A stretch of 64,000 bases of DNA from Caldimonas mangrovi. Lineage in GTDB: Bacteria > Pseudomonadota > Gammaproteobacteria > Burkholderiales > Burkholderiaceae_C. Each line of letters starts with the position of its first letter. The stretch's first letter is position 1. Positions 1 through 64,000 of this stretch are shown here, one piece after another. Where the stretch lies: the NCBI RefSeq assembly GCF_023721835.1, contig NZ_JAMKFE010000022.1, positions 1-64,000 on the forward strand, given 5' to 3'. The position numbers were made by a program, and so were the translations under genes. The notes beneath the pieces were generated by a model. That model saw only the letters and a program-made list of their open reading frames with translations. It was not told the DNA's origin and ran no database searches.

Positions 1-27
1 GGGGAGCCGTGCGTAAAGCCGCAGGCC

Positions 28-61
28 AGGAGTCTGGGGGGCTTCTGCCGCCCAGACTCCT
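28..61. repeat. Perfect 11-bp inverted repeat (hairpin)
   Basis: AGGAGTCTGGG at 28-38 is mirrored by CCCAGACTCCT at 51-61 around a 12-base loop. It lies about 100 bases beyond the 3' end of the leftward epimerase-like gene and could end its transcript, but neither strand carries a T-run, so a factor-independent terminator is not shown. Confidence 0.5.
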
Positions 62-163
62 AGGCGCAGCGCACAGGCGGGTGGGGCCACCCGGCGAGCA
101 CTGCAACGACGCATGCAGGGGTTTCTCGCCTGAACTTCTTCGACGAACTTGCGGGACAGCACA

Positions 164-1060
164 CTAGGGCCTCAACCCTTCGCGCACCGTCGGGTAGCGC
201 AGCTTCAGCTTCAGTTCGCGCTTCAGGCGCTCGTTGCTCAAGCGCCGCGACTCGCTCAAGAAGGACTGCTGCATCGGCGAGAGCTGCTGCGCCGCCTCGG
301 CCCGCGAAACGCGCGGCGGGCGCGGCAGGCCGCACACGTCGGCCGCCAGGTCGAAGTAGTCGCCCATCTTCAGTTCGGTGTCGTCGCTCGCGTGCACGAT
401 GCGCTGCGGCAGGCCACGCCACAGTGCGACGGCACAGGCCCGCGCCAGGTCGTCGGCATGGATGTGGTTGGTGTAGACATCGTCTTGCGGCGCCAGCACC
501 GGCGCACCGCGCAACAACCGCTCGCGCGGGTGCCCGCCAGGGCGGTCGACCGCATAGATGCCCGGGATGCGCAGCACGGTCACGCGCACGCCGAGCGCCC
601 GGCCGAACCAGCGGATGCGGTCCTCGGCGTCGACACGCCGCTGAGCACGGTCGGTGGCCGGACGCACGGGACGGGTTTCATCGAAAAGCTCGCCCTGCGC
701 GTCGCCGTACACGCCGGTCGTGCTGCCGTAGACCAGCGCGCGCACGCGGCCCTTGCGTGCCAGCGCCCGCAGCAGCGCCGCGGTCCGCGTGTCGACGCGC
801 CCGCTGGCCGGTGGTGGCGCGAGGTGCAGCACCGCGTCGGCCAGTGCGGCCAGCCGGCCCAGCGTGGACGCGTCGTCCAGGTTGCCCACCAGTGGCACGG
901 CGCCCAGGCCGCGCAGCGCGGCACAACGGTCCGGCTGGGACGTCAGCGCCAGCACGCGCCAGCGCGGCACCAGCAGGCGCAGCACGCGCTGGCCGACGTC
1001 GCCGCAACCGATGATCAACAGCCGTGGTCGGCGCAGGGGGAACGAGGGCAACAGAGGCAT
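164..1060 (-). CDS. NAD(P)-binding epimerase/dehydratase-type SDR protein
   Basis: A 298-residue cytoplasmic protein of the extended short-chain dehydrogenase/epimerase superfamily, similar in kind to YeeZ-type proteins. The nucleotide-binding loop GCGDVGQR sits near residues 14-21, followed by the usual beta-alpha-beta pattern, and STTGVYGD near the middle corresponds to the region around the SDR serine/tyrosine. The open frame continues far upstream to 2743, but that extension is out of character and the ATG at 1060 puts the Rossmann fold right at the N-terminus, as expected. It is transcribed away from the ferredoxin-reductase gene at 1166, so the two share a 105-base promoter region. Substrate is unknown. 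Confidence 0.8.
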   Translation of the reverse strand: MPLLPSFPLRRPRLLIIGCGDVGQRVLRLLVPRWRVLALTSQPDRCAALRGLGAVPLVGNLDDASTLGRLAALADAVLHLAPPPASGRVDTRTAALLRALARKGRVRALVYGSTTGVYGDAQGELFDETRPVRPATDRAQRRVDAEDRIRWFGRALGVRVTVLRIPGIYAVDRPGGHPRERLLRGAPVLAPQDDVYTNHIHADDLARACAVALWRGLPQRIVHASDDTELKMGDYFDLAADVCGLPRPPRVSRAEAAQQLSPMQQSFLSESRRLSNERLKRELKLKLRYPTVREGLRP

Positions 1061-1165
1061 GGCGAACGGCCGGCCCGGCGTCGGGCCTTTGCAACCGGGG
1101 CAAAATGTCGGGTTTCGCAGTGTATGAGCCGCGGCCAGGCCCGTGGTGCATGAGGAGACTCCCCG

Positions 1166-2197
1166 ATGACCTTCACCGTGACCGTGCAGCCCAGCGGCCA
1201 CACCTTCGAGGTGCAGCGCGACGAGACCGTGCTGGCCGCCGCGATCCGCCAAGGCGTGGGCCTGCCCTACGGTTGCAGGGACGGCGCCTGCGGCTCCTGC
1301 AAGAGCCGGCTGCTCGATGGCCGCGTGATCCACGGCGCGCACCAGGTGAAGGCGATGTCGCCGGCCGAGGAAGACGCCGGCTACACGCTGACGTGCTGCG
1401 CCACGCCGCAGAGCGACCTCGCTATCGAGTCGCGTGAAGTGGTGGGCGCGGGGCAGTTCCCCATCAAGAAGATGCCCTGCCGCGTGACGACGATCGAGAA
1501 GGTCGCACCCGACGTGGCCGTGCTGCGGCTGCAGCTGCCCGCCAACGACCAGCTGCAGTACCACGCCGGCCAGTACGTCGAATTCATTCTGCGCGACGGC
1601 GCCCGCCGCAGCTATTCGATGGCGAACGCACCCCACACGCAGGCCGACAAGCCGGGCATCGAACTGCACATCCGCCACATGCCGGGCGGCAAATTCACCG
1701 ATCATGTGTTCGGCGCGATGAAGGAAAAGGAGATCCTGCGGCTCGAGGGCCCGTTCGGTAGCTTCTTCCTGCGCGAAGACTCCGACAAGCCGCTGGTGCT
1801 GCTGGCGTCCGGCACCGGCTTCGCCCCGATCAAGGCGCTGATCGAGCACCTGCAGTTCAAGGGCATCACCCGCCCCGCGGTGCTCTACTGGGGCTGCCGC
1901 AGCCGTGCCGACCTGTACCTGCACAACTGGGCCGAACAGGCGGCCGCGAGCCTGCCCAACCTGCGCTACGTGCCGGTGCTGTCCGAGCCCAAGCCGGAAG
2001 ACGCCTGGACCGGCCGCACCGGCTTCGTCCACCAGGCGGTGATGCAGGACCTGCCCGACCTCTCCGGCCACCAGGTCTATGCCTGCGGGGCGCCAGTGAT
2101 GGTGGAGTCGGCCCAGCGCGATTTCGTTGCGCATGCTGGGTTGCCCGGTGAAGAGTTCTACGCGGATTCGTTCACCAGCGAAGCGGACAAGCACTGA
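1166..2197 (+). CDS. Ferredoxin-type flavin reductase (CDP-6-deoxy-glucoseen reductase-like)
   Basis: A 343-residue electron-transfer protein. The N-terminal 90 residues are a plant-type [2Fe-2S] ferredoxin with Cys37, Cys42, Cys45 and a fourth Cys at 77 or 78. Then follow an FAD-binding ferredoxin-reductase barrel (RSYSMAN) and a NAD(P)-binding domain (GTGFAP). Proteins with this layout pass electrons from NAD(P)H to an iron-sulfur acceptor; the family name comes from AscD/E3 of deoxysugar synthesis. No deoxysugar genes lie nearby, so a general reductase role is more likely. The ATG at 1166 has GAGGAG about nine bases upstream. The gene is followed by 450 bases of non-coding DNA containing two structured repeats. 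Confidence 0.88.
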   Translation: MTFTVTVQPSGHTFEVQRDETVLAAAIRQGVGLPYGCRDGACGSCKSRLLDGRVIHGAHQVKAMSPAEEDAGYTLTCCATPQSDLAIESREVVGAGQFPIKKMPCRVTTIEKVAPDVAVLRLQLPANDQLQYHAGQYVEFILRDGARRSYSMANAPHTQADKPGIELHIRHMPGGKFTDHVFGAMKEKEILRLEGPFGSFFLREDSDKPLVLLASGTGFAPIKALIEHLQFKGITRPAVLYWGCRSRADLYLHNWAEQAAASLPNLRYVPVLSEPKPEDAWTGRTGFVHQAVMQDLPDLSGHQVYACGAPVMVESAQRDFVAHAGLPGEEFYADSFTSEADKH

Positions 2198-2232
2198 CGC
2201 GGAGGAGCATTTCCCCAACCCGTGGTCGCGCG

Positions 2233-2336
2233 TGACGAGGGCGCGGGGTGGCCGACTCCGCTCATGTCCCCCGCCCCGGACTACGTCCGGTCCTCCTCCT
2301 TTACTTCGCTGCGTCGGCCACCCCGCACCCTCGTCA
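2233..2336. repeat. 104-bp structured palindromic element, copy 1
   Basis: Outer arms of 24 bases (2233-2256 and 2313-2336) pair with one mismatch. Between them a 56-base core carries a conserved 18-mer at 2257-2274, a small inner palindrome (CCGGACTACGTCCGG, 2276-2290) and a second conserved 18-mer at 2293-2310. Copy 2 has the same total length and the same two 18-mers in opposite orientation, but its outer and inner stems have different sequences that still pair. No open frame in this gap looks like a gene. Confidence 0.85.
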
Positions 2337-2378
2337 TGGCCGCTTCTGTGACCTGCCCGGAATGTCAGGGCGGTGCCA

Positions 2379-2482
2379 GATCGGGCCGGCGGGGTGCTCT
2401 GCGTAGCGAAGTAAAGGAGGAGCGGCGGGCGCAGCCCGTCGCGGGGGACATGAGCGGAGCAGAGCACCCCGCCGGCCCGATC
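2379..2482. repeat. 104-bp structured palindromic element, copy 2 (inverted)
   Basis: The 24-base arms 2379-2402 and 2459-2482 pair perfectly. The core, read on the minus strand, matches the two 18-mers of copy 1 exactly, while the inner stem (CGGGC/GCCCG type) and the outer arms differ from copy 1. The minus-strand 18-mers are pyrimidine-rich; the plus strand reads AAAGGAGGAG within one of them. Together the two copies fill most of the 454-base gap between the flavin reductase and the Bug-type gene. Confidence 0.85.
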
Positions 2483-2651
2483 CCACACCAATGTCGGCGA
2501 GAGAGTGCCTTTGCATCGCACAGAACCCGGCACCACTCGCCAGCGCCTGCGCGCGGTGTTCGCGCACATGTGGCGCCTCGACCGCCGAGGAGCGCCATAC
2601 TGGTGCCTCCTTTTCGCTTTTGACGGGCGCGCCGGCGCCCCCGCTGTCCCC

Positions 2652-3629
2652 ATGAACCGACGACTCTGGCTGCAAGCGCACGCCGCCCTCGGCTGCGCGC
2701 TTTCCTTCCCCTCGCTGCTCCAGGCGCAGACGCGCACCGTCAAGCTGGTGGTGCCCTACCCGGCCGGCGGGCCGCTCGATGCGATCGCGCGCGTGCTGGC
2801 CGACAAGGCCAAGGACGCGCTGGGCAACGTGATCGTCGAGAACCGGGCTGGCGCCGGCGGCAACCTCGGGGCCGACCACGTGGCGAAGGCGGCAGCGGAC
2901 GGCAACACCATCGTGATGGGCGCCGTCGCGACGCATGCGATCAACCCGTGGCTCTATGCCCGCGTTCCCTACGACCCGATTCGCGACTTCGCACCGATCA
3001 CGCTGGTCGCACGCGTGCCGAACGTGCTGGTGATGAACAGCGAGGCCGCGTCGCGACTGGGCATCGGCTCGGTGAAGGATCTCGTCGCCTATGCGCGGCA
3101 GAACCCCGGCCGCCTGAACTACGGCTCGGGCGGCAACGGCAGCGCCGGACACCTGGCCGGCGAGATGTTCAAGAAGCAGGCCGGCATCAGCATGGTCCAC
3201 ATTCCCTACGCGGGCGGTGCCCCGGCGCAACTGGGCCTGCTCGCGGGCCAGGTCGACCTGAACTTCGACAACCTCGCGACCGCGTCCGCCAACATCCGCT
3301 CCGGCAAGCTCAAGGCGTTGGCGGTGACCACGTTGCAGCGCTCCAGCGCCATGCCTGAGCTGCCGACCATCGCCGAGTCGGGTCTGCCCGGCTTCGCGGT
3401 CGACACCTGGTTCGGCCTGTTCGCGCCCGCCCAGACCCCCGCCGACGTGGTGGCGCGGCTGAACGACGCCTTCGTCGCGGCACTCAACGACGCAACCGTC
3501 AAGGCCCGCTTCGCAAATTTCATGGCCGAGCCGGCGCCGACCACGCCGCAGCAGTTCGGGGACTTCGTGAAGGCCGAACTGGCCAAGTACGAGCAGGTCG
3601 TGAAGGCCAGCGGCGCCCGCATCGAATGA
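2652..3629 (+). CDS. Tripartite tricarboxylate transporter (Bug family) substrate-binding protein
   Basis: A 325-residue periplasmic binding protein of the Bug/TctC family. The N-terminus has a signal peptide ending near the AQA of LLQAQT, then the family hallmark VVPYPAGGPLDAIARV. These proteins bind carboxylates and other small polar ligands, and Burkholderiales carry many orphan copies. No TctA/TctB membrane partners are encoded nearby, so it is an orphan. The start at 2652 is chosen because it begins the signal peptide; the frame is open back to 2505 but that extension overlaps repeat-flanking DNA. Ligand cannot be read from the sequence. Confidence 0.9.
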   Translation: MNRRLWLQAHAALGCALSFPSLLQAQTRTVKLVVPYPAGGPLDAIARVLADKAKDALGNVIVENRAGAGGNLGADHVAKAAADGNTIVMGAVATHAINPWLYARVPYDPIRDFAPITLVARVPNVLVMNSEAASRLGIGSVKDLVAYARQNPGRLNYGSGGNGSAGHLAGEMFKKQAGISMVHIPYAGGAPAQLGLLAGQVDLNFDNLATASANIRSGKLKALAVTTLQRSSAMPELPTIAESGLPGFAVDTWFGLFAPAQTPADVVARLNDAFVAALNDATVKARFANFMAEPAPTTPQQFGDFVKAELAKYEQVVKASGARIE

Positions 3630-3670
3630 CGCGGCGCGCCGCGTTTTCACGACACCCCGCAAAGGAATGT

Positions 3671-3700
3671 TTGACGCGACACGGCAAGCTCGCGTAGTCT
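3671..3700 (+). promoter_or_regulatory. Candidate sigma-70 promoter of the arginine leader
   Basis: TTGACG (3671-3676) and TAGTCT (3695-3700) are separated by 18 bases. Transcription would begin about 3707-3708, i.e. at or one base before the ATG of the leader peptide, making that message leaderless. No Shine-Dalgarno sequence precedes the leader ATG, which agrees. Inferred from consensus only. Confidence 0.5.
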
Positions 3701-3707
3701 TCAGCCC

Positions 3708-3770
3708 ATGTTGACGCAGCTCCTGCTCACCGCCAAGCATTGGAATCGACGTACTCGACGACGACGTTGA
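3708..3770 (+). CDS. Arginine-rich leader peptide (20 aa)
   Basis: A 20-codon open frame encodes MLTQLLLTAKHWNRRTRRRR. Six of the last seven residues are arginine (codons CGA CGT ACT CGA CGA CGA CGT, then TGA), four of the six being CGA, usually a rare codon in GC-rich proteobacteria. It lies between a promoter-like sequence and a strong terminator hairpin and 117 bases before an acetylornithine aminotransferase-type gene. The Arg codons overlap a possible 7-bp hairpin (TCGACGT near 3746 pairing with ACGTTGA near 3764-3770, one G-U pair). This is the standard layout of a ribosome-mediated attenuator sensing charged tRNA-Arg. The function is inference; the frame and codons are directly visible. 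Confidence 0.7.
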   Translation: MLTQLLLTAKHWNRRTRRRR

Positions 3771-3811
3771 GGGCTCGTTCCTGCTCGGCTCCGCAAGGAG
3801 ACCCCCTTCCC

Positions 3812-3845
3812 AGGCCACGAGTTACCCCTCGTGGCCTTTTTCTTT
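3812..3845 (+). terminator. Factor-independent terminator / attenuator hairpin
   Basis: GGCCACGAG (3813-3821) pairs perfectly with CTCGTGGCC (3828-3836) across a 6-base loop and is followed by TTTTTCTTT. It sits inside the leader of the aminotransferase gene, 43 bases after the leader-peptide stop, so it must be read through or prevented for the gene to be expressed. Confidence 0.88.
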
Positions 3846-3886
3846 GCCTGCGCCATCCGTGCAGGTCCCACGTCAGCGAGGACACC

Positions 3887-5101
<1,215 letters not shown>

Positions 5102-5104
5102 GCC

Positions 5105-6301
5105 TCACAGCTCCTTGCGGCGGATGAAGCTGGAGCGCTTGGCGTCGTCCGGGTAGTGGAACTGGATCTCGCCGCGGCGCCACACGCCGAGCCAGATCAT
5201 GTTGCGCGAGAAAGCGTCGTGGTCGCTCGCCGAGAACGGCTTCTCGTGCGTCGTCACGACGCCGGCGTAGGGGCGCTCCAGGTTCTCGAGCGCCTGCTTC
5301 AAGGCGTCGCCCGAGGTCTCGCCGTTGGTCTGGAACATCACGCGCAGCATCAGGTGCACGGCGTCGTAGGTCTGCGCGGCGGCCATCAGCGAGCCGAGGG
5401 GCTGGTTGCCAGCATGACGCTTCAGCCGCGCAATGAAAGACATGCGGCGTTCGTTGGAGATGTCCGGGATGATGGTCTGTACCATCATCGCCCCCTCGGC
5501 ACCCGCGCCGCCGGTGTCCGGCACGGTGCGGAAGGACAGCGGCCATGGCCCGTAGAACGCGGCGCCGAACTGCGTTGCGGCGCGTGCCCGCGCCATCACC
5601 GCTAGTTCGGGGCCGACCGTGTAGCCGATCACCGCCTGGGCGCCGGCAGCCTTCGCGGCCTGCATCGCCTGCGTCAGGTCCTTCACGCCGAGATCGAAGC
5701 GAGCCACATGCACCGGCTTCAGCTTGTGCTCGGCGAGAAAGCGCTCGACGTCCTTCAGGCCGCCTTCACCGTAGCCCGTGTTGTCCGCGAACACCGCCAC
5801 CCGTGTGTAGCCGCGCTTGACGATGTCGTCGACCAGAAAGTCGGCCTGCAGCGTGTCGCGCGCCGACATGCGGAAGACATAACTTTGCGCTGCCGGGTAT
5901 TGAGCCGTGACCGCGGAGCCGGTCGCCACCGGCACCACGAGCAGGTGCTTGTGGTCCTGGAACACGCTCAAGGCCTTCAGTGCGACGCCCGTGTTGCAAA
6001 AGGCGATGGTGAAATCGACCTTCTCGTTGAGCACCAGGTCCTCGGCCACCTTGCGGCCTTCGTCCGGCACCGCCTTGTCGTCGCGCTGCACCAGCTCGAT
6101 CGGCCGGCCCAGGTAGCCGCCCACTTCGTTGATCTCCTTGGTCGCCAGTTCCGCGCCCAGCCGGGCGCTGTTGCCAAAGTCGGCCGAGCCCCCGCTGAGC
6201 GGGCAGATGAAGCCGATGCGTACCGGCTTGGCGCTCTGGGCGACGACCGGAAGCGCGGCAAAGGCGAACGAAAGCGCAACGAGGGCGCGGCGGTACTGCA
6301 T
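5105..6301 (-). CDS. Branched-chain amino-acid-type ABC transporter binding protein (LivK-like)
   Basis: A 398-residue periplasmic binding protein of the Leu/Ile/Val-binding (type I) family. A signal peptide with cleavage near VVAQSAKP is followed by the family start VRIGFICPLSGGSADFG, and the alternating two-lobe fold is evident through FAFCNTGVALKAL-type segments. The ATG at 6301 follows AGGAGA about eight bases upstream. No permease or ATPase adjoins it; a complete livHMGF set without a binding protein lies 17 kb away at 23.6-27.2 kb, so this could be its partner or serve another system. Members also bind aromatic acids and amides, so the ligand is open. Confidence 0.88.
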   Translation of the reverse strand: MQYRRALVALSFAFAALPVVAQSAKPVRIGFICPLSGGSADFGNSARLGAELATKEINEVGGYLGRPIELVQRDDKAVPDEGRKVAEDLVLNEKVDFTIAFCNTGVALKALSVFQDHKHLLVVPVATGSAVTAQYPAAQSYVFRMSARDTLQADFLVDDIVKRGYTRVAVFADNTGYGEGGLKDVERFLAEHKLKPVHVARFDLGVKDLTQAMQAAKAAGAQAVIGYTVGPELAVMARARAATQFGAAFYGPWPLSFRTVPDTGGAGAEGAMMVQTIIPDISNERRMSFIARLKRHAGNQPLGSLMAAAQTYDAVHLMLRVMFQTNGETSGDALKQALENLERPYAGVVTTHEKPFSASDHDAFSRNMIWLGVWRRGEIQFHYPDDAKRSSFIRRKEL

Positions 6302-6485
6302 GAGATTCTCCTGACTGCATCGGGGGACCGGCGCGAGACTGCCGCATCGCGCAGTGCTCCCGGATCGGGACCAACCCTGCGTCGAAGGCCGATTGCGACA
6401 TGCTTCACAAACCGCTGCTGCGGGCCGGCTGAACACCGGCTGAGAATCGGCAGGAAAGACGTCGAGCGACGTGCTCAAAACGCCT

Positions 6486-7211
6486 TCACGGCGGGAATGC
6501 CACGGCCGGAGGGGCGAGGCTTTCGTCGACGCGCCACAGTTGAGCCGGCTCTGTCGGCATGCCCTCGCCCGCTGCACGTAGGGCCGCCGTTTCGCCAAGC
6601 ATCACGCTCAGGGTCAACGCCGCTGATTGCCACACGTGGGCGTTCGCGCTGCCCGGCTCGCTCGGCGACACGCGCAACCGTTGCAGCACGGCCGGCGAGA
6701 CGGCCCCGCCACGCTGCTTGACCCGAGCTTCCTTCAGCGTCCAAGCGATGTAGAACACGCGCTCGAGACCGTCCCGTTCGATCCGCTGTGTCAGCCCACG
6801 GCGCTCGGCCGGCGTCAGCACAAGAGCAGACAGCCCCTCCAGGCGATCGCGCGCGCGATGCGCCTCGATATCAAGCCCGATCGGCTGCGGCCCGCATGCC
6901 ACCGCGACCCAGTCGCCGCTGTGCGCAATCGCGACCGATGGCCACGGCCCGCAGACAGCGGCGGACAATACGCATGGGGGACCATCGGGTACGCACGACA
7001 CGGTCCATTCCGATGCTGCGCCACCGCACGACTCGGCCAGCAGCTCCCGCAGCAACCAGCGCCCGGAAAGGAAATGGCCGCGTCTGCGCGGGGCCCGGAT
7101 GGCAGCGAGACGCGTACGTTCTTCGCTGCCCAGCCAGTTCAGTCCGTGTTCATCCACCCGCCTCAGGCATTCGCGGACGGCTTCGACCCGGACTTGAACC
7201 GGCTGTGTCAA
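6486..7211 (-). CDS. 4'-phosphopantetheinyl transferase of the APE cluster
   Basis: A 241-residue Sfp-type phosphopantetheinyl transferase. GLDIEAHRARD carries the first magnesium ligand Asp and WTLKEARVK carries the conserved Trp/Lys-Glu motif. It converts apo acyl carrier proteins to the holo form using coenzyme A, so it should activate the two carrier proteins at 21.2-21.7 kb. The frame opens with TTG two bases from the end of the preceding gene's stop; there is no better ATG, although a GTG at codon 19 is possible. It is the last gene of the leftward pigment operon. Confidence 0.85.
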   Translation of the reverse strand: MTQPVQVRVEAVRECLRRVDEHGLNWLGSEERTRLAAIRAPRRRGHFLSGRWLLRELLAESCGGAASEWTVSCVPDGPPCVLSAAVCGPWPSVAIAHSGDWVAVACGPQPIGLDIEAHRARDRLEGLSALVLTPAERRGLTQRIERDGLERVFYIAWTLKEARVKQRGGAVSPAVLQRLRVSPSEPGSANAHVWQSAALTLSVMLGETAALRAAGEGMPTEPAQLWRVDESLAPPAVAFPP

Positions 7212-7212
7212 C

Positions 7213-7659
7213 TCACTTCTCGCCGACCTTGGCGTAGGTGCCTTTGAGCGTGACGCCGATCACCACGGCACCGGCATGGCACTCGTACTCGGTCGCGCTT
7301 TCGAAGACGTTCTTCTTGTGATAGCTGACGATGTCGACCACGGCATTGGCGCCCTTCTGCTTCGCTTTCTCCTGGAAAGCGATCAACGCCGACAATGCTG
7401 CCCACTTGCACCCTTGTTCGTCGGCCTTGCCCACGCCGTTGGTCTTGCGGTTCGACACATCGTGGCCTTTGCGTTCGATCACTTTCGGGGTTTTCTGGCC
7501 CGCCAGGAAGAACTTGACGGAGCCGTCGAGCTTCTCCTTTGCTTCCGGCATTTCGAGCACATCCGCCAACGGCAGCTTGTATTCGGTGTCGCGGGCGTAG
7601 GCCGGCGCGGCCAGGCCACACGCGGCGGCCAAGAAGGTCAGAGTCAGAAAACGACGCAT
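7213..7659 (-). CDS. Secreted protein of unknown function, APE cluster
   Basis: A 148-residue protein with a clear signal peptide (cleavage near PAYARDT). The mature part has three cysteines, in GCKWAAL, YEC and a general alpha/beta pattern with GANAVVDIVSYHKK in the middle, which recalls the small YbjQ/heavy-metal-binding-like fold. Homologues inside aryl polyene clusters are often labelled 'excinuclease ATPase subunit', a name this sequence gives no reason to accept: there is no Walker motif. It sits between another secreted unknown and the phosphopantetheinyl transferase. A role in handling the pigment outside the inner membrane is a guess. Confidence 0.75.
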   Translation of the reverse strand: MRRFLTLTFLAAACGLAAPAYARDTEYKLPLADVLEMPEAKEKLDGSVKFFLAGQKTPKVIERKGHDVSNRKTNGVGKADEQGCKWAALSALIAFQEKAKQKGANAVVDIVSYHKKNVFESATEYECHAGAVVIGVTLKGTYAKVGEK

Positions 7660-7671
7660 GGTGGATCCTCT

Positions 7672-8091
7672 CTATTTTTGCTCGGCAACGACCTTGGCAA
7701 TCTGGCTGCGGAGCTGAGTGAGCCAGTTGTTGTAGGCCGGATGGATTTTCACGCCTTCAGGCGCGTCCTCGTAGCCCAGGCCGAAGCTGGACACGTACTT
7801 GAATTCGTAGCTCTGAGCGTCGTAGAGCACGTCGATCACGGCCTGGTGTCGGCCTTGCTTGTCGTACTTGAGCGCCAGGGTGCCGGGATTGTCGGTCAAG
7901 ATGACCCAGCCTTTCTGTTGCGCCGCATACGAGATCGCCATGCGGGCATCTTCCACCGTCGCGCCGCGAGTGTCGCTGTGGACGATCTGGACGCGCCCTG
8001 CATCCTGGATCGGCACAGGATCACGGACCGCGTGCACGGCGGTCGGGCTGACCACGAGTACCGTCAGGGCAAGTGTGAACGCACGAATCAC
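7672..8091 (-). CDS. Secreted protein of unknown function, APE cluster
   Basis: A 139-residue protein. The GTG at 8091 is chosen because GGAGGG lies seven bases upstream and because it starts a signal peptide directly (cleavage near AVHAVRD); the frame runs back to a TTG at 8127, which overlaps the stop of the ketosynthase gene. The mature protein contains YAAQQKGWVI and an ALKYDKQGRHQAVIDVLYD stretch, giving an alternating strand pattern without any catalytic signature I recognise. Co-transcription with the ketosynthase and the next secreted protein suggests an envelope role in pigment assembly or placement. Confidence 0.72.
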   Translation of the reverse strand: MIRAFTLALTVLVVSPTAVHAVRDPVPIQDAGRVQIVHSDTRGATVEDARMAISYAAQQKGWVILTDNPGTLALKYDKQGRHQAVIDVLYDAQSYEFKYVSSFGLGYEDAPEGVKIHPAYNNWLTQLRSQIAKVVAEQK

Positions 8092-8123
8092 GAGACCCTC
8101 CGTCGATACAGATGCAAGCGGGA

Positions 8124-9353
8124 TCAAGCCGGACAGCGCCGGAAGATCAACGACGTGTTGATGCCGCCGAACGCGAAGTTGTTGCTCATCGTGTATTCGG
8201 TTTCAATTGCGCGCCCTGCGCCGGTAATGTAGTCGAGCGGCGCGCAGCGCGGGTCGACCTGCGTCAGGTTGACGGTCGGCGCGAACCAGCCTTCGCGCAT
8301 CATCTCGAGCGTCATCCAGGCCTCCAGCGCTCCGCACGCGCCCAGCGTGTGCCCCATGTAGCTCTTCAACGAGCTGATCGGCACGCGTTCACCCAAGACT
8401 TGGCTCGTCGCTGCCGTCTCGGCCACGTCACCGTGATCGGTGGCTGTGCCGTGAGCGTTGACGTAGCCGATGGCCGACGGCTCGAGCCCGGCGTCCTCCA
8501 GCGCGAGCCGCATGGCGATGGCCATGGTCTTCGCATTGGGCTGAGTCACATGGGTGCCGTCGCTGTTGGTGCCGTAACCCACCACCTCCGCGTAGATGGC
8601 CGCACCGCGTGCGCGTGCGTGATCGAACTCCTCGAGCACGAGCGTGCAAGCCCCCTCACCGAGCACCAGACCGTCCCGATGCGCATCGAACGGGCGAGGT
8701 GTCGTCTGCGGCTCCTCGTTCTTCACGCTGGTTGCAAACAGCGTGTCGAACACCGCAGCATCGATCGCATCGAGCTCTTCGGCACCGCCGGCCAACATCG
8801 CGACCTGACGGCCGTCGCGTATCTGCTCATAGGCGTAGCCTACGCCCTGGCTGCCCGAGGTGCAGGCGCTGGAGGTGGTGATGATGCGCCCGGTGATACC
8901 GAAAAACACGCCCATGTTGACCGGCGCCGTGTGCGACATCATCTTGATGTAGGTGTTGGCATTGATGCCCTCGGTGGTCTTCTCCGAAAGCATGCGCCCG
9001 AAGTCGGAGATGGCTGCCGGCGAGCCGACCGACGAACCATAGGCGATACCCACCTTGCCGCTGCTCAGCAGCGGGTCGCCCAGCAAGCCGGCGTCCTGCA
9101 GCGCGACTTCGGTGGCCCGGGTTGCCATCAAAGCGACCCGGCCCATGCTGCGCATGGACTTGCGGTTGTAGTTGGGCGGCAGATCAAACGGTTGGGCCGG
9201 CGCACCGAGCCGCGTGTTGAGGCCTTCGTAGACGTCCCACTCGTGCATGCGGCGCACGACATTGCGCCCTTGCTTCAACCTGGCATGCACAGCGGCCCAG
9301 TCATGGCCCAGCGGGCTCAGGGCACCGATACCGGTGACAACGACTCGCTTCAC
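8124..9353 (-). CDS. apeR: Beta-ketoacyl-ACP synthase, FabF-type (ApeR-like)
   Basis: A 409-residue condensing enzyme. The nucleophile is Cys164 in TTSSACTSG and the two catalytic histidines lie in NAHGTATDHGD and SYMGHTLGACGA, so it should be active in decarboxylative condensation. The GTG at 9353 overlaps the stop of the ketoreductase by four bases (GTGA). Its place after a ketosynthase, dehydratase and ketoreductase reproduces the apeO-P-Q-R order of the enterobacterial aryl polyene cluster, where ApeR is a second ketosynthase. The symbol rests on that order plus family membership. Confidence 0.85.
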   Translation of the reverse strand: MKRVVVTGIGALSPLGHDWAAVHARLKQGRNVVRRMHEWDVYEGLNTRLGAPAQPFDLPPNYNRKSMRSMGRVALMATRATEVALQDAGLLGDPLLSSGKVGIAYGSSVGSPAAISDFGRMLSEKTTEGINANTYIKMMSHTAPVNMGVFFGITGRIITTSSACTSGSQGVGYAYEQIRDGRQVAMLAGGAEELDAIDAAVFDTLFATSVKNEEPQTTPRPFDAHRDGLVLGEGACTLVLEEFDHARARGAAIYAEVVGYGTNSDGTHVTQPNAKTMAIAMRLALEDAGLEPSAIGYVNAHGTATDHGDVAETAATSQVLGERVPISSLKSYMGHTLGACGALEAWMTLEMMREGWFAPTVNLTQVDPRCAPLDYITGAGRAIETEYTMSNNFAFGGINTSLIFRRCPA

Positions 9354-10081
9354 CCGATCATCCCCCCGTTGACGGAAATCACCTGCCGCGTGACGTAGGC
9401 GGCGTCGGGGGACATCAGGAATGCGACAGCGGCAGCCACTTCCTCGGGGCGCCCCATGCGGCGTGCCGGAATGATCTTCAAGGCTTCTTCCACGACGTGT
9501 GCTTCGATCATTTCCGTCTCGATGAGACCTGGCGCGACGCAATTGACGGTGATTTCGCGTCGAGCCAGTTCGACCGCCAATGCCTTGGTGGCCCCCATCA
9601 ATCCGGCCTTGGCGGCACTGTAATTGGTCTGTCCACGGTTGCCCATCAGGCCGGACACCGAGGCCAGCGTGACAATGCGACCAGGCTGACGCCGTCGCAC
9701 CATCGGCATCACAACCGGATGGATGACGTTGTAGAAGGCATCGAGGTTGGTGTGGATCACGCTGTCCCATTCCTCGCCGCTCATGGCCGGGAAGGCATTG
9801 TCGCGCGCGATGCCTGCGTTGCACACGACGCCGTAGTACGCGCCGTGCGCTTCGATATCGGCCGTCAGTGCGCTTGCGGCAGCTTCGCGGTCCGCGACGT
9901 CGAACACCAGCACGCGCGCCTCGCGCCCGAGAGACCGCACGGCGTCGGCAACCGATTGCGCCTGCAGCACCCCCTGGCGGCAATGCACCGCGATGTCATA
10001 ACCATCGCGCGCCAACCGCAGTGCGATGGCACGGCCGATACCGCGGCTCGATCCTGTCACCAGCACCGTTGCGCTGCTCAT
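9350..10081 (-). CDS. apeQ: 3-oxoacyl-ACP reductase, FabG-type (ApeQ)
   Basis: A 243-residue classical SDR. TGSSRGIGRAIALRL is the NADPH-binding loop, NAG near residue 90 and the catalytic Ser in ASVSGLMGN with YSAAKAG supply the Ser-Tyr-Lys triad. It reduces the 3-keto group formed in each extension round of the polyene. Its ATG overlaps the dehydratase stop by four bases and its own stop overlaps the next ketosynthase start, showing translational coupling. Confidence 0.9.
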   Translation of the reverse strand: MSSATVLVTGSSRGIGRAIALRLARDGYDIAVHCRQGVLQAQSVADAVRSLGREARVLVFDVADREAAASALTADIEAHGAYYGVVCNAGIARDNAFPAMSGEEWDSVIHTNLDAFYNVIHPVVMPMVRRRQPGRIVTLASVSGLMGNRGQTNYSAAKAGLMGATKALAVELARREITVNCVAPGLIETEMIEAHVVEEALKIIPARRMGRPEEVAAAVAFLMSPDAAYVTRQVISVNGGMIG

Positions 10082-10542
10082 GGGGACTCCTGGGAGGAAA
10101 GGTACAGCCCGGCGTCATCGGGCAGGAACACCGAGACGATCGCCGTCGCAGCGGTGTCGCCGTCGATCAGGATGCGGCACTCGAACGACCCGAGGCCGTT
10201 GCTGCCGAACAGTTCGCAGCGCGCCTCGATGCGCAGCGTCGAGCCGCACGGGAATGAATCGCGGTGCAATTCCATGCGCCGCGAACCGAGCAGGAAACCC
10301 AGCGGCACCGGGTCGCCCCGCTTGAGAGCGTGGCCGCCCGACCATGCGGAGATGGCCTGCGCCATGTATTCGATGCCCACCCAGGCCGGCACGGCGCCGT
10401 CACGCACGAACAGGCCTTGCCCGTTCACGTCGGCCTCCACCACGACATGCTGCTCGCCATGCTCGATCAGGCGATCGATCAGGAGCATCGCACCCCGGTG
10501 CGGAACATAGGCCTCGATCGCAGCGGTGTACTTCGCGTTCAC
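10078..10542 (-). CDS. apeP: Hotdog-fold 3-hydroxyacyl-ACP dehydratase (ApeP-like)
   Basis: A 154-residue hotdog protein. PHRGAMLLIDRL near residue 14 and VGIEYMAQAISAWSG near residue 55 match the ApeP/FabA-FabZ-like family; the glutamate of GIEYMAQ is the likely acidic catalytic residue. In the characterised Escherichia coli system ApeP works as a heterodimer with ApeI; here the ApeI-like partner is the C-terminal domain of the ligase at 18903-20597. The start is a GTG with GGATGA upstream. Confidence 0.85.
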   Translation of the reverse strand: MNAKYTAAIEAYVPHRGAMLLIDRLIEHGEQHVVVEADVNGQGLFVRDGAVPAWVGIEYMAQAISAWSGGHALKRGDPVPLGFLLGSRRMELHRDSFPCGSTLRIEARCELFGSNGLGSFECRILIDGDTAATAIVSVFLPDDAGLYLSSQESP

Positions 10543-10545
10543 GAG

Positions 10546-11730
10546 TCATCCTTGTCCGAGTAGCAGGGCGGCGTTGCTGCCGCCGAACGCGAACGAGTTG
10601 CTCAGCACATGGCGCGCCGGCCGGCCGAGCGACGAGCCCGGTTCGGCAACACGCAAGGCGGGCAGCCCGGGGTCGACCGCGCCGTCCCACCAATGGGACG
10701 GCAACGCGCCGCGCGGATTGTCGACGAGGGTCAGCCAGGCGAACGCCGCCTCGAGCGCGCCAGCCGCACCGAGCGCGTGTCCGGTCAGCGGTTTGGTCGA
10801 ACTGACCGGTACATCATCGCCCAGCACCCGATACACCGCCCGGCTCTCCATGGCGTCGTTCTGCAGTGTCGCAGTACCGTGCAGATTGACGTAGTCCACG
10901 CCGGTCGCCTCGACACGCCCCCGGGCCAGCGCTTCAAGCATCGCCTGCTCGGCACCGCGTCCGTCGGGCTCAGGCGCAGACATGTGATAGGCATCCGAGC
11001 ATTCACCCCATCCGGCCAGACGTGCCGGCCCGGGCTCTCTCGTCATCAGAAAGAGCGCTGCGCCCTCGCCGAGATTGATGCCTTCTCGGTTCGCCGACAG
11101 CGGGTTGCAGCGAGCGGCAGAGACCGACTCGAGCGCGGAGAACCCGGCCACCGTGAAGCGGCACAAGGTATCGGCACCGCCGGCGATCACGGCGTCTGCA
11201 AGTCCGGCCTTCAGCAGCCGTGCGCCTGAAGCCAGCGCTTTGGCGCCCGATGAGCAGGCGGTGGAAATGACATGCGCCGGACCGCTCGTGCCCAGGCGGT
11301 GCGCGACAAAAGCGGCGGCCGAGCCGAGCTCCTGTTGTGCATAGCAGTACTCCGCGGGCCATGAGCCGCCTTCGCGACGCCGCCGATGCAGCGCAAGCTC
11401 CCCTTCGCGCACGCCCGACGTGCTGCCGCCCAGCACAACGGCAACGCGATGCGGGCCGAAACGCGAGACTGCGGCAGCGATGCTGTTGGACAGGTCGTCC
11501 AGCACAGCGGCGATCATCGCGTTGTTGCGACTGCGGTGTTCGAGCGGCCAGGCCACGATGTCAGGCAGGGCCGCATCAACCACGCCGAGATGCAGCCGCT
11601 GCCCCGGCGAGCAGGCATCGGTCGGCCGCACACCCTGCGCGGCGTCGGACGAGAACAACCCGTCTTTCACCGGTCCCCGGCCTCTGCCGAGAGCGCAGAC
11701 GAGACCCATGTCGTTGAGGTAGATGGTCAT
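10546..11730 (-). CDS. apeO: Beta-ketoacyl-ACP synthase (ApeO-like)
   Basis: A 394-residue ketosynthase with Cys159 in STACSSGAKALASG and histidines in NLHGTATLQND and PLTGHALGAAGA, so all three catalytic residues are present. By gene order it corresponds to ApeO, which in the characterised system pairs with the chain-length factor ApeC (here 22472-23209) to extend the polyene. The ATG at 11730 overlaps the lipoprotein stop by four bases. The frame continues upstream to 11973 but overlaps the lipoprotein gene there. Confidence 0.85.
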   Translation of the reverse strand: MTIYLNDMGLVCALGRGRGPVKDGLFSSDAAQGVRPTDACSPGQRLHLGVVDAALPDIVAWPLEHRSRNNAMIAAVLDDLSNSIAAAVSRFGPHRVAVVLGGSTSGVREGELALHRRRREGGSWPAEYCYAQQELGSAAAFVAHRLGTSGPAHVISTACSSGAKALASGARLLKAGLADAVIAGGADTLCRFTVAGFSALESVSAARCNPLSANREGINLGEGAALFLMTREPGPARLAGWGECSDAYHMSAPEPDGRGAEQAMLEALARGRVEATGVDYVNLHGTATLQNDAMESRAVYRVLGDDVPVSSTKPLTGHALGAAGALEAAFAWLTLVDNPRGALPSHWWDGAVDPGLPALRVAEPGSSLGRPARHVLSNSFAFGGSNAALLLGQG

Positions 11731-12266
11731 GGCTGCAAAGCTTGAGACTCTATCGTGAGTCGATAGCCGTCCTTCAGATTGTCCAGTTCGATACGGTCGG
11801 CACGCGCGCGCCTGACCCGCGCCACGGCCTCTGCACCGTATCGCAGTTCGCGCAGTGTCGAAGTTTCTTCGACAGTCCAGCCGGGCGGCAGCCCATCGCG
11901 TATGGCCTTGACCGGCCACAGGGCCAATTGCAGGTCGCTCAGGATGCGCGAACCGGACACCTGCGCCGGCCACCAGTCAGCGCGGCTTTCGGTGAGCTGC
12001 TCGCCATCCCAGGACAAGCGGGCGCCCGTGCGGCCCAGATCCAGCAGCGCCAACCTCACGGTCTGAGCGTCGGCTTCGAGCAGCGCTTCGACGGCCTGGC
12101 GGCGACCGACTGCCGTGACCTCCAGCCGCTGGGTCAGCGCCAGGCTCGTGCCGAGCGTCGAAGGATGGAGCCTCAGCAGCAACTCGGGGACCGGTTTCGG
12201 GCCGCTGGCGCAGCCGGCAAGCACAAGCGGCAGGGCCCACAGCACATGACGAAACAAGTTGAGCAT
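11727..12266 (-). CDS. DUF3261-type lipoprotein of the APE cluster
   Basis: A 179-residue lipoprotein: a short signal with lipobox LAGC near residue 17 (VLAGCASG), so it should be anchored in a membrane after acylation of the cysteine. The rest is beta-rich with ADWWPAQVSGSRIL and LWPVKAIRDGLPPG, a pattern of DUF3261 proteins that accompany LolA and MMPL genes in aryl polyene clusters. The ATG at 12266 is preferred over one at 12290 because it starts the lipoprotein signal; it is eight bases after the exporter stop. A role in moving or inserting the aryl polyene lipid at the outer membrane is inferred from its neighbours. Confidence 0.82.
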   Translation of the reverse strand: MLNLFRHVLWALPLVLAGCASGPKPVPELLLRLHPSTLGTSLALTQRLEVTAVGRRQAVEALLEADAQTVRLALLDLGRTGARLSWDGEQLTESRADWWPAQVSGSRILSDLQLALWPVKAIRDGLPPGWTVEETSTLRELRYGAEAVARVRRARADRIELDNLKDGYRLTIESQALQP

Positions 12267-12273
12267 CTGCAGT

Positions 12274-14637
12274 TCACCCGTGATCAGCATGCGGCCGGAA
12301 CAGCGGGGACAGAAACCAGACGAAGGCAACCCCGAACAGCATCGTCAAGCCGAATGCCCGCAATGCAGGCGTGTTCGACAAGCCCAGCAACCCGAACGAC
12401 AGCAGCGTGCTCGCCGCACCGAGCACGATCGCAAGCCACGCGGAACCGTCGTCGTGTGACTCCAGCAGGAAGATGCCGTAATCGACACCGATGCCGAGCA
12501 GCAGGACCAGCGCCAGAACGTTGAACAACTGGAAGCCCTCGCCGATCCAGCCGAGCATCCCGACGCTGAACAGGCAGGCCAACAAGGTGGGCAGCCATGC
12601 ACGCCAGGCGGTGCGCCCATGGCGATGCCACAGCAAACCGAGCACCAGCACGAAGCCGACGGCCAGCAGCACCGACATCGAGATCCTGTAGCGCGCCATC
12701 AGGCCCGACACTTCGGCCGTCCGGTCGATCCACCGCACGCCAGGCAGCGTAGCAGTCGCGGTCTGCATGAGCTGCGCTGCTGCACGGCCGTCCAGCCCGT
12801 GCAACAGCACCATGCTGCTGTAGCCCTCGGTACCCACGCCGAGCCACAGCGCGCGCGTGGCAGTGGCTTCGGGACGGTCGAGCCAGCGCTGGAGAGTGAG
12901 CGGGTCAGGTGCGAAGGCCGGCCGCTCCAGCTGCTCACCGAGCACGCTGCCGACGCCTGCGAGCACCTGCGCTTCGACCCGCGCCGTGAGCAGGGCATCC
13001 GCCTGCTGCCGCGCGATCGACGGCACCCAGTCGGATACAGCCTGGTAGCCTGCCAGCGTGCCGGCAGGCAGCCGGTCCAGGACAGCTTTCAACGCTTCTT
13101 CCCGTTCGAGCACCTGCTGCTCGCTGGCCCCTTGCACAAGGAAGAACTGGGCCGGACTCGGCAGGCGAAGCAGGCGGCCCACTTCGCGCTGCGAGTCGAC
13201 AAGCACCTGCGGCGACGACTGGAGTTGCCGAATGTCGTCGTTCGCCGCCAGCCGAGCTACGCCGACGAACGAGAACAGCACGGCGACCGCGAGCGCCCAC
13301 CAGCCGCGCCCGCGCAACAGCGGCCAGCGTTCGAGGCTGCCGCCAACCGCTGCCGCGAAGCGGCTCGGCGCCACCCTGCCGCGGTCCAGCCACGGCACCC
13401 AGCAGGCGGCCGTCAGGAACGCGGCGGTCAGGCCAGTGGCCGAGAACACCGCCATCTGGCGCAGGCCCGGAAAGGGCGCCAACCCGAGTACCAGATAAGC
13501 GATCACGCTGGTACACAAGGCGAGCAGCAGGGCCGGCATCAGACCCCTAATCAACTCGAACGGCGCGACACCGGGCTGACGTTGTCGGCTGGCGAAGTAA
13601 TGGATCCCGTAGTCCTCGGCCACCCCCACCAGGCTTGCCCCGAACACCAGGGTCAGCAGATGCACCTTGCCGAACACGAGCACAGTGACGGACAGAGCTG
13701 TCATGCAACCGACGACCAGCGTGAGCGCGACCAGGGCAATGGGCCGCACCGAGCGAAACGCGCACCAGACCAGCAGCACGATGGCCCCCAGCGAACCGAG
13801 GCCGATCAGGTTGACCTCACGGCTTGCTTGCGCTGCCGCGGCCTCCGCATGCAGAGGAACGCCCGCCGCCAGCACCTTCAGGCCCGGTGTTTCGACGCGT
13901 GCGGCAGCCTCGGCAGCTCGAATCGCATCACCATGCATGGCACCGTCGTGCAGCGAGAACGCGGAGCCCCGGGTCTCTCCCGACAACACGACCCAGTGCA
14001 AGCCATCGGCCTCGAACATCAGCCAGCCGTCCTGCGGGCGCACCGGCGAGGCGCCCGTGCGGGCAGACCACCAGGACGACCACAGGCTCAAGGGATCGCT
14101 GAGCCAGTCTGACAATCGACCTGATCCGCCGGGCTGGTGCAACGCGGTCAGCGCGGACTGCACCAATTCGGCCGTCGACGCCCGCTCCAGGCGCAGGCGC
14201 TGTGCCGGTGTCAGCAGCCGGTCTCTCCAGGGTTGCAATGCCTGCACCGCCTGCGCCGGTGATGCGCCGGGCGCCGCGGGCGCGAGCGCAGCGTCCCCGG
14301 CCCGCCACTCGGCCGCGAACACCCGCGCCGCCCGCTGTGCGCTCTGCTCGTCGGGGGATCCGAGCAGCACGACGATTTGCCGCTGTGCGGAATCGGACAG
14401 CACCTGTGCTGCCTGGAGCACTCCTGGCGACTGTTCGCTGCGTGGCAGCAGCGCCAGCACGTCGGTATCGAGCTGCCCAGCGCGCCAGAAACTCACTTGG
14501 TGACCGATCACCAACAGCACGGCGGCCAGCCACAGCCCAGCGGCCCACCGCATGGCAGATCGGTGCGGCAGCCCCGTCCCGGCACTGGGGACGAGCGCTT
14601 CGCCGATGACCGATTCAGGGCCGGGGAGCTGACTCAA
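12274..14637 (-). CDS. MMPL/RND-superfamily exporter of the APE cluster
   Basis: A polytopic inner-membrane protein of about 787 residues with two repeats of one helix, a large periplasmic loop and five helices (first helix near residues 30-48; clusters around 260-420 and 640-770), the MMPL plan. GVAEDYGIHYF and GIGVDYGIFLLE are the paired motifs of helix 4 that carry the proton-relay aspartates. It probably moves the aryl polyene lipid out of the inner membrane. I chose the TTG at 14637 because AGGAGG lies seven bases upstream; a GTG at 14655 and an ATG at 14553 are alternatives. It overlaps the LolA-like gene by 23 bases. Confidence 0.85.
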   Translation of the reverse strand: MSQLPGPESVIGEALVPSAGTGLPHRSAMRWAAGLWLAAVLLVIGHQVSFWRAGQLDTDVLALLPRSEQSPGVLQAAQVLSDSAQRQIVVLLGSPDEQSAQRAARVFAAEWRAGDAALAPAAPGASPAQAVQALQPWRDRLLTPAQRLRLERASTAELVQSALTALHQPGGSGRLSDWLSDPLSLWSSWWSARTGASPVRPQDGWLMFEADGLHWVVLSGETRGSAFSLHDGAMHGDAIRAAEAAARVETPGLKVLAAGVPLHAEAAAAQASREVNLIGLGSLGAIVLLVWCAFRSVRPIALVALTLVVGCMTALSVTVLVFGKVHLLTLVFGASLVGVAEDYGIHYFASRQRQPGVAPFELIRGLMPALLLALCTSVIAYLVLGLAPFPGLRQMAVFSATGLTAAFLTAACWVPWLDRGRVAPSRFAAAVGGSLERWPLLRGRGWWALAVAVLFSFVGVARLAANDDIRQLQSSPQVLVDSQREVGRLLRLPSPAQFFLVQGASEQQVLEREEALKAVLDRLPAGTLAGYQAVSDWVPSIARQQADALLTARVEAQVLAGVGSVLGEQLERPAFAPDPLTLQRWLDRPEATATRALWLGVGTEGYSSMVLLHGLDGRAAAQLMQTATATLPGVRWIDRTAEVSGLMARYRISMSVLLAVGFVLVLGLLWHRHGRTAWRAWLPTLLACLFSVGMLGWIGEGFQLFNVLALVLLLGIGVDYGIFLLESHDDGSAWLAIVLGAASTLLSFGLLGLSNTPALRAFGLTMLFGVAFVWFLSPLFRPHADHG

Positions 14638-15256
14638 AACGATCCTCCTCGTCACGCGTCAGCACAGCGGCAGGCTGCAGATCCGACAGACGGATGACGC
14701 TCACGTCCCCCGAAGCTTCTTCGATGCGCACGGTCCTTACATGCCGGTCACCGTCCAGCCCGAGCCGGCTGAACTGCGCGGCAAGCCCCGGCTCCACCGG
14801 CGTCAGCACCAGGCGCCAACCTTCCTTGCCGAGCAGTTCGCCTTCGGCACGAAAACGCCGCGTCAGCACCGGCAGGTCGCCCGCCATCAACGCGAACATC
14901 ACCTCGTTCATGGTGCGCACCGCAGGTTCAGTGCGTGCGTCCAGCCGGGTGGCAGAGCTGCCGTCCGCCTCACGCACGACCAGCCGCTCGCGGGTCAACA
15001 CCAGTGTCGATTCGAACGGCTGACGGGTCTGCCAGACGACGCCGCGCCCCTTCGCAACCAGGAACTCGCCCCGGGACACCAGCGGACGGCGAAAGCCCTT
15101 CAGCGTGCGTGTCTGTTCGAACTGTCCCCGCAGCACCACCGTTTCCACGAGCCGGGCCTGCACCTCGGTGATCACGTCCCGCGCGGCAGCAACGGGCGCT
15201 GCGCCCAGTACCGCCAGGCCGCCAAGCAGTTGCAGCGCACGTCGCCTGTTCAACAT
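14615..15256 (-). CDS. LolA-like outer-membrane lipoprotein carrier, APE cluster
   Basis: A 213-residue periplasmic protein with a twin-basic-starting signal peptide (MLNRRRALQLLGG, cleavage near VAAARD). RGQFEQTRTLKGF and GRGVVWQTRQPFESTLV match the LolA/LolB fold, an open beta-barrel that shields acyl chains. Chromosomal lolA normally lies beside ftsK; this copy sits with the MMPL exporter and a DUF3261 lipoprotein, so it is probably dedicated to the polyene lipid. It overlaps the thioesterase gene by seven bases. Confidence 0.85.
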   Translation of the reverse strand: MLNRRRALQLLGGLAVLGAAPVAAARDVITEVQARLVETVVLRGQFEQTRTLKGFRRPLVSRGEFLVAKGRGVVWQTRQPFESTLVLTRERLVVREADGSSATRLDARTEPAVRTMNEVMFALMAGDLPVLTRRFRAEGELLGKEGWRLVLTPVEPGLAAQFSRLGLDGDRHVRTVRIEEASGDVSVIRLSDLQPAAVLTRDEEDRFESAPRP

Positions 15257-15675
15257 GGCGCTTTCACTCCCAGCCGCTCCCACAGGATGTCGGGGCAGAC
15301 GTAGCGCATCTCGCGCGTCGCCGCGTCCACGGCAACCTGTATGGTCCAGGCGCTGTTGATCTTCTGGCCCGTCTTCGCGTCGCGCATCAGGTAGGCGATG
15401 CGCAGCCGGTTCTCCCACTCGACGATCTCTGCACGCACCTTCAAGGCCTGGCCCAGGAAGGCCGAGCGCACGTACTTCAACCGCATATCCACGATAGGCC
15501 ACGCATAGCCGGACTCGCGCATGCGCAGGTAGCCATAGTCGAAGCGATCGAGCAATGCGCAGCGCGCCAGCTCCAGATACTTGACGTAGTGACCATGCCA
15601 GACGATGTCCATTGGATCGAGATCGAAGAAGGCCGGAACGACCTCGATCTCGCAACTCAGGTCAGGCCGGCTCAT
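15250..15675 (-). CDS. Acyl-CoA/ACP thioesterase, 4-hydroxybenzoyl-CoA thioesterase family
   Basis: A 141-residue hotdog thioesterase. FDLDPMDIVWHGHYVKYLELAR is the 4HBT signature, with the Asp of DPMDIVWHG as the catalytic residue. In the pigment pathway it would either release the finished aryl polyene acid from its carrier or edit stalled chains. It overlaps the ammonia-lyase stop by 14 bases and the LolA start by seven. Confidence 0.85.
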   Translation of the reverse strand: MSRPDLSCEIEVVPAFFDLDPMDIVWHGHYVKYLELARCALLDRFDYGYLRMRESGYAWPIVDMRLKYVRSAFLGQALKVRAEIVEWENRLRIAYLMRDAKTGQKINSAWTIQVAVDAATREMRYVCPDILWERLGVKAPC

Positions 15676-17218
15676 ACAGGCTCCAGGACTCGGACCGAAC
15701 TGCCGCCAACAGCGTCTGCAGATCCTGGTCGAGCGCGCGGTCTTCCTCGATCAGATCGATGCGTTGATCGAGATCGGCGACGAAGGCCCCGAGCGCGGAC
15801 GGCAGACCCGGGTTGCCATCGACTCTGGCACGCAGAGCGACCCCCTGACGCGCCGCAATCAGCATCGCGGCAGCGACCTGCTCGACGAGCTCCAGCACGC
15901 GCAGGCAATCGCGTGCAGCAATCGTGCCCATGCTGACCTTGTCCTGGTTGTGACACTCGGTCGAGCGCGAGAACACCGAGGCCGGCATCGTGAGCTTCAG
16001 CGCCTCTGCGGTCCAGGCCGATACGCTGATCTGCAAGGCCTTCAGGCCATGGTTGATCGCTGCACGGCGACCGGTCGCTCCGGACAGGTTGGCCGGCAGC
16101 CCGTGATTGAAGCGCGTGTCGACCAGCAACGCCAGTTGACGGTCGAGCAGATCGGCAAGATTGGCGACCGCATTCTTCAACGCGTCCATCGCGAAGGCGA
16201 TATGGCCACCGTAGAAGTGCCCGCCGTGGAGCACACGCTCTTCGTCGCCCAGGATGATGGGGTTGTCGTTGGCACTGTTGAGTTCGTTCTCGATCACACC
16301 CTTGAGCCATGGCAACGCATCCTCGAGCACGCCGATCACGTGCGGGGCGCAGCGCAGCGAATAGCGATCCTGCAAGCGCTGCTCGTTGCGCTGCGGACGT
16401 TCGCTTTGCAAATCAGCGCGCAGGCGGGCGGCCGCGCGCTGCTGCCCAGGGTGCGGCTTCACCGCATGCAAGGCCTCGTCGAAGTGGTGCGCATTGCCGG
16501 CGCTGGCCACCACGTTGCAGGCTGTGAGCCTCGTCGCGAGCCTGCTGAGGTAGTCTGCACGCTTCCATGCCAGGCAGGCGAGTGCGGTCATGACGGCGGT
16601 CCCGTTCATGATGGCCAACCCCTCCTTCGGACGCAGGCGCAATGCCGGGGCCTCGATGGCCTTCAGCGCTTCGGCGGCATCACACGGCGCGCCTCGGAAC
16701 AGCACCTTTCGCTCACCGCACAGCACTGCAGCGACGTAGGACAACGGCGTCAGGTCGCCGCTCGCGCCAACCGAACCCTCCGCCGGGATCAACGGCAGCA
16801 CGTCGTGCACCAGCAGCCGTTCCAGTTGCTCAAGCAGACCGACGCTCACGCCCGACGCACCTTGTGCCAGCGATGCCAGACGCGCAGCAAGCACCGCGCG
16901 CGTCTCGACGGGCGTCAACATGCGGCCGGCGCCGCAGCCGTGATAGGTGTAGAGATGGTGGGGCAGTTCCGCGACCAGCTCCGGCGGGATGCTCACGGTG
17001 CAGGAGTCACCGTAGCCGGTGGTGACGCCATAGATGACGCCGTCTTCACGCAGCAACCGGTCCAGGAACTCGGCGCCGCGCGCAATGCGGCGCCGGAACC
17101 CCGGGTCGTCAGAAAGTTGCGCGATGTGTGTGCGCCGCGCGAGTCCCACCACATCTTCGATGCCCAGACGGCTGCCGTCGAAGCGGACATGAGGGGCGTC
17201 TTGTCGGTGTTCAGTCAT
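15662..17218 (-). CDS. MIO-type aromatic amino-acid ammonia-lyase, tyrosine-type pocket
   Basis: A 518-residue enzyme of the histidine/phenylalanine/tyrosine ammonia-lyase family. The ASG tripeptide that self-cyclises to the MIO group is at 152-154 (GSVGASGDLTPL), and the catalytic Tyr63 is in VIYGVTTGYG. The substrate-selectivity pair at 88-89 is His-Leu (PHHLYTY), as in bacterial tyrosine ammonia-lyases, whereas HutH has Ser-His and phenylalanine enzymes Phe-Leu. It would therefore make 4-coumarate from tyrosine, a natural aryl starter for the pigment. It lies inside the pigment operon, overlapping both neighbours, and no hut genes are present. The substrate is inference from two residues and context. 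Confidence 0.85.
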   Translation of the reverse strand: MTEHRQDAPHVRFDGSRLGIEDVVGLARRTHIAQLSDDPGFRRRIARGAEFLDRLLREDGVIYGVTTGYGDSCTVSIPPELVAELPHHLYTYHGCGAGRMLTPVETRAVLAARLASLAQGASGVSVGLLEQLERLLVHDVLPLIPAEGSVGASGDLTPLSYVAAVLCGERKVLFRGAPCDAAEALKAIEAPALRLRPKEGLAIMNGTAVMTALACLAWKRADYLSRLATRLTACNVVASAGNAHHFDEALHAVKPHPGQQRAAARLRADLQSERPQRNEQRLQDRYSLRCAPHVIGVLEDALPWLKGVIENELNSANDNPIILGDEERVLHGGHFYGGHIAFAMDALKNAVANLADLLDRQLALLVDTRFNHGLPANLSGATGRRAAINHGLKALQISVSAWTAEALKLTMPASVFSRSTECHNQDKVSMGTIAARDCLRVLELVEQVAAAMLIAARQGVALRARVDGNPGLPSALGAFVADLDQRIDLIEEDRALDQDLQTLLAAVRSESWSLYEPA

Positions 17219-18176
17219 GGTGTGCCTGGGCGGGCAGCGGCGCACCCGCCGCCTGGTCCCAGAAAGGAAAGAAGTTGAACCAGTCGAGCGGAGCCTGCGC
17301 GAGCATGGCTTCCACACGGCTCGCGAAGCGCCCTGCCAGCGCAGCACAAGCGGCATCGCGCTGCTTGCGAGGCAGCGTGACCTGCTCATCCAGCAGTTCG
17401 AACCGAACCAGGTGGCCCTGCCGCTCGCGCACGCAGCCCATGAAGAACAGCGGGCAGCGCAGTAACGCGGCAATGACGTAGGCCCCTACCGGGAACGGCG
17501 CCGAATGGCCGAGGAAGCTCGCCGTCGTGGTCTTGCTGTGCGACACCGGCACGCGGTCGCCTGCAATCGCGACAAACTCGCCTTGTGCCACCCGCTCGGC
17601 CAGCAGGGTCGCCGTGGCAATGGAGACCTCCGTCACCTGCAGAAGGCGTACGCCTCCCTCAGGGTTCAGGCGCGTGAGGATGGCATTGAAGCGTTCCGCG
17701 TGCGCTGTATGGACGAGCACCGTCAGCCTCGCCTTGCCGACTCGCTCGGCCATGATCTGGCAGAGCTCGAGACAACCCATGTGCGCCGTGACAATCACGC
17801 CACCACGGCCTTCGGCGATTGCCCGGCTCATCAACTCGCGGCCCTCGATGCGCAGACGGTCGACGTCATAGCGACCACTTGCGGCGAGCAGCTTGTCGAG
17901 CAAGGTTTCCGCAAACGAGCAGAAATGCCGCAAGGTGTCGCGCCAGGTGGGGTCGTGACCGAGCACGCCGTGCGTATGCTGCAGGCGCTGGAGATACTGC
18001 AGCGACGCATGCCGTGCCGAGGGCGTGCATGCCCAGTACCAGCACACCACCGGGTACAGGCATAGACGGAACGGCAGGCGGCCAAGCAGGCGATTCACGC
18101 CGTAGAGGAACCACATGCCGGCGACAAAAGTGCTTTCGCCGACACTGGCCCAGTGGCGGGTGCCAGTCGTGCTCAT
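17211..18176 (-). CDS. LpxL-like lysophospholipid acyltransferase, APE cluster
   Basis: A 321-residue membrane-associated acyltransferase of the lipid A lauroyl/myristoyltransferase family. VIVTAHMGCLELCQ carries the HX4E-type catalytic pair, and IAGDRVPVSHSKTT is the following conserved block. In several aryl polyene clusters this domain is fused to a glycosyltransferase family 2 domain; here they are separate genes overlapping by four bases. It probably attaches the polyenoyl chain or a fatty acid to the lipid anchor of the pigment. The ATG at 18176 matches the family N-terminus; the upstream open frame belongs to the glycosyltransferase region. Confidence 0.85.
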   Translation of the reverse strand: MSTTGTRHWASVGESTFVAGMWFLYGVNRLLGRLPFRLCLYPVVCWYWACTPSARHASLQYLQRLQHTHGVLGHDPTWRDTLRHFCSFAETLLDKLLAASGRYDVDRLRIEGRELMSRAIAEGRGGVIVTAHMGCLELCQIMAERVGKARLTVLVHTAHAERFNAILTRLNPEGGVRLLQVTEVSIATATLLAERVAQGEFVAIAGDRVPVSHSKTTTASFLGHSAPFPVGAYVIAALLRCPLFFMGCVRERQGHLVRFELLDEQVTLPRKQRDAACAALAGRFASRVEAMLAQAPLDWFNFFPFWDQAAGAPLPAQAHHD

Positions 18177-18910
18177 GCAGGCCTCAGCTTGCGCCACAGC
18201 AGCAGCGGCAGCCGCACCAGCATGCCGACGAACAGCATCGCATGCATGCGCGAAATCAGCACGTTGTCGAGCCACGCACGGAAGTGCGAGACACCGTCGA
18301 GCGGATAGGTCACGCGCGTGGGCCGGTTCACCACCCGCACGCCGCGCCAGTGCAGGCGCACGAGCACCTCGACGTCGAAGTCCATGCGCCGTCCGATCGA
18401 TACGGCATCGATCAGGCGCACCACCGGGGCCAGCGGGTAGACGCGGTAGCCGCACATCGAATCGCGGATCGCGAACGACAGTGTGTTGATCCACACCCAC
18501 ACATGCGTGGCATACCGGGCATACAGCCGGGACTTCGGTACCGAGGTGTCGTAGACGGGGCACCCGACGATGACCGCATCGGGGTGCACGCGCGCCAGCG
18601 CGAGGAACGAAGGAATGTCGTCCGGGTCGTGTTGGCCGTCGGCGTCGACCTGGACCGCGTGGCTGAAGCCGCGACGCCGTGCCTCGCGCAAGCCGGCCAT
18701 CACCGCGCCCCCCTTGCCCTGATTCATGGGCAGGCGCACGAGGTACACGTCGGGTTGCCGGGCGAGCCCGTCGAGGACCGCCGCACACCCCTCTTCGCTG
18801 CCGTCATCGACCAGGATGCATGGCAAACGGTGACGCAGCACGCCGTCGACCATGAGCCCGATCGTGGCCGGATGGTTGTACACGGGGATCACGACTACCG
18901 GACTAAACAT
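18173..18910 (-). CDS. Glycosyltransferase family 2, APE cluster
   Basis: A 245-residue GT-A fold glycosyltransferase. VVVIPVYNHPATIG starts the fold, VDDGSEEG follows and QVDADGQHD is the metal-binding DXD region. It resembles dolichyl-phosphate mannose synthase-type proteins that build the sugar part of lipids. The C-terminus is amphipathic (LVRLPLLLWRKLR). Its ATG at 18910 overlaps the ligase stop by eight bases. The sugar and acceptor are not readable; by context the acceptor is the lipid head of the aryl polyene. Confidence 0.87.
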   Translation of the reverse strand: MFSPVVVIPVYNHPATIGLMVDGVLRHRLPCILVDDGSEEGCAAVLDGLARQPDVYLVRLPMNQGKGGAVMAGLREARRRGFSHAVQVDADGQHDPDDIPSFLALARVHPDAVIVGCPVYDTSVPKSRLYARYATHVWVWINTLSFAIRDSMCGYRVYPLAPVVRLIDAVSIGRRMDFDVEVLVRLHWRGVRVVNRPTRVTYPLDGVSHFRAWLDNVLISRMHAMLFVGMLVRLPLLLWRKLRPA

Positions 18911-20597
18911 GCTCGCCCGCAAACAGAACCCGGCCACTGGCATGCAGGCCGGCGGCGGACTCCAGATGAAACTGCAGCTGCCGCTTCGTCGCGTGCCACT
19001 GCAGCACCAGCTTCAGAACCGTGCCAGGCAAGATCGGGCGCTGGAACTTCAGCGCGTCGATCCGCCGCACGGAGGCTGACAGGCCGAAACACTCCTGCCC
19101 GAGCGTCACGGCCCAGTCCAGCTGCACCACGCCGGGCAGGATCGGTGCGCCCGGGAAATGCCCGTCGAACACGGCCTGCCCCGCATGCACTTCGATCTCG
19201 GCGGTCGCTTCCTGCGTGCCGCGCGCGAGCCAACGCAGGTGCTCCGGCCGCGACGCGTCGAACAGTGCCAGCAGCGACGCCTGTGTCGTCTTGCCTTGCG
19301 CATTGACCGGCAAGGTGTCGACATAGCGCCAGCGTCGCGGCAACGCGATGCGTTCGAACGCTATCCCAAGCGACTGACGCAAACGGGCGTTGAACGCACC
19401 GCGGCCGACCCGTTGCAGCGTCTCTCGGCCCTCCGTGGTCAAGACAACGACCGCCCCGGTACGCACGCCGGCTCCCAGGGGAAGCAACACGACGCGCGCC
19501 TCTGCCACGTCGGGCAGGGTCGTCAGGTGGCGCTCCAGCGCGGTCAGCGATACGCGCTTCTCCTCGATTTTCACGATCCGATCCGCCCGGCCCAGCAGCA
19601 CGAAGGTGCCATCGCGCTGCACTTCGACCTGGTCGGATGTCTGCCACCAGGCATCGGTGGGCAGGTGCAAGGAGCGCACCGCCAGGCTGCCTTCGTCGAC
19701 GCGCCACTCCACGCCGGGCAGTGGTTGCCATGCATCCCCGTGCACGTCGCGCTGCCGCCAGGCGACTCCGCCCGTCTCGGAGCTGCCGAACACCTCGATC
19801 GGTGCACGCCCCCACAATGCAGCTGCATGCAGCGCGGCCTCGGCAGGCAGCGGCCCCCCGGAAGAAAACACCGCGCGCAGCCTGCCACGCGTGTTGTTCC
19901 AGTCGAGCGTCGCCGGCAACCGCTTGAGATGCGCCGGGCTCGAGATCAGCAAGGACGGCTCGCGCCCGACCTCGACAGCAATCTGCTCCGGGTAGTCGAT
20001 GCGTCGCGCGCTGAAGGACCGTCCGGCAGCGAGCGGCCACAGCACGAGAAACAACAAGCCGTAGATGTGCTGGTGAGAGACCGTCGCGTGCACCCGCCGG
20101 CAGTCGGCGACCAGCGTGCCGAAGGCATGTTCCAGCGTGTGCACTTCGGCGTCCAGCTGCGCCAGCCGCTTCTCGATGGCCGTAGGCTCACCGCTGGAAC
20201 CCGAGGTGTACATGACGACCGTGACCTCATCGCGCTCGAGCGGACGCCGCGCGGCATCCGACTCGGCGCCGTCGGGGCCGATCCCGCCGGGCAGATCCCC
20301 CGCGAACCCATCGACTTCGCCAGCGACCCGTGACAGCGTGGCGGGCTGCGCATCCCCCAGCAGGAAAGGCGTCTTGCCGGCATGCCAGGCCCCGTACAGG
20401 GCGGCCGCGAATTCGAAGCTGTCCTCCAGATACAACGCCCAGCGCTTGCCGTTGCGGCCGGAGAACGCCCCTTGCCAGCGAGCCACTGCTTGCGAGAAGG
20501 CTGCTCCGTCGAGCGTCCCGTCCGTGCGCCACGCCACGGGTCGCGAAGCGTGGCCGGCCCGGCTGCCCACTTCCGTCAAAGGGATCCAGTCGTTCAA
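18903..20597 (-). CDS. AMP-dependent acyl ligase fused to a hotdog dehydratase (ApeH-ApeI-like)
   Basis: A 564-residue two-domain protein. Residues 1-430 are an ANL-family adenylating enzyme: the P-loop is TVVMYTSGSSGEPTAIEK, with FGSSETGG as the A5 motif, TSDQVEVQ and GRADRIVKIEEKRVS near the hinge, and QGKTTQ near the end. Residues about 450-564 are a FabZ/ApeI-type hotdog domain with FDGHFPGAPILPGVVQ holding the catalytic His. The ligase would load the aryl acid on a carrier protein and the second domain would pair with ApeP for dehydration. In the characterised E. coli cluster these are separate ApeH and ApeI. The start is a TTG at 20597 overlapping the membrane-protein stop (TTGA). Confidence 0.85.
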   Translation of the reverse strand: MNDWIPLTEVGSRAGHASRPVAWRTDGTLDGAAFSQAVARWQGAFSGRNGKRWALYLEDSFEFAAALYGAWHAGKTPFLLGDAQPATLSRVAGEVDGFAGDLPGGIGPDGAESDAARRPLERDEVTVVMYTSGSSGEPTAIEKRLAQLDAEVHTLEHAFGTLVADCRRVHATVSHQHIYGLLFLVLWPLAAGRSFSARRIDYPEQIAVEVGREPSLLISSPAHLKRLPATLDWNNTRGRLRAVFSSGGPLPAEAALHAAALWGRAPIEVFGSSETGGVAWRQRDVHGDAWQPLPGVEWRVDEGSLAVRSLHLPTDAWWQTSDQVEVQRDGTFVLLGRADRIVKIEEKRVSLTALERHLTTLPDVAEARVVLLPLGAGVRTGAVVVLTTEGRETLQRVGRGAFNARLRQSLGIAFERIALPRRWRYVDTLPVNAQGKTTQASLLALFDASRPEHLRWLARGTQEATAEIEVHAGQAVFDGHFPGAPILPGVVQLDWAVTLGQECFGLSASVRRIDALKFQRPILPGTVLKLVLQWHATKRQLQFHLESAAGLHASGRVLFAGEHV

Positions 20598-21148
20598 GCC
20601 GCCCCCGCCCGTACCGAATTCTTCGCGACGATACACCGGCGCACCAACCATTCGCCGGCAAAGAGCAAACCCATCATCAAGTACGACACGAGGCCGTTGT
20701 ACAGGGCCCAAAGAGCGTCCGAAGCAAACCACGCCGTCCACGCCGACACGAGGCCGTTGACGACAAAGAAGGCGCACCAGACCATGGTGACGCGGCGCGT
20801 GTAGACAATGCCTTCAGGCGGCAGGTCGGGCTGCCGCAATCGCGCCAACCGCTCAATCGCGCTGGGCGGCTTCAGGAGACTGGCCGTGAACAGGGCCAGC
20901 ATCGACCCGTTGATCAGCAGCGGATAGAGTTTCAAGGGCAGCGCCGCATTCAGGAAGAAGGTCGTCGCCGCCAGCAGCGTGGCCACCCCGACGGCCAACC
21001 ACCAGGCCCGCTGCCGGGTCGCACCGAGCCGCACCAGTGCCAGACCGAGCAGCAGCAGTGCGAGCCACCGGGGCTCGAAGCGCCCCAGCCCCCAGTACAC
21101 CGCAAACGGGTAGGCCAGGGTCACCGCGACCAGCAACGCGCTGCGCAA
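20594..21148 (-). CDS. Polytopic membrane protein of the APE cluster (COG4648-like)
   Basis: A 184-residue inner-membrane protein with about five hydrophobic segments (residues 3-20, 27-41, 48-66, 72-92 and 125-165). The family is recurrent in aryl polyene clusters at this position, before the ligase, but has no assigned function. The TTG start at 21148 has GAGGTGG upstream. It may anchor the biosynthetic complex at the membrane; that is a guess. Confidence 0.75.
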   Translation of the reverse strand: MRSALLVAVTLAYPFAVYWGLGRFEPRWLALLLLGLALVRLGATRQRAWWLAVGVATLLAATTFFLNAALPLKLYPLLINGSMLALFTASLLKPPSAIERLARLRQPDLPPEGIVYTRRVTMVWCAFFVVNGLVSAWTAWFASDALWALYNGLVSYLMMGLLFAGEWLVRRCIVAKNSVRAGAA

Positions 21149-21156
21149 GGACCACC

Positions 21157-21414
21157 TCAGGCGTGGGCTGCATCGGCCATCAGGCCATGGAGCGCGTCGA
21201 CGACATCTTGCACCGTGCGCACGCTCTTGAAGGCATCGGGCTGCAGCCGGCGCCCCACGAGCGGCTTGAGTTGCACGATCAGATCGACCGCGTCGATGCT
21301 GTCGATATCCAGATCATCGTGCAGCCTGGATGTGAGCTGAATGCGTTGGGCCTCGATGTCGAAGGTGCTTTCGAGGATCTCAACGATCTTTTCGAAGATT
21401 TCGTCTTTCGTCAT
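21157..21414 (-). CDS. apeF: Acyl carrier protein, APE cluster
   Basis: An 85-residue carrier protein. DLDIDSIDAVDL contains the serine that receives phosphopantetheine (about Ser39). It follows another carrier protein gene by 41 bases; two carriers, E and F, in this position are typical of aryl polyene clusters. One probably carries the growing chain and the other the starter, but the sequence does not tell which. The symbol follows gene order only. Confidence 0.85.
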   Translation of the reverse strand: MTKDEIFEKIVEILESTFDIEAQRIQLTSRLHDDLDIDSIDAVDLIVQLKPLVGRRLQPDAFKSVRTVQDVVDALHGLMADAAHA

Positions 21415-21455
21415 GGCAGCACGCTGGCGGTTGGGATGAGTACGGGGAAAGCGGA

Positions 21456-21716
21456 TCAGCCGGCCCGGTGCTGGGACACCAGTGCAACCAGCGCATTGAC
21501 GCTCGCGAAATGGCGACGGGTCTCCTCGGACTCCGCCGACAGCGTCACGCCATAGCGCTTCTGCAAGGCCAGGCCGAGTTCCAGGGCGTCGATCGAATCC
21601 AGGCCCAGTCCTTCGACGAACAATGGCTGGGCCGAATCGATGTCCTCGGGCGTCACGTCTTCCAGCGCGAGCGAAGAGATGATCAGTTCCTTGATTTCCT
21701 GCTCAAGCGTGGGCAC
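21456..21716 (-). CDS. apeE: Acyl carrier protein, APE cluster
   Basis: An 86-residue carrier protein with the modification serine in GLGLDSIDALELG (about Ser41). It starts with GTG and overlaps the acyltransferase gene by 14 bases. Helix II after the serine (ALELGLALQKRYGV) is more canonical than in its neighbour. The symbol is by position relative to the E. coli cluster. Confidence 0.85.
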   Translation of the reverse strand: MPTLEQEIKELIISSLALEDVTPEDIDSAQPLFVEGLGLDSIDALELGLALQKRYGVTLSAESEETRRHFASVNALVALVSQHRAG

Positions 21717-22479
21717 GTTGAAGCTCCTTGGCGAAGTAGTGGGTCAGATGATCGGTCAGGCGCCGCGCGGCCAGCGCCTCGCTGGGCGCTGCGTCGACGA
21801 AGGCTTGAACGGCAATGTCGTCCTGCACTTCGATGACGAAATGCACACGCTGCGGCGGTACTCGATACCACTTCTCTCCCTTGGTCAGGGTCGGAGGGTG
21901 GCAGCGGATCAACACGGGGGTGACATCGATGCGTCCGCGAATCGCAACGTTGGCCGCTCCCCGCTGCAAATGCAACGCCCCCGAAGGGGGGGTACGCGTG
22001 CCTTCCGGGAAGATGACGAGGTTGCTGCCCGACCGGACCGACGCAATGCAGTCTTCGAGCAAGCCGGCGCCGCTGTCGTTGCAGATGAAGTCTGCGGTCT
22101 GGACGGGCCCGCGGGTGAACGGGTTGCGGATCAACGACGCCTTCACGACGCAATCGGGGTGACGGATGAGCGACACGAGGAACACGACGTCGATCAGGGA
22201 CGGGTGGTTCGCCAGCACGAGCAGGCCGCGCCGATGCAGCTTCTCGCTTCCCCGGACTTCATAACTGAGCACGCCCAGAGCCTTCATCATCCCGATGAAG
22301 GCAGCGAACGACCGGTGTATCAGCCCGCGCGCAAGCGCCGCGCGACGTTCGCGCTGGCGCACACCGATGCGCAGCATCGGGAACACGATGAGGCGCAGGC
22401 ACAACCCCCCGACGCCGAACGCCGAGAAGCACAGCCCGGTGGCGCAGATGCGCCAGTAGAGGTTGAACCGCTCAGCCAT
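21703..22479 (-). CDS. PlsC-type 1-acyl-glycerol-3-phosphate acyltransferase, APE cluster
   Basis: A 258-residue acyltransferase. NHPSLIDVVF holds the HX4D catalytic pair, and FPEGTRTPPSG the second conserved block. An N-terminal hydrophobic segment (residues 10-35) should anchor it in the inner membrane. It may acylate the lipid backbone of the pigment. The ATG overlaps the chain-length-factor stop by eight bases. Confidence 0.87.
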   Translation of the reverse strand: MAERFNLYWRICATGLCFSAFGVGGLCLRLIVFPMLRIGVRQRERRAALARGLIHRSFAAFIGMMKALGVLSYEVRGSEKLHRRGLLVLANHPSLIDVVFLVSLIRHPDCVVKASLIRNPFTRGPVQTADFICNDSGAGLLEDCIASVRSGSNLVIFPEGTRTPPSGALHLQRGAANVAIRGRIDVTPVLIRCHPPTLTKGEKWYRVPPQRVHFVIEVQDDIAVQAFVDAAPSEALAARRLTDHLTHYFAKELQRAHA

Positions 22480-23209
22480 GGCGCCGCCACTCCCACTCGA
22501 CGGTACCGGCGTGCTGCGTCAGACGCGCCTCCTCGGCAAGAAAGAAGCGCAGCACTTCGAGGCCTGCGGGCAACTCGGCCGGTGCGCCGCGAACTTCAGC
22601 CGGCACAGGGCGAGAGGCCAGGCTCCAGCGGGGATGCCCCGCTCGCGCCGGCGCAAGGCGCCATGCCCAGGCCCACCGAGCCTGAGGTTCATCGCGAAAG
22701 CAGACATAGTCGTCCGGCAACGGCTCGTCGTAGCAGACCAACATCACCTCGCCGGCGCCGTCAGCCAGCAGTCCGGCAGCCTCGGTCACACCAGCGGCGG
22801 CAGTCGCCTGCCCTGCTGCCACGCACACGGCGTTGGAACGGTCCTCGCGGACGATCGAGTAGAGGCCGCTGATGGCGTTGTGCACCGACATCGTGAAACC
22901 GGTGGGCGAAACGCTGCCGTCACGCTCGAGATCGGCAAGCAACTGGAGCGAGCGGTCGACGTCGCCATAGCGGGACGCAAACACCGTCGGCATTGCCGGG
23001 CGGTCGCCCTGGCACCACCAGCTCGCCTGCAAGGCCATGCGTCCGAGCGTGCTCAGACGCCGACGCATCATTGCGGCGATTTCCGGCAACGCCGGCGCAT
23101 CGTCGCCATGAGGCAAACGTGCACGCGCAGACCACGCCAGCCAGTCATCGGGCTTGTTCAGCCCGGGGCTCCACGCAGACCAGGCCCGTATTCCGAAGTT
23201 GAACTCCAC
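22472..23209 (-). CDS. apeC: Ketosynthase-like chain-length factor (ApeC-like)
   Basis: A 245-residue protein matching the N-terminal part of ketosynthases (Ketoacyl-synt_2 type). At the nucleophile position, where true ketosynthases read ACSSG, it reads AAGQATAAAG: the cysteine is replaced by glutamine, the hallmark of chain-length factors. It should pair with the ApeO-like enzyme at 10546-11730 to set polyene length. It is the first gene of the leftward operon, starts with GTG, and follows the promoter region at 23.3 kb. Confidence 0.82.
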   Translation of the reverse strand: MEFNFGIRAWSAWSPGLNKPDDWLAWSARARLPHGDDAPALPEIAAMMRRRLSTLGRMALQASWWCQGDRPAMPTVFASRYGDVDRSLQLLADLERDGSVSPTGFTMSVHNAISGLYSIVREDRSNAVCVAAGQATAAAGVTEAAGLLADGAGEVMLVCYDEPLPDDYVCFRDEPQARWAWAWRLAPARAGHPRWSLASRPVPAEVRGAPAELPAGLEVLRFFLAEEARLTQHAGTVEWEWRRHG

Positions 23210-23310
23210 TTGCGATCACCCTTGCACGGACGAAGAAAGATCGTCCGCTCTCCTTGAAGGCCCACCGCGGTACTGCACGTCGGCAGCTTGCACGTGTAAG
23301 CCTTCACCCT

Positions 23311-23325
23311 CTTCGTGTAACGAAG
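23311..23325. promoter_or_regulatory. Palindromic operator candidate of the APE operon
   Basis: CTTCGT-gta-ACGAAG is a perfect 6-3-6 inverted repeat. It lies 5-20 bases downstream of a TACAAT -10-like hexamer on the minus strand, where a bound repressor would block the start of the pigment operon. No regulator gene is in the cluster, so the protein that would bind is unknown. Confidence 0.5.
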
Positions 23326-23330
23326 TATGT

Positions 23331-23336
23331 ATTGTA
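23331..23336 (-). promoter_or_regulatory. Candidate -10 of the APE operon promoter
   Basis: Minus-strand TACAAT, five of six to consensus with the last T. No good -35 is found 16-18 bases upstream; TTGCAC is 21 bases away. Transcription would run into the 20-gene pigment cluster starting at 23209. Confidence 0.4.
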
Positions 23337-23339
23337 GGG

Positions 23340-23596
23340 AATGGGCAATCGCCGAACGTGCAAAACTGCCAAGGAGATCAAACAGTTACGTGCTCTCCCC
23401 CGCAAAGAAGGGGGACCCTGAGCGATTTGACGCATCGCGTCGATGGGAAACAACAACGCAATGGGGGTGGAGGCCGAACCCTGCTCTGGCGGGGCCCGGC
23501 ACGCGGGTGCGCGGCTACGCTTCGCTTGCCTCGCAGCGACTCGCTCGTCCGGGGACTTGCCCCCTGAAGGTTGCGCCCATGGGGGGCACACAAGGA
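23340..23596. other. Non-coding stretch between APE promoter and liv terminator
   Basis: No convincing gene. It holds a small hairpin TCCCCC-N8-GGGGGA near 23395-23414; the short frames crossing it have no start signal or recognisable content. It separates two leftward transcription units. Confidence 0.5.
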
Positions 23597-23620
23597 AAAG
23601 ACCGCCTCCGGCGGTCTTTG
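23597..23620 (-). terminator. Terminator of the livHMGF operon
   Basis: On the minus strand GACCGCC-gga-GGCGGTC is followed by TTTTCC. It lies 20 bases after the livF stop and ahead of the APE promoter region. Confidence 0.85.
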
Positions 23621-23639
23621 CAGCGGCGCGCAGCCGTGT

Positions 23640-24353
23640 TCACTCGCCCAGATAAGCCGCCCGCACCTTCGGGTCGTTCAGCAGCTCCTTTGCGTCGCCG
23701 CTCATCGTGATCTCGCCGGAATCCATCACATAACCGCGGTTCGCCAGTTGCAGCGCGCGGCTGGCGTTCTGTTCGACCAGCAGCACCGTGACGCCCTGCT
23801 GGTGGATGTCGTTCACGACCTCGAAGATCTTGTCGACCATGATCGGCGACAGGCCCATCGACGGCTCGTCGAGCAGCAACAGCTTGGGACGAGCCATCAG
23901 CGCACGGCCCATCGCCAGCATCTGCTGCTCGCCGCCGGACATCGTGCCGGCCAGCTGGTTGCGGCGCTCCTTCAAGCGCGGGAACAGCCCGAACACCTTG
24001 TCGATGTCCGCGTCGATCTCCTTGTCCTTGCGCGTGAAGGCGCCCATCAACAGGTTCTCGGTGATGCTCATGCGCGTGAAGGTACCGCGGCCCTCGGGCA
24101 CCATCACGAGGCCCTGGTTGACGAGTTCCCACGCGCCCTTGCCCTTGGCCGGCTGGCCGAGGTATTCGACCGCACCGTCGGCGATCGGTTGTGTGCCGGT
24201 GACGGCCTTCAGCGTGGTCGTCTTGCCGGCGCCGTTGGCGCCGATCAGGCTGACCAGTTCGCCTTGCTTGACTTCGAGCGACACGCCCTTGACGGCCTGG
24301 ATGCCGCCGTAGGCCACTTTCAAGCCGCTGATCTTGAGGATGGTCTGGGTCAT
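23640..24353 (-). CDS. livF: Branched-chain amino-acid ABC transporter ATPase LivF
   Basis: A 237-residue ATPase: Walker A GANGAGKTT near residue 37, signature MSGGEQQMLAMGRAL, Walker B LLLLDEPS and the H-loop region EQNASRAL. It powers uptake of leucine/isoleucine/valine or related ligands through LivH/LivM. Last of four co-directional liv genes, 27 bases after livG, followed by a terminator. Confidence 0.93.
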   Translation of the reverse strand: MTQTILKISGLKVAYGGIQAVKGVSLEVKQGELVSLIGANGAGKTTTLKAVTGTQPIADGAVEYLGQPAKGKGAWELVNQGLVMVPEGRGTFTRMSITENLLMGAFTRKDKEIDADIDKVFGLFPRLKERRNQLAGTMSGGEQQMLAMGRALMARPKLLLLDEPSMGLSPIMVDKIFEVVNDIHQQGVTVLLVEQNASRALQLANRGYVMDSGEITMSGDAKELLNDPKVRAAYLGE

Positions 24354-24380
24354 CTTCGATGCTTTCGTATCAGGGCCGGG

Positions 24381-25163
24381 TCAGTGTGCCGTGTGGCCGG
24401 CGCCGAGGTAGGCCTCGATCACCTTCTCGTTGCGTTGTACGTCGTAGGGCGTACCTTCGGCGATCTGCTTGCCGTAGTCGAGCACCGTGACGCGGTCGCA
24501 CAGACCCATCACCAGCTTGACGTCGTGCTCGATCAACAAGATGGTGCGGCCATCGTTGCGGATACGGTCGATCAGCTCGCGCAGCACCACTTTCTCGGTG
24601 GAGTTCATGCCGGCGGCCGGCTCGTCGAGCGCGATCAGCTTCGGCTCGGTGGCCAACGCGCGGGCGATCTCCAGTCGCCGCTGGTCGCCGTAGCTCAGGG
24701 TGCGGGCCTTGTAGTCGGCGTACTTGGCGATGTCCACGTATTCGAGCAGCTGCATGGCCCGGTCGCGGATCTCGGCCTCCTCGCGGTTGAACGACTTGGT
24801 GCGGAACACTGCGCCCAGCAACCCCGAACCGGTACGGATGTGGCGCCCCACCATCACGTTCTCGAGCGCGGTCATGTCGGCGAACAGGCGGATGTTCTGG
24901 AAGGTGCGCGCAATGCCCGCCTTCGCCACCTCGTGCACCGCGGTCGGCTTGTAGGGCTTGCCCGCCAGCTCGAAGCTGCCGGAATCCGGCGTGTACAGCC
25001 CCGTCAGCACGTTGAAGAAGGTCGTCTTGCCGGCGCCGTTGGGCCCGATCAACCCGTAGACCTGCCCCTGGCGGATTTCTATGCCCACGTCGCTCAGGGC
25101 CTGCAGGCCGCCGAAGCGCTTGGAGACCCCGGCGACTTGGAGAATGACGTCGTTGTTGCTCAT
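24381..25163 (-). CDS. livG: Branched-chain amino-acid ABC transporter ATPase LivG
   Basis: A 260-residue ATPase with Walker A GPNGAGKTT near residue 39, signature LSYGDQRRLEIARAL, Walker B LIALDEPAAGM and EHDVKLVM for the H-loop. The LSYGDQ form in place of LSGGQ is normal for LivG. It forms a heterodimer with LivF. Confidence 0.93.
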   Translation of the reverse strand: MSNNDVILQVAGVSKRFGGLQALSDVGIEIRQGQVYGLIGPNGAGKTTFFNVLTGLYTPDSGSFELAGKPYKPTAVHEVAKAGIARTFQNIRLFADMTALENVMVGRHIRTGSGLLGAVFRTKSFNREEAEIRDRAMQLLEYVDIAKYADYKARTLSYGDQRRLEIARALATEPKLIALDEPAAGMNSTEKVVLRELIDRIRNDGRTILLIEHDVKLVMGLCDRVTVLDYGKQIAEGTPYDVQRNEKVIEAYLGAGHTAH

Positions 25164-25173
25164 GCTCTTTCCC

Positions 25174-26262
25174 TCACTTCGTCGCCGGCTGCGGAGCGGC
25201 CTTGCCGTGCTCGGGCGCAGGCCACAGGCCGCGCGGGCGCAGCAGCATCACGATGATCATCGCCAGCGCGATCAGCAACTGCCGCAGGATGGCGGCGTCC
25301 AGGCGGCCGCCGGTCATCTCCTGGAGCGGGCCGGCCACGTAGCGCAGCACCTCTGGCAGCGCCGCGAGCAGCAGCGCACCGAGCACGACGCCGGGCAGGT
25401 GGCCGAGGCCGCCGAGCACGACCATCGCGACGATCATGATCGACTCCATCAGGCTGAAGGATTCCGGCGAGATGAAGCCCTGGAAGGCCGCGAACATCGA
25501 CCCCGCCACGCCGCCGAAGGTGGCGCCCATGCCGAAGGCGAGCAGCTTCATGTTGCGCACGTTGATGCCCATCGCCTTGGCGGCGGTGTCGTCTTCCCGG
25601 ATCGCCATCCAGGCGCGGCCGATGCGGGAGTTCTCGAGCCGGTAGCAGATCAGGATGCTGACCAGCACCAGCGCGACGAACAGGTAGTAGTACTTGACGA
25701 CCGGCGGCACCAGGTAGTCGCCGATGTGCATCGGCGAGCCGAAGTCGAAGCCGAAGATGCGCATCGAATCGATCGCACTCAGGCCCCGCGGCCCGTTGGT
25801 GATGTTGACCGGGTACTCCAGGTTGTTCATGAACACGCGGATGATCTCGCCGAAGCCGAGCGTCACGATCGCGAGGTAGTCGCCGCGCAGGCGCAGCACC
25901 GGGGTGCCGAGCAGCACCCCCGCCAGTGCCGCCACGCCGGCGGCGAGCGGCACCATGACCCAGATCGGCGTGTGCAGCCCATCAGGGAGCAGCTGTGCGA
26001 TGGCCGGAAAGGTCTCCCACAAGTGGGGCGACGCCATCAGTGCGAACAGGTAGGCGCCCACCGCGTAGAAGGCGACATAGCCCAGGTCGAGCAGGCCGGC
26101 ATAGCCGACGACGATGTTCAGGCCCAGCGCGAGCATCACGTAGAGCAGGGCGAGGTCGATGATGCGAACCCAGCCCTGGCCGAAATACAGCGCGATGTGC
26201 GGCACCACCGCGAGTGCAATGCCGACCAGCACGAAGGTCAGCAGCTTGTTCTTTTGCAGCAT
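25174..26262 (-). CDS. livM: Branched-chain amino-acid ABC transporter permease LivM
   Basis: A 362-residue inner-membrane permease with about nine to ten hydrophobic segments and the family stretch GYAGLLDLGYVAFYAVGAY near residue 60. It pairs with LivH to form the channel. It ends with a soluble tail rich in Ala and Pro. Spacing of 18 bases to livH and 10 to livG indicates one operon. Confidence 0.92.
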   Translation of the reverse strand: MLQKNKLLTFVLVGIALAVVPHIALYFGQGWVRIIDLALLYVMLALGLNIVVGYAGLLDLGYVAFYAVGAYLFALMASPHLWETFPAIAQLLPDGLHTPIWVMVPLAAGVAALAGVLLGTPVLRLRGDYLAIVTLGFGEIIRVFMNNLEYPVNITNGPRGLSAIDSMRIFGFDFGSPMHIGDYLVPPVVKYYYLFVALVLVSILICYRLENSRIGRAWMAIREDDTAAKAMGINVRNMKLLAFGMGATFGGVAGSMFAAFQGFISPESFSLMESIMIVAMVVLGGLGHLPGVVLGALLLAALPEVLRYVAGPLQEMTGGRLDAAILRQLLIALAMIIVMLLRPRGLWPAPEHGKAAPQPATK

Positions 26263-26280
26263 GAATGTCTCTCCCGGCGG

Positions 26281-27210
26281 TCAGGCACGATCGGCGACGC
26301 GCTCGCCCAGCAGGCCGGAGGGACGCAACGTCAGCACGAGGATCAGCACGATGAAGGCGAAGATGTCGGCGTAGTGGCTGCCCAGCACGCCGCCGGTCAG
26401 ATCGCCGAGATAGCCGGAACCGATGGCCTCGATCAGACCCAGCAGCACCCCGCCCAGCATGGCGCCGGTCAGGTTGCCGATGCCGCCGAACACCGCAGCG
26501 GTGAAGGCCTTCAGCCCCGGCAGGAAACCCATCGAGTGCTGCACGGTGCCGTAGTTGGCCGCCCACATGACGCCCGCCACGGCGGCGAGCGCGGCGCCGA
26601 TGATGAAGGTCGCGGAGATCACCATGTCGGGCCGCACGCCCATCAGGCTGGCGACGCGCGGGTTCTCGGCGGTGGCACGCATCGCGCGGCCCAGCTTGGT
26701 CTTGTTGACCAGCCACAGCAGCCCGATCAGCAGCGTGGCGGTGGTCACCAGGATCAACACCTGGGTGACCGTGATCACTGCGCCGAACACCGGGATCACC
26801 TCGGTGGGCAGCAGCAGCGGATAGGGCTTGGGATTCGGCTTCCAGACGATCATCGCCAGCGTCTGCAGCAGGATGGACATGCCGATCGCGGTGATGAGCG
26901 GCGCCAGGCGCGGCGCGCTGCGCAGCGGCTTGTAGGCGACCTTCTCGATCGTGAAGTTGAGCGCCGCGCACACGACGATCGCGCACAGCAGCGAGATCAG
27001 CATCATCAGCCAGCCGGGCATCCCGGGGACGGTGTCCTGCAGGAACGTCACGACGGTCCAGCTGGTCAGCGCGCCCACCATCAGCACTTCGCCGTGCGCG
27101 AAGTTGATCAGGCTGATGATGCCGTAGACCATCGTGTAGCCCAGTGCCACCAGCGCATACATGCTGCCGAGCACCAGACCGTTGATGATCTGTTGGAGGA
27201 AGATGTCCAT
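26281..27210 (-). CDS. livH: Branched-chain amino-acid ABC transporter permease LivH
   Basis: A 309-residue inner-membrane permease; the N-terminus FLQQIINGLVLGSMYALVALGYTMVYGII is typical of LivH (quoted in part: LGSMYALVALGYTMVYGII). First gene of the operon. No livK adjoins it; the nearest binding proteins are at 5.1 kb and 54.2 kb. Confidence 0.92.
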   Translation of the reverse strand: MDIFLQQIINGLVLGSMYALVALGYTMVYGIISLINFAHGEVLMVGALTSWTVVTFLQDTVPGMPGWLMMLISLLCAIVVCAALNFTIEKVAYKPLRSAPRLAPLITAIGMSILLQTLAMIVWKPNPKPYPLLLPTEVIPVFGAVITVTQVLILVTTATLLIGLLWLVNKTKLGRAMRATAENPRVASLMGVRPDMVISATFIIGAALAAVAGVMWAANYGTVQHSMGFLPGLKAFTAAVFGGIGNLTGAMLGGVLLGLIEAIGSGYLGDLTGGVLGSHYADIFAFIVLILVLTLRPSGLLGERVADRA

Positions 27211-27319
27211 CAGTCGGTCTCCGAGGAAAAATAAACGTCGGGGCGGAGCAAAATCCGGGCCCGTGATCCGCCCTTGGGGGGCGGCTCGGCGCGCCGGTCG
27301 ACTCTAGTCCCAAACAGCG

Positions 27320-27355
27320 AGCCGGCAACGAGGGTTGCTCCCGTTGCCGGCTCGA
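27320..27355. repeat. 12-bp-stem hairpin in the liv leader
   Basis: GAGCCGGCAACG and CGTTGCCGGCTC pair perfectly around an 11-base loop. It lies between the candidate promoter (27422) and livH, inside the predicted 5' untranslated RNA. There is no T-run on the transcribed strand, so it is not a simple terminator; it may stabilise the message or be bound by a protein. Confidence 0.6.
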
Positions 27356-27421
27356 GCAGACCGACGAGGAGCTTCCCGGGGAAGCCCCGTAACCCCTCTT
27401 TCGACCCGCAAAGTGGCGCGG

Positions 27422-27427
27422 ATTGTA
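27422..27427 (-). promoter_or_regulatory. Candidate -10 of the liv operon
   Basis: Minus-strand TACAAT with TTTTCA 16 bases upstream. It would give a leader of about 200 bases before livH that includes the strong hairpin at 27320-27355. Confidence 0.45.
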
Positions 27428-27500
27428 GCCAAGCGGCGCGCGGTGAAAAGTTCGGGGTTTACCCTCCGTTAGCTGTCAATCCAACGACGATTCAGAAAGA

Positions 27501-28820
27501 TCATCGTTTTTTGCGCGATTGCTCGTTCTTTTGACGCAACTCTTCGAGTTTTTCTCCGATGCGGATCTCCAGGCCCCGGGGTGCGGGGTCGTAGAAGCGC
27601 AGGTCGTCGGGGACGCCGTCGGGCAAGTAGCGCTCCCCGGCCGCGAATGCATCGTCCTCGTCGTGGGCGTAGCGATAGCCCTTCGAATAGCCGAGGTCCT
27701 TCATCAGCCGCGTCGGTGCGTTGCGCAGGTGCAGCGGCACGGGGCGGGTGCCGTCCTGCTTCACGAAGGCGCGCGCGGCCTTGTAGGCGTTGTAGACCGC
27801 GTTCGACTTCGGAGCGATGGCGAGATAGACCACCGCTTCGGCCAGCGCCAGCTCGCCCTCCGGCGAGCCGAGCCGCTCATACGTCTGCGCCGCGTCGAGC
27901 GTGAGCCGCAACGCGCGCGGATCGGCCAGCCCGATGTCCTCGCTGGCCATGCGCACCAGGCGGCGCGCGATGTAGCGTGCGTCGACGCCGCCGTCGAGCA
28001 TGCGCACGAACCAGTACAGCGACGCGTCGGGGTCGGAGCCGCGCACCGCCTTGTGCAGGGCCGAGATGGTGTCGTAGAACTGCTCGCCTCCCTTGTCGTA
28101 GCGACGCAGCTGCTCGCCGAGCGAGCGCTCGAGCATGGCCTCGTCGATCTCCAGCAAGGCTTGCGGCCCGCTCATGCGCACGAGGTTCTCGTAGGTGTTG
28201 AGGAGGCGCCGTGCATCGCCATCGGCATAACCGATCAGCCGCGCGCGTGCGGCGTCGGTGAGCCCGGGCGAATGCAGCAGTTCCTGCGCACGCGCAAGCA
28301 GCGCCTGCATGTCCTCGTCGCCGAGCGCCTGCAGCACGTGGACCGTGGCACGCGACAGCAGCGCCGAGTTCACCTCGAACGACGGGTTTTCGGTGGTGGC
28401 GCCGATGAAGGTGAACAAGCCCGACTCGACGTGCGGCAGAAACGCGTCCTGCTGCGCCTTGTTGAAGCGGTGCACCTCGTCGACGAAAACAATGGTGCGC
28501 CGGCCCATGCTGCGCGCCACCTGCGCCTGCTCGACCGCGTCGCGAATGTCCTTCACGCCGCCCAGCACCGCCGAGATCTGGATGAACTGCGCATCGAAAG
28601 CATCGGCCATCAGCCGCGCCAGCGTGGTCTTGCCGACGCCGGGCGGACCCCACAGGATCATCGAATGCAGCTGCCCTGACTCGAAGGCCGCCCGCAACGG
28701 CTTGCCAGGCCCGAGCAGGTGCTGCTGGCCGATGACCTCGTCGAGCGTGCGTGGGCGCAGGCGTTCTGCGAGCGGAGCGTCGGAAGCAGGCGGTTCGGCA
28801 GCGGACAGCAGGTCGGGCAT
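27501..28820 (-). CDS. rarA: Replication-associated recombination ATPase RarA (MgsA)
   Basis: A 439-residue AAA+ ATPase of the clamp-loader-related RarA/WRNIP1 family that acts at stalled replication forks. Walker A is GPPGVGKTT near residue 55, Walker B is VFVDEVHRFNKAQQDAF, and sensor 1 is GATTENPS; the C-terminal helical domain contains the family-typical YWFVRMLDGG and GYRYAHD. The start at 28820 places LAERLRPRTLDEVIGQ near residue 20 as in homologues. It is divergent from the lipoprotein gene at 28910. Confidence 0.93.
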   Translation of the reverse strand: MPDLLSAAEPPASDAPLAERLRPRTLDEVIGQQHLLGPGKPLRAAFESGQLHSMILWGPPGVGKTTLARLMADAFDAQFIQISAVLGGVKDIRDAVEQAQVARSMGRRTIVFVDEVHRFNKAQQDAFLPHVESGLFTFIGATTENPSFEVNSALLSRATVHVLQALGDEDMQALLARAQELLHSPGLTDAARARLIGYADGDARRLLNTYENLVRMSGPQALLEIDEAMLERSLGEQLRRYDKGGEQFYDTISALHKAVRGSDPDASLYWFVRMLDGGVDARYIARRLVRMASEDIGLADPRALRLTLDAAQTYERLGSPEGELALAEAVVYLAIAPKSNAVYNAYKAARAFVKQDGTRPVPLHLRNAPTRLMKDLGYSKGYRYAHDEDDAFAAGERYLPDGVPDDLRFYDPAPRGLEIRIGEKLEELRQKNEQSRKKR

Positions 28821-28909
28821 GCGCAGATTGTGGCAGGCGCGCCTGTGCCCTGCGGGAACAAAAGCTGCTGCTTGCCAGGTGTCGTCATTCATACGATGAA
28901 AGGCCCTTT

Positions 28910-29323
28910 ATGACTTCCTTGAACCGACAGCGCCGCCACTCGGTCCCCATGCAGATCGGCGGCGCCATGACCGTGGTGCTGGGCCTTGCCCTGGGCGGCT
29001 GCGCCAGTAAGCCCGATGCACCCAAGTCCGAACTGGCGGTGAGCCAGGCCGCCATCGACAGCGCGACCACGGCGGGCGCCACCGAACATGCGCCGCTGGA
29101 ACTGAACCAGGCGCGGCAGAAGCTGGACGCGGCCCGCACCGCCCTGCGTGCCGAGGAGCACGAGAAGGCCCGCCGTCTGGCCGAGCAGGCCGAAGTCGAC
29201 GCGCGCGTTGCGGCCGCCAAGGCGAATGCCGAGAAGTCGCGCCGTGCCGTGACCGAAATCGAGCAGAGCATCCGCATGCTGCGCGAGGAAATGCAGCGTT
29301 CCGGCACACGCCCCGCCTCCTGA
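28910..29323 (+). CDS. DUF4398-type lipoprotein
   Basis: A 137-residue lipoprotein with lipobox ALGGC near residue 29 and an alpha-helical, Ala/Glu/Arg-rich body (residues 45-130) that should form a coiled coil. DUF4398 proteins are outer-membrane-associated partners of OmpA-like proteins; the next gene has the same helical domain joined to an OmpA domain, so the two probably work together. An alternative start is the ATG at 28952, which gives a shorter signal. Confidence 0.82.
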   Translation: MTSLNRQRRHSVPMQIGGAMTVVLGLALGGCASKPDAPKSELAVSQAAIDSATTAGATEHAPLELNQARQKLDAARTALRAEEHEKARRLAEQAEVDARVAAAKANAEKSRRAVTEIEQSIRMLREEMQRSGTRPAS

Positions 29324-29349
29324 CACCGCCCACAACGAAGGAGACCGAC

Positions 29350-30243
29350 ATGAAGCACACGCTCCGCCTCACTGCCGCTGCAGCCGTCGTTGCGCTGCTG
29401 GGCGCCTGCGCGAACACGCCATCGCAGCCGAACGCCGCACTCGAAGACGCGCGCAGGGTCTACGGCACGGTGAGCAACGACCCGACCGTCGCCCAGGGCG
29501 CGCCCGTCGAACTCGACCGTGCACGCAAGGCCTTGAACCGCGCCGACGAGGCATGGACCGACGACCAGGACGCCGCCGAGACCAACCACCTGGCCTACAT
29601 CGCCAAGCAGCTCGCCGTGGTGGCTCGGGAAACCGGTGCGCAACGCGAGGCCGAAGCCCGCGTGCGGCAGGCCAGCGCCGAACGAGAAAGCGTGCGTGCC
29701 CAGGCCCGGACCACCGAGGCGCGGGTGGCGCAGTCGCAGGCGGCCGACGCCCAGGCTCGGGCGGCTGCGGCGCAGGCCGAGGCTCAGGTGGCCAGCCAGC
29801 AGGCACAGAACGAGGCACAGCGTGCGCAGCAGCTCGAGCAGGAACTGCAGCAACTGCAGGCGCGCAATACCGATCGCGGCATGGTGATCACGCTGCAGGA
29901 TGTCCTGTTCGACGTCGGCGAAGCGACACTGAAGCCCGGTGCCGAGCGCACGCTGCGACGCGTCGCCGAAGTGCTCAACCGCCACCCCGAGCGTCGCCTG
30001 CTGATCGAGGGCTACACCGACAGCACCGGCAGCGAGTCCTACAACATGGAGTTGTCGCGCCGCCGAGCCGAGGCGGTCGAGCATGCGCTGATGCGCCACG
30101 GCGTACAGGGCCAGCGCATCGACATCCAGCCCCAGGGGGAGGCCTACCCGGTGGCCGACAACAACACCTCCGCCGGCCGGCAGATGAATCGCCGCGTCGA
30201 ATTGCTGTTCTCCGACGAGCAGGGGCAGGTCGAGCCGCGTTGA
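29350..30243 (+). CDS. OmpA-family lipoprotein with DUF4398 helical domain
   Basis: A 297-residue lipoprotein (lipobox LGAC, Cys about 20). Residues 25-170 are a long Ala/Gln/Glu/Arg-rich coiled coil with DUF4398 character. Residues 178-290 are an OmpA C-terminal peptidoglycan-binding domain: VLFDVGEATLKPGA, then IEGYTDSTGSESYNMELSRRRA with the Asp and Arg that hold diaminopimelate, and NRRVELLF. It should tether the outer membrane to peptidoglycan. The stop overlaps the ATG of the permease gene (TGATG). Confidence 0.9.
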   Translation: MKHTLRLTAAAAVVALLGACANTPSQPNAALEDARRVYGTVSNDPTVAQGAPVELDRARKALNRADEAWTDDQDAAETNHLAYIAKQLAVVARETGAQREAEARVRQASAERESVRAQARTTEARVAQSQAADAQARAAAAQAEAQVASQQAQNEAQRAQQLEQELQQLQARNTDRGMVITLQDVLFDVGEATLKPGAERTLRRVAEVLNRHPERRLLIEGYTDSTGSESYNMELSRRRAEAVEHALMRHGVQGQRIDIQPQGEAYPVADNNTSAGRQMNRRVELLFSDEQGQVEPR

Positions 30244-31373
30244 TGGGACCGCCTGCAGCGCTGCCCCCCCGCGGCGGCATCCCGCCGTGGGTCGGGCAGG
30301 CCCTGCTCGTGCTGGCCGTCGTGTTCCTGCTGCGCGCAGCCAAGGTGGTGCTGCTGCCGGTGGCGCTGGCGGTGGTGTTCACCTTCGTGCTCGCACCGCC
30401 GGTGCGGCGCCTGCGCAGCCTCGGCGTGCCGCCGGCGCTCGGTGCCGGCCTGGTGCTCGGCGCGCTGGTGGCCGCCCTCCTGCTGTTCGGCAGCACGCTG
30501 GTGACGCCCGCCGCGGCATGGTGGGAGCGTGCACCGTCGAATCTGCACCAGGTGATGGAGGCGCTGGAGCGACTGCGTGCCGCGCTGCCGGGCAGCAATG
30601 CTCGCGTCGATCCCAACCCGTCGCCGCTGGAAGCCCTGGCAGTGCGCGAGCAGTTGCGCAACGAAGGCATGGCGCTCACGCGGGTCGTGCTGGGCCAGTT
30701 CTGGTACTTCACCGTGTCTTCGGCAGCGACGGTGATCCTGCTGTTCTTCCTGCTGGCGACCGAATACCACCTGGTGTCGCGCGGCATCGAGGCGATCGCC
30801 CGTCCGCGTGCGCGCGCGCTGGTGCTGTCGGGCATACGCGAGGCGCAACGCGACATCGGCCGCTTCCTGACGACGATGACGCTGCTCAACATCGGGCTCG
30901 GCGTGGCAACCGGGTTGGCGCTGCAGGCGATCGGGCTGCCCAACCCCATCTTGTGGGGCACGCTGGCGGCCGTGCTCAACTTCATTTTCTACATCGGTCC
31001 GGTGGTGATGACGGTGCTGCTGCTGATGGCCGGCATCACCAGCTTCGTCGACGCGGGGCTGATGCTGGCGCCGGCGCTGGCCTTTCTCGCACTGAACGCA
31101 CTCGAGAGCAATCTCGTCGGCCCGTGGCTGATGGGCCGGCGCCTGCGGCTGAATCCGGTGTTCGTGTTCCTGTCGGTGATGCTCTGGGGCTGGGTCTGGG
31201 GCATGGCCGGTGCGCTGATCGCGGTGCCGATGCTGCTGGCACTGCGCACCGTGTGCCGCCGCGTGCCGCGGATGAAGATCGTCTGCGCCTTCATCAACGA
31301 GGTCGATCCGACGCCGCTGCCGCTGGCCGCGCTGCTCGACGCGCCGGGCCGCGACCGGCGTCCTCGCGTTTAG
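30243..31373 (+). CDS. AI-2E family transporter
   Basis: A 376-residue inner-membrane protein of the TqsA/PerM (AI-2E transporter) family, with about eight hydrophobic segments. The conserved C-terminal block GTLAAVLNFIFYIGPV and LVGPWLMGRRLRLNPVFVFLS are present. Members export a range of solutes, not only autoinducer 2. The ATG overlaps the stop of the OmpA-family gene, so the three genes 28910-31373 form an operon. The TAG stop codon is the first three bases of the inverted repeat at 31371-31735. Confidence 0.87.
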   Translation: MGPPAALPPRGGIPPWVGQALLVLAVVFLLRAAKVVLLPVALAVVFTFVLAPPVRRLRSLGVPPALGAGLVLGALVAALLLFGSTLVTPAAAWWERAPSNLHQVMEALERLRAALPGSNARVDPNPSPLEALAVREQLRNEGMALTRVVLGQFWYFTVSSAATVILLFFLLATEYHLVSRGIEAIARPRARALVLSGIREAQRDIGRFLTTMTLLNIGLGVATGLALQAIGLPNPILWGTLAAVLNFIFYIGPVVMTVLLLMAGITSFVDAGLMLAPALAFLALNALESNLVGPWLMGRRLRLNPVFVFLSVMLWGWVWGMAGALIAVPMLLALRTVCRRVPRMKIVCAFINEVDPTPLPLAALLDAPGRDRRPRV

Positions 31374-31735
31374 GGCCTGTTCACACGACGGAGGGCTGAT
31401 GCGTTGTTGTCCAAAAGGCCGTGAGCAAGGCGCAAAACGAAGCCGGCTGGGGCGTTGGGAAGCGCCCGTGCGCGATAGCTGTACAGCGCAGCAACGCCAT
31501 TTGCCGCGCTACGCCTGGTTCGCTGCGCAGACCGGACGGCTGCGCGCGGCACCCGGCGAGGCTTTGCAACGCCGCGTACGGCCTTTTGGACAACCACCCG
31601 CAGGGAGCGGGCCTGCCAGGCGCAGCGCGTCGTTGGGCGCCTCGCCCAGATGCCCAGTCTGGGCAGCGTCGCCCGCCTCGCTCTGCGCCCTGGCAGGCTC
31701 GCTCGCACAGCCCTCCGTCGTGTGAACAGACCCTA
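31371..31735. repeat. 365-bp nested inverted-repeat element (MITE-like)
   Basis: The ends are 28-base inverted repeats (31371-31398 and 31708-31735, one mismatch) beginning TAGGG. Inside are a perfect 17-bp inverted repeat (GTTGTCCAAAAGGCCGT 31406-31422 with 31578-31594) and another (31611-31625 with 31683-31698, 15 of 16). No gene is seen in it. No target-site duplication is obvious. The element supplies the stop codon of the upstream permease gene. The remaining bases up to 31878 hold nothing recognisable apart from the leader of the ABC gene. Confidence 0.85.
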
Positions 31736-31878
31736 GCTTTCCGGGTTTCGAGCAGCTTGTCACGAACAGCGGCGTGACATGTCAGGCACTTTCCTATGCC
31801 ACGTGCAGCGACGCCCCGACTGTCGCCTGCGCGTCGCGGTCCCTACAGTGCATGCGTCATCTTCTGCTCCCCTCGTCC

Positions 31879-33699
31879 ATGACCACCGCCGCTCCCGCCG
31901 AAGCCGCCGGCATCGCCACGCTGTACCGCCACGTCTGGCACCATGCTCAGGGCATGCGGTTGCGCTGGACCGGAGCGATGTCGCTGCTGGTCGGCTCGCA
32001 ACTGCTGAAGCTGTGCGTGCCGTGGCTGGCCGCGCAGGCGATCAACACCATCCAGACCGGCGGCCAGGCCGGCCTCGCGCAGGCGGCCATATGGATCGCC
32101 GCGATCGTCGGCATCTACGTCGCCGTGTGGAGCATGCACGGGCCGGGGCGCGTGCTCGAACGCTCGGTGGGCGTGCAGGTGCGTCGCGGGATTTCCGGCG
32201 CGTTGTACGCCAAGCTGACACGCGTGCCCCTCGCATGGCACGACCGCCATCACTCGGGCGATGTGCAGCACCGGGTCGAGCAGGCGAGCCAGGCGCTGTA
32301 CGACTTCACGCAGAACCAGTTCATCTACCTGCAGAACGCCGTCAACATCCTCGGCCCCCTGATCGCGCTGACGCTGCTGTCGGGCCGCACCGGTGCCATC
32401 GCAGCCGTCGGCTACGTGGTCGTCGGCCTCGTGATCGTGCGCTTCGACCTGGCGTTGATGCGGCTGGCTGCGCGCGAGAACCAGGCGAGCCGCCGCTACG
32501 CCGCAGGCCTGCTCGACTTTCTCGGCAACGTCTCGACGCTGATGAGCCTGCGTCTGCAACAGGCGTCCCAGCGGCTGCTCGACAAGCGCCTGGCCGCGGT
32601 GTTCGAGCCGCTCAAGCGCGCCATCGTGCTGAACGAATTGAAGTGGTGCGCCGTCGACCTGTTGACGGTCGTGCTGACCTGGGGCCTGGTGGTCGCGTTC
32701 GCGTGGCAGGCAGCCGGCGCCGGCGGCACGCTGCTGATCGGCAGCCTGTTCATGGTCTACCAGTACGCGCAGCAGGCCGGCGGTGTGGTCGGCTCGCTGG
32801 CAGCCAACTACCAGAACTTCGCCCGCATGCGTACCAACTTCGCCAGCGCCGACCCGATCTGGCAGGCCGAAGAGCATGGCACGGCCGGGCCGTCCATCGC
32901 CGCCGACTGGCAGACGCTGCGCCTGGCCGACATCGGTTTCAAGCATGCCGGCAGCGATGAGCAACGCGGCGGGCTGCAGCATCTGTCGCTGGAACTCGAG
33001 CGCGGGGCACGCATCGCACTGGTCGGTCCCAGCGGTGCCGGCAAAAGCACGCTGCTGCGTGTGCTGGCCGGCCTGTACGACGCCCAGCACGGGCACTACG
33101 AGGTCGACGGCGTGGCGCAACTCGGTCTGCGCCACCTCGGCGAGGTCGCGACGCTGATCCCGCAGGAGGCAGAAATTTTTGAAGCCACCGTGCGCGAGAA
33201 CGTCGCCTTCGACCTGCAGGTCGACGACGCGGTCCTGCGCCAGGCGGTCGACGTGAGCGCCTTCGATGCAGTGCTCGAGCGGTTGCCGCAAGGCCTGGAC
33301 ACGCCCATCTCCGAACGTGGCTTCAACCTCTCCGGCGGTCAGCGGCAGCGCCTTGCGCTGGCGCGCGGCGTGCTCGCGGCGCGAGGCAGCTCGCTGATCC
33401 TGCTCGACGAGCCGACCAGCGCGCTCGACCCGCTGACCGAACTGCGCATCCATCAGCGCCTCGACGCAGCGTTCCCGCAGGCCACCATCGTCGCGTCCGT
33501 GCACCGCATGAGCCTGCTCGAACACTTCGACCGTGTCGTGCTGATGGTGGCCGGCCAGGTGCACGACAGCGGCACGGTCGCCGAACTGCTCGACCGCCAG
33601 CCGCTGTTTGCCGAGATGTACCGCGGCGCTGCCGCGGCCGACGCCGACGCATCCGAAGCGGCGCTGGGCGCTGCAAACGAGGCCGTCATCGCGGCCTGA
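31879..33699 (+). CDS. ABC exporter, fused membrane and ATPase domains
   Basis: A 606-residue half-transporter. Residues 1-320 form the six-helix membrane domain; the ATPase follows with Walker A GPSGAGKST at about residue 383, Q-loop PQEAEIFEATVRENV, signature LSGGQRQRLALARG at about 484 and Walker B SLILLDEPTSALD. It resembles lipid or multidrug exporters; substrate is open. The ATG at 31879 is chosen over one at 31852 because the latter only adds a non-conserved stretch. The N-terminal half has few acidic residues and no accessory domain. Confidence 0.87.
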   Translation: MTTAAPAEAAGIATLYRHVWHHAQGMRLRWTGAMSLLVGSQLLKLCVPWLAAQAINTIQTGGQAGLAQAAIWIAAIVGIYVAVWSMHGPGRVLERSVGVQVRRGISGALYAKLTRVPLAWHDRHHSGDVQHRVEQASQALYDFTQNQFIYLQNAVNILGPLIALTLLSGRTGAIAAVGYVVVGLVIVRFDLALMRLAARENQASRRYAAGLLDFLGNVSTLMSLRLQQASQRLLDKRLAAVFEPLKRAIVLNELKWCAVDLLTVVLTWGLVVAFAWQAAGAGGTLLIGSLFMVYQYAQQAGGVVGSLAANYQNFARMRTNFASADPIWQAEEHGTAGPSIAADWQTLRLADIGFKHAGSDEQRGGLQHLSLELERGARIALVGPSGAGKSTLLRVLAGLYDAQHGHYEVDGVAQLGLRHLGEVATLIPQEAEIFEATVRENVAFDLQVDDAVLRQAVDVSAFDAVLERLPQGLDTPISERGFNLSGGQRQRLALARGVLAARGSSLILLDEPTSALDPLTELRIHQRLDAAFPQATIVASVHRMSLLEHFDRVVLMVAGQVHDSGTVAELLDRQPLFAEMYRGAAAADADASEAALGAANEAVIAA

Positions 33700-33711
33700 G
33701 GGCCGAGAGGC

Positions 33712-34113
33712 TCAACGCGGCGTCGAGACGCCGGGATCGCGATCGCGCAGCGGCATGCCCGAGTCTTGCGGCGCCGGTGGCCGGCGCTCGCGCATGCTGC
33801 CCGCCGGGGCGATGGGGGCCGACTCGCGTCCAGGGCGGATTCCCCGCACGCAGTCGCTGCGGGCATCGCGCGGGCGATTGGTGCATTCGGACATCTCCGA
33901 ACGCACGCGCGGGTCGCTGAAGTCCATGAAAGGATCGGCCTCCATCCGGGACTCCTCCGGGCCGCCCGCGTGGCGTACCGCATCAGGCTGCGTGACCGGC
34001 GGCGGCACCATGTCGGGTGCCGGCGTGCGGGGCATCGGTGCAGGCTGCATCTGGGCCAGCGCGGAGCCTGCTGCGAACCACAGCACGGCGTGCAGGATCG
34101 GGCGTGTCTTCAT
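33712..34113 (-). CDS. Hypothetical secreted Pro/Arg-rich protein
   Basis: A 133-residue protein with a signal peptide (cleavage after ALAQ near residue 22). The mature part is rich in Pro, Arg and Asp (MPRTPAPDMVPPPV; PFMDFSDPRVRSEM) with two cysteines (SECTNRP, DCVRG) that could form a disulfide. No domain is recognised. ATG 34113 is favoured over 34119 because GAGAGGA then sits seven bases upstream. It converges with the ABC exporter gene. Confidence 0.65.
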   Translation of the reverse strand: MKTRPILHAVLWFAAGSALAQMQPAPMPRTPAPDMVPPPVTQPDAVRHAGGPEESRMEADPFMDFSDPRVRSEMSECTNRPRDARSDCVRGIRPGRESAPIAPAGSMRERRPPAPQDSGMPLRDRDPGVSTPR

Positions 34114-34351
34114 GATCATTCCTCTCAAGGAAACGCCGCGCCGCTCCAGGTTTCCGCCCTCGCGGGCCTGGCGCGAAGCGACAGATTCGAGGTGCTCGGC
34201 AGGGGCCGGCCGCCGCACCCTGTAGCCATGCCCGGCGTGGGCGCAGCCTGGACAACAAGGTGCAACCGGCGTGCCCCCGCAGTGCAGCAGAGACGGGAAC
34301 ACCTCTTGCTCGGATGTCCCCCAGCTGTCATCTCCGCGGCTCGTTCTGTCC

Positions 34352-35071
34352 ATGCAACCGACCTACGGTCACGCCGTTTCCGCCCTCGTCAGCGATTTCT
34401 GCGAACGCACCATGCCCGGGCCGTGGGCCGAGCCGGTCAATGTCGTCAGCAGTCTCGCCTTCGTCGTCGGCGGCGCATGGCTGCTGCACGGCATCCTGCG
34501 CACGTCGCCCGGCATCGTCCCTGGTGGCCGCTGGTCGCTGCTGCTGCTGGCTGCGCTGTGCGCATCGATCGGGGTGGGCTCGATGGCGCTGCACCTGACC
34601 GCTTCGAGCTGGGGCGCGACGCTCGACATGCTGGCAATCCGCTGCTTCCTGCTGTGGGTCATCGCCTGCTTCCTGCGCTGGATGCTCGGCTGGAGCTGGC
34701 CGCGGGCGCTGCTCGGCATCCCCGCGTTCTATCTGCTCGCGCAGGCCTGGTTCGAACTGGCGCAGCAGGACGCGCTGTTCGGGCTGCACGCCTACCTGCC
34801 GGCGCTGTGGGCGCTGCTGGCCTGCACGGTGACACTGGGGATGCGTGGAGACCCTGCGTGGCGCAGCTTCGCGCTCGCTGCATTCGGACACGGCGCGAGC
34901 CTGGCGTTCCACCGACTCGACCGCGACCTGTGCGACTGGCTGCCGCTGGGCACGCACTTCCTGTGGCACCTGGTCAATGCAGCCCTGACGTACGGCCTGG
35001 CACGCTGCATCGTGCAGCGTGCATGTGCGCAGCCTTCGCAGCCGGCGGCTGCGCGCGCACCTGCCGCGTAG
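34352..35071 (+). CDS. Ceramidase-like (CREST superfamily) membrane protein
   Basis: A 239-residue protein with about seven hydrophobic segments. DFCERT near residue 17, GSMALHLT near 80, the ATLDMLAI stretch and a C-terminal HFLWHLVNA form the spread Glu/Ser/His/Asp/His set of alkaline-ceramidase-related membrane hydrolases, which bind zinc. In bacteria the substrate is unknown and need not be ceramide. The ATG at 34352 begins the family N-terminus. It is divergent from the small secreted protein and convergent with the decarboxylase-type gene at 35102. Confidence 0.8.
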   Translation: MQPTYGHAVSALVSDFCERTMPGPWAEPVNVVSSLAFVVGGAWLLHGILRTSPGIVPGGRWSLLLLAALCASIGVGSMALHLTASSWGATLDMLAIRCFLLWVIACFLRWMLGWSWPRALLGIPAFYLLAQAWFELAQQDALFGLHAYLPALWALLACTVTLGMRGDPAWRSFALAAFGHGASLAFHRLDRDLCDWLPLGTHFLWHLVNAALTYGLARCIVQRACAQPSQPAAARAPAA

Positions 35072-35101
35072 CCCTTTGCCGTGGCCCGCCCCGACGAAGG
35101 G

Positions 35102-36106
35102 CTACGCCGCCATCGATGCCGTGTTGCGGCTGACGTAAGCCGAGGGCACCGGGACCACCGGCGCAGCCAGGCCCAACCGGCGCCGAAAGTAATCCACCGT
35201 TTCGCTCAACCCGTCCTCCAGCGCCACTGCCGGCTGCCAGCCGCCCAGCAGTTGCTTCGCACGGCCGATGTCGGGGCAGCGCCGCTTGGGATCGTCGGCC
35301 GGCAGCGGCTTGTGCACGAGCCTGGAGTGGCTGCCGGTGAGGCGCAGCACCTGCTCGGCCAGCTCCAGCACCGTGCTCTCGCAGGGGTTGCCCAGGTTCA
35401 GCGGCCCTTCGACACCCGCATCCATCAAGCGAAGGATGCCTTCGATCAGGTCGTCCACGTAGCAGAAGCTGCGCGTCTGCTGGCCTTCTCCGTAGATCGT
35501 GATGTCCTCGCCGCGCAACGCCTGCACGATGAAGTTACTGACCACGCGCCCGTCGCCCGGCTGCATGCGGGGCCCGTAAGTGTTGAAGATGCGGGCGATG
35601 CGCACCGGCACGCCGTACTGGCGGTGGTAGGCGAAACACAGCGTCTCCGCGCAGCGTTTGCCCTCGTCATAGCAGGCCCGTGGCCCGAGGATGTTGACGT
35701 GGCCCCGGTAGCTCTCGACCTGTGGATGCACCTCGGGGTCGCCGTAGATCTCGCTCGTGGACGACTGGAACAGCCTCGCGCCGCAGCGCCGCGCCTGCTC
35801 CAGCATGTTGCGCACGCCGACCGCACTCGACAGGGTGGTATGCACGGGATCGCGCTGATAGTGCTCGGGGCTGGCCGGGCAGGCAAAGTTGAAGATGCCG
35901 TCGGCGTCCAGCGACATGGGGTCGATCACGTCGTGCACCGTCAGCGAGAAGCGGGGGTGCCTGCGCAAGTGCTCGACGTTCGACGGCGAGCCGGTGCAGA
36001 AGTTGTCCAGCACCCGGACGCGGTGACCCGCCTGCACCAGGCGGTCGCACAGGTGACTGCCGAGAAAGCCGGCACCACCGGCGACGATAACGTGTCGAGG
36101 ACCCAT
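35102..36106 (-). CDS. UDP-glucuronate decarboxylase family protein (UDP-xylose synthase-like)
   Basis: A 334-residue extended [18 protein letters not shown] is the NAD loop, [10 protein letters not shown] holds the catalytic Thr/Ser/Glu and [13 protein letters not shown] the Tyr and Lys, a sequence specific to UDP-glucuronate decarboxylases and close dTDP/UDP-sugar epimerases. Product would be UDP-xylose, a sugar donor. ATG 36106 is used; the frame extends only to a TTG. It lies beside a mechanosensitive channel and two GT4 glycosyltransferases, so it may feed an envelope glycan or glycolipid. Confidence 0.87.
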
Positions 36107-36177
36107 GGCAGCTCGCAAGCAAGTGTGGTGTGGTGGAGGCCAGCAAGCGTCATGCCTTCAAGCCGCTTGAAACCGAA

Positions 36178-36996
36178 TCACCCGTTGCGCACCTCGTGCA
36201 TCTTCAACTTGTGGCTGATCGCATAATTCAGCTCACTTTGCAGTTGCTGGCGGGTGCAGCCCGCCGGCTGATACCACACCACCAGTTCGAAACCCAGCGC
36301 ACCGCCCCCCAGCGACAGCAGCAGCACCGATGGCGGCGGCTCCAGCAGCACGCGATCGTTCGACGCCGCGGCCTCCAACAACAGGCTGCGCACCAGGTCG
36401 ACATCCGTGCCCGCCACCACGTTGACCGGCACACGCAGACGCACGGCGCGTTCCAGGTACACCAGGTTGACGACGTTGTCCGTAATGAACCGCTGGTTCG
36501 GCAGCAGGATGGCGACGTTGTCGTTGGTGACCACCGTCGTACGACGGGCGCCGATCTCGTGGACCACTCCTTCGACGCCGGCCACCTCGATGCGGTCGCC
36601 GACCTTGATCGGGCGTTCGAACATCACGATCAACCCCGAGATGAAGTTGCTGAACACGTTCTGCAGCCCGAAGCCGACACCGACACCGAGCGCACCGGCG
36701 ACGACGTTGAACGTGGTCAGGTTGATGCCGGCGTTCTGCAGGATCACCAGCACCCCGACGATCAGCACGACGTAGCGGACGATGGAACCGATGGCCTGAC
36801 GGGTGCCGAGGTCCATCTGGAAGCGCAGCAGCACCCGCACGACCATCCAGTGACGCAGACGCGCGGCAACCCCGACGAGCAGCACCAGCGCCAACGCCAG
36901 CTTCAGCAGAGAACTCAGCGTGAACGCGGTCCCGCCGAACGAGAACAGCCGGACGTCAACACGCTGCAGCACGTCTCGCACAGAGTCCCAATCCAT
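36178..36996 (-). CDS. MscS-family mechanosensitive ion channel
   Basis: A protein of about 272 residues. Three hydrophobic segments precede the family pore helix (NVVAGALGVGVGFGLQNVFSNFISGLIV in homologous form, here GALGVGVGFGLQNVFSNF) and the soluble beta domain with FERPIKVGDRIEV, NQRFITDN. It opens under membrane tension to release solutes. The frame can start at a GTG at 37083, adding 29 residues without a clear ribosome site; I chose ATG 36996. It is divergent from the glycosyltransferase at 37129. Confidence 0.87.
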   Translation of the reverse strand: MDWDSVRDVLQRVDVRLFSFGGTAFTLSSLLKLALALVLLVGVAARLRHWMVVRVLLRFQMDLGTRQAIGSIVRYVVLIVGVLVILQNAGINLTTFNVVAGALGVGVGFGLQNVFSNFISGLIVMFERPIKVGDRIEVAGVEGVVHEIGARRTTVVTNDNVAILLPNQRFITDNVVNLVYLERAVRLRVPVNVVAGTDVDLVRSLLLEAAASNDRVLLEPPPSVLLLSLGGGALGFELVVWYQPAGCTRQQLQSELNYAISHKLKMHEVRNG

Positions 36997-37128
36997 TGCA
37001 AAGGCTTGAAGCTGCGACCCCAGCAGCCCGAGCAGACACCGTGCCGCGGGCGTGTGGCGCACAAGGCGATACAGGACGGGCACATCGCTTGCCGCCTTCG
37101 TGGCTCATCAATGCAAAGGGTTTCTGCA

Positions 37129-38286
37129 GTGCGCATCGCCTACGTCACCGAGACCTATCCGCCGGAGATCAACGGCGTCGCCCTCACCGTGGAACGCGCC
37201 GTACGGCACCTGCGTGCGCGCGGCCACCAGGTCGACCTCGTTCGTCCGCGCCAGCCGGGCGAGAGCATGCGCTGCGACGACGCCGAGTGGCGCAGCTTCG
37301 GTCTGCCACTGCCGATGTACCGCGATCTGCGCTTCGGTCTGGCGTTCGCCCGCACGCTCAAGCGGCGCTGGACCGCGCGGCGCCCGCAGGTCGTACACGT
37401 CGCAACGCCGGGTCCGCTGGCGTGGGCCGCGGTGCGGGCTGCGCAGGCACTCGAGATCCCCCTCACGAGCGATTTCCGCACGAATTTCCATCAATACAGT
37501 CACTATTACGGTCTGGGTTGGTTCGAGCCGGTGGTGTGCGACTACCTACGGCGGCTGCACAACCGCTCGCACCGCACCTTCGTGCCGACGCGTTCGGTGC
37601 GCCGTGAGCTGAACCGCAAGGGCTTCGAGCGGCTCGCGGTGGTCGGCCGCGGCGTCGACGCGCTGCGCTTCTCGCCCGAGCATCGCAGCCGCAGCCTGCG
37701 CACCCAGTGGGGGGCCCGGCGCGAAACGCCGGTGGTGCTCTACGTCGGCCGGCTGGCGGCCGAGAAGAACGTGCCGCTTGCCCTGCGGGCCTTCGAAGCG
37801 ATCCGCACGGCCCATCCCGAGGCACAGATGGTGGTGGTCGGAGACGGCCCGATGCGCCGGCGCTGGCAAGACGACCACCCCACGGTGCGCTTCGTCGGCC
37901 CGCTGCGCGGCGAGGCATTGGCTCAGCACTATGCCTCGGCCGATATCTTCCTGTTCCCCAGCCTGAGCGACACCTTCGGCAACGTCGTGCTGGAAGCGAT
38001 GGCCAGTGGCCTCGCCGTGGTCGCCTACGACACCGGCGCCGCAGGCGAGCACATCGACGACTGCGAAAGCGGCCTGCTGCTGCCGCCGGGCGACGAGGCC
38101 GGTTTTATCGCCGCCGCCTGCTCGCTGGCGTTGCAACAGCCGCGGCTCGGCTGGATGCGCGCGGCCGCGCGCCAGGCCGCCCTGCAGGCGACCTGGGCGG
38201 CCGCGCTGGATCGTTTCGAGGCTCACCTGATGGATGCAGCGCATGCAATGGAAACATCGGACGCCCGGACCGCCTGCCCGGCTTGA
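37129..38286 (+). CDS. GT4-family glycosyltransferase (MgtA/sulfoquinovosyl-diacylglycerol synthase-like)
   Basis: A 385-residue GT-B glycosyltransferase. The N-terminus RIAYVTETYPPEINGVA and TSDFRTNFHQYSHYYG are typical of the bacterial group that includes glycolipid synthases. YVGRLAAEKN and the C-terminal FPSLSDTFGNVVLEAMASG hold the nucleotide-sugar site. I chose the GTG at 37129 (AAAGGG upstream, family-typical start); an ATG at 37111 is the alternative. It overlaps the PAP2 gene by 53 bases, so the two are co-expressed. Confidence 0.88.
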   Translation: MRIAYVTETYPPEINGVALTVERAVRHLRARGHQVDLVRPRQPGESMRCDDAEWRSFGLPLPMYRDLRFGLAFARTLKRRWTARRPQVVHVATPGPLAWAAVRAAQALEIPLTSDFRTNFHQYSHYYGLGWFEPVVCDYLRRLHNRSHRTFVPTRSVRRELNRKGFERLAVVGRGVDALRFSPEHRSRSLRTQWGARRETPVVLYVGRLAAEKNVPLALRAFEAIRTAHPEAQMVVVGDGPMRRRWQDDHPTVRFVGPLRGEALAQHYASADIFLFPSLSDTFGNVVLEAMASGLAVVAYDTGAAGEHIDDCESGLLLPPGDEAGFIAAACSLALQQPRLGWMRAAARQAALQATWAAALDRFEAHLMDAAHAMETSDARTACPA

Positions 38287-38824
38287 TGCAACGCCGCCCC
38301 TGCGCGCCGGCCGCGAGCCCTGGGCGGCGCTCGATCTGCTGTGGACACGGCGGCTGCACCGCGGCGCCGACTACCGGGTGCTGGTGCTGCTGCTCGCGGT
38401 GGTCAGCCGGCTCGGCAACGGCGTGCTGTGGTATGCCGGCATGGCCGTCCTGCCGCTGGTGGCCGGCCCGCGCGGCTGGGCCTGCTCGCTGCGCATGATG
38501 GCGCTGGGACTGCTGAACCTGACGCTCTACCTGCTGCTCAAGCGCTGGGCCTGCCGGCCCCGGCCCTACGTCGCGTGCCAGGACATCCATGCCTGCACCC
38601 GGGCGCTCGACCAGTTCAGCTTCCCGTCCGGCCACACGCTGCACGCGGTGGGCTTCTCGATCGTGCTGATCGAGTACTTTCCGGCCCTGGCTCTGGTGCT
38701 GGTGCCCTTCACGCTGTTGATCGCACTGTCGCGCGTGGTGCTGGGCCTGCACTACCCGAGCGACGTGCTCGCTGGTGCAGGGATCGGCGCGTTGATGGCC
38801 TTCGGCGTGCTCGCGCTGTTCTGA
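38234..38824 (+). CDS. PAP2-family membrane phosphatase
   Basis: A 196-residue integral membrane phosphatase with the three PAP2 motifs: KRWACRPRP near residue 105, FPSGHTLHA near 134 and SRVVLGLHYPSD near 170, giving the catalytic His pair. It would dephosphorylate phosphatidic acid, undecaprenyl pyrophosphate or another lipid phosphate at the outer face of the inner membrane. The start overlaps the glycosyltransferase gene. Its 3' end overlaps the convergent deacetylase gene by 73 bases. Confidence 0.88.
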   Translation: MQRMQWKHRTPGPPARLDATPPLRAGREPWAALDLLWTRRLHRGADYRVLVLLLAVVSRLGNGVLWYAGMAVLPLVAGPRGWACSLRMMALGLLNLTLYLLLKRWACRPRPYVACQDIHACTRALDQFSFPSGHTLHAVGFSIVLIEYFPALALVLVPFTLLIALSRVVLGLHYPSDVLAGAGIGALMAFGVLALF

Positions 38825-39609
38825 AGCGGCGCCTCACAGGCCTGCAGGTAGGCCATCGGCTCGGTCGGCGTGCTGAGACTTTCCTGCCACTCGCGCACGA
38901 AATCGGTCACCGTCTCGGCACGGCGGTATTGCAGTTGCTCGGCCAGCAGGCGCTGCCACGAGCGGCGCAGGTAGGCATGGTCGGCGTCGTGCGGATGCAG
39001 CTCGAAGCGCACCAGCACGCGCCGCTGCAGGCGCCGGCCGCGCATGGCGTTCCAGCACAGCGAGCCGAGGCGGCGCCACGCCGCCCGCGTCGAGTAGACG
39101 ATGCTGGGCGCAAGCAAGGCCTGCCGCCGGGGCAGCGCGTAGATGCAGCGCAGCGTGCTGGTGTACTGCAGCGGCACCGCTTCCAGCGCCGTCCAGGCCT
39201 CGCGGCCCAGCAGCCAGGCCGGCGCGACGAAGCCGTGCAGCGGCCAGCCGTTGGCCTGGAACCAACGCACGCCGGCCACCAGCCGCTGCAGCGCGGCCTC
39301 GCGCGACAAGGCGGCAAACTCGGCTTCGCCGGCCGTGTAGACGCGCCGCTTCAGCAGGTCCAGCGGCCCATGCGGCCGGCCGTCGTCATGGTGGGTGTAG
39401 CCATGCAACGCGAGTTCGTCGCCACATTCATGGCGCTCGGTCAGCAAGGCATCGAACGCCAGGCTGCGTGGCGCGCCGTGATAGCGGGGCACTGCCAGCA
39501 GCGTCAGCGGCACCGGGGCCACCTCGCCGACCGCCTCGATCACGCGCCGGCAGGCCGCCCAAGTGGCCGGCGCCACATCGTGCAGCACGACGCACAACCT
39601 CGGGTCCAT
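38752..39609 (-). CDS. Polysaccharide deacetylase-like protein (DUF2334)
   Basis: A 285-residue protein of the NodB/DUF2334 group. CVVLHDVAPATW contains the His-Asp metal pair near residue 10, and ELALHGYTHHDDG the HXXXH motif. It would remove acetyl groups from a polysaccharide or glycolipid. No signal peptide is seen. ATG 39609 overlaps the stop of the upstream glycosyltransferase (TGATG). The last 24 codons lie antisense to the PAP2 gene. Confidence 0.82.
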   Translation of the reverse strand: MDPRLCVVLHDVAPATWAACRRVIEAVGEVAPVPLTLLAVPRYHGAPRSLAFDALLTERHECGDELALHGYTHHDDGRPHGPLDLLKRRVYTAGEAEFAALSREAALQRLVAGVRWFQANGWPLHGFVAPAWLLGREAWTALEAVPLQYTSTLRCIYALPRRQALLAPSIVYSTRAAWRRLGSLCWNAMRGRRLQRRVLVRFELHPHDADHAYLRRSWQRLLAEQLQYRRAETVTDFVREWQESLSTPTEPMAYLQACEAPLQNSASTPKAINAPIPAPASTSLG

Positions 39610-40754
39610 CACGCCGGCCCGGTCGACAACGGCAACGCCGGCGACAGCGCCTGCTCTGCACGGCGGCCGAGCAGACCCCGGTAGTGCCCCATCAGCTGGG
39701 GCAGCACGCAGTGCCAGTCGAACCGCTCGGCGCGCGCACGGGCGGCCTGCGCTATCGCGTGCCGGTCGCGTGCGAAGCACGCGTCGATCGCCTCGGCAAA
39801 ACTGGACGCATCGCCACGCTCGACGCCGACCCCGACGCTGTCGTCCACCAGTTCGCCCAACCCCTGCACGGCACGCGCCACCAGCGGCAGCCCGCAGGCC
39901 ATGGCCTCCAGCGCCGCCAGACCGAAGGTCTCCTGGTCGCCGGCGTGCACGAAGGCGTCTGCGCTGGCGAGCACGTGGGCGAGCCGCAGGCTGTCATGCT
40001 CGAAGCGGCGCACCATCACACGCGGCCCGGAAGGCGGCGTGGGCCCGGCTCCGAGCGCCAGCAGCACGTAAGGAGGGCCCAGTCGGGCGACCGCCTGACA
40101 CAGCAGATCCAGCCGCTTCTCGGGCGCGAAGCGGCCCACGTAGACCAGCAGGCGCGCATGCGGAGGCAGCGCCAGCGAGGCGCGCCACACCGTGTCTTGG
40201 CGCTTCGGGTGGAACACCTGCGTGTCGACGCCGAGCGGCTGGCGTTCGACCGCGCGCACGCCGGTGTCCAGCAGGCACCGGCGCATCGCCTCGCTCGGCG
40301 CCAGCACGAGGTCGAAGCGGTCGTAGAGCTTTTTCACATAGCTGCGCACGAAACGCCGGGTCCACGGGCCGGCTGCACGGGCGGCCAGGGCCTCCAGGTT
40401 GGAATGGCAGAACGCCACGCTCGGCACGCCCAGCGATTGCGCCGCGTCGAGGACCGACCACGCCAGCCGATAAGGATCGCCGGCCTCGATGATGTCGGGG
40501 CCCAGGCGCCGCAGCGCCTCGGCGCAGGTGCGGCGCGAGAGCGGCACGCGGTATCCCTGCGAAAACGGCAGCGGCACACCCGGCAGCCGCACCATGCGCT
40601 CGCTGTCCGTCACCGGAGCACCGATGGTGTGGCGCCAGTCGGTGTGGCGTTGCAGCCAGAGGCGTTTGGCCTGGAGGTAGCGGCGCACGCCACCGCTCGT
40701 CGCGCTCCAGAACATCGTGACGTCGGCCAGATGCGGCCCGCGGCCGGTGCTCAT
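39609..40754 (-). CDS. GT4-family glycosyltransferase
   Basis: A 381-residue GT-B enzyme. VYVGRFAPEKRLDLL and AGDQETFGLAALEAMACG are the donor-site motifs; FCHSNLEALAAR near residue 130 faces the acceptor. The N-terminus TMFWSATSGGVRRYLQAKR is characteristic of a group found with DUF2334 proteins and PAP2 phosphatases. Translationally coupled to the deacetylase gene. The sugar is unknown. Confidence 0.87.
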   Translation of the reverse strand: MSTGRGPHLADVTMFWSATSGGVRRYLQAKRLWLQRHTDWRHTIGAPVTDSERMVRLPGVPLPFSQGYRVPLSRRTCAEALRRLGPDIIEAGDPYRLAWSVLDAAQSLGVPSVAFCHSNLEALAARAAGPWTRRFVRSYVKKLYDRFDLVLAPSEAMRRCLLDTGVRAVERQPLGVDTQVFHPKRQDTVWRASLALPPHARLLVYVGRFAPEKRLDLLCQAVARLGPPYVLLALGAGPTPPSGPRVMVRRFEHDSLRLAHVLASADAFVHAGDQETFGLAALEAMACGLPLVARAVQGLGELVDDSVGVGVERGDASSFAEAIDACFARDRHAIAQAARARAERFDWHCVLPQLMGHYRGLLGRRAEQALSPALPLSTGPA

Positions 40755-40965
40755 CAGGAGGCCCTCCGGCTTGCAACACGATCGAACTGGTTGTGACGGA
40801 AGGATGACCCACCCGGCAGTCGTTTCATAGCAGATGCCCTCGCAGCGGAGTTGCGCGTCTCGGCCGCGCGCACTCGGTCTGACCACGCTGGCAAACGGCG
40901 TGCCCGTCGAGCGAGGCGCCGGGCACGCTACCTGCCGTATGTACCAGGCCTTCAAGGAAAGCCCG

Positions 40966-41430
40966 ATGGACCCCGCTGCACCGATGCGCCAAGACCAGAT
41001 CGTCACGTTGCTCAACGGTCTGCTCGAAACCTGCCGTGACGGCGAATTCGGCTTCAGCGCCTGCGCGCGACACGTCGGTTCGGCCGAATTGCGCGAGGTC
41101 TTCGCGATGCGCGCTGCCGACTGCCAGCGCGCCGCGCTCGAACTCGGGACCTACGTCGCCGAATACGGCGGCACCCCGGACAGCGGCGGCTCGGCCGCCG
41201 GCGCCCTGCACCGCGGCTGGGTGGAGGTGATCAGCGCGCTGCCCGGCGGCAACGACCACGCCATGCTGCAGGAATGTCAACGCGGCGAGGACGCCGCCTT
41301 CGAACGCTACCGCGACGCGCTCGGCCAGACGCTGCCCGAGGCGCTGCGCATCGTCATCGAAAGGCAGTTCGCCGGCGTGCAGCGCAACCGCGAGCAGATA
41401 CAGGAACTGCGCGCGCGGTACCCGGGTTGA
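40966..41430 (+). CDS. DUF2383/PA2169-type four-helix protein
   Basis: A 154-residue soluble helical protein. LLNGLLETCRDGEFGF and the second-half CQRGEDAAFERYRDAL, ending in helix EIQRN-type repeats, match the ferritin-like DUF2383 fold seen in stress-induced Burkholderiales and Pseudomonas proteins. The ATG at 40966 follows AAGGAAAG. It is divergent from the glycosyltransferase and heads three co-directional genes (to 43330) that look stress-related. Confidence 0.8.
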   Translation: MDPAAPMRQDQIVTLLNGLLETCRDGEFGFSACARHVGSAELREVFAMRAADCQRAALELGTYVAEYGGTPDSGGSAAGALHRGWVEVISALPGGNDHAMLQECQRGEDAAFERYRDALGQTLPEALRIVIERQFAGVQRNREQIQELRARYPG

Positions 41431-41475
41431 GCCGGACACGCCGTACCGGAGGCTGTACTTTTTTCAGGAGATCGC

Positions 41476-42192
41476 ATGCCAGGCTTGAAAGCGACCGGCC
41501 TCGCCCTGCTGGCGGTCAGTGCCCTCGCCGTCAGCGGTTGCAACCGCGAGAACCCACCGTCGACGAATACCCAGGGCCCCCCCGACAGCGCGCCCCAGCC
41601 GGTGCCGACGCCGACCGGCACCACCGGCTCACAGCTCGACAACGCACCGGCCGGCAGCGCTGCCGCGCCCGCCTCCAGCGTTGCGGTCAGCACCAGCGCA
41701 GCGAACCCCAGCGACCTGACGCTGGCCGACCAGAATTTCCTGACCGGTGCCGCGACGGCCGGGCTGCTGGAAGTGGCCGCGGCCCGCGCTGCGGCCCAGA
41801 AGGCCACGCATGCCGGCGTCAAGGCCTACGCCGGCATGCTGCTGAAGGACCATACCGCGACAAACGCCGAGCTGAGGGCGCTCGCCGCGAAGAAGCAACT
41901 GGACCTGCCGGCCGAGATCGGGGCCGGCCAGGCGCCCACGCTCGCAGCCCTGACGAACGCCTCCGGCGCCGCTTTCGACCGCATGTTCGTACAGACCGTC
42001 GTCAGCGCGCACCGCAGCGACATTGCACTGTTCGAGCAGGCCGCGCGCGACGCCCGGGATGCCGATGTCCGTGCCTTCGCCGGCAAGGCGCTGCCGAAGC
42101 TGCGCGAACATCTCTCGGCAGCGCTCAAGCTGCCCGGCGCAAGCGAGGTCGGCACCAACGCGCCGGCCGGCAGCGAGCGCAAAGGCCCTTGA
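41476..42192 (+). CDS. DUF4142 ferritin-like lipoprotein
   Basis: A 238-residue lipoprotein: lipobox AVSGC near residue 22, then a Pro/Ser/Thr-rich linker (to about residue 75) and a DUF4142 four-helix domain starting LADQNFLTGAATAGLLEVAAAR, with YAGMLLKDHTATNAEL as the second conserved helix. DUF4142 proteins are periplasmic and often stress-induced; no biochemical role is established to my knowledge. AGGAG lies eight bases before the ATG. Confidence 0.85.
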   Translation: MPGLKATGLALLAVSALAVSGCNRENPPSTNTQGPPDSAPQPVPTPTGTTGSQLDNAPAGSAAAPASSVAVSTSAANPSDLTLADQNFLTGAATAGLLEVAAARAAAQKATHAGVKAYAGMLLKDHTATNAELRALAAKKQLDLPAEIGAGQAPTLAALTNASGAAFDRMFVQTVVSAHRSDIALFEQAARDARDADVRAFAGKALPKLREHLSAALKLPGASEVGTNAPAGSERKGP

Positions 42193-42199
42193 AGCGACC

Positions 42200-43330
42200 A
42201 TGGGTGCCCTCATCGTTGCGGCGCGGCCCGCCGCCCAGCCTCCCCGCAGCGCCGGCGCTGCCACGCTGCGCGTCTCGGTGCGCCGCGCCGGCAAGGCGCT
42301 GGCCCGGGCCTTGGCGCCCGAGTCGCCGCAACCACTGGTCTACGTCAGCGACGCAATGCCCGGCCTGACGCGCGTGCGCCGCGGCAAGGGTCACGCCTAT
42401 CTCGATGCCGAAGGCCGCCCCGTACGCGACCGCCGCGAGTTGCAGCGCATCCGCCGCCTGGCCATCCCGCCTGCCTATACCGATGTATGGATCTGCCCGC
42501 TGCCGAACGGACACCTGCAGGCCACCGGCCGCGATGCGCGCGGCCGCAAGCAATACCGCTACCACCCGGACTGGCAGGCGCAGCGCGACGCCGACAAGTT
42601 CGACCGCATGCTCGACTTCGGCAGGGCACTGCCGCGCATCCGGGCCCGCATGCGGCGCGATCTCGACACGCCGGGGCTGTCGCGCGAGAAAGTCGTCGCC
42701 GCCGTGGTGTACCTGCTCGACACCACTTTCATACGCGTCGGCAACGACGAATACGCGCGCACCAACGGCTCCTACGGCCTGACCACGCTGCGGAACCGGC
42801 ACGCCGAGATCCGCGGCGCGACCCTGAAGTTGAAGTTCAAGGGCAAGAGCGGCGTCGCGCACGAAGTGGAGGTCAGCGACCGCCGCATCGCCGCCGTCGT
42901 GCGGCGCTGCCAGGACCTTCCAGGTCAGGAACTGTTCCAGTATGTCGGCGACGACGGCGAGGCGCGCTGCATCGGCTCGGCCGACGTGAACGACTATCTG
43001 CGCGCCGCGGCCGATGCCGATTTCACTGCCAAGGACTTTCGTACCTGGCATGCCAGCGTACAGGCACTGGAGCGGCTGGCAGCGCTGAACGCGCCGACCC
43101 TGGGCGAGGCGCGCCGGCTCATCAAGCAGGCGCTGACCGAGGTCTCGGCGAGCCTGGGCAACACCGTGACGGTGTGTCGCAAGTCCTACGTGCACCCGCG
43201 AGTGCTGAGCTGCTTCAGCGACGGTACGCTGGCCGCCGCCCTCGAACGCGAGTCCGAGCCAGCCGGCGCCAAGGTGCCGACCGGCCTGCGGGCGGCCGAA
43301 CGCAGGTTGATGCTTTTCCTGCAGGTGTGA
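42200..43330 (+). CDS. DNA topoisomerase IB
   Basis: A 376-residue type IB topoisomerase of the poxvirus-like bacterial group. The catalytic tyrosine is Tyr330 in CRKSYVHP; arginine/lysine active-site residues are in TFIRVGNDEYARTNGSYG and the LKFKGKSG hairpin, and the His is in FRTWHAS. It relaxes supercoils by transient 3'-phosphotyrosine nicking. The ATG at 42200 is seven bases after the DUF4142 stop. These enzymes are scattered accessory genes in bacteria and not part of core topology control. Confidence 0.92.
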   Translation: MGALIVAARPAAQPPRSAGAATLRVSVRRAGKALARALAPESPQPLVYVSDAMPGLTRVRRGKGHAYLDAEGRPVRDRRELQRIRRLAIPPAYTDVWICPLPNGHLQATGRDARGRKQYRYHPDWQAQRDADKFDRMLDFGRALPRIRARMRRDLDTPGLSREKVVAAVVYLLDTTFIRVGNDEYARTNGSYGLTTLRNRHAEIRGATLKLKFKGKSGVAHEVEVSDRRIAAVVRRCQDLPGQELFQYVGDDGEARCIGSADVNDYLRAAADADFTAKDFRTWHASVQALERLAALNAPTLGEARRLIKQALTEVSASLGNTVTVCRKSYVHPRVLSCFSDGTLAAALERESEPAGAKVPTGLRAAERRLMLFLQV

Positions 43331-43390
43331 CGGTTGTGCGGCCCTGGCGGCGAATTTTCCGCGGGCGGGTTGCGACGCGATAACAATCGA

Positions 43391-43407
43391 TATGCACAAG
43401 ATGCATA
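43391..43407. promoter_or_regulatory. Palindrome upstream of glutamate dehydrogenase
   Basis: TATGCA-caaga-TGCATA is a perfect 6-5-6 inverted repeat 95 bases before the gdhA start, in AT-richer DNA that probably holds the promoter. It is a plausible operator; the regulator is unknown. Confidence 0.4.
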
Positions 43408-43501
43408 GTTTCTGTGGCGCTTCGAGCCTACAGTTCGGGTCACGACACCGTGCTGCTCAAGGCAGCCGGTGTCCACGTATGACCACCGAAAGGAAACGAG
43501 C

Positions 43502-44773
<1,272 letters not shown>

Positions 44774-44800
44774 GCCGCGGCAAAACGCCCTTCGCTTGAA

Positions 44801-44838
44801 AAAGGCTCCCGGCGCCGGCGCGCCGGGAGCCTTTTTCT
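44801..44838 (+). terminator. Terminator after gdhA
   Basis: GGCTCCCGGCG (44804-44814) pairs with CGCCGGGAGCC (44821-44831), followed by TTTTTCTT. The A-run before the stem also makes it workable leftward, for the convergent marR gene. Confidence 0.92.
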
Positions 44839-44933
44839 TGGGTCGCCCGCACACGCTGCGCGCATTGGCGACAGGTGTTTGCTGAGGGCGTCAGGCGGCC
44901 CCGCAAGCGCGCTCGGCCGCGGGTGCGCCCGCG

Positions 44934-45404
44934 TCAGCCCACCTTCTCCAGGTTGGCTCGCACCTGCTCGAGCAGTGCCGCCAGCTGCTGCCGCTCGGCG
45001 GCACTGAGCCCCTGCACCGCGGCGTCTGCCAACAGCCGACGCTGCTTCAGCATCGATTGCTGCTGCTTCAACGCCTCATCGGTCAGGAAAAACCGGGTCA
45101 CCCGGCGATCGACTTCGTCGCTTTCGGCGCGCAGCCAGCCATGTTCGCGCAACCCCCCCACCAGCCGCCCCAGCTGACCCTTGTCGCGACCCGAGTGCTC
45201 GGTGAGCTCGCGCAAGGAGCTGCCGGGGTGGTGCGCGAAATAGAAGAGCACGCGCGTCTCGAGCGGGGTCAGGCCTTCCTGGCCGCCTCGCAACGCCTGC
45301 AGCTGGCGCGAACGCACCAGGTGCGCCACGGCTTGCACCGCGTCCAGCAAGGTGCCCGGGTCGGCAGCAACCTTACCGTTGACATTGTCAACTGATTTCC
45401 GCAT
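44934..45404 (-). CDS. MarR-family transcriptional regulator
   Basis: A 156-residue winged-helix regulator. LTPLETRVLFYFAHHPGSSLRELTEH is helix 1-2, GRDKGQLGRLVGGLREHGWL the recognition helix region and DEVDRRVTRFFLT the wing. It is divergent from the flavoprotein gene at 45448. Its start ATG lies between two near-identical 15-base palindromes; the first is inside its own codons 5-9 (VDNVN), so it probably represses both genes. Ligand unknown. Confidence 0.88.
   Translation of the reverse strand: MRKSVDNVNGKVAADPGTLLDAVQAVAHLVRSRQLQALRGGQEGLTPLETRVLFYFAHHPGSSLRELTEHSGRDKGQLGRLVGGLREHGWLRAESDEVDRRVTRFFLTDEALKQQQSMLKQRRLLADAAVQGLSAAERQQLAALLEQVRANLEKVG
45378..45392. promoter_or_regulatory. MarR operator site 1
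   Basis: GTTGAC-att-GTCAAC, a perfect 6-3-6 palindrome that includes TTGACA usable as a rightward -35 (17 bases before CATGAT at 45402). It lies within the marR coding start. Confidence 0.7.
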
Positions 45405-45408
45405 GATT

Positions 45409-45423
45409 GTAGATATTGTCAAC
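45409..45423. promoter_or_regulatory. MarR operator site 2
   Basis: GTAGATATTGTCAAC matches site 1 at 13 of 15 positions and starts exactly 31 bases further on, about three helical turns, so two dimers would bind the same face. It covers the predicted transcription start of the rightward gene. Confidence 0.65.
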
Positions 45424-45447
45424 TATATCGCGTTCAGCGCCTGCCTC

Positions 45448-46188
45448 ATGAACCACACCGCCCCCGTGCGCCGCGTCCAGCGCGTGCGCTTCGAGCCACG
45501 CCGCCGGACGGCCTACGTGGCCCGTACCGACCCCGTCGGCGCCAGCTTCATCCGTGTGAGCTTCACCGGCGACGACCTGCACGACTTCCAGTCGCTGTCG
45601 TTCGACGACCATGTGAAAGTGGGAGTGCCCGGCGCCGACGGCCAGATGGTACTTCGCGACTTCACGCCGCGCTCCTTCGACGCGACCGGGCGTGAACTCA
45701 CCATCGAATTCGCGCTGCATGCGCAGGGGCCGGCAAGCGACTGGGCGCGCCGGGCCCGCCCCGGCGACGCGCTGATGATCGCCGGCCCGCGGGGCTCGTT
45801 CATCGTCCCGCAGGACCCCGCCTGGCACCTGCTGGCCGGCGATGCTTCGGCGTTGCCGGCCATGGCCCGCCGGCTGGAGGAGTTGCCGCCGGGTACGCAG
45901 GCCGTGGTGCTCGTGCAGGTGCCCGATGTCTCGGACCGACGTGCACTGCAGACCGCCGCGAACGTCGGCGTGCAATGGGTCGCGTCCGGCGCCGAGTGGA
46001 TAGACGCGCTGCGTGCGCTGCACCTGCCATCCGGCGAGGGCTACGCCTGGTGCGCGGGTGAGGCCAGCCTGATGAAGCTGGCGCGCGGCGTGTTGATCGA
46101 CCAGCACCGCCACCCTCGCGAGGCGCTGCGCGTCGCCGCGTACTGGAAGGACGGTGTCTCGGCCTTCCACGAGAAGCTGGACGACTGA
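45448..46188 (+). CDS. Siderophore-interacting-type FAD flavoprotein (SIP family)
   Basis: A 246-residue ferredoxin-reductase-related protein. RDFTPRSFDATG is the FAD phosphate-binding region (RXYTXR type), and LAGDASALPAMARRLEEL, then YAWCAGEASLMK, form the NAD(P)H-binding domain. SIP proteins reduce ferric siderophores to release iron. No iron-transport gene is nearby, and control by a MarR protein is more suggestive of stress or organic ligand response. ATG 45448 is preferred to one at 45403 that overlaps operator 2. Confidence 0.85.
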   Translation: MNHTAPVRRVQRVRFEPRRRTAYVARTDPVGASFIRVSFTGDDLHDFQSLSFDDHVKVGVPGADGQMVLRDFTPRSFDATGRELTIEFALHAQGPASDWARRARPGDALMIAGPRGSFIVPQDPAWHLLAGDASALPAMARRLEELPPGTQAVVLVQVPDVSDRRALQTAANVGVQWVASGAEWIDALRALHLPSGEGYAWCAGEASLMKLARGVLIDQHRHPREALRVAAYWKDGVSAFHEKLDD

Positions 46189-46274
46189 TGCGGTGCCCGG
46201 CCGCCCTGTGCCCGACCGCGCTTCGGATGTAGCGCTCGACGGTGACCCACCCCATTCCTGCAAGGACCACTTTC

Positions 46275-46499
46275 ATGATCCCCGCCAAGTTCGCCCCCGC
46301 CCTGTTCGCTTTTCTGCTGTCCGGGACGATGTCGCTCCTCGTATCGGGCATCGCCACCGTGCGCAACGCCGGCACCGTCGAAGGCGTTGCCGGGCCCTGG
46401 ATGGCCGCGTGGCTGCCCTCCTGGCTGATCGCATTTCCGGTCGTCCTGGTCGTCGCGCCCGCGGTGCGGCGGGTCGTCAACGTGCTCGTCAGGGCGTGA
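46275..46499 (+). CDS. DUF2798 small membrane protein
   Basis: A 74-residue protein with two transmembrane segments (residues 8-28 and 43-65), LSGTMSLLVSGIATVRN between them, as in DUF2798. Function unknown. AAGGA precedes the ATG by eight bases. It may belong with the MarR-controlled flavoprotein gene 86 bases upstream. Confidence 0.78.
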   Translation: MIPAKFAPALFAFLLSGTMSLLVSGIATVRNAGTVEGVAGPWMAAWLPSWLIAFPVVLVVAPAVRRVVNVLVRA

Positions 46500-46518
46500 A
46501 TCACTGCGGGACTCACGC

Positions 46519-47418
46519 GTGTCGACTCCGGACCTGAACCTGCTGGTCACGCTCAACGTGCTGCTGTCGGAAGGCAGCGTCGCAGCCGCGGCCCGCCGCC
46601 TGCGTCTCAGCCCTTCGGCCATGAGCCGCGCACTCGCGCGCCTGCGTGCGACGACGGGCGACCCCCTGCTGGTGCGGGCCGGCCGCGCGCTGGTGCCGAC
46701 GCCTCGTGCGCTGGAGTTGCGCGAGCGCGTGCGCCTGCTCGTCGACGAGGCCGAAGCAGCGTTGCGCCCGGCAACAAGACCTGACCTCGGGCAGCTGGCC
46801 CGCACGTTCACCGTGCGGGCCAGCGAAGGCTACGCAGAAACCTTCGGCCCGGGCCTGATCGCCCGCCTGGCCGGCGAGGCGCCGCGCGTGCAACTGCGGT
46901 TCGTCACGAAAACCGACAAGGAGGGCCGGCTGCTGCGCGAGGGCGCGGTCGATCTCGAGATCGGTGTCGTCGCAGGCACCGAGAGCCCCGAGCTGCGCGT
47001 GCAGGCGCTGTTCCCGGACCGCTTCGTCGGCGTCGTGCGCGCGGGGCATCCGCTGTGCAAGCGGGACGTCACGCCGCAGGCTTATGCCGCCGCGATGCAT
47101 GTGGCCACTGAGCGGCGCGGTGGCCGCCGCGGGCCGGTCGACACCGCGCTGCGCGCGCTCGGCCTCGAGCTGCGGGTCGCGACCACCGTCGGGGGCTTCG
47201 CGACCGCCCTGGCGCTCGCACGCGGCACCGACCTGGTCGCGACGGTGCCCGAACGGCACACCCATGCGCTGCGCACCGGCCTGCACAGCTTTGCGCTGCC
47301 CTTCGCGACGCACGATGTCACGGTCTCGATGCTGTGGCATCCACGGCTGCACGCGGACCCGGCGCATCGCTGGCTGCGGCAGTGTGTTCGAGACGTCTGC
47401 ACCGTGGGACTCGGTTGA
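46519..47418 (+). CDS. LysR-family transcriptional regulator
   Basis: A 299-residue regulator. The N-terminal winged helix is DLNLLVTLNVLLSEGSVAAAA with RLRLSPSAMSRALARLR as the recognition helix; residues 90-299 are the periplasmic-binding-like effector domain. It starts with GTG 19 bases after the DUF2798 stop. The SDR and tautomerase genes downstream, with phased TGTTGG repeats in front, are natural targets. Unusually for the family it reads in the same direction as the likely target. Confidence 0.9.
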   Translation: MSTPDLNLLVTLNVLLSEGSVAAAARRLRLSPSAMSRALARLRATTGDPLLVRAGRALVPTPRALELRERVRLLVDEAEAALRPATRPDLGQLARTFTVRASEGYAETFGPGLIARLAGEAPRVQLRFVTKTDKEGRLLREGAVDLEIGVVAGTESPELRVQALFPDRFVGVVRAGHPLCKRDVTPQAYAAAMHVATERRGGRRGPVDTALRALGLELRVATTVGGFATALALARGTDLVATVPERHTHALRTGLHSFALPFATHDVTVSMLWHPRLHADPAHRWLRQCVRDVCTVGLG

Positions 47419-47531
47419 GTGCCAGCGCCCAGCCTGCATCGCCGAGATCGACGGTTGGGCGGATACAGCGCGGCGAGCGCTTGTCCGGGCTCGCGGCTTC
47501 GTTCGCCGGCCACCCGCCGCCGACATTCGAT

Positions 47532-47557
47532 TGTTGGTCTGTGTTGGATTGTGTTGC
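47532..47557. promoter_or_regulatory. Three 10-bp-phased TGTTGG repeats
   Basis: TGTTGG at 47532 and 47542 and TGTTGC at 47552 recur at exactly one helical turn, about 80 bases before the SDR gene. Possible regulator binding site; no palindrome. Confidence 0.4.
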
Positions 47558-47636
47558 CGGCTCTGCCCTCTTTATCCCGATCCGCTCAACCGGAAGAATC
47601 GTTTCCATCGAGATTTTTCTCACCAAGGAGTTCGAC

Positions 47637-48377
47637 ATGGACAAGGGTTCCCAGCCAGCCGCCATCGTGACCGGGGCGTCCGGCGGCATCGGCCGCGCCA
47701 TCGCGCTGCGGCTGGCCCAGGACGGCTTCGCGGTCGCCGTCCACTACGCCGGCCAGCCGGCCAGCGCCAACGAGACCGTGCGGGCGATCGAGGCCGCGGG
47801 CGGGCGGGCCGTTGCGCTTCAGGCCGATGTGGCCGACGCCTCGTCGGTCGGGCGCTTGTTCGCCAGCGCCGAGGCGGCCTTCGGCCGACTGGACGTGGTG
47901 GTCCACAGTGCCGGCGTCATGCCCATGGCGCGGATCGACGAAGGCAACGTCGATGCCTTCGATCGCGCCGTCGCGGTCAACCTGCGCGGCACCTTCCTGG
48001 TGATGGCGCAGGCGTCGCAGCGCCTGTCGGCCGGCGGCCGCATCATCGCCCTCTCGTCGAGCGTGATCGCCAAATCCTTGCCCGGCTACGGCCCCTACAT
48101 CGCCAGCAAGGCCGGCGTCGAAGGCCTGGTGCGTGTGCTCGCGAATGAGCTGCGCGGCCGCGGCATCACCGTCAATGCCGTGGCGCCGGGACCGGTCGAG
48201 ACCGAACTGTTCCTCAAGGGCAAGTCGGACGATCTGATCGATCAGATCGCCAAGCAGGCCCCGCTGGAACGTCTCGGCCAGCCGCGCGACATCGCCTCGG
48301 CCGTGTCGTTCCTGGCCGGCCCCGACGGTGCGTGGATCAACGCGCAGGTGATGCGTGTCAACGGCGGCTTCGCCTGA
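47637..48377 (+). CDS. Short-chain dehydrogenase/reductase
   Basis: A 246-residue classical SDR. VTGASGGIGRAIALRLA is the cofactor loop with NADP-type surroundings, HSAGVM replaces the common NAG, SSSVIAKSLPGYGPYIASKAG holds the Ser-Tyr-Lys triad, and VNAVAPGPVETELF follows. AAGGAG lies eight bases before the ATG. It precedes a small tautomerase by 49 bases; an operon is likely. Substrate unknown. Confidence 0.9.
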   Translation: MDKGSQPAAIVTGASGGIGRAIALRLAQDGFAVAVHYAGQPASANETVRAIEAAGGRAVALQADVADASSVGRLFASAEAAFGRLDVVVHSAGVMPMARIDEGNVDAFDRAVAVNLRGTFLVMAQASQRLSAGGRIIALSSSVIAKSLPGYGPYIASKAGVEGLVRVLANELRGRGITVNAVAPGPVETELFLKGKSDDLIDQIAKQAPLERLGQPRDIASAVSFLAGPDGAWINAQVMRVNGGFA

Positions 48378-48426
48378 GGCCACTTGCATCGACCCGCCCC
48401 CTTCAGAAACCAACCCAGGAAACACC

Positions 48427-48645
48427 ATGCCATTTGCCAACTTCAAGTTCCCCGAAGGAACCGTGGACCACGCCCGCAAGGAAGAGATCATCCATCGCAC
48501 CACCGCGATGTTCGTGGAGTACTTCGGTGAGGGCGTGCGCCCCTATTCGATGGTGCTCATCGACGAGGTCGCCGACGGCGGCTGGGGCCGCGCCGACGAG
48601 ACGCTGACCCTGGCGAAGATGGGGCTGCAGCCGCAAGCAAAGTAG
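48427..48645 (+). CDS. 4-oxalocrotonate tautomerase-like protein
   Basis: A 72-residue small protein starting Met-Pro (MPFANFKFPEG); removal of Met would expose the catalytic N-terminal proline of the tautomerase superfamily. The middle VDHARKEEIIHRTTAMFVEYFGEG and the end VADGGWGRADETL fit the fold. It is coupled to the SDR gene. The frame extends upstream to 48355 but would hide the proline. Confidence 0.8.
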   Translation: MPFANFKFPEGTVDHARKEEIIHRTTAMFVEYFGEGVRPYSMVLIDEVADGGWGRADETLTLAKMGLQPQAK

Positions 48646-48702
48646 GCCCGGCCACTCGCCGGCTGTCCACAAGAAGGGCTCGGGAAGTTCGCTCGAGAGC
48701 AA

Positions 48703-48722
48703 GCCCCGGCATGTGCCGGGGC
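48703..48722. terminator. Hairpin between convergent genes
   Basis: GCCCCGGCA and TGCCGGGGC pair around two bases. A second inverted repeat (CGACCCGG near 48744 with CCGGGTCG near 48774) follows. No T-run is present; these may stop both converging transcripts but the evidence is structural only. Confidence 0.4.
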
Positions 48723-48802
48723 CTCGGGAAGCTGAGCCTGTATCGACCCGGCTCATGCGCTCATGCCGGGAGCCCCGGGTCGAGGCTGCTCCGCGGTTTC
48801 GC

Positions 48803-50923
48803 TCACAGAGGCGCGCAACTCTGCTTGTCGGTCCACATCGTGCCGCAGCGGTACAGGGGGATCGACGTGGCGTAGCCGTAGCGCGTGCCCAGGGTGATGT
48901 ATCCCGCGTAGCCGACGCGGCCGGCCGTGTAGTGCGTGTACACCGGGGCGGTGACGGTCTCGGAGGGCGTCTGGCCGTCGGTGCCGGTGGTCCGGCTCAC
49001 CTGGTTGGAATCGGCGCTTTCGGTGCCGTCGCTCTTCTGGGCACGGACGACGAAGTAATAGGTTGCGCCCGCGCTCAGCCCGGACACCGTGAAGGACGTG
49101 CCGCCGACGAGGCTGGCGTTGGCACGCGTCCAGGGGCCGTTAGCCGCCGCTGCGCGGTAGACGTTGTAGCCGGAGACGCCGGACACGCCGGTCCACGTCA
49201 GCGACACCGAGTTCGACGTCGAGCTGGTCACCGCCAGATGGCTGGGCACGCCGTCGGGCACGGGGTCGCCGCCGCCCTCTTCATGGGCCAGGATGAAGTC
49301 ACGCACCTTGGCCTGCGCCTGTGGGTTGGTGATGAGGGTGTAGTGGTCCAGGCCCTGGAAAAGCGCGTTTTCATCGGCACCCGTCAGCATCGCTGTGTCG
49401 GTGGGAGAGGCGTTCGTGTCGGCCGTCCCGCGCAGGGTCAGGTACTTGACGGTCGGGCTGCCCGGCACTTCGGTCCCGGCGTTGAGTTCGACCATGAACG
49501 GGGTGAGAGGGATCGGGCCCCACTGCGCGCACGATCTCCACAGGTACTGGCATTCCATGTACCGGGAGATGCCGTGGTGCGGGCCGGCGATGCTGATGAA
49601 CTGCGAGACTTTCTGGGTGCCTCCGAGGTTCTTGATGTAGTAGCGCCCCGAGACGGCGGACGACGAGAACCCGACGAGGACGATCTTCGACGCTCCGGTG
49701 GTCCGCAGAACCTCGTCGACCTTCGCACTCATCTCGCGCGCCGTGGCCGGCACATCGCCCTGGAAGTTCGAACTGTCCTTCCAGAGGAACATCCGGCTGG
49801 CCTTCCAGCCCTGGCTTTGCAGATAGTCCTTCAGCGGCGCGATCTTGCTCAAGTCGCCCGAGGCACCGGTCATGAAGACGATGGGGTCGTGCTCGGCCGG
49901 TGTCGACGGCACGCCGATCGAGAACCGCGCCAGCTGGCACACCGGGGACGTTCTGCCGGCGTTGTCCGTTGCCGTCACGGTGCCGGTATAGGCGCCGTCG
50001 GACAAGGTGTAGGACTTGCTGAAGTTCGCCCCGGCAACGGAGGCCACGTCGTCGACCCCCGTCGGTCCGCTCAACTGCACGCGGTAGCTCACCACCGGTC
50101 CGTTGCTCTCGTCGGCCGATGCCTTCACGGTCGCGCTCGTGCCCGACACCGTCGCCGAGCAGGAGGTCACGGTCGGTCCCGTCGTGGTCTTCTCCCACTT
50201 CAGGATGAAGTCGCGCATCTTCGTCAACGCCGCTGCGTCGGTGATGACGGTGGAGTGGTTCAGTCCATTGAACAGGACGTTTTCGTCCGCGCCGGCCAAG
50301 ACCGCGGTGTCCACGGGTGTGGCGTTGAAGTCCATGGACCCCCGGATGGTGAGGTACCGGACGTTCGGCCAACCCGGCACTTCGGTGCCGGCGTTCAGCG
50401 CTTGAAGCCACGGCGTATTGGGGATAGGGCCCCACTGGGTGCGGCACGCGACATTGCTTTGCGTGCACGCCTGCCAGATCGAGATGCCGTGATGCGGCCC
50501 GGCGAAAGAAACGAAGATCGAGACCTTCTGGTCGCCGCCGTAGTTCTTGATGTAGTTGCGGGTCGCAATGGTGCCGGCAGACCAGGCAGCGATCACGACT
50601 TTTCGAGCACCGGTCTGCTGAAGCACCTGGTCGACCTTGGCCTTGATCGCTTGCGCCGAGGCCTCCATGTCGACGTTCATCTGGCCGGAATCGGTCCAGG
50701 GATACACCCGATTGGCGTCCCAGCCGTGGCTGACCAGGTGGTCCCGCATCGGGTACATGTTCGCGGGCGTGCCTGTCATGCCGGGGATGAGGATGATCGG
50801 GTTATGCGCTGCTTGCGCCGACGCAGGCGCCATCAGCGTCAGCGCCGTGATACTTATCGCGGCAAGCAGGCCTGCCAATGACCTGTGTCCTGTCAGATCG
50901 AGCAACCATCGAAAGGGGTTCAT
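48803..50923 (-). CDS. Secreted tandem-domain lipase/esterase with FN3 and C-terminal binding domain
   Basis: A 706-residue exported protein; signal peptide ends near SAQA (residue 38). Domain 1 (39-275) is an alpha/beta hydrolase with LIPGMTGT and nucleophile Ser115 in AAWSAG, His in GLNHSTVI. An Ig-like segment (about 280-360) follows. Domain 2 (about 368-545) is a clear duplicate (FAGPHHGIS and WGPIP recur) but its elbow reads GFSSS and the PGMTGT loop is lost, although GLDHYTLI remains. Then an FN3 domain (about 553-640) and a 50-residue tail with HYTAGR, as in extracellular polyester hydrolases. Likely substrate is an insoluble ester polymer or lipid. GGAGAC precedes ATG 50923. Confidence 0.85.
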   Translation of the reverse strand: MNPFRWLLDLTGHRSLAGLLAAISITALTLMAPASAQAAHNPIILIPGMTGTPANMYPMRDHLVSHGWDANRVYPWTDSGQMNVDMEASAQAIKAKVDQVLQQTGARKVVIAAWSAGTIATRNYIKNYGGDQKVSIFVSFAGPHHGISIWQACTQSNVACRTQWGPIPNTPWLQALNAGTEVPGWPNVRYLTIRGSMDFNATPVDTAVLAGADENVLFNGLNHSTVITDAAALTKMRDFILKWEKTTTGPTVTSCSATVSGTSATVKASADESNGPVVSYRVQLSGPTGVDDVASVAGANFSKSYTLSDGAYTGTVTATDNAGRTSPVCQLARFSIGVPSTPAEHDPIVFMTGASGDLSKIAPLKDYLQSQGWKASRMFLWKDSSNFQGDVPATAREMSAKVDEVLRTTGASKIVLVGFSSSAVSGRYYIKNLGGTQKVSQFISIAGPHHGISRYMECQYLWRSCAQWGPIPLTPFMVELNAGTEVPGSPTVKYLTLRGTADTNASPTDTAMLTGADENALFQGLDHYTLITNPQAQAKVRDFILAHEEGGGDPVPDGVPSHLAVTSSTSNSVSLTWTGVSGVSGYNVYRAAAANGPWTRANASLVGGTSFTVSGLSAGATYYFVVRAQKSDGTESADSNQVSRTTGTDGQTPSETVTAPVYTHYTAGRVGYAGYITLGTRYGYATSIPLYRCGTMWTDKQSCAPL

Positions 50924-51008
50924 TGATGTCTCCAAGGAGGCCGGTGTCGAAGCGGTTCGCGCCGCGCACCGTGGTTGGTATGTGTCTGCGGGATGGAATC
51001 GATCGGCG

Positions 51009-51185
51009 TCATCGCGACCTGCCGGACAGTGACGGCTGGCGGCCTTCATCGAGCGCGGCCGCGGCTTGCGATCCGGATGGGAGGTCGTCCTCGTCCCCGC
51101 CCCCACCGCACCCTGCCAGCGTCGACGCGAGCAGAATGGATGCGAGCACGTTCAAGGTCAGCCTCCGCGCAAGAACGTGTTTCAT
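51009..51185 (-). CDS. Small lipoprotein, 58 aa
   Basis: An ATG at 51185 with AGGAGA six bases upstream opens a 58-codon frame. It encodes a signal with lipobox LAGC (Cys26), then GGGGDEDDLPSG and a short Ser/Ala-rich tail. The glycine run and acidic patch after the cysteine are typical of outer-membrane-sorted lipoproteins. It is 85 bases ahead of the secreted hydrolase gene on the same strand and probably shares its transcript. Function unknown. Confidence 0.68.
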   Translation of the reverse strand: MKHVLARRLTLNVLASILLASTLAGCGGGGDEDDLPSGSQAAAALDEGRQPSLSGRSR

Positions 51186-51556
51186 GAAGATCTCCTACGG
51201 CTGTGTCACGGTGGGCCTCGGTGTGTCACGCGGTGCCCCGGCCGGCGTGGCGCGCACCGTCAGAACGGGGCCTGCGCCAGGCTCTTCCCGAGCTGCTCGA
51301 CCGTCGAGGTCATGGTATGCAGGGGGATGGCGGCCGGCTTGATCGAAGGAGCGCAATCTCTTGATCGATGGCGTGCCCTCAGCATGCAGTTGCGTCCACC
51401 GGCACACGTTGCCGCGAAGGCGCTCCAGCGCGGTTCGCGTGACGCGATGAAGCGGAAGCTTCCTGGCTCCGCCCATCCATCCCGCCATCGGAGGACGCGC
51501 CCGGTCGTGAGGGCTCTTCGTCAGCCGTCCCGCGCTCCCGCGGCGCAGCCACTGCT
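51186..51556. other. Non-coding gap between chemoreceptor and lipoprotein genes
   Basis: 371 bases with no convincing gene. A short imperfect direct repeat (GTGTCACGG near 51202 and GTGTCACGC near 51223) lies just upstream of the lipoprotein gene and may belong to its promoter. Nothing else recognised. Confidence 0.45.
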
Positions 51557-53140
51557 TCAAGCGGCGGTCTTGTAGGCGCCGCACCCGATCAGCATGTCGT
51601 CGATCCGGGCCACGTAGGTGCGCTTGGTCTGCACCTCGTTCGTGACGGGGTGGTTCCACTTGTACTCGACCCATCCCCGCCCTTCCCGCTTGGCGAGCTG
51701 GGCCATGTCGACGAGGAACATCTTGCCGTCGACGTCCTTGCTCGCCGGGCCGCCCAGCCCGATCACGCGGGACGTCATGCCGCTGGCGAGGATGAGCGCC
51801 TTGTCGAGAGAGATCGCCATCAGGTAGAGATCGCGGTCGATGAACTGGCCACGCGAGAGCTTGTTGATCTCGGCGATCAGGGCCGCCTTGCCATGTTCGC
51901 GGCCGAATCCGACGGCGCGCTCCACCAGCGCACGGGCGTCTTCCGGGCTGCCATGCTCCTGTGCACCCAGCCGGAACACTGCCACCTCGCGCAGCAGCGA
52001 AACGGCTTGCGCGTTGATGGCTTCCACGCTGGCACGTGTCTCGTCCACCACGTCGAGATTGCGCTGCACCATCGCGTCCAGGTCGAGCACCGCCTTGTTG
52101 ACGTGCTCGATCCCCTCGCTCTGCTCCTGCGTTGCGAGGCTGATGCCCGCGATGTCGCCCGCCACGGCCTCGAAGGCGCCGACGATGTCCTGCATCGAAC
52201 GCCCGGCCTGCTCCACCAGCTGGTGCCCGGCCTCCACGCTGTCGACCGATTCGGAGATCAGGGCCTTGATCTCCTTGCCGGCGTCCACGCACCTCAGGGC
52301 CAGCGAGCGCACCTCGGCGGCCACCACCGCGAACCCCCGTCCGTGCTCGCCGGCACGCGCCGCTTCCACCGCGGCATTCAGCGCCAGGATGTTGGTCTGC
52401 GCGGCGATGGCGTCTATGACGCCGATGATGTCGAGCACCTTGCGGGAGCTGTCGCGTATCGCGCCCATCTTCGCCACCACGGTCTCGACCGTGGCGCCAC
52501 CCTGCGTGGCCAGTGCCGAGGCTTGTCGCACCAGGGGTTCCGCCCGGCGCGCATGTTCGGCGTTGTGCTTGACCGCCGCCGTCAACTGCTCCATGGCCGC
52601 CGCCGTGCCTTGCAACGCCTCGGCCTGGGCTCTGGACTGGTTCGCCAACGCCTCGCTGTCGCGGGCAAGGTGAGAGGAGTTGGCCGCCAGCGCGGTCGCC
52701 CCCGCGCGCACGGTGCCCACCACACGGAACAGCCGCTCGCGCGTGACATCGAGCGAACGGATGAGGCCGCTGCGGCTCGTCGACACGGCGGCGTTCAATG
52801 GCGTCAGGTCTCCATCCGCCATGCGCACGGCACAGGCACCAGCGGCACGCAAGGGCTGGATCAGGCCACGGCTGACGTGCCGCCCGCACCACCAGGTGGC
52901 GGCAAGGCCAACCAGCACCGCAACAGCCGCCACCGCGCCATGGGCTCCAGCGCCCACGGCGTGCCAGGCGAGCACGATCATTGCGGCGACCTGCGCCAGC
53001 ATGGCCCCCCACAGCAGCCCGGACGACCGCCTGGTCGCCTGCTGCCGCCCGTCGGCCGCGGTGCCGCCACCGCCCCGGCGAGCGGCGCCCTCCCGGCCCG
53101 GCTCCGTCGTCGTCGCCAACCTTTGAACATGTACAACCAT
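51557..53140 (-). CDS. Methyl-accepting chemotaxis protein with C-terminal Cache domain
   Basis: A 527-residue chemoreceptor. Two hydrophobic helices (about 43-62 and 68-84) have almost no periplasmic loop between them. A HAMP-like region (85-140) leads to the signalling hairpin whose tip is at about 250-280 (ALNAAVEAARAGEHGRGFAVVAAEVR). Residues about 405-527 are a Cache-type sensor (GQFIDRDLYLMAISLDKALILA, GWVEYKW) placed after the signalling domain, so it would be cytoplasmic. No C-terminal CheR-docking pentapeptide. It lies next to a catabolic operon and may sense its substrate or product. Confidence 0.87.
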   Translation of the reverse strand: MVVHVQRLATTTEPGREGAARRGGGGTAADGRQQATRRSSGLLWGAMLAQVAAMIVLAWHAVGAGAHGAVAAVAVLVGLAATWWCGRHVSRGLIQPLRAAGACAVRMADGDLTPLNAAVSTSRSGLIRSLDVTRERLFRVVGTVRAGATALAANSSHLARDSEALANQSRAQAEALQGTAAAMEQLTAAVKHNAEHARRAEPLVRQASALATQGGATVETVVAKMGAIRDSSRKVLDIIGVIDAIAAQTNILALNAAVEAARAGEHGRGFAVVAAEVRSLALRCVDAGKEIKALISESVDSVEAGHQLVEQAGRSMQDIVGAFEAVAGDIAGISLATQEQSEGIEHVNKAVLDLDAMVQRNLDVVDETRASVEAINAQAVSLLREVAVFRLGAQEHGSPEDARALVERAVGFGREHGKAALIAEINKLSRGQFIDRDLYLMAISLDKALILASGMTSRVIGLGGPASKDVDGKMFLVDMAQLAKREGRGWVEYKWNHPVTNEVQTKRTYVARIDDMLIGCGAYKTAA

Positions 53141-53207
53141 GGCTCACACTCCATCCAACCACTCAGGGAGCGTTCCCGGCCACGCGTGTGCGGGGCAACG
53201 CGGCATC

Positions 53208-54113
53208 TCAACGCTGACGCAGCATGGCCAGCCGCACCTGCCGCAGCCAGACGAGCTTCTCGTCGTTCCAGGTATAGAAGCCCTCGCCACTGGCACGGCC
53301 CGTGCGGCCATGCCGCACGTGCTCGTCGAGGAGCGCCAGCACGTCCTCGCTCTTGGCGAGTTGCGGCATCAGGTGCCGGGCGATCGACAGAAAAGTGTCG
53401 AGGCCGCCCAGATCGGCCCCTTCCAGCGGGCCGAGGTGGCGATATCGGCGACCCACCGAATGCTTCATCACCTGGTCGATCGTGGCGGCGTCGGCCACCC
53501 CTTCGCGCAGCATGTGCAGCGCTTCGCGCAGAACGGCAAACTGGAAGCGGTTGCCGATGAACCCCGGCACCGCCTTGTGCAGCACCACCGGCTCGCACCC
53601 CGCCTGGGCGAGCAGCGACACCGTCGATGCCACCGCCGAAGGCCGGGTTTGCCGGCATGCCAGCACCTCGACCAGCGGAATGAGGTGCGGCGGGTTCCAG
53701 AAGTGAGCGACCAGGAAGCGCTCCGGGTGCCGCATCCCGCCCGCGAGCGAGTCGGGCGTGAAACCGCTGGTGCTGCTCGCGATCACTGCGTGGGGTGCCA
53801 GCGTGTCCTCCAACAGGGCATACAGCCGGTGCTTGACGTCCAGCACTTCCACCACCGCCTCGATCACCATCGTCGCCTGCTGCAGCCCCGTGAGCCGCGG
53901 CGTCAGCGCGATACGACCCAAGGCGACGCTTGCGGCGCCCTCGGTCATCGCCCCGCCGTCGACCAGTTCCTCGAACACCTCCGCGCAGCGGGACGCCGCC
54001 TTGTCCAGGGAGCCCGCATGGCTGTCGTACAGCGTGACGGCCAGGCCCGACGCGGCGAGCCTGGTCGCAATGCCGCACCCCATCAACCCGGCGCCTGCAA
54101 CGGCAACTTCCAT
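53208..54113 (-). CDS. 3-hydroxyacyl-CoA dehydrogenase
   Basis: A 301-residue NAD-dependent dehydrogenase of the HAD family. AGAGLMGCGIA is the NAD loop; SSTSGFTPDSL holds the catalytic Ser, AHFWNPPHLIPLVE the His and GFIGNRFQFAVLREA the C-terminal domain hinge. These oxidise 3-hydroxyacyl-CoA or related hydroxy acids (members include carnitine and L-gulonate dehydrogenases). ATG 54113 has GGAGAG about ten bases upstream; ATGs at 54128 and 54143 are possible. Last gene of the leftward catabolic operon. Confidence 0.88.
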   Translation of the reverse strand: MEVAVAGAGLMGCGIATRLAASGLAVTLYDSHAGSLDKAASRCAEVFEELVDGGAMTEGAASVALGRIALTPRLTGLQQATMVIEAVVEVLDVKHRLYALLEDTLAPHAVIASSTSGFTPDSLAGGMRHPERFLVAHFWNPPHLIPLVEVLACRQTRPSAVASTVSLLAQAGCEPVVLHKAVPGFIGNRFQFAVLREALHMLREGVADAATIDQVMKHSVGRRYRHLGPLEGADLGGLDTFLSIARHLMPQLAKSEDVLALLDEHVRHGRTGRASGEGFYTWNDEKLVWLRQVRLAMLRQR

Positions 54114-54157
54114 CTCTTTTCTCTCCATGTGACGTGTATTCATCCAGCGCTCGAGGG

Positions 54158-55396
54158 TCAGGAGCCGATGCTCCACGGCTGGAAGGTGACCGACATCACC
54201 TGTCCGAACGGGATCCAGCGCCGGCCGTCCCAGCGCGCCATCTGCATCTGCTCGACCGGGTAGTGGTCGTCTTTCGCCGTCGTGACCTGGATGCCGGGCG
54301 ACAGCAGCGGCAGCGTGACGTCCTTCAGGTTCTCTGCCTGCCGCATCACGTTGGCGCGGCCCAGGTCGCCGCCGCACTGCCGGAGCACCTGGACCAGCAG
54401 CGCGCCGGTGTTGAAGGCCAGCGCCGGCAAGGGGTTGGTCACGTCCTCGTCGGGCAGGTACTTGTGCATGAAGGCCCGATACCGCCGCATGCCTTCGTCG
54501 TCGGCCCACCGGGCATCGCGCGGGTCCTTGGCATATGCGCCGCTGTAGAGCGTCACGCCGGGCCGGTCGAGCGCCGGCTCCATCGTCGTCGAGATGCCGG
54601 CAGCGCCGAGGGCGATGTAGATGGTGGTGCGCCAGTTCCTGGCATAGGTCTCGCTCAGCGCGTTCGCGGCGAACTTCGGGATGGCGGCCAGGACCAGCAC
54701 CTCGACCCCTGCGTTGTGCATGCTGGCGATCTGCGACTCCACGTTCGAGTCCGACGGCTCGTACGACAGCACCTTCACCAGCTTGAACGCCTGCAGCTTG
54801 CCCAGCACGTCCTGTACGCCCTTCAGGTAGTCGCGCCCGAAGTCGTCGTTCTGGTACAGCACCCCGATCTTCGCGTCGAGCCGGGTCTGCAGAATGTGCT
54901 TCGTGTAGATGCGGGCCTCCTGCCTAAAGCTCGGCTGAAAGCCCATGCTCCATGGCAAGGCCTTCTGGTCGCCCCACTTGTCGGCACCGGTGCCCAGGAA
55001 GAGATGCGGCACGCCGAGCGAGTTGAGATACGCGGACTGAGCGGCATTGGTCGGCGTGCCGAAGCTGCCGAACATCAGTGCCACCTGATCTTTCTCCACC
55101 AGCTTCCTGGCCAGCTCGCCGGACTTCGACGCCGAGTACTCGTCGTCGGCCAGCACCAGCTTCAATTGCCGGCCGTTCACGCCGCCCTGGTCGTTGACCA
55201 TCTTGAAGTAGGCCGCATGGGCACGGGCGAGCAGCCCGTACTGGGCTGCCGGGCCGGTCAACGCACCGGTCTGCCCGATGCGGATCTCGCGCGCACTCAC
55301 GCCCGGCGCCTCGGCGGCATGGGCCAGGCCCATCCACGACGCGACGACCCCGCATGCAAGGCCGATTGCCGCCTTGCGCATCACACCCAACTGCAT
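54158..55396 (-). CDS. ABC transporter substrate-binding protein, LivK/amide-aromatic type
   Basis: A 412-residue periplasmic binding protein. A signal peptide (cleavage near LAHAAEA) precedes IRIGQTGALTGPAAQYG, and LVLADDEYSASKS, VLYQNDDFGRDYL follow as in the type-I family. AGGAGA lies upstream of ATG 55396. No permease or ATPase genes adjoin it; it sits between a hydrolase and a dehydrogenase gene, so it either uses a distant permease or acts as a ligand sensor for the chemoreceptor. Confidence 0.88.
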   Translation of the reverse strand: MQLGVMRKAAIGLACGVVASWMGLAHAAEAPGVSAREIRIGQTGALTGPAAQYGLLARAHAAYFKMVNDQGGVNGRQLKLVLADDEYSASKSGELARKLVEKDQVALMFGSFGTPTNAAQSAYLNSLGVPHLFLGTGADKWGDQKALPWSMGFQPSFRQEARIYTKHILQTRLDAKIGVLYQNDDFGRDYLKGVQDVLGKLQAFKLVKVLSYEPSDSNVESQIASMHNAGVEVLVLAAIPKFAANALSETYARNWRTTIYIALGAAGISTTMEPALDRPGVTLYSGAYAKDPRDARWADDEGMRRYRAFMHKYLPDEDVTNPLPALAFNTGALLVQVLRQCGGDLGRANVMRQAENLKDVTLPLLSPGIQVTTAKDDHYPVEQMQMARWDGRRWIPFGQVMSVTFQPWSIGS

Positions 55397-55532
55397 GTTG
55401 ATCTCCTGCTACCCGTCCAACACCCTGTGCGTGCAGCGTATCGGGGCATCGGCCTTGCCGGTTGCCCCAGCGTGGGTGATCCGTTGACCGGGCGTATGCG
55501 AGCCGCCGCGATGGCGGCCCTGCGGTCACCCT

Positions 55533-56651
55533 TCACACCAGGTCGGCGTAGACGCAGCGTCTGCCCTCGGCGCGGTAGTGCAGGCGCTCTGCCGGCGCCT
55601 GCATCATCACGACCACCACCAGCTGGTGGCGTGGGTCGCACCAGAAGTTGGTGCCCGAGGCCCCCGGCCAGGTGAAATCGCCGACGCTGCCCGGCAAGGG
55701 GTTGCGCCCCGCCTCCAGCCTCACCGACAGCCCCAGGCCGAAACCCTGCCCCATGGCAGGCGTCGGCGCGACGGCGCCCAATGCATCGGCATAGCTGCCG
55801 AACGCGACGCCCGGCGGAAGCTGCTGCGTCTTCATCGCGCGCACCGTGGCCGCGTCGAGCAGGCGCACGCCTTCGAGTTCGCCGTCGTTGAGCAGCATCT
55901 GCGCAAAGCGGTGGTAGTCCGGTGCGGTGGACCACAGCCCGCCTCCGCCCGACAGCCATCGCCCGCCACCCGCTGGCGGCGCCATCGCGAACGCCTCGTG
56001 TGCGAACGGGCGCGCGACCCTGCCGAGATGCTTCTGCTCGACCCGGAAACCGGTGCTCGTCATCTGCAGCGGCTCGAAAATCCACGACGCGAGCAGCTCG
56101 TCGAGCGGCTCGCCAGAGCAGACTTCGACGATGGCCCCCAGCACGTCCGTCGACATGCCGTACTCGAACACGGTACCCGGTGGGTGCAACAACGGCAGCC
56201 GCGCGAGCTTGCCGAGCATGTCGGCATTCGTCTGTGCGAAGTCGTAGACCTGCTCAGCCTGATAGGCGAGGTGCAAGGCCGACACCGCGGACCAACCATA
56301 GGTAAACCCTGCGGTATGGCGCATCAGGTCGAGCACCGTCGCCTCGCGGCCTCCTGCGAACGCGGCCATCCTCCCGAGCTGCGGCAAATAGGCCGAGACG
56401 GGATCGGACAGGCGCAGCTGCCGGCGTTCGACCAGCATCAACGCTGCCACGGTCGTGACCGGTTTGGTCATCGACGCGATCCAGAAGATCGCGTCGTCAG
56501 TCATCGGGCGCGACCGGTCGCCGTCCAGCCAGCCGCAGCTGTCGACCCGTGCGACCGTCCCGCCCATGGCGATCAGTGAGACGGCCCCCGGGATGCGACC
56601 CCGTGCTGCATCCTCGCGGAGCGTGTCCGCGAGCTTGTTGAATGTGATCAT
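55533..56651 (-). CDS. Serine beta-lactamase-fold hydrolase
   Basis: A 372-residue protein of the class C beta-lactamase/esterase fold. The nucleophile motif SMTK (SXXK) is near residue 60, YGMSTD provides the YXN-like tyrosine, and the C-terminal FTWPGASGTNF replaces the KTG box, as in esterases such as EstB. No signal peptide is visible, so it acts in the cytoplasm on an imported ester or amide. 15 bases separate it from the TRAP carrier gene. Confidence 0.88.
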   Translation of the reverse strand: MITFNKLADTLREDAARGRIPGAVSLIAMGGTVARVDSCGWLDGDRSRPMTDDAIFWIASMTKPVTTVAALMLVERRQLRLSDPVSAYLPQLGRMAAFAGGREATVLDLMRHTAGFTYGWSAVSALHLAYQAEQVYDFAQTNADMLGKLARLPLLHPPGTVFEYGMSTDVLGAIVEVCSGEPLDELLASWIFEPLQMTSTGFRVEQKHLGRVARPFAHEAFAMAPPAGGGRWLSGGGGLWSTAPDYHRFAQMLLNDGELEGVRLLDAATVRAMKTQQLPPGVAFGSYADALGAVAPTPAMGQGFGLGLSVRLEAGRNPLPGSVGDFTWPGASGTNFWCDPRHQLVVVVMMQAPAERLHYRAEGRRCVYADLV

Positions 56652-56666
56652 GGCCGGGTTCCCGTT

Positions 56667-58751
56667 TCATGCCGAGGACATGACACCGGGCAACCAGGTC
56701 ACGACCGCAGGAAACCAGTAGAAGACGGCCACGGCGAACAGCATGACGAGTACGAAAGGAGCCGCACCGATCGAGATGTCCTTCAAGCGCGCCCGGCCCT
56801 CGGCCACACCTTCGAGCACGAACAAAATCATGCCGACCGGTGCGGTGATCAGCCCCAGTTCGACCAGGAGGACCAGCACGATGCCGAACCACAGCGGATC
56901 CCACCCGACGGCGTGCACCAGCGGCATCATCACGGGCAGCGTCATCAGCACCATCGAGATCGGCTCGATGAACATGCCGAGCACCAGATAGGCCAGCACG
57001 ATGCACACCAGCAGCACGCCGGACGACAGCTGCAACCCCTTGATGTAGTCGACCAGCTGCGCGGGCATGCTCAGGTAGTCCATCACGTAGCTCATCTGCG
57101 AGGCGCCCACCGCGATCAACAGCAGGAAGCTCGTGACGAGCGCCGTTTCCTCCAGCGCCTCGACCAGCATGCGCCGCCCGAGCTTGCCGCGCAGCGCGCA
57201 AAGCACCAGCGCCGCCACCGCACCGACCGCACCGGCCTCGGTGGGCGTGGCGATGCCCAGGTACAGCGTGCCCAGCACCGCCGCCATCAGCAGCAGGAAC
57301 GGCACCACACCTCGCAGGCTGCGCCACTTCTCCGTCAGCGTGTACGAACGTGCCGCCGGCGCGTCCTGGGGCCGCAGGACGATCCACGCGCAGACGACAA
57401 CGGCGAACAGTGCCATCAGCAGCAGGCCCGGCAGCACACCGGCCATGAAGAGGTTGGTGACCGGCACGCCCGCCAGCGAGCCGTAGACGATCATCGCGAT
57501 GCTGGGGGGGATCATGATGCCCAGCGTGCCACCGGCCGCCAGCACGCCGTAGGCGAGCCGGTTGTCATAGCCCTGGTCCACCATCTCGGGCCCGGCCACC
57601 CGTCCCAGTGTGGCGGCGGTTGCGAGGCTGGACCCCGAGACCGCGGCAAAAACGCCGGCCGCCCCGATGGAGGCGAAGGCGAAGGCCCCTCGCACCCTGC
57701 CGAAGAGGGCCCGCATGGCGCCGAACATTTCGCCCGAGGCGTCGCTCTTGACGAGCAACGCGCCCATCAGCACGAACATCGGGATCGCCGACAGCTCGAA
57801 GGTGTGGACCGCCGACCACGAGCGTTCGGCCAGGACGCGCAGCGAGGGCGACGGCATCCAGAACAGGATGCCCAGCACGCCGAGCAGGCTGAGCACGAAG
57901 GCAACGCGCACCCCGGCGAACAGCAGATAGAGCATCGTGCCCACCAGCACTGCAGCCTGCCACCCGAGAGGGGCCTGCGCGCTCAGGTAGTAACCCCCCA
58001 CCGGCAGCGCAGCGAAGGCCAGCAGGCGGGCCGTGTCTGCCAGCCCGCACCAGGCAGCACTCGCGACACACAGGGCGGCCACTGCAAGCCACACGCCCTG
58101 ATGAGCCGACAACCCGCCGGGCAGCGTGCCGAAGCTGTGGGCGAACAGCGCTGCCGTGCACAGCGCGATCGCGGCCCCACCTGCCCAACGGCGCGCCGGC
58201 GCCGTCGTGCCCGCGAGGCGGCAGGCTTCGAGGGCGAGCGCCAGCAACAGCGTGAAGTAGCCGACGGCCACCGCACTCTGCGGCACCCACATGGGCGTGG
58301 CCAGCAAGCCGAAGTCGCGTGTGCCGGCGAGGTATTCGCCATGAACGAACTCGGCGGCTTTCCACGCGATGAGAACGACGGCAAGCAGTGCGAGCCAGGC
58401 GCCGGCCAGCTCAGCCCTGCGCCGCCGGTCGGCCGGCAGGTGGTCGAGCCACAGCGTGACGCGGATGTGGCTGTCCCTCGAGACTGCGAACGCAGCCCCG
58501 ACGAACGTGATTGCGACAACGAAGTACGTGGAGTATTCGGTCACCCACACGGTCGGGCTGTTGAACAGATACCGCGCAAAAACCTCGTGGTTGATGCTGA
58601 AGAGCAAGGCGGCGACCAAGGCCACGGCCACGCCGCGCGACCCGTTGTACACGGCACCTGCGAGCCAGGCCTGCACCTGGCCGGCGCGGTTGCCTTGCAG
58701 CGCAGATCGTGAGCGCTCGCCCGCCGACGGGGAGGGAAGACTGCCTTCCAT
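56667..58751 (-). CDS. TRAP transporter permease, fused small and large subunits (DctQ-DctM)
   Basis: A 694-residue polytopic protein. Residues about 30-190 form the four-helix DctQ unit (YFVVAITFVGAAFAVSRDSHIRV in homologous form, here FAVSRDSHIRVTLWLD), then additional helices and the DctM unit with AVSGSSLATAATLG, GGTLGIMIPPSIAMIVYG and PTEAGAVGA. These sodium-driven carriers import organic acids delivered by DctP. It follows the DctP gene by six bases. Confidence 0.92.
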   Translation of the reverse strand: MEGSLPSPSAGERSRSALQGNRAGQVQAWLAGAVYNGSRGVAVALVAALLFSINHEVFARYLFNSPTVWVTEYSTYFVVAITFVGAAFAVSRDSHIRVTLWLDHLPADRRRRAELAGAWLALLAVVLIAWKAAEFVHGEYLAGTRDFGLLATPMWVPQSAVAVGYFTLLLALALEACRLAGTTAPARRWAGGAAIALCTAALFAHSFGTLPGGLSAHQGVWLAVAALCVASAAWCGLADTARLLAFAALPVGGYYLSAQAPLGWQAAVLVGTMLYLLFAGVRVAFVLSLLGVLGILFWMPSPSLRVLAERSWSAVHTFELSAIPMFVLMGALLVKSDASGEMFGAMRALFGRVRGAFAFASIGAAGVFAAVSGSSLATAATLGRVAGPEMVDQGYDNRLAYGVLAAGGTLGIMIPPSIAMIVYGSLAGVPVTNLFMAGVLPGLLLMALFAVVVCAWIVLRPQDAPAARSYTLTEKWRSLRGVVPFLLLMAAVLGTLYLGIATPTEAGAVGAVAALVLCALRGKLGRRMLVEALEETALVTSFLLLIAVGASQMSYVMDYLSMPAQLVDYIKGLQLSSGVLLVCIVLAYLVLGMFIEPISMVLMTLPVMMPLVHAVGWDPLWFGIVLVLLVELGLITAPVGMILFVLEGVAEGRARLKDISIGAAPFVLVMLFAVAVFYWFPAVVTWLPGVMSSA

Positions 58752-58757
58752 GGCGGC

Positions 58758-59759
58758 TTACCTTGCGACGACGTCGCGGGCGACCTTTTCCCACCTCTTC
58801 GCGTCGACGCCACGCGCGTCCGCCTGCTTGTACCAGGCCTCGAACACCGGCGTCATGTACTTCGGGTCATGCACCTTCTTCGATTCGGCTTCGCTGACCA
58901 CGTGGTACTTCACGCCCTTGGCCTGCCACTGCGACGGCAGCGCCGCGACCTTCGCCTGCCAGTCCTTTTTCATCTCGGCTTCCATCTTGCCCAGCTCGGC
59001 CTCGATGGATTGCTGCAGGTCTTTCGGCAGCTGCGCCCAGGCCTCCTGGTTCACCAGCACGTTCCAGGGCACCACCGAGCCGAGCTTCCACACCGAAGCG
59101 TGCTTGACCGCCGTGTAGAAACCCGCGCCGTAGGCCCAGCACGCGTCCGTCAGCACGGCGTCGATCACGCCGCGCTGCAGGGCCGGCAGCACCTCGCCCG
59201 CAGCGAGAGAGGTCGGCTTGGCACCGAGCACGTTGGCGAGCACCGCCGTGCCCGCGTTGTTGACCCGCAGGCGCAGGCCCTTCCAGTCTTCGGCGGTCAC
59301 GACCGGCTTGTTGGAGAACATCGTCTGAGGGCAGAACGCGGCGCTCATCAGCTCTTTGGCCTTGTAGTCGCGCGCGTACATCTCGCGCAGCGCCCGGCCG
59401 TAGGGCGAGTCGAGCAGGCGGTCGAGGTCTTCATGGCTTTCCGAGATGCCCGGCAGCGCGCCCAAGGTGAACAAGGGCTGCGAAGCGGTGTAGTACCCGC
59501 TCAGCGGCATCGTCATCTGCACGTCGCCGTCGCGCACGGCCTCCAGCAGCCGATTGCCGGGCACCAGCGAGCCGTTGGCCGTCACCTCCACCCGGCCGTT
59601 CGTGGCCTTGCGTATGCGTTCCGGCAAGACCTGGGCGGCGTCGTAGTAGGTGGTGCCCGTCACGGGCAGATAGGACATCGTCCACTTGTACTCGGGGGCA
59701 GCGGCTGCGGCAGTGGCGGCCAGGCCGAGCGCGGCAAACAGCCATCGGTTCAGGGGCAT
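58758..59759 (-). CDS. TRAP transporter substrate-binding protein (DctP family)
   Basis: A 333-residue periplasmic protein: signal peptide (cleavage near AAAAAPE), then a DctP fold with GRVEVTANGSLVPGN, the conserved LRLRVNNAGTAVLANVLGA that carries the carboxylate-binding Arg, and GVIDAVLTD. It is the first gene of the leftward operon and is divergent from the AraC regulator. Ligand likely an organic acid whose ester or CoA derivative is processed by the neighbouring enzymes. Confidence 0.9.
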   Translation of the reverse strand: MPLNRWLFAALGLAATAAAAAPEYKWTMSYLPVTGTTYYDAAQVLPERIRKATNGRVEVTANGSLVPGNRLLEAVRDGDVQMTMPLSGYYTASQPLFTLGALPGISESHEDLDRLLDSPYGRALREMYARDYKAKELMSAAFCPQTMFSNKPVVTAEDWKGLRLRVNNAGTAVLANVLGAKPTSLAAGEVLPALQRGVIDAVLTDACWAYGAGFYTAVKHASVWKLGSVVPWNVLVNQEAWAQLPKDLQQSIEAELGKMEAEMKKDWQAKVAALPSQWQAKGVKYHVVSEAESKKVHDPKYMTPVFEAWYKQADARGVDAKRWEKVARDVVAR

Positions 59760-59784
59760 TTCGTCTCCAGTCTCAGCAGTTGTT

Positions 59785-59799
59785 CCCCGAATCCCGGGG
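59785..59799. promoter_or_regulatory. Inverted repeat in the TRAP/AraC divergent promoter
   Basis: CCCCG-aatcc-CGGGG lies 25 bases before the DctP start in the 200-base divergent region. Possible operator; weak evidence. Confidence 0.3.
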
Positions 59800-59959
59800 T
59801 TGTGAGCACATGCTATGCCGGCTCTCGGTGGACGCGTTGCCTCAGCGGCGGCCCTGCATTGACCCAGCGTCTCGTGACCGTTGCAACGCGCGGCGCGGCA
59901 GCGCCGCGGGTTCTCACCTAGGCAGGAGCCGGCGGCGCAGCACGAAAATTCGCCCGACC

Positions 59960-60952
59960 ATGAAGACAGTTGAAGTCGATACTGGCTTGGTTCCTGCAAA
60001 GCAGCGGGCGGACGCGTGGCGCGAGTCCCTGCTCGAAACCTTCGGCCCCATCCACGTGGAGTCGCTCGACGACGAAACGCTGTCCGGCCAGCTGCGCTCG
60101 GTGTCCAGAGGGTGTTTCACCTTCAACGGGATGCGCTATCGCGGCATGAGCCTGTGGCGCAGCCCGGTCGACGTGGCCCAGCTCGACCAGGAGCACTTCA
60201 CGCTCACGCTGCCGAGTTCCCGCCTGCACGTCGTGCAGCACGGCCAGGAGCGTGTGCTGGAACCAGGCCAGATCTACCTCTTCAACCATGCGGTGACCTA
60301 CCGCACCCGCCCTCAGACCGAGTACCGCACCGACAGCATTGCGTTCCCCGGCCGCCTGCTGCAGCAGCGCATGGGCAGCATCGAGCCGTTCTACGATCTG
60401 GGCGCAGGCAGCGGCAACCCCACCCGCACCGAGTTGATCCGCACGTTCGCGTCTCACCTGTCCGCGGGTGTCACCACCTGGACCGAACACGAGTACGAAA
60501 CGCTGGTGGGGCAGTTCATCGACATGCTCGCGCTTTTTGCCGGCGGGGCTACCGCAGCCGCTGCGTCGGCAGCCACCTCGACGCGCACCGGGCACCGCGA
60601 GCGGGCGCTCAAGTACATCCGTGCGCATGCCACCGACTCGGCCCTGTGCCCCCGGCGCGTGGCCGAAGCCTGTGGCATATCGCTCAGCTACCTGCACGAG
60701 GTGTTCCGCGCGGCGGGCGTGCCGGTCGAGGAAAAGATCTTCGAGGAACGTCTCGAGACCGCGCGCCGGATGCTGATCGATCCGAAAACCCGGGGCGATT
60801 CGATACAGAGCATCTGCTATGACGCAGGCTTCAACGACCCCGCGCACTTCAGCCGCAAGTTCAAGCAGCGCTTCGGCATGACGCCCGGCGACATGCGCCG
60901 TGCGGCGCTGCGGCTGGCCGCGCCCTGGAGAACGGATGAGGCGGCCCGGTAG
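59960..60952 (+). CDS. AraC-family transcriptional regulator
   Basis: A 330-residue regulator with an N-terminal AraC-binding-like domain (residues 10-190) and a C-terminal double helix-turn-helix (about 225-325): RRVAEACGISLSYLHEVFRAAG is the first recognition helix region (GISLSYLHEVF) and YDAGFNDPAHFSRKFKQRFG the second, with GMTPGDMRR at the end. Divergent from the TRAP operon, which it probably activates with the substrate as inducer. Confidence 0.9.
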   Translation: MKTVEVDTGLVPAKQRADAWRESLLETFGPIHVESLDDETLSGQLRSVSRGCFTFNGMRYRGMSLWRSPVDVAQLDQEHFTLTLPSSRLHVVQHGQERVLEPGQIYLFNHAVTYRTRPQTEYRTDSIAFPGRLLQQRMGSIEPFYDLGAGSGNPTRTELIRTFASHLSAGVTTWTEHEYETLVGQFIDMLALFAGGATAAAASAATSTRTGHRERALKYIRAHATDSALCPRRVAEACGISLSYLHEVFRAAGVPVEEKIFEERLETARRMLIDPKTRGDSIQSICYDAGFNDPAHFSRKFKQRFGMTPGDMRRAALRLAAPWRTDEAAR

Positions 60953-60983
60953 CCGCGATGCAGGCAGCAGCCTCGACCCTGAC

Positions 60984-61313
60984 TTAACTCTCGACGGCGA
61001 AGCCGGCAGCTTTCCATTCAGGAAAGCCGTCCTCGAGGCGCCGGACCTTGAAGCCTTTTTTGCGCAGCGCAGCCACAGCCTCGAAGGACATCACGCAGTA
61101 AGGTCCCCGGCAGTAGGCAACGATTTCGTGCGCCTTGGACAGCTCGGCCAGGTGCCTCGTCAACCGATCCAGTGGGATGTTCAATGTGCCAGGAAGGTGC
61201 CCGAGCTGGTATTCGTCCTCGGGGCGCACATCCAGCAGCGTGACCAGTCCATCGTGCAGGTTGGCCTTCAGCTCGTCTCGTGACACGGGCGCCTTCTTCA
61301 CCGGTTCGCTCAT
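60984..61313 (-). pseudogene. Rhodanese domain, remnant of an ArsR-rhodanese fusion
   Basis: A 109-codon frame encodes a full rhodanese domain: LLDVRPEDEYQLGHLPGTLNIP and AYCRGPYCVMSFEAV, with the active-site Cys in YCRGPYC, and the ending RRLEDGFPEWKAAG. This exact type is normally the C-terminal half of ArsR/SmtB-rhodanese regulators. The helix-turn-helix half is absent: the first ten codons (MSEPVKKAP) are antisense to MFS-like sequence of the neighbouring fragment. It could still give a single-domain protein, hence 'remnant' and not certainly dead. Confidence 0.65.
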
Positions 61314-61690
61314 TGCACGATGGGGGACGCTGCACGCCATGTTCACCGGCATCGTGCTGTTGGCAGGGCACGTGTCGATGACATGGACCGGGACGGGCTT
61401 CAGTTCGTTCGCAAGTGCCCTGGTGTTGCTCGGGGTCGGCTGGAACTTCCTCTACATCGGCGGCACGACCTTGCTCATCACCACCTACTCGGCCGCAGAG
61501 AAGAGCCGTGCTCAAGCGACCAGACATGATCATCTTCGTGGTCGGTCTGGCCTCTTCCTTCGGTGCCGGCGGGCTGCTGCAGGATCTGGGCTGGCAGTGG
61601 ATGAACGCGCTGCTGCTGCCGTGGCTCGGGTGTGCGGCGGCCCTGCTCGTCTGGTTCGGTGTCTCGGCGCAGCGGGCCGAGGCGCGATGA
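61276..61690 (+). pseudogene. MFS transporter, C-terminal fragment with frameshift
   Basis: From FFTGSLIARWG (about 61294) the plus strand encodes the middle of an MFS protein, including ALVLLGVGWNFLYIGGTT, up to AEKSRAQ near 61517. It then continues in another frame as DMIIFVVGLASSFGAGG to the stop at 61690. So the N-terminal half is missing and there is one frameshift near 61515-61525. Together with the rhodanese remnant it marks one deletion that removed both 5' halves. Confidence 0.75.
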
Positions 61691-61691
61691 C

Positions 61692-62319
61692 GTGATCGGG
61701 GCACCCAGGACCAAGGAACACTGGGAGAACGTCTACACGACCAAGGCACCCGATGCCGTCAGTTGGTATGCACCGCACCTCAGCATGTCATTCCAGTACA
61801 TCGGCCGAACGGGCGCTTCTGAAAACGCGGCCATCATCGACATCGGGGGCGGCGAAGCCACGCTGGTATGACTTGCTGGGCGCCGGGTATCGCCGGGTGT
61901 CGGTGCTCGACATCTCCGAGAAGGCGCTCGCGGTTAGCAAGCAACGCCTGGCCAGGCGCGCCGATGAAGTGACCTGGGTCGCCGCCAATGTGCTGGAACA
62001 TTCCTTCCAGCCCCAGTCCATCGACGTGTGGCATGACAGAGCGGTCTTCCACTTCCTGACCGATGCGCGGCACCGACAGTTGTATGTCGCTCAGCTGCTG
62101 CGCGCGCTTCGACCGGGGGGACATGCCGTCGTGGCCACCTTCGGGCCGCAAGGTCCCACGCAGTGCAGTGGATTGCCGGTGGCTCGGTACTCGTCCGATG
62201 AACTCCACCGCGAGTTCGGCACGCCGTTCCGCCTGCTCGATCACGGCACGGCCCCGCATACGACGCCCTGGGGGTCCACCCAGCAATTCGTCTACTGCTA
62301 CTGCCGCCTCGAACACTGA
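61692..62319 (+). pseudogene. SAM-dependent methyltransferase with frameshift
   Basis: The GTG at 61692 opens APRTKEHWENVYTTKAPD and runs to IIDIGGGEATLV (the SAM motif I), then hits TGA at 61869. The rest, DLLGAGYRRVSVLDISEKAL to the YCYCRLEH end at 62319, is in another frame. About two bases appear lost near 61865-61870. Spliced in mind, it gives a complete class I methyltransferase of about 208 residues. A sequencing error cannot be excluded, but the two neighbouring genes are also broken. Confidence 0.75.
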
Positions 62320-62358
62320 GGCGCGCGCACTGCGTTCGGCCCTGCTTCCAGCAGGTTC

Positions 62359-62883
62359 TCACGACTTGGCCTGCGGGCCGCCCCGAGCACCCGTCGCCGC
62401 GCAGTCCTGTTGCGCCAGTGCTTCCGCACGCAGCGCGCGCAGCGTCCCATGCCATCCTTGTTCGGAGTCGAAAATTCCGCGCATCGTTTCGGCGCTCTCG
62501 GCGTAACGCTCGAGCTTGCGGTGTTCCAGTTCGACGCGCGTGAACTCCGGGGTTTGCTCCACGAAGCGCACCTCGACCTCGGTGACGAAGGAGGGGTTGT
62601 ACTGCCACTGCGCATCGATGTTCCAGCTCAGCAAGAGCCGGTGCGGTGGTTCCCACGCAAGCACCACGCCCCAATCGCATTCGCTGCCATCGTCACCCCG
62701 CTCGTACCAGCGCCCGCCGACGCGGGGCTCGATCGTCGCGACAAACGACTCGGTGCGGCCGATGCGGTTCTTGCGCGGCCACCAGGCGTCGATGCGTTCG
62801 ACGAAGACCGAGAACACGTGCGCGGCGGGCGCCTCGATGGTCACGGTCTTGCGGACCAGGATGTTCTGCACGGCAACATTCAT
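62359..62883 (-). CDS. SRPBCC/AHSA1-type protein
   Basis: A 174-residue START-like domain protein. VRKTVTIEAPAAHVFSVF begins the fold, WWPRKNRIG, then GGRWYERGDDGSECDWGVVLAWEPPHRLLLSW are the AHSA1 hallmarks. Such proteins often sit behind an ArsR regulator; the ligand is a hydrophobic molecule, unknown. It overlaps the ArsR gene by four bases (ATGA). Confidence 0.87.
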   Translation of the reverse strand: MNVAVQNILVRKTVTIEAPAAHVFSVFVERIDAWWPRKNRIGRTESFVATIEPRVGGRWYERGDDGSECDWGVVLAWEPPHRLLLSWNIDAQWQYNPSFVTEVEVRFVEQTPEFTRVELEHRKLERYAESAETMRGIFDSEQGWHGTLRALRAEALAQQDCAATGARGGPQAKS

Positions 62884-63209
62884 GTTCTGCTCCTATCGGG
62901 CCTGGGTTTGTGGGTGGATTCGGCCAGGGCCTTGAGATCGCCCAGCGCCTCGGTCCACAACGCGTCGAGGTAGGCGCGCATGGCGCGCAGTCCATCGGGA
63001 TCGACTCCGTAGATGTTTCTCGTGCCGGCGCGGTCGAAGCGCACGAGCCCGGCGTCTTGTAGCACTTTCAGGTGCTGCGACACCGCAGGCCGCGACACGG
63101 GCAATTGGGCGGCCAGCTCGGTCACCGCGCGTGGTTGCCGCGCCAGCATCTCGAAGATGCGGCGGCGGGTAGGGTCGCCCAGAGCATGGAAGTGACGGGA
63201 AGCATCCAT
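62880..63209 (-). CDS. ArsR-family regulator
   Basis: A 109-residue winged helix protein: ALGDPTRRRIFEMLA is helix 1, SRPAVSQHLKVLQDAGLV the recognition helix, RNIYGVDPDGL the wing. It lacks the metal-binding cysteines of ArsR/SmtB, as usual for the SRPBCC-linked group. The ATG at 63209 is six bases after a TACCAT -10 hexamer, so the message should begin at the A of the ATG. Confidence 0.88.
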   Translation of the reverse strand: MDASRHFHALGDPTRRRIFEMLARQPRAVTELAAQLPVSRPAVSQHLKVLQDAGLVRFDRAGTRNIYGVDPDGLRAMRAYLDALWTEALGDLKALAESTHKPRPDRSRT

Positions 63210-63215
63210 TGCCAC

Positions 63216-63244
63216 ATGGTAGACACACACTTACCGTAAGTCAA
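63216..63244 (-). promoter_or_regulatory. Promoter with embedded operator of the arsR-SRPBCC pair
   Basis: On the minus strand TTGACT (63239-63244), 17 bases, TACCAT (63216-63221). The palindrome ACTTA-ccg-TAAGT (63229-63241) overlaps the -35 and spacer, a fit for autorepression by the ArsR-type protein. Confidence 0.68.
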
Positions 63245-64000
63245 TTCTTACCTAACGCGGTTTCTTTTGGTGCCAGCCTGCCTGCCCGGTCGACGAGCTC
63301 CGCCAGCCGCCGCTGGTAGTCCGGGTGTTCCGTTCCGCAGCAGCGGTCCCACCAGGTGAAGTAGAGCCCGTAGTTGTGATGCCCGCCGGCATGGTGCATG
63401 TCATGGTGCAACGCGGTCGTGAGCCAGCGCCCCCACCACCCGGCAAGCCAGCCCCCCGGAATCAACTCCACGCCGGCGTGGCCCAGCACATTGCGAACGA
63501 TCATGTGGGTCAGGAACACGACAATGACCAGCGGGTGCAACGGCAGGGCCAGCAGCGCCAGGTCCAGAAACACGGCTTGCACGACGGCCTCTCCGGCCGA
63601 AAAGCTGTAAGCGGCCCACGGCGTCGGTGCAACCGAACGGTGGTGGGTGAGGTGCAGCCAGCGAAAAAGGCCGGGACGGTGCAGAAGCCGATGCGTCCAG
63701 TAGAACCAGGTGTCGTGCAACACCGTCAGCAGCACGAGGCTGGCCACCGCATAGAAGGCACTGCGCTCGTTCCAGTCGGTGTACACGGTCAACAGGCCCG
63801 CCTGGGCACCTGCCGCGATGAACGCTCCGTTGGCTGAGAACACGAGCACGGTCACCAGCGAATGCAGCAACTCGCGGCGCCGCTGCCCGGCCGCAGGTTG
63901 CCGGGCGCGCACCGAGCGTCGCGTGATCCAGGCCGCCGGCAGCAGCGCCAGGATCAGGGTCACCAGCCCGGCCGGGACCAGGTAGCGCAGCAGGTCGCCC
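63241..64000 (-). CDS. Fatty acid hydroxylase/sterol desaturase family protein, 5' end outside window
   Basis: An integral membrane diiron oxygenase. About 253 residues are visible; the frame is open to the window edge (GDLLRYLVPAGLV), so the start lies beyond 64000. Histidine motifs are HDTWFYWTHRLLH, HLTHH and the C-terminal HHDMHH, which bind the two irons. The family hydroxylates fatty acids, sterols or carotenoids; substrate unknown. The stop lies against the ArsR promoter. Confidence 0.85.
   Translation of the reverse strand, partial: GDLLRYLVPAGLVTLILALLPAAWITRRSVRARQPAAGQRRRELLHSLVTVLVFSANGAFIAAGAQAGLLTVYTDWNERSAFYAVASLVLLTVLHDTWFYWTHRLLHRPGLFRWLHLTHHRSVAPTPWAAYSFSAGEAVVQAVFLDLALLALPLHPLVIVVFLTHMIVRNVLGHAGVELIPGGWLAGWWGRWLTTALHHDMHHAGGHHNYGLYFTWWDRCCGTEHPDYQRRLAELVDRAGRLAPKETALGKN

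Follow-up and report, generated by a model that had tools for sequence, protein, structure and literature searches.

A probable arginine-codon transcription attenuator ahead of a PRK03715-type argD gene in Caldimonas mangrovi and related betaproteobacteria

What controls an arginine-pathway gene that stands behind a short, arginine-rich reading frame and a terminator? The question is posed by one locus in the window (the whole 64,000-nucleotide stretch of Caldimonas mangrovi DNA analysed here). By the usual teaching, bacterial arginine synthesis is repressed by ArgR, without attenuation; ribosome-mediated transcription attenuation is the textbook model for control regions of the trp/his type. 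A search of the window genome for ArgR (TIGR01529) gave no match, with 9 of 14 control genomes matching. ArgR is highly conserved in gammaproteobacterial groups and absent from other proteobacterial classes (PMC5343134, in the excerpt available), which leaves the control of betaproteobacterial arginine genes to be explained. Weighing the sequence comparisons below, we consider it very probable that the locus works by ribosome-mediated transcription attenuation, sensing charged tRNA-Arg to control the PRK03715-type argD behind it. The switch is of a known kind; its novelty would lie in the arginine specificity and the leaderless design, and a response to arginine is predicted.

Working downstream along the forward strand, we see a -35 element, TTGACG (3671-3676), and, after an 18-nt spacer, a -10 element, TAGTCT (3695-3700), 7 nt upstream of the leader ATG at 3708. 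TAGTCT is a weak -10 and a generic promoter scan listed no promoter here; support for the promoter comes from relatives. The leader ORF (3708-3770; MLTQLLLTAKHWNRRTRRRR, then stop) has 20 codons and ends in a stretch of seven with six for Arg (CGA in four cases); these regulatory codons (CGA CGT ACT CGA CGA CGA CGT) occupy 3747-3767, and homologs carry an Arg-rich ORF at the equivalent place. The promoter pair, the frame and its run of arginines had all been picked out by a sequence-only reading of this DNA and are present as it described them. The regulated gene (ATG 3887 to 5101) encodes a class III aminotransferase by Pfam, whose match to NF002985 (PRK03715 acetylornithine transaminase), at 553.2 bits, falls just short of the cut-off of 568; the acetylornithine transaminase-type assignment made earlier agrees with this.

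Three pairings can be drawn between leader and gene. The protector hairpin (1:2, 3754-3771) joins CUCGACG (3754-3760) to CGUUGAG (3765-3771), and is therefore built from Arg codons and the stop codon; a hairpin over these codons had been proposed, and both folding and an RNAalifold consensus of ten related leaders return it. The antiterminator (2:3, 3772-3823) sets GGCUCGU-u-CCUG (3772-3783) opposite CAGG-cc-ACGAGUU (3811-3823), pairing 3772-3778 with 3817-3823 and 3780-3783 with 3811-3814. The sequence-only reading was right that GCTCGT (3773-3778) could compete for the 5' arm of the terminator, but saw no strong antiterminator where 11 bp are found. The intrinsic terminator (3:4, 3812-3845) reads AGGCCACGAG-UUACCC-CUCGUGGCCU plus a U-run, the stem spanning 3812-3837 and being followed by TTTTCTTT; its T-run had been noted correctly, although the stem measures 10 bp and not the 9 bp first given. 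The hairpin alone folds at -18.4 kcal/mol, and 41 nt separate the end of the terminator from the start of argD.

The stretch 3706-3887 folds better than all 200 of its dinucleotide shuffles (z -6.18). The generic scan that listed no promoter finds one terminator, against 1.2 +/- 1.2 in shuffles; the terminator alone is therefore no evidence, and the case rests on comparison with relatives, in which the terminator is kept. Within the window genome, GGCCACG-CGTGGCC occurs at three sites, with a T-run behind that of the leader terminator only, and a pattern search for further copies of the arrangement gave none, just a single chance match with three mismatches.

For the comparison, homologs were gathered by protein search, with matches in 41 of the 399 genomes sampled from the family (E 1e-100) and in 63 of the 399 sampled from the order (E 1e-118), and by a scan of named genomes that gave at least 80 loci; 152 loci with scores of at least 366 bits and more than 250 nt of upstream sequence make up the set. 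A strict rule for the terminator, namely a perfect stem of at least 8 bp, selects 72 of the 152, or 71 distinct upstream regions once one identical leader is dropped. Fifty-seven of these 71 hold an ORF with at least three Arg in five residues, compared with 13 +/- 2.8 (maximum 18) over 40 dinucleotide shuffles; with nothing dropped the count is 58/72, and under a slightly altered rule 59/71. Clusters of other residues are far scarcer: Ala, the next largest, 17 vs 7.7 in shuffles; Pro 12 vs 7.3; Thr 4 vs 1.8; Asp and Cys 2 each vs 0.4; Tyr 4 vs 0.0, with the remaining residues within 2 sd. The four regions with Tyr clusters in short ORFs, where shuffles give about none, are recorded as an observation in their own right.

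Since an ORF chosen for its arginines would carry the answer within it, leaders were also defined by promoter alone: TTGAC or TTTAC, a spacer of 15-20 nt, a -10-like hexamer, and an ATG or GTG 4-10 nt later. Such an ORF is present in 47 of the 71 terminator-bearing regions (two of them offering two or more candidates), so that the spacing and start-codon geometry of the promoter-like pair first noticed in the window do recur; all 47 contain at least three Arg in eight residues. Among the 80 homologs without a detected terminator there are two promoter-defined ORFs, including that of L111, whose peptide marks it as a true leader, and among 39 paralog or distant-homolog controls there is one. 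In favour of chance, with an ordinary terminator that merely happens to adjoin an Arg-rich ORF, are the abundance of CGN codons that high GC brings, the 13 of 71 shuffled leaders that satisfy the Arg test and a terminator count at shuffle level; set against the 57/71 and 47/47 counts, the conservation of the whole set in relatives and the matched antiterminators described below, we regard such a coincidence as exceedingly improbable.

The same geometry bears on how the leaders would be read. Of 59 leaders, 42 have a TANNNT box 4-10 nt ahead of the start codon (2.2 +/- 1.6 expected), and just one has a Shine-Dalgarno-like word; the conserved box so near the start and the scarcity of Shine-Dalgarno words together make leaderless mRNA the most likely template for the predicted translation of the leaders. 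Behind the codon and box counts, the automatic choice of ORF erred at L122 and L128 and is questionable at L025, L042 and L203; these five loci remain in the totals. The strict terminator rule in turn misses true leaders, including L111, L114 and, by reading, L050, where argD is preceded by an Arg-containing short ORF and a GGCCACGG..CCCTGGCC hairpin that is imperfect and carries a T-run. Arg-containing short ORFs also stand before argD in L154 and L159 (family f30), with no perfect terminator detected. On the pattern of L050, L154 and L159, some homologs scored negative may be positive.

How widely is the arrangement found? In the window's family, 18 of 32 loci have a terminator by the strict rule and 14 of them a strict Arg ORF as well; by reading, an Arg-rich ORF accompanies the GGCCACG-type terminator in 20 loci out of 20. 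These leaders are of three kinds: RR..RRR-stop (MLTTLRPTDRALRRSSRRRC and VDATSSLSAVRVDSRRLARRRC, each then stop), ARAARAARAR (MSFASVAPAFARAARAARARSLVPCPAGERRAMRT, then stop) and RR....ARR.SG (beginning MHAYLSPRRHSSARRPSGVPCC). The remaining 12 family loci are without a terminator of this type, and their proteins belong to other subclasses by N-terminal sequence. In named relatives the Arg run is followed by Pro or Cys, as in the peptides of Cupriavidus (MNTALIRRRARTLLPFGVPRG), Undibacterium (MSSPNIVRRRRSLCEPGRMC) and Herminiimonas (MTAKLLRRRNQLPQPWMPCV), all ending at a stop; leaders are also found in Ralstonia, Pandoraea, Herbaspirillum, Oxalicibacterium and Propionivibrio. The named loci of Alcaligenes, Bordetella, Achromobacter and Dechloromonas gave no leader, save the doubtful automatic match L025 in Achromobacter. 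Conservation of the Arg run, the check that had been suggested for the original reading, thus extends to many genera and to several classes of leader that look unlike one another.

Across the order sample, terminator and strict Arg ORF occur together in 24 of 63 loci, a count that keeps L151, a duplicate of L034 (23 when dropped), and leaves out the second copy in G615, a match with an inner stop. Both strict tests are passed by 4/4 loci in family f3, 5/6 in f8, 3/4 in f24, 5/11 in f32, 1/2 in f11, 1/7 in f5, 1/7 in f21 and 1/3 in f40, and by one locus each in f15, f20 and f36; none passes in f4 (0/11), f30 (0/4) or f19 (0/1). By reading, the other six f5 loci have terminators with less dense Arg ORFs. 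It counts against the attenuator that many homologs are without the arrangement, and that the genus also has another argD, about 40% identical and adjoining argF, so that the share of the window gene in arginine synthesis is putative. None of 18 argF-linked paralogs in the genus has the complete leader set; in the copy that belongs to the window genome (L098), an RRR-containing ORF encloses a 7-bp hairpin, and there is no promoter box. On the favourable side, argD, argF and argG lie in a row behind the leader in an Undibacterium genome bin (L013).

We now turn to the RNA. From stop codon to terminator loop, the antiterminator structure, with a small inner hairpin included, folds at -19.7 kcal/mol; as its 3' strand is the 5' arm of the terminator, the two structures exclude each other. 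To model the ribosome, the RNA was kept unpaired over a stretch reaching from 15 nt upstream of the first base of the A-site codon to 13 nt downstream of it. In an RNA ending in the terminator loop, the antiterminator forms when the masked A-site lies at 3747-3759 and is absent with the A-site at 3762, 3765 or 3768; in the folding model, a ribosome stalled at either of the two final Arg codons (3762, 3765) would mask strand 2. With the leader free, the Arg-codon hairpin is embedded in a longer fold in which strand 2 is taken up, and the antiterminator is again absent. With the ribosome at the stop codon, 3783-3790 pairs with the 5' arm of the terminator (4+4 bp), a possible leak in the modelled switch. 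Folding that includes the 3' arm gives the terminator as the structure of minimum energy for the free leader and for every one of the five masked states tried, so the switch would have to be kinetic; that an early-formed antiterminator traps the 5' arm is the customary argument for attenuators.

If each terminator has its own antiterminator, the two should match within a locus. The 95 nt that precede a terminator were paired as well as possible with a 5' arm plus loop; summed over the 71 loci, the best duplexes give -1152.5 with own partners and -1018 +/- 18.5 with permuted ones (0 of 5000 permutations as low), the mean rank of the own arm being 0.31 (0 best, 0.5 chance), a signal that lies largely between classes because near relatives share arms. 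Shuffling each region separately leaves a modest antiterminator signal: z averages -1.37, and 21 of 58 loci lie under -1.645, one further locus being too short for scoring. Because the leaders are mutually related, z-values overstate independence. By eye, the partners change together: GGCUCGU with ACGAGUU in the window, GGAACCCG with CGGGUUCC in L090, GAACUCGU with ACGAGUUC in L115 and GAGCCGUG with CACGGCUC in L118. For ten sequences of the window class, RNAalifold recovers protector and terminator unprompted, with double changes in 3 of 24 pairs and a covariation term of +0.76, slightly unfavourable. The protector hairpin was computed for this class and judged by eye in the others.

A further strand of evidence, though one that bears on leader translation only indirectly, is provided by codon choice. 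The Arg codons of the leader clusters are CGC 85, CGA 77, CGT 45, CGG 4, AGA 4 and AGG 1, and those of the argD coding sequences at the same loci CGC 870, CGG 203, CGT 138, AGG 47, CGA 39 and AGA 11; from coding sequence to leader, the share of CGA grows about 12-fold (3% to 36%), while that of CGG shrinks (16% to 2%). CGU, CGC and CGA are read by one inosine tRNA-Arg, CGA slowest, and CGG by another tRNA. On these counts, the switch would most simply be taken to listen to the one tRNA-Arg with an inosine anticodon; structure may explain part of the bias, because CGACG also serves the protector stem.

It might then be asked whether structure came first, a CGACG-rich RNA being kept for its folding with arginine as a by-product, so that the locus answers to general translation or some other factor. 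CGACG does belong to the 1:2 stem in the window's class, and clusters of Asp and Thr, the other frames of a CGACG repeat, lie slightly above shuffles (2 vs 0.4 and 4 vs 1.8); other classes use different DNA, however (GCACGAGC repeats, CGACGCCGY runs), and the frame set by their promoters is still Arg, which makes this very unlikely in our estimation. Arrest by the nascent peptide, in which the ribosome is stalled from within its tunnel by an Arg-rich chain, possibly aided by a small ligand, with no need of codon starvation, has somewhat more to recommend it: chains rich in Arg can slow translation, and arrest is described for SpeFL and for the fungal arginine attenuator peptide. The Salmonella speF leader, moreover, combines control by ornithine and by Arg codons (PMC6386406, as excerpted). 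Yet the classes here share little peptide sequence beyond Arg, and the rise of CGA and fall of CGG point to tRNA; we hold arrest to be unlikely.

The preferred reading, a ribosome-mediated attenuator that senses charged tRNA-Arg, would work as follows. Transcription would begin at or beside the leader AUG. With ample Arg-tRNA, the ribosome would reach the stop codon and cover the start of strand 2 or, alternatively, depart and let strand 1 tie up strand 2; either way the 3:4 terminator would form and transcription stop near 3845. With Arg-tRNA in short supply, the ribosome would stall at the first Arg codons and mask strand 1, and the freed strand 2 (3772-3783) would capture the 5' arm of the terminator (3811-3823) once made, before the 3' arm exists; with the 5' arm captured there would be no terminator, and argD would be transcribed. 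Conservation, Arg specificity and matched antiterminators together give the idea of an attenuator at this locus stronger and wider support than the sequence-only reading had claimed for it.

In its order of parts, its regulatory codons within strand 1, its mutually exclusive 2:3 and 3:4 pairings and the putative biosynthetic gene downstream, the arginine leader resembles attenuators of the trp/his type; unlike them, it has Arg codons, nearly all CGC, CGA or CGT, in an ORF that is without a ribosome-binding site and starts at the predicted transcription start. The sequence-only reading had likened such a start to that of the leaderless trpL of Sinorhizobium. It shares with orf34 of the Salmonella speF leader the sensing of arginine through consecutive Arg codons of an upstream ORF (PMC6386406, excerpt), which is here predicted. 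The speF system, as described in that excerpt, differs in involving Rho, RNase G, access to the ribosome-binding site, two Arg codons and a polyamine gene, whereas the window has an intrinsic terminator before an arginine-synthesis-type gene; by reading, the window peptide and gene also differ from the ORF34 core (taken from the same excerpt) and speF, so the locus is not assigned to that type. carA of Pseudomonas aeruginosa likewise has a leader peptide before an arginine/pyrimidine gene and possible attenuation (cited in PMC4997734), but in the portion of that source available the attenuation is tied to pyrimidines, arginine acts at transcription and no run of Arg codons is mentioned. uORFC-8-2, a candidate cysS attenuator of Rhodobacterales, was likewise recognised by genome comparison from a leader ORF, regulatory codons and a terminator, and differs in its cysteine codons, tRNA-synthetase gene and alphaproteobacterial setting (PMC8632094, excerpt). 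Among the matches listed by our search of the open-access literature, there was no bacterial transcription attenuator with arginine codons for an arginine-synthesis gene; earlier accounts may exist.

The terminated leader RNA, or its peptide, might also work in trans, which would be compatible with attenuation. The precedent here is peTrpL of Sinorhizobium, which reportedly acts in trans, and the best Rfam match of the window is the suhB sRNA, below threshold (21.4 bits; gathering score 41). Against this, Rfam 15 gives no match at gathering score in nine loci (36091 bases) and the leader sequences vary widely among relatives, and we think a role in trans improbable.

Searches with the leader itself add little to the distribution obtained through argD. 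A search of 60 relatives with the leader DNA matched seven, three of which (G000, G002 and G015) are real leaders by reading; the other four matches lie within coding sequence and were rejected. Of model R1, run on 399 family genomes, all eight matches of at least 72 bits precede argD homologs, seven being R1's own source sequences and G085 alone independent. Nine weaker R1 matches are, by reading, argD loci already known. Of 18 R1 loci that were read, one is G085 itself, two are cut by contig ends and 15 look terminator-like or coding, among them some terminators after tRNA genes and two with an Arg-rich ORF nearby, neither before argD. Below about 45 bits R1 is unspecific, because it contains a generic terminator. 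Model R2, run on 300 order genomes, gives nine matches above 35 bits at known argD loci (four used in building the model); of nine weaker loci read, six resemble plain terminators or coding sequence and three have a leader of a second kind, before a putative permease gene in two of them. This lead excepted, neither model widened the set beyond argD in the family and order genomes.

These last three loci (L257, L259 and L267, from G603, G668 and G534) have a similar leaderless leader, with TTGACA, a -10 and an ATG, Arg-cluster peptides such as MPSFIAIRPNHPLPCVIRMVWRRSVRGPESVSA (then stop) and a GGCCAC..GTGGCC terminator. The next gene in L257 and L267 encodes what we take, from its look, to be an EamA/DMT-type permease; its NCBIfam match is 25.5 bits to PRK11272, for a fragment. 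The leader is perhaps a second arginine attenuator. Taking everything jointly, one may picture an order-wide leaderless attenuator that listens to one isoacceptor (the inosine tRNA, with slow CGA used and CGG avoided), serves as the main control of arginine synthesis in betaproteobacteria without ArgR, and has moved in one version to genes such as the permease; we put this forward tentatively, as a possibility that we would rather doubt than assert. A conserved arginine attenuator, if true, would give part of the answer on arginine-gene control in betaproteobacteria; the many natural versions of one switch would be material for studying how attenuators evolve, and the switch would offer a ready-made sensor for charged tRNA-Arg.

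Finally, the neighbourhood of the locus may be old. Directly downstream of argD in the window lies a convergent gene (5105-6598, minus strand), presumably for a branched-chain amino-acid-type ABC binding protein, and at the corresponding convergent place L036, L051 and L090 also have genes, which we assume to encode an ABC-transporter ATPase. Upstream of the attenuator, 2652-3629 looks to us like the gene of a Bug/TctC-type periplasmic substrate-binding protein.
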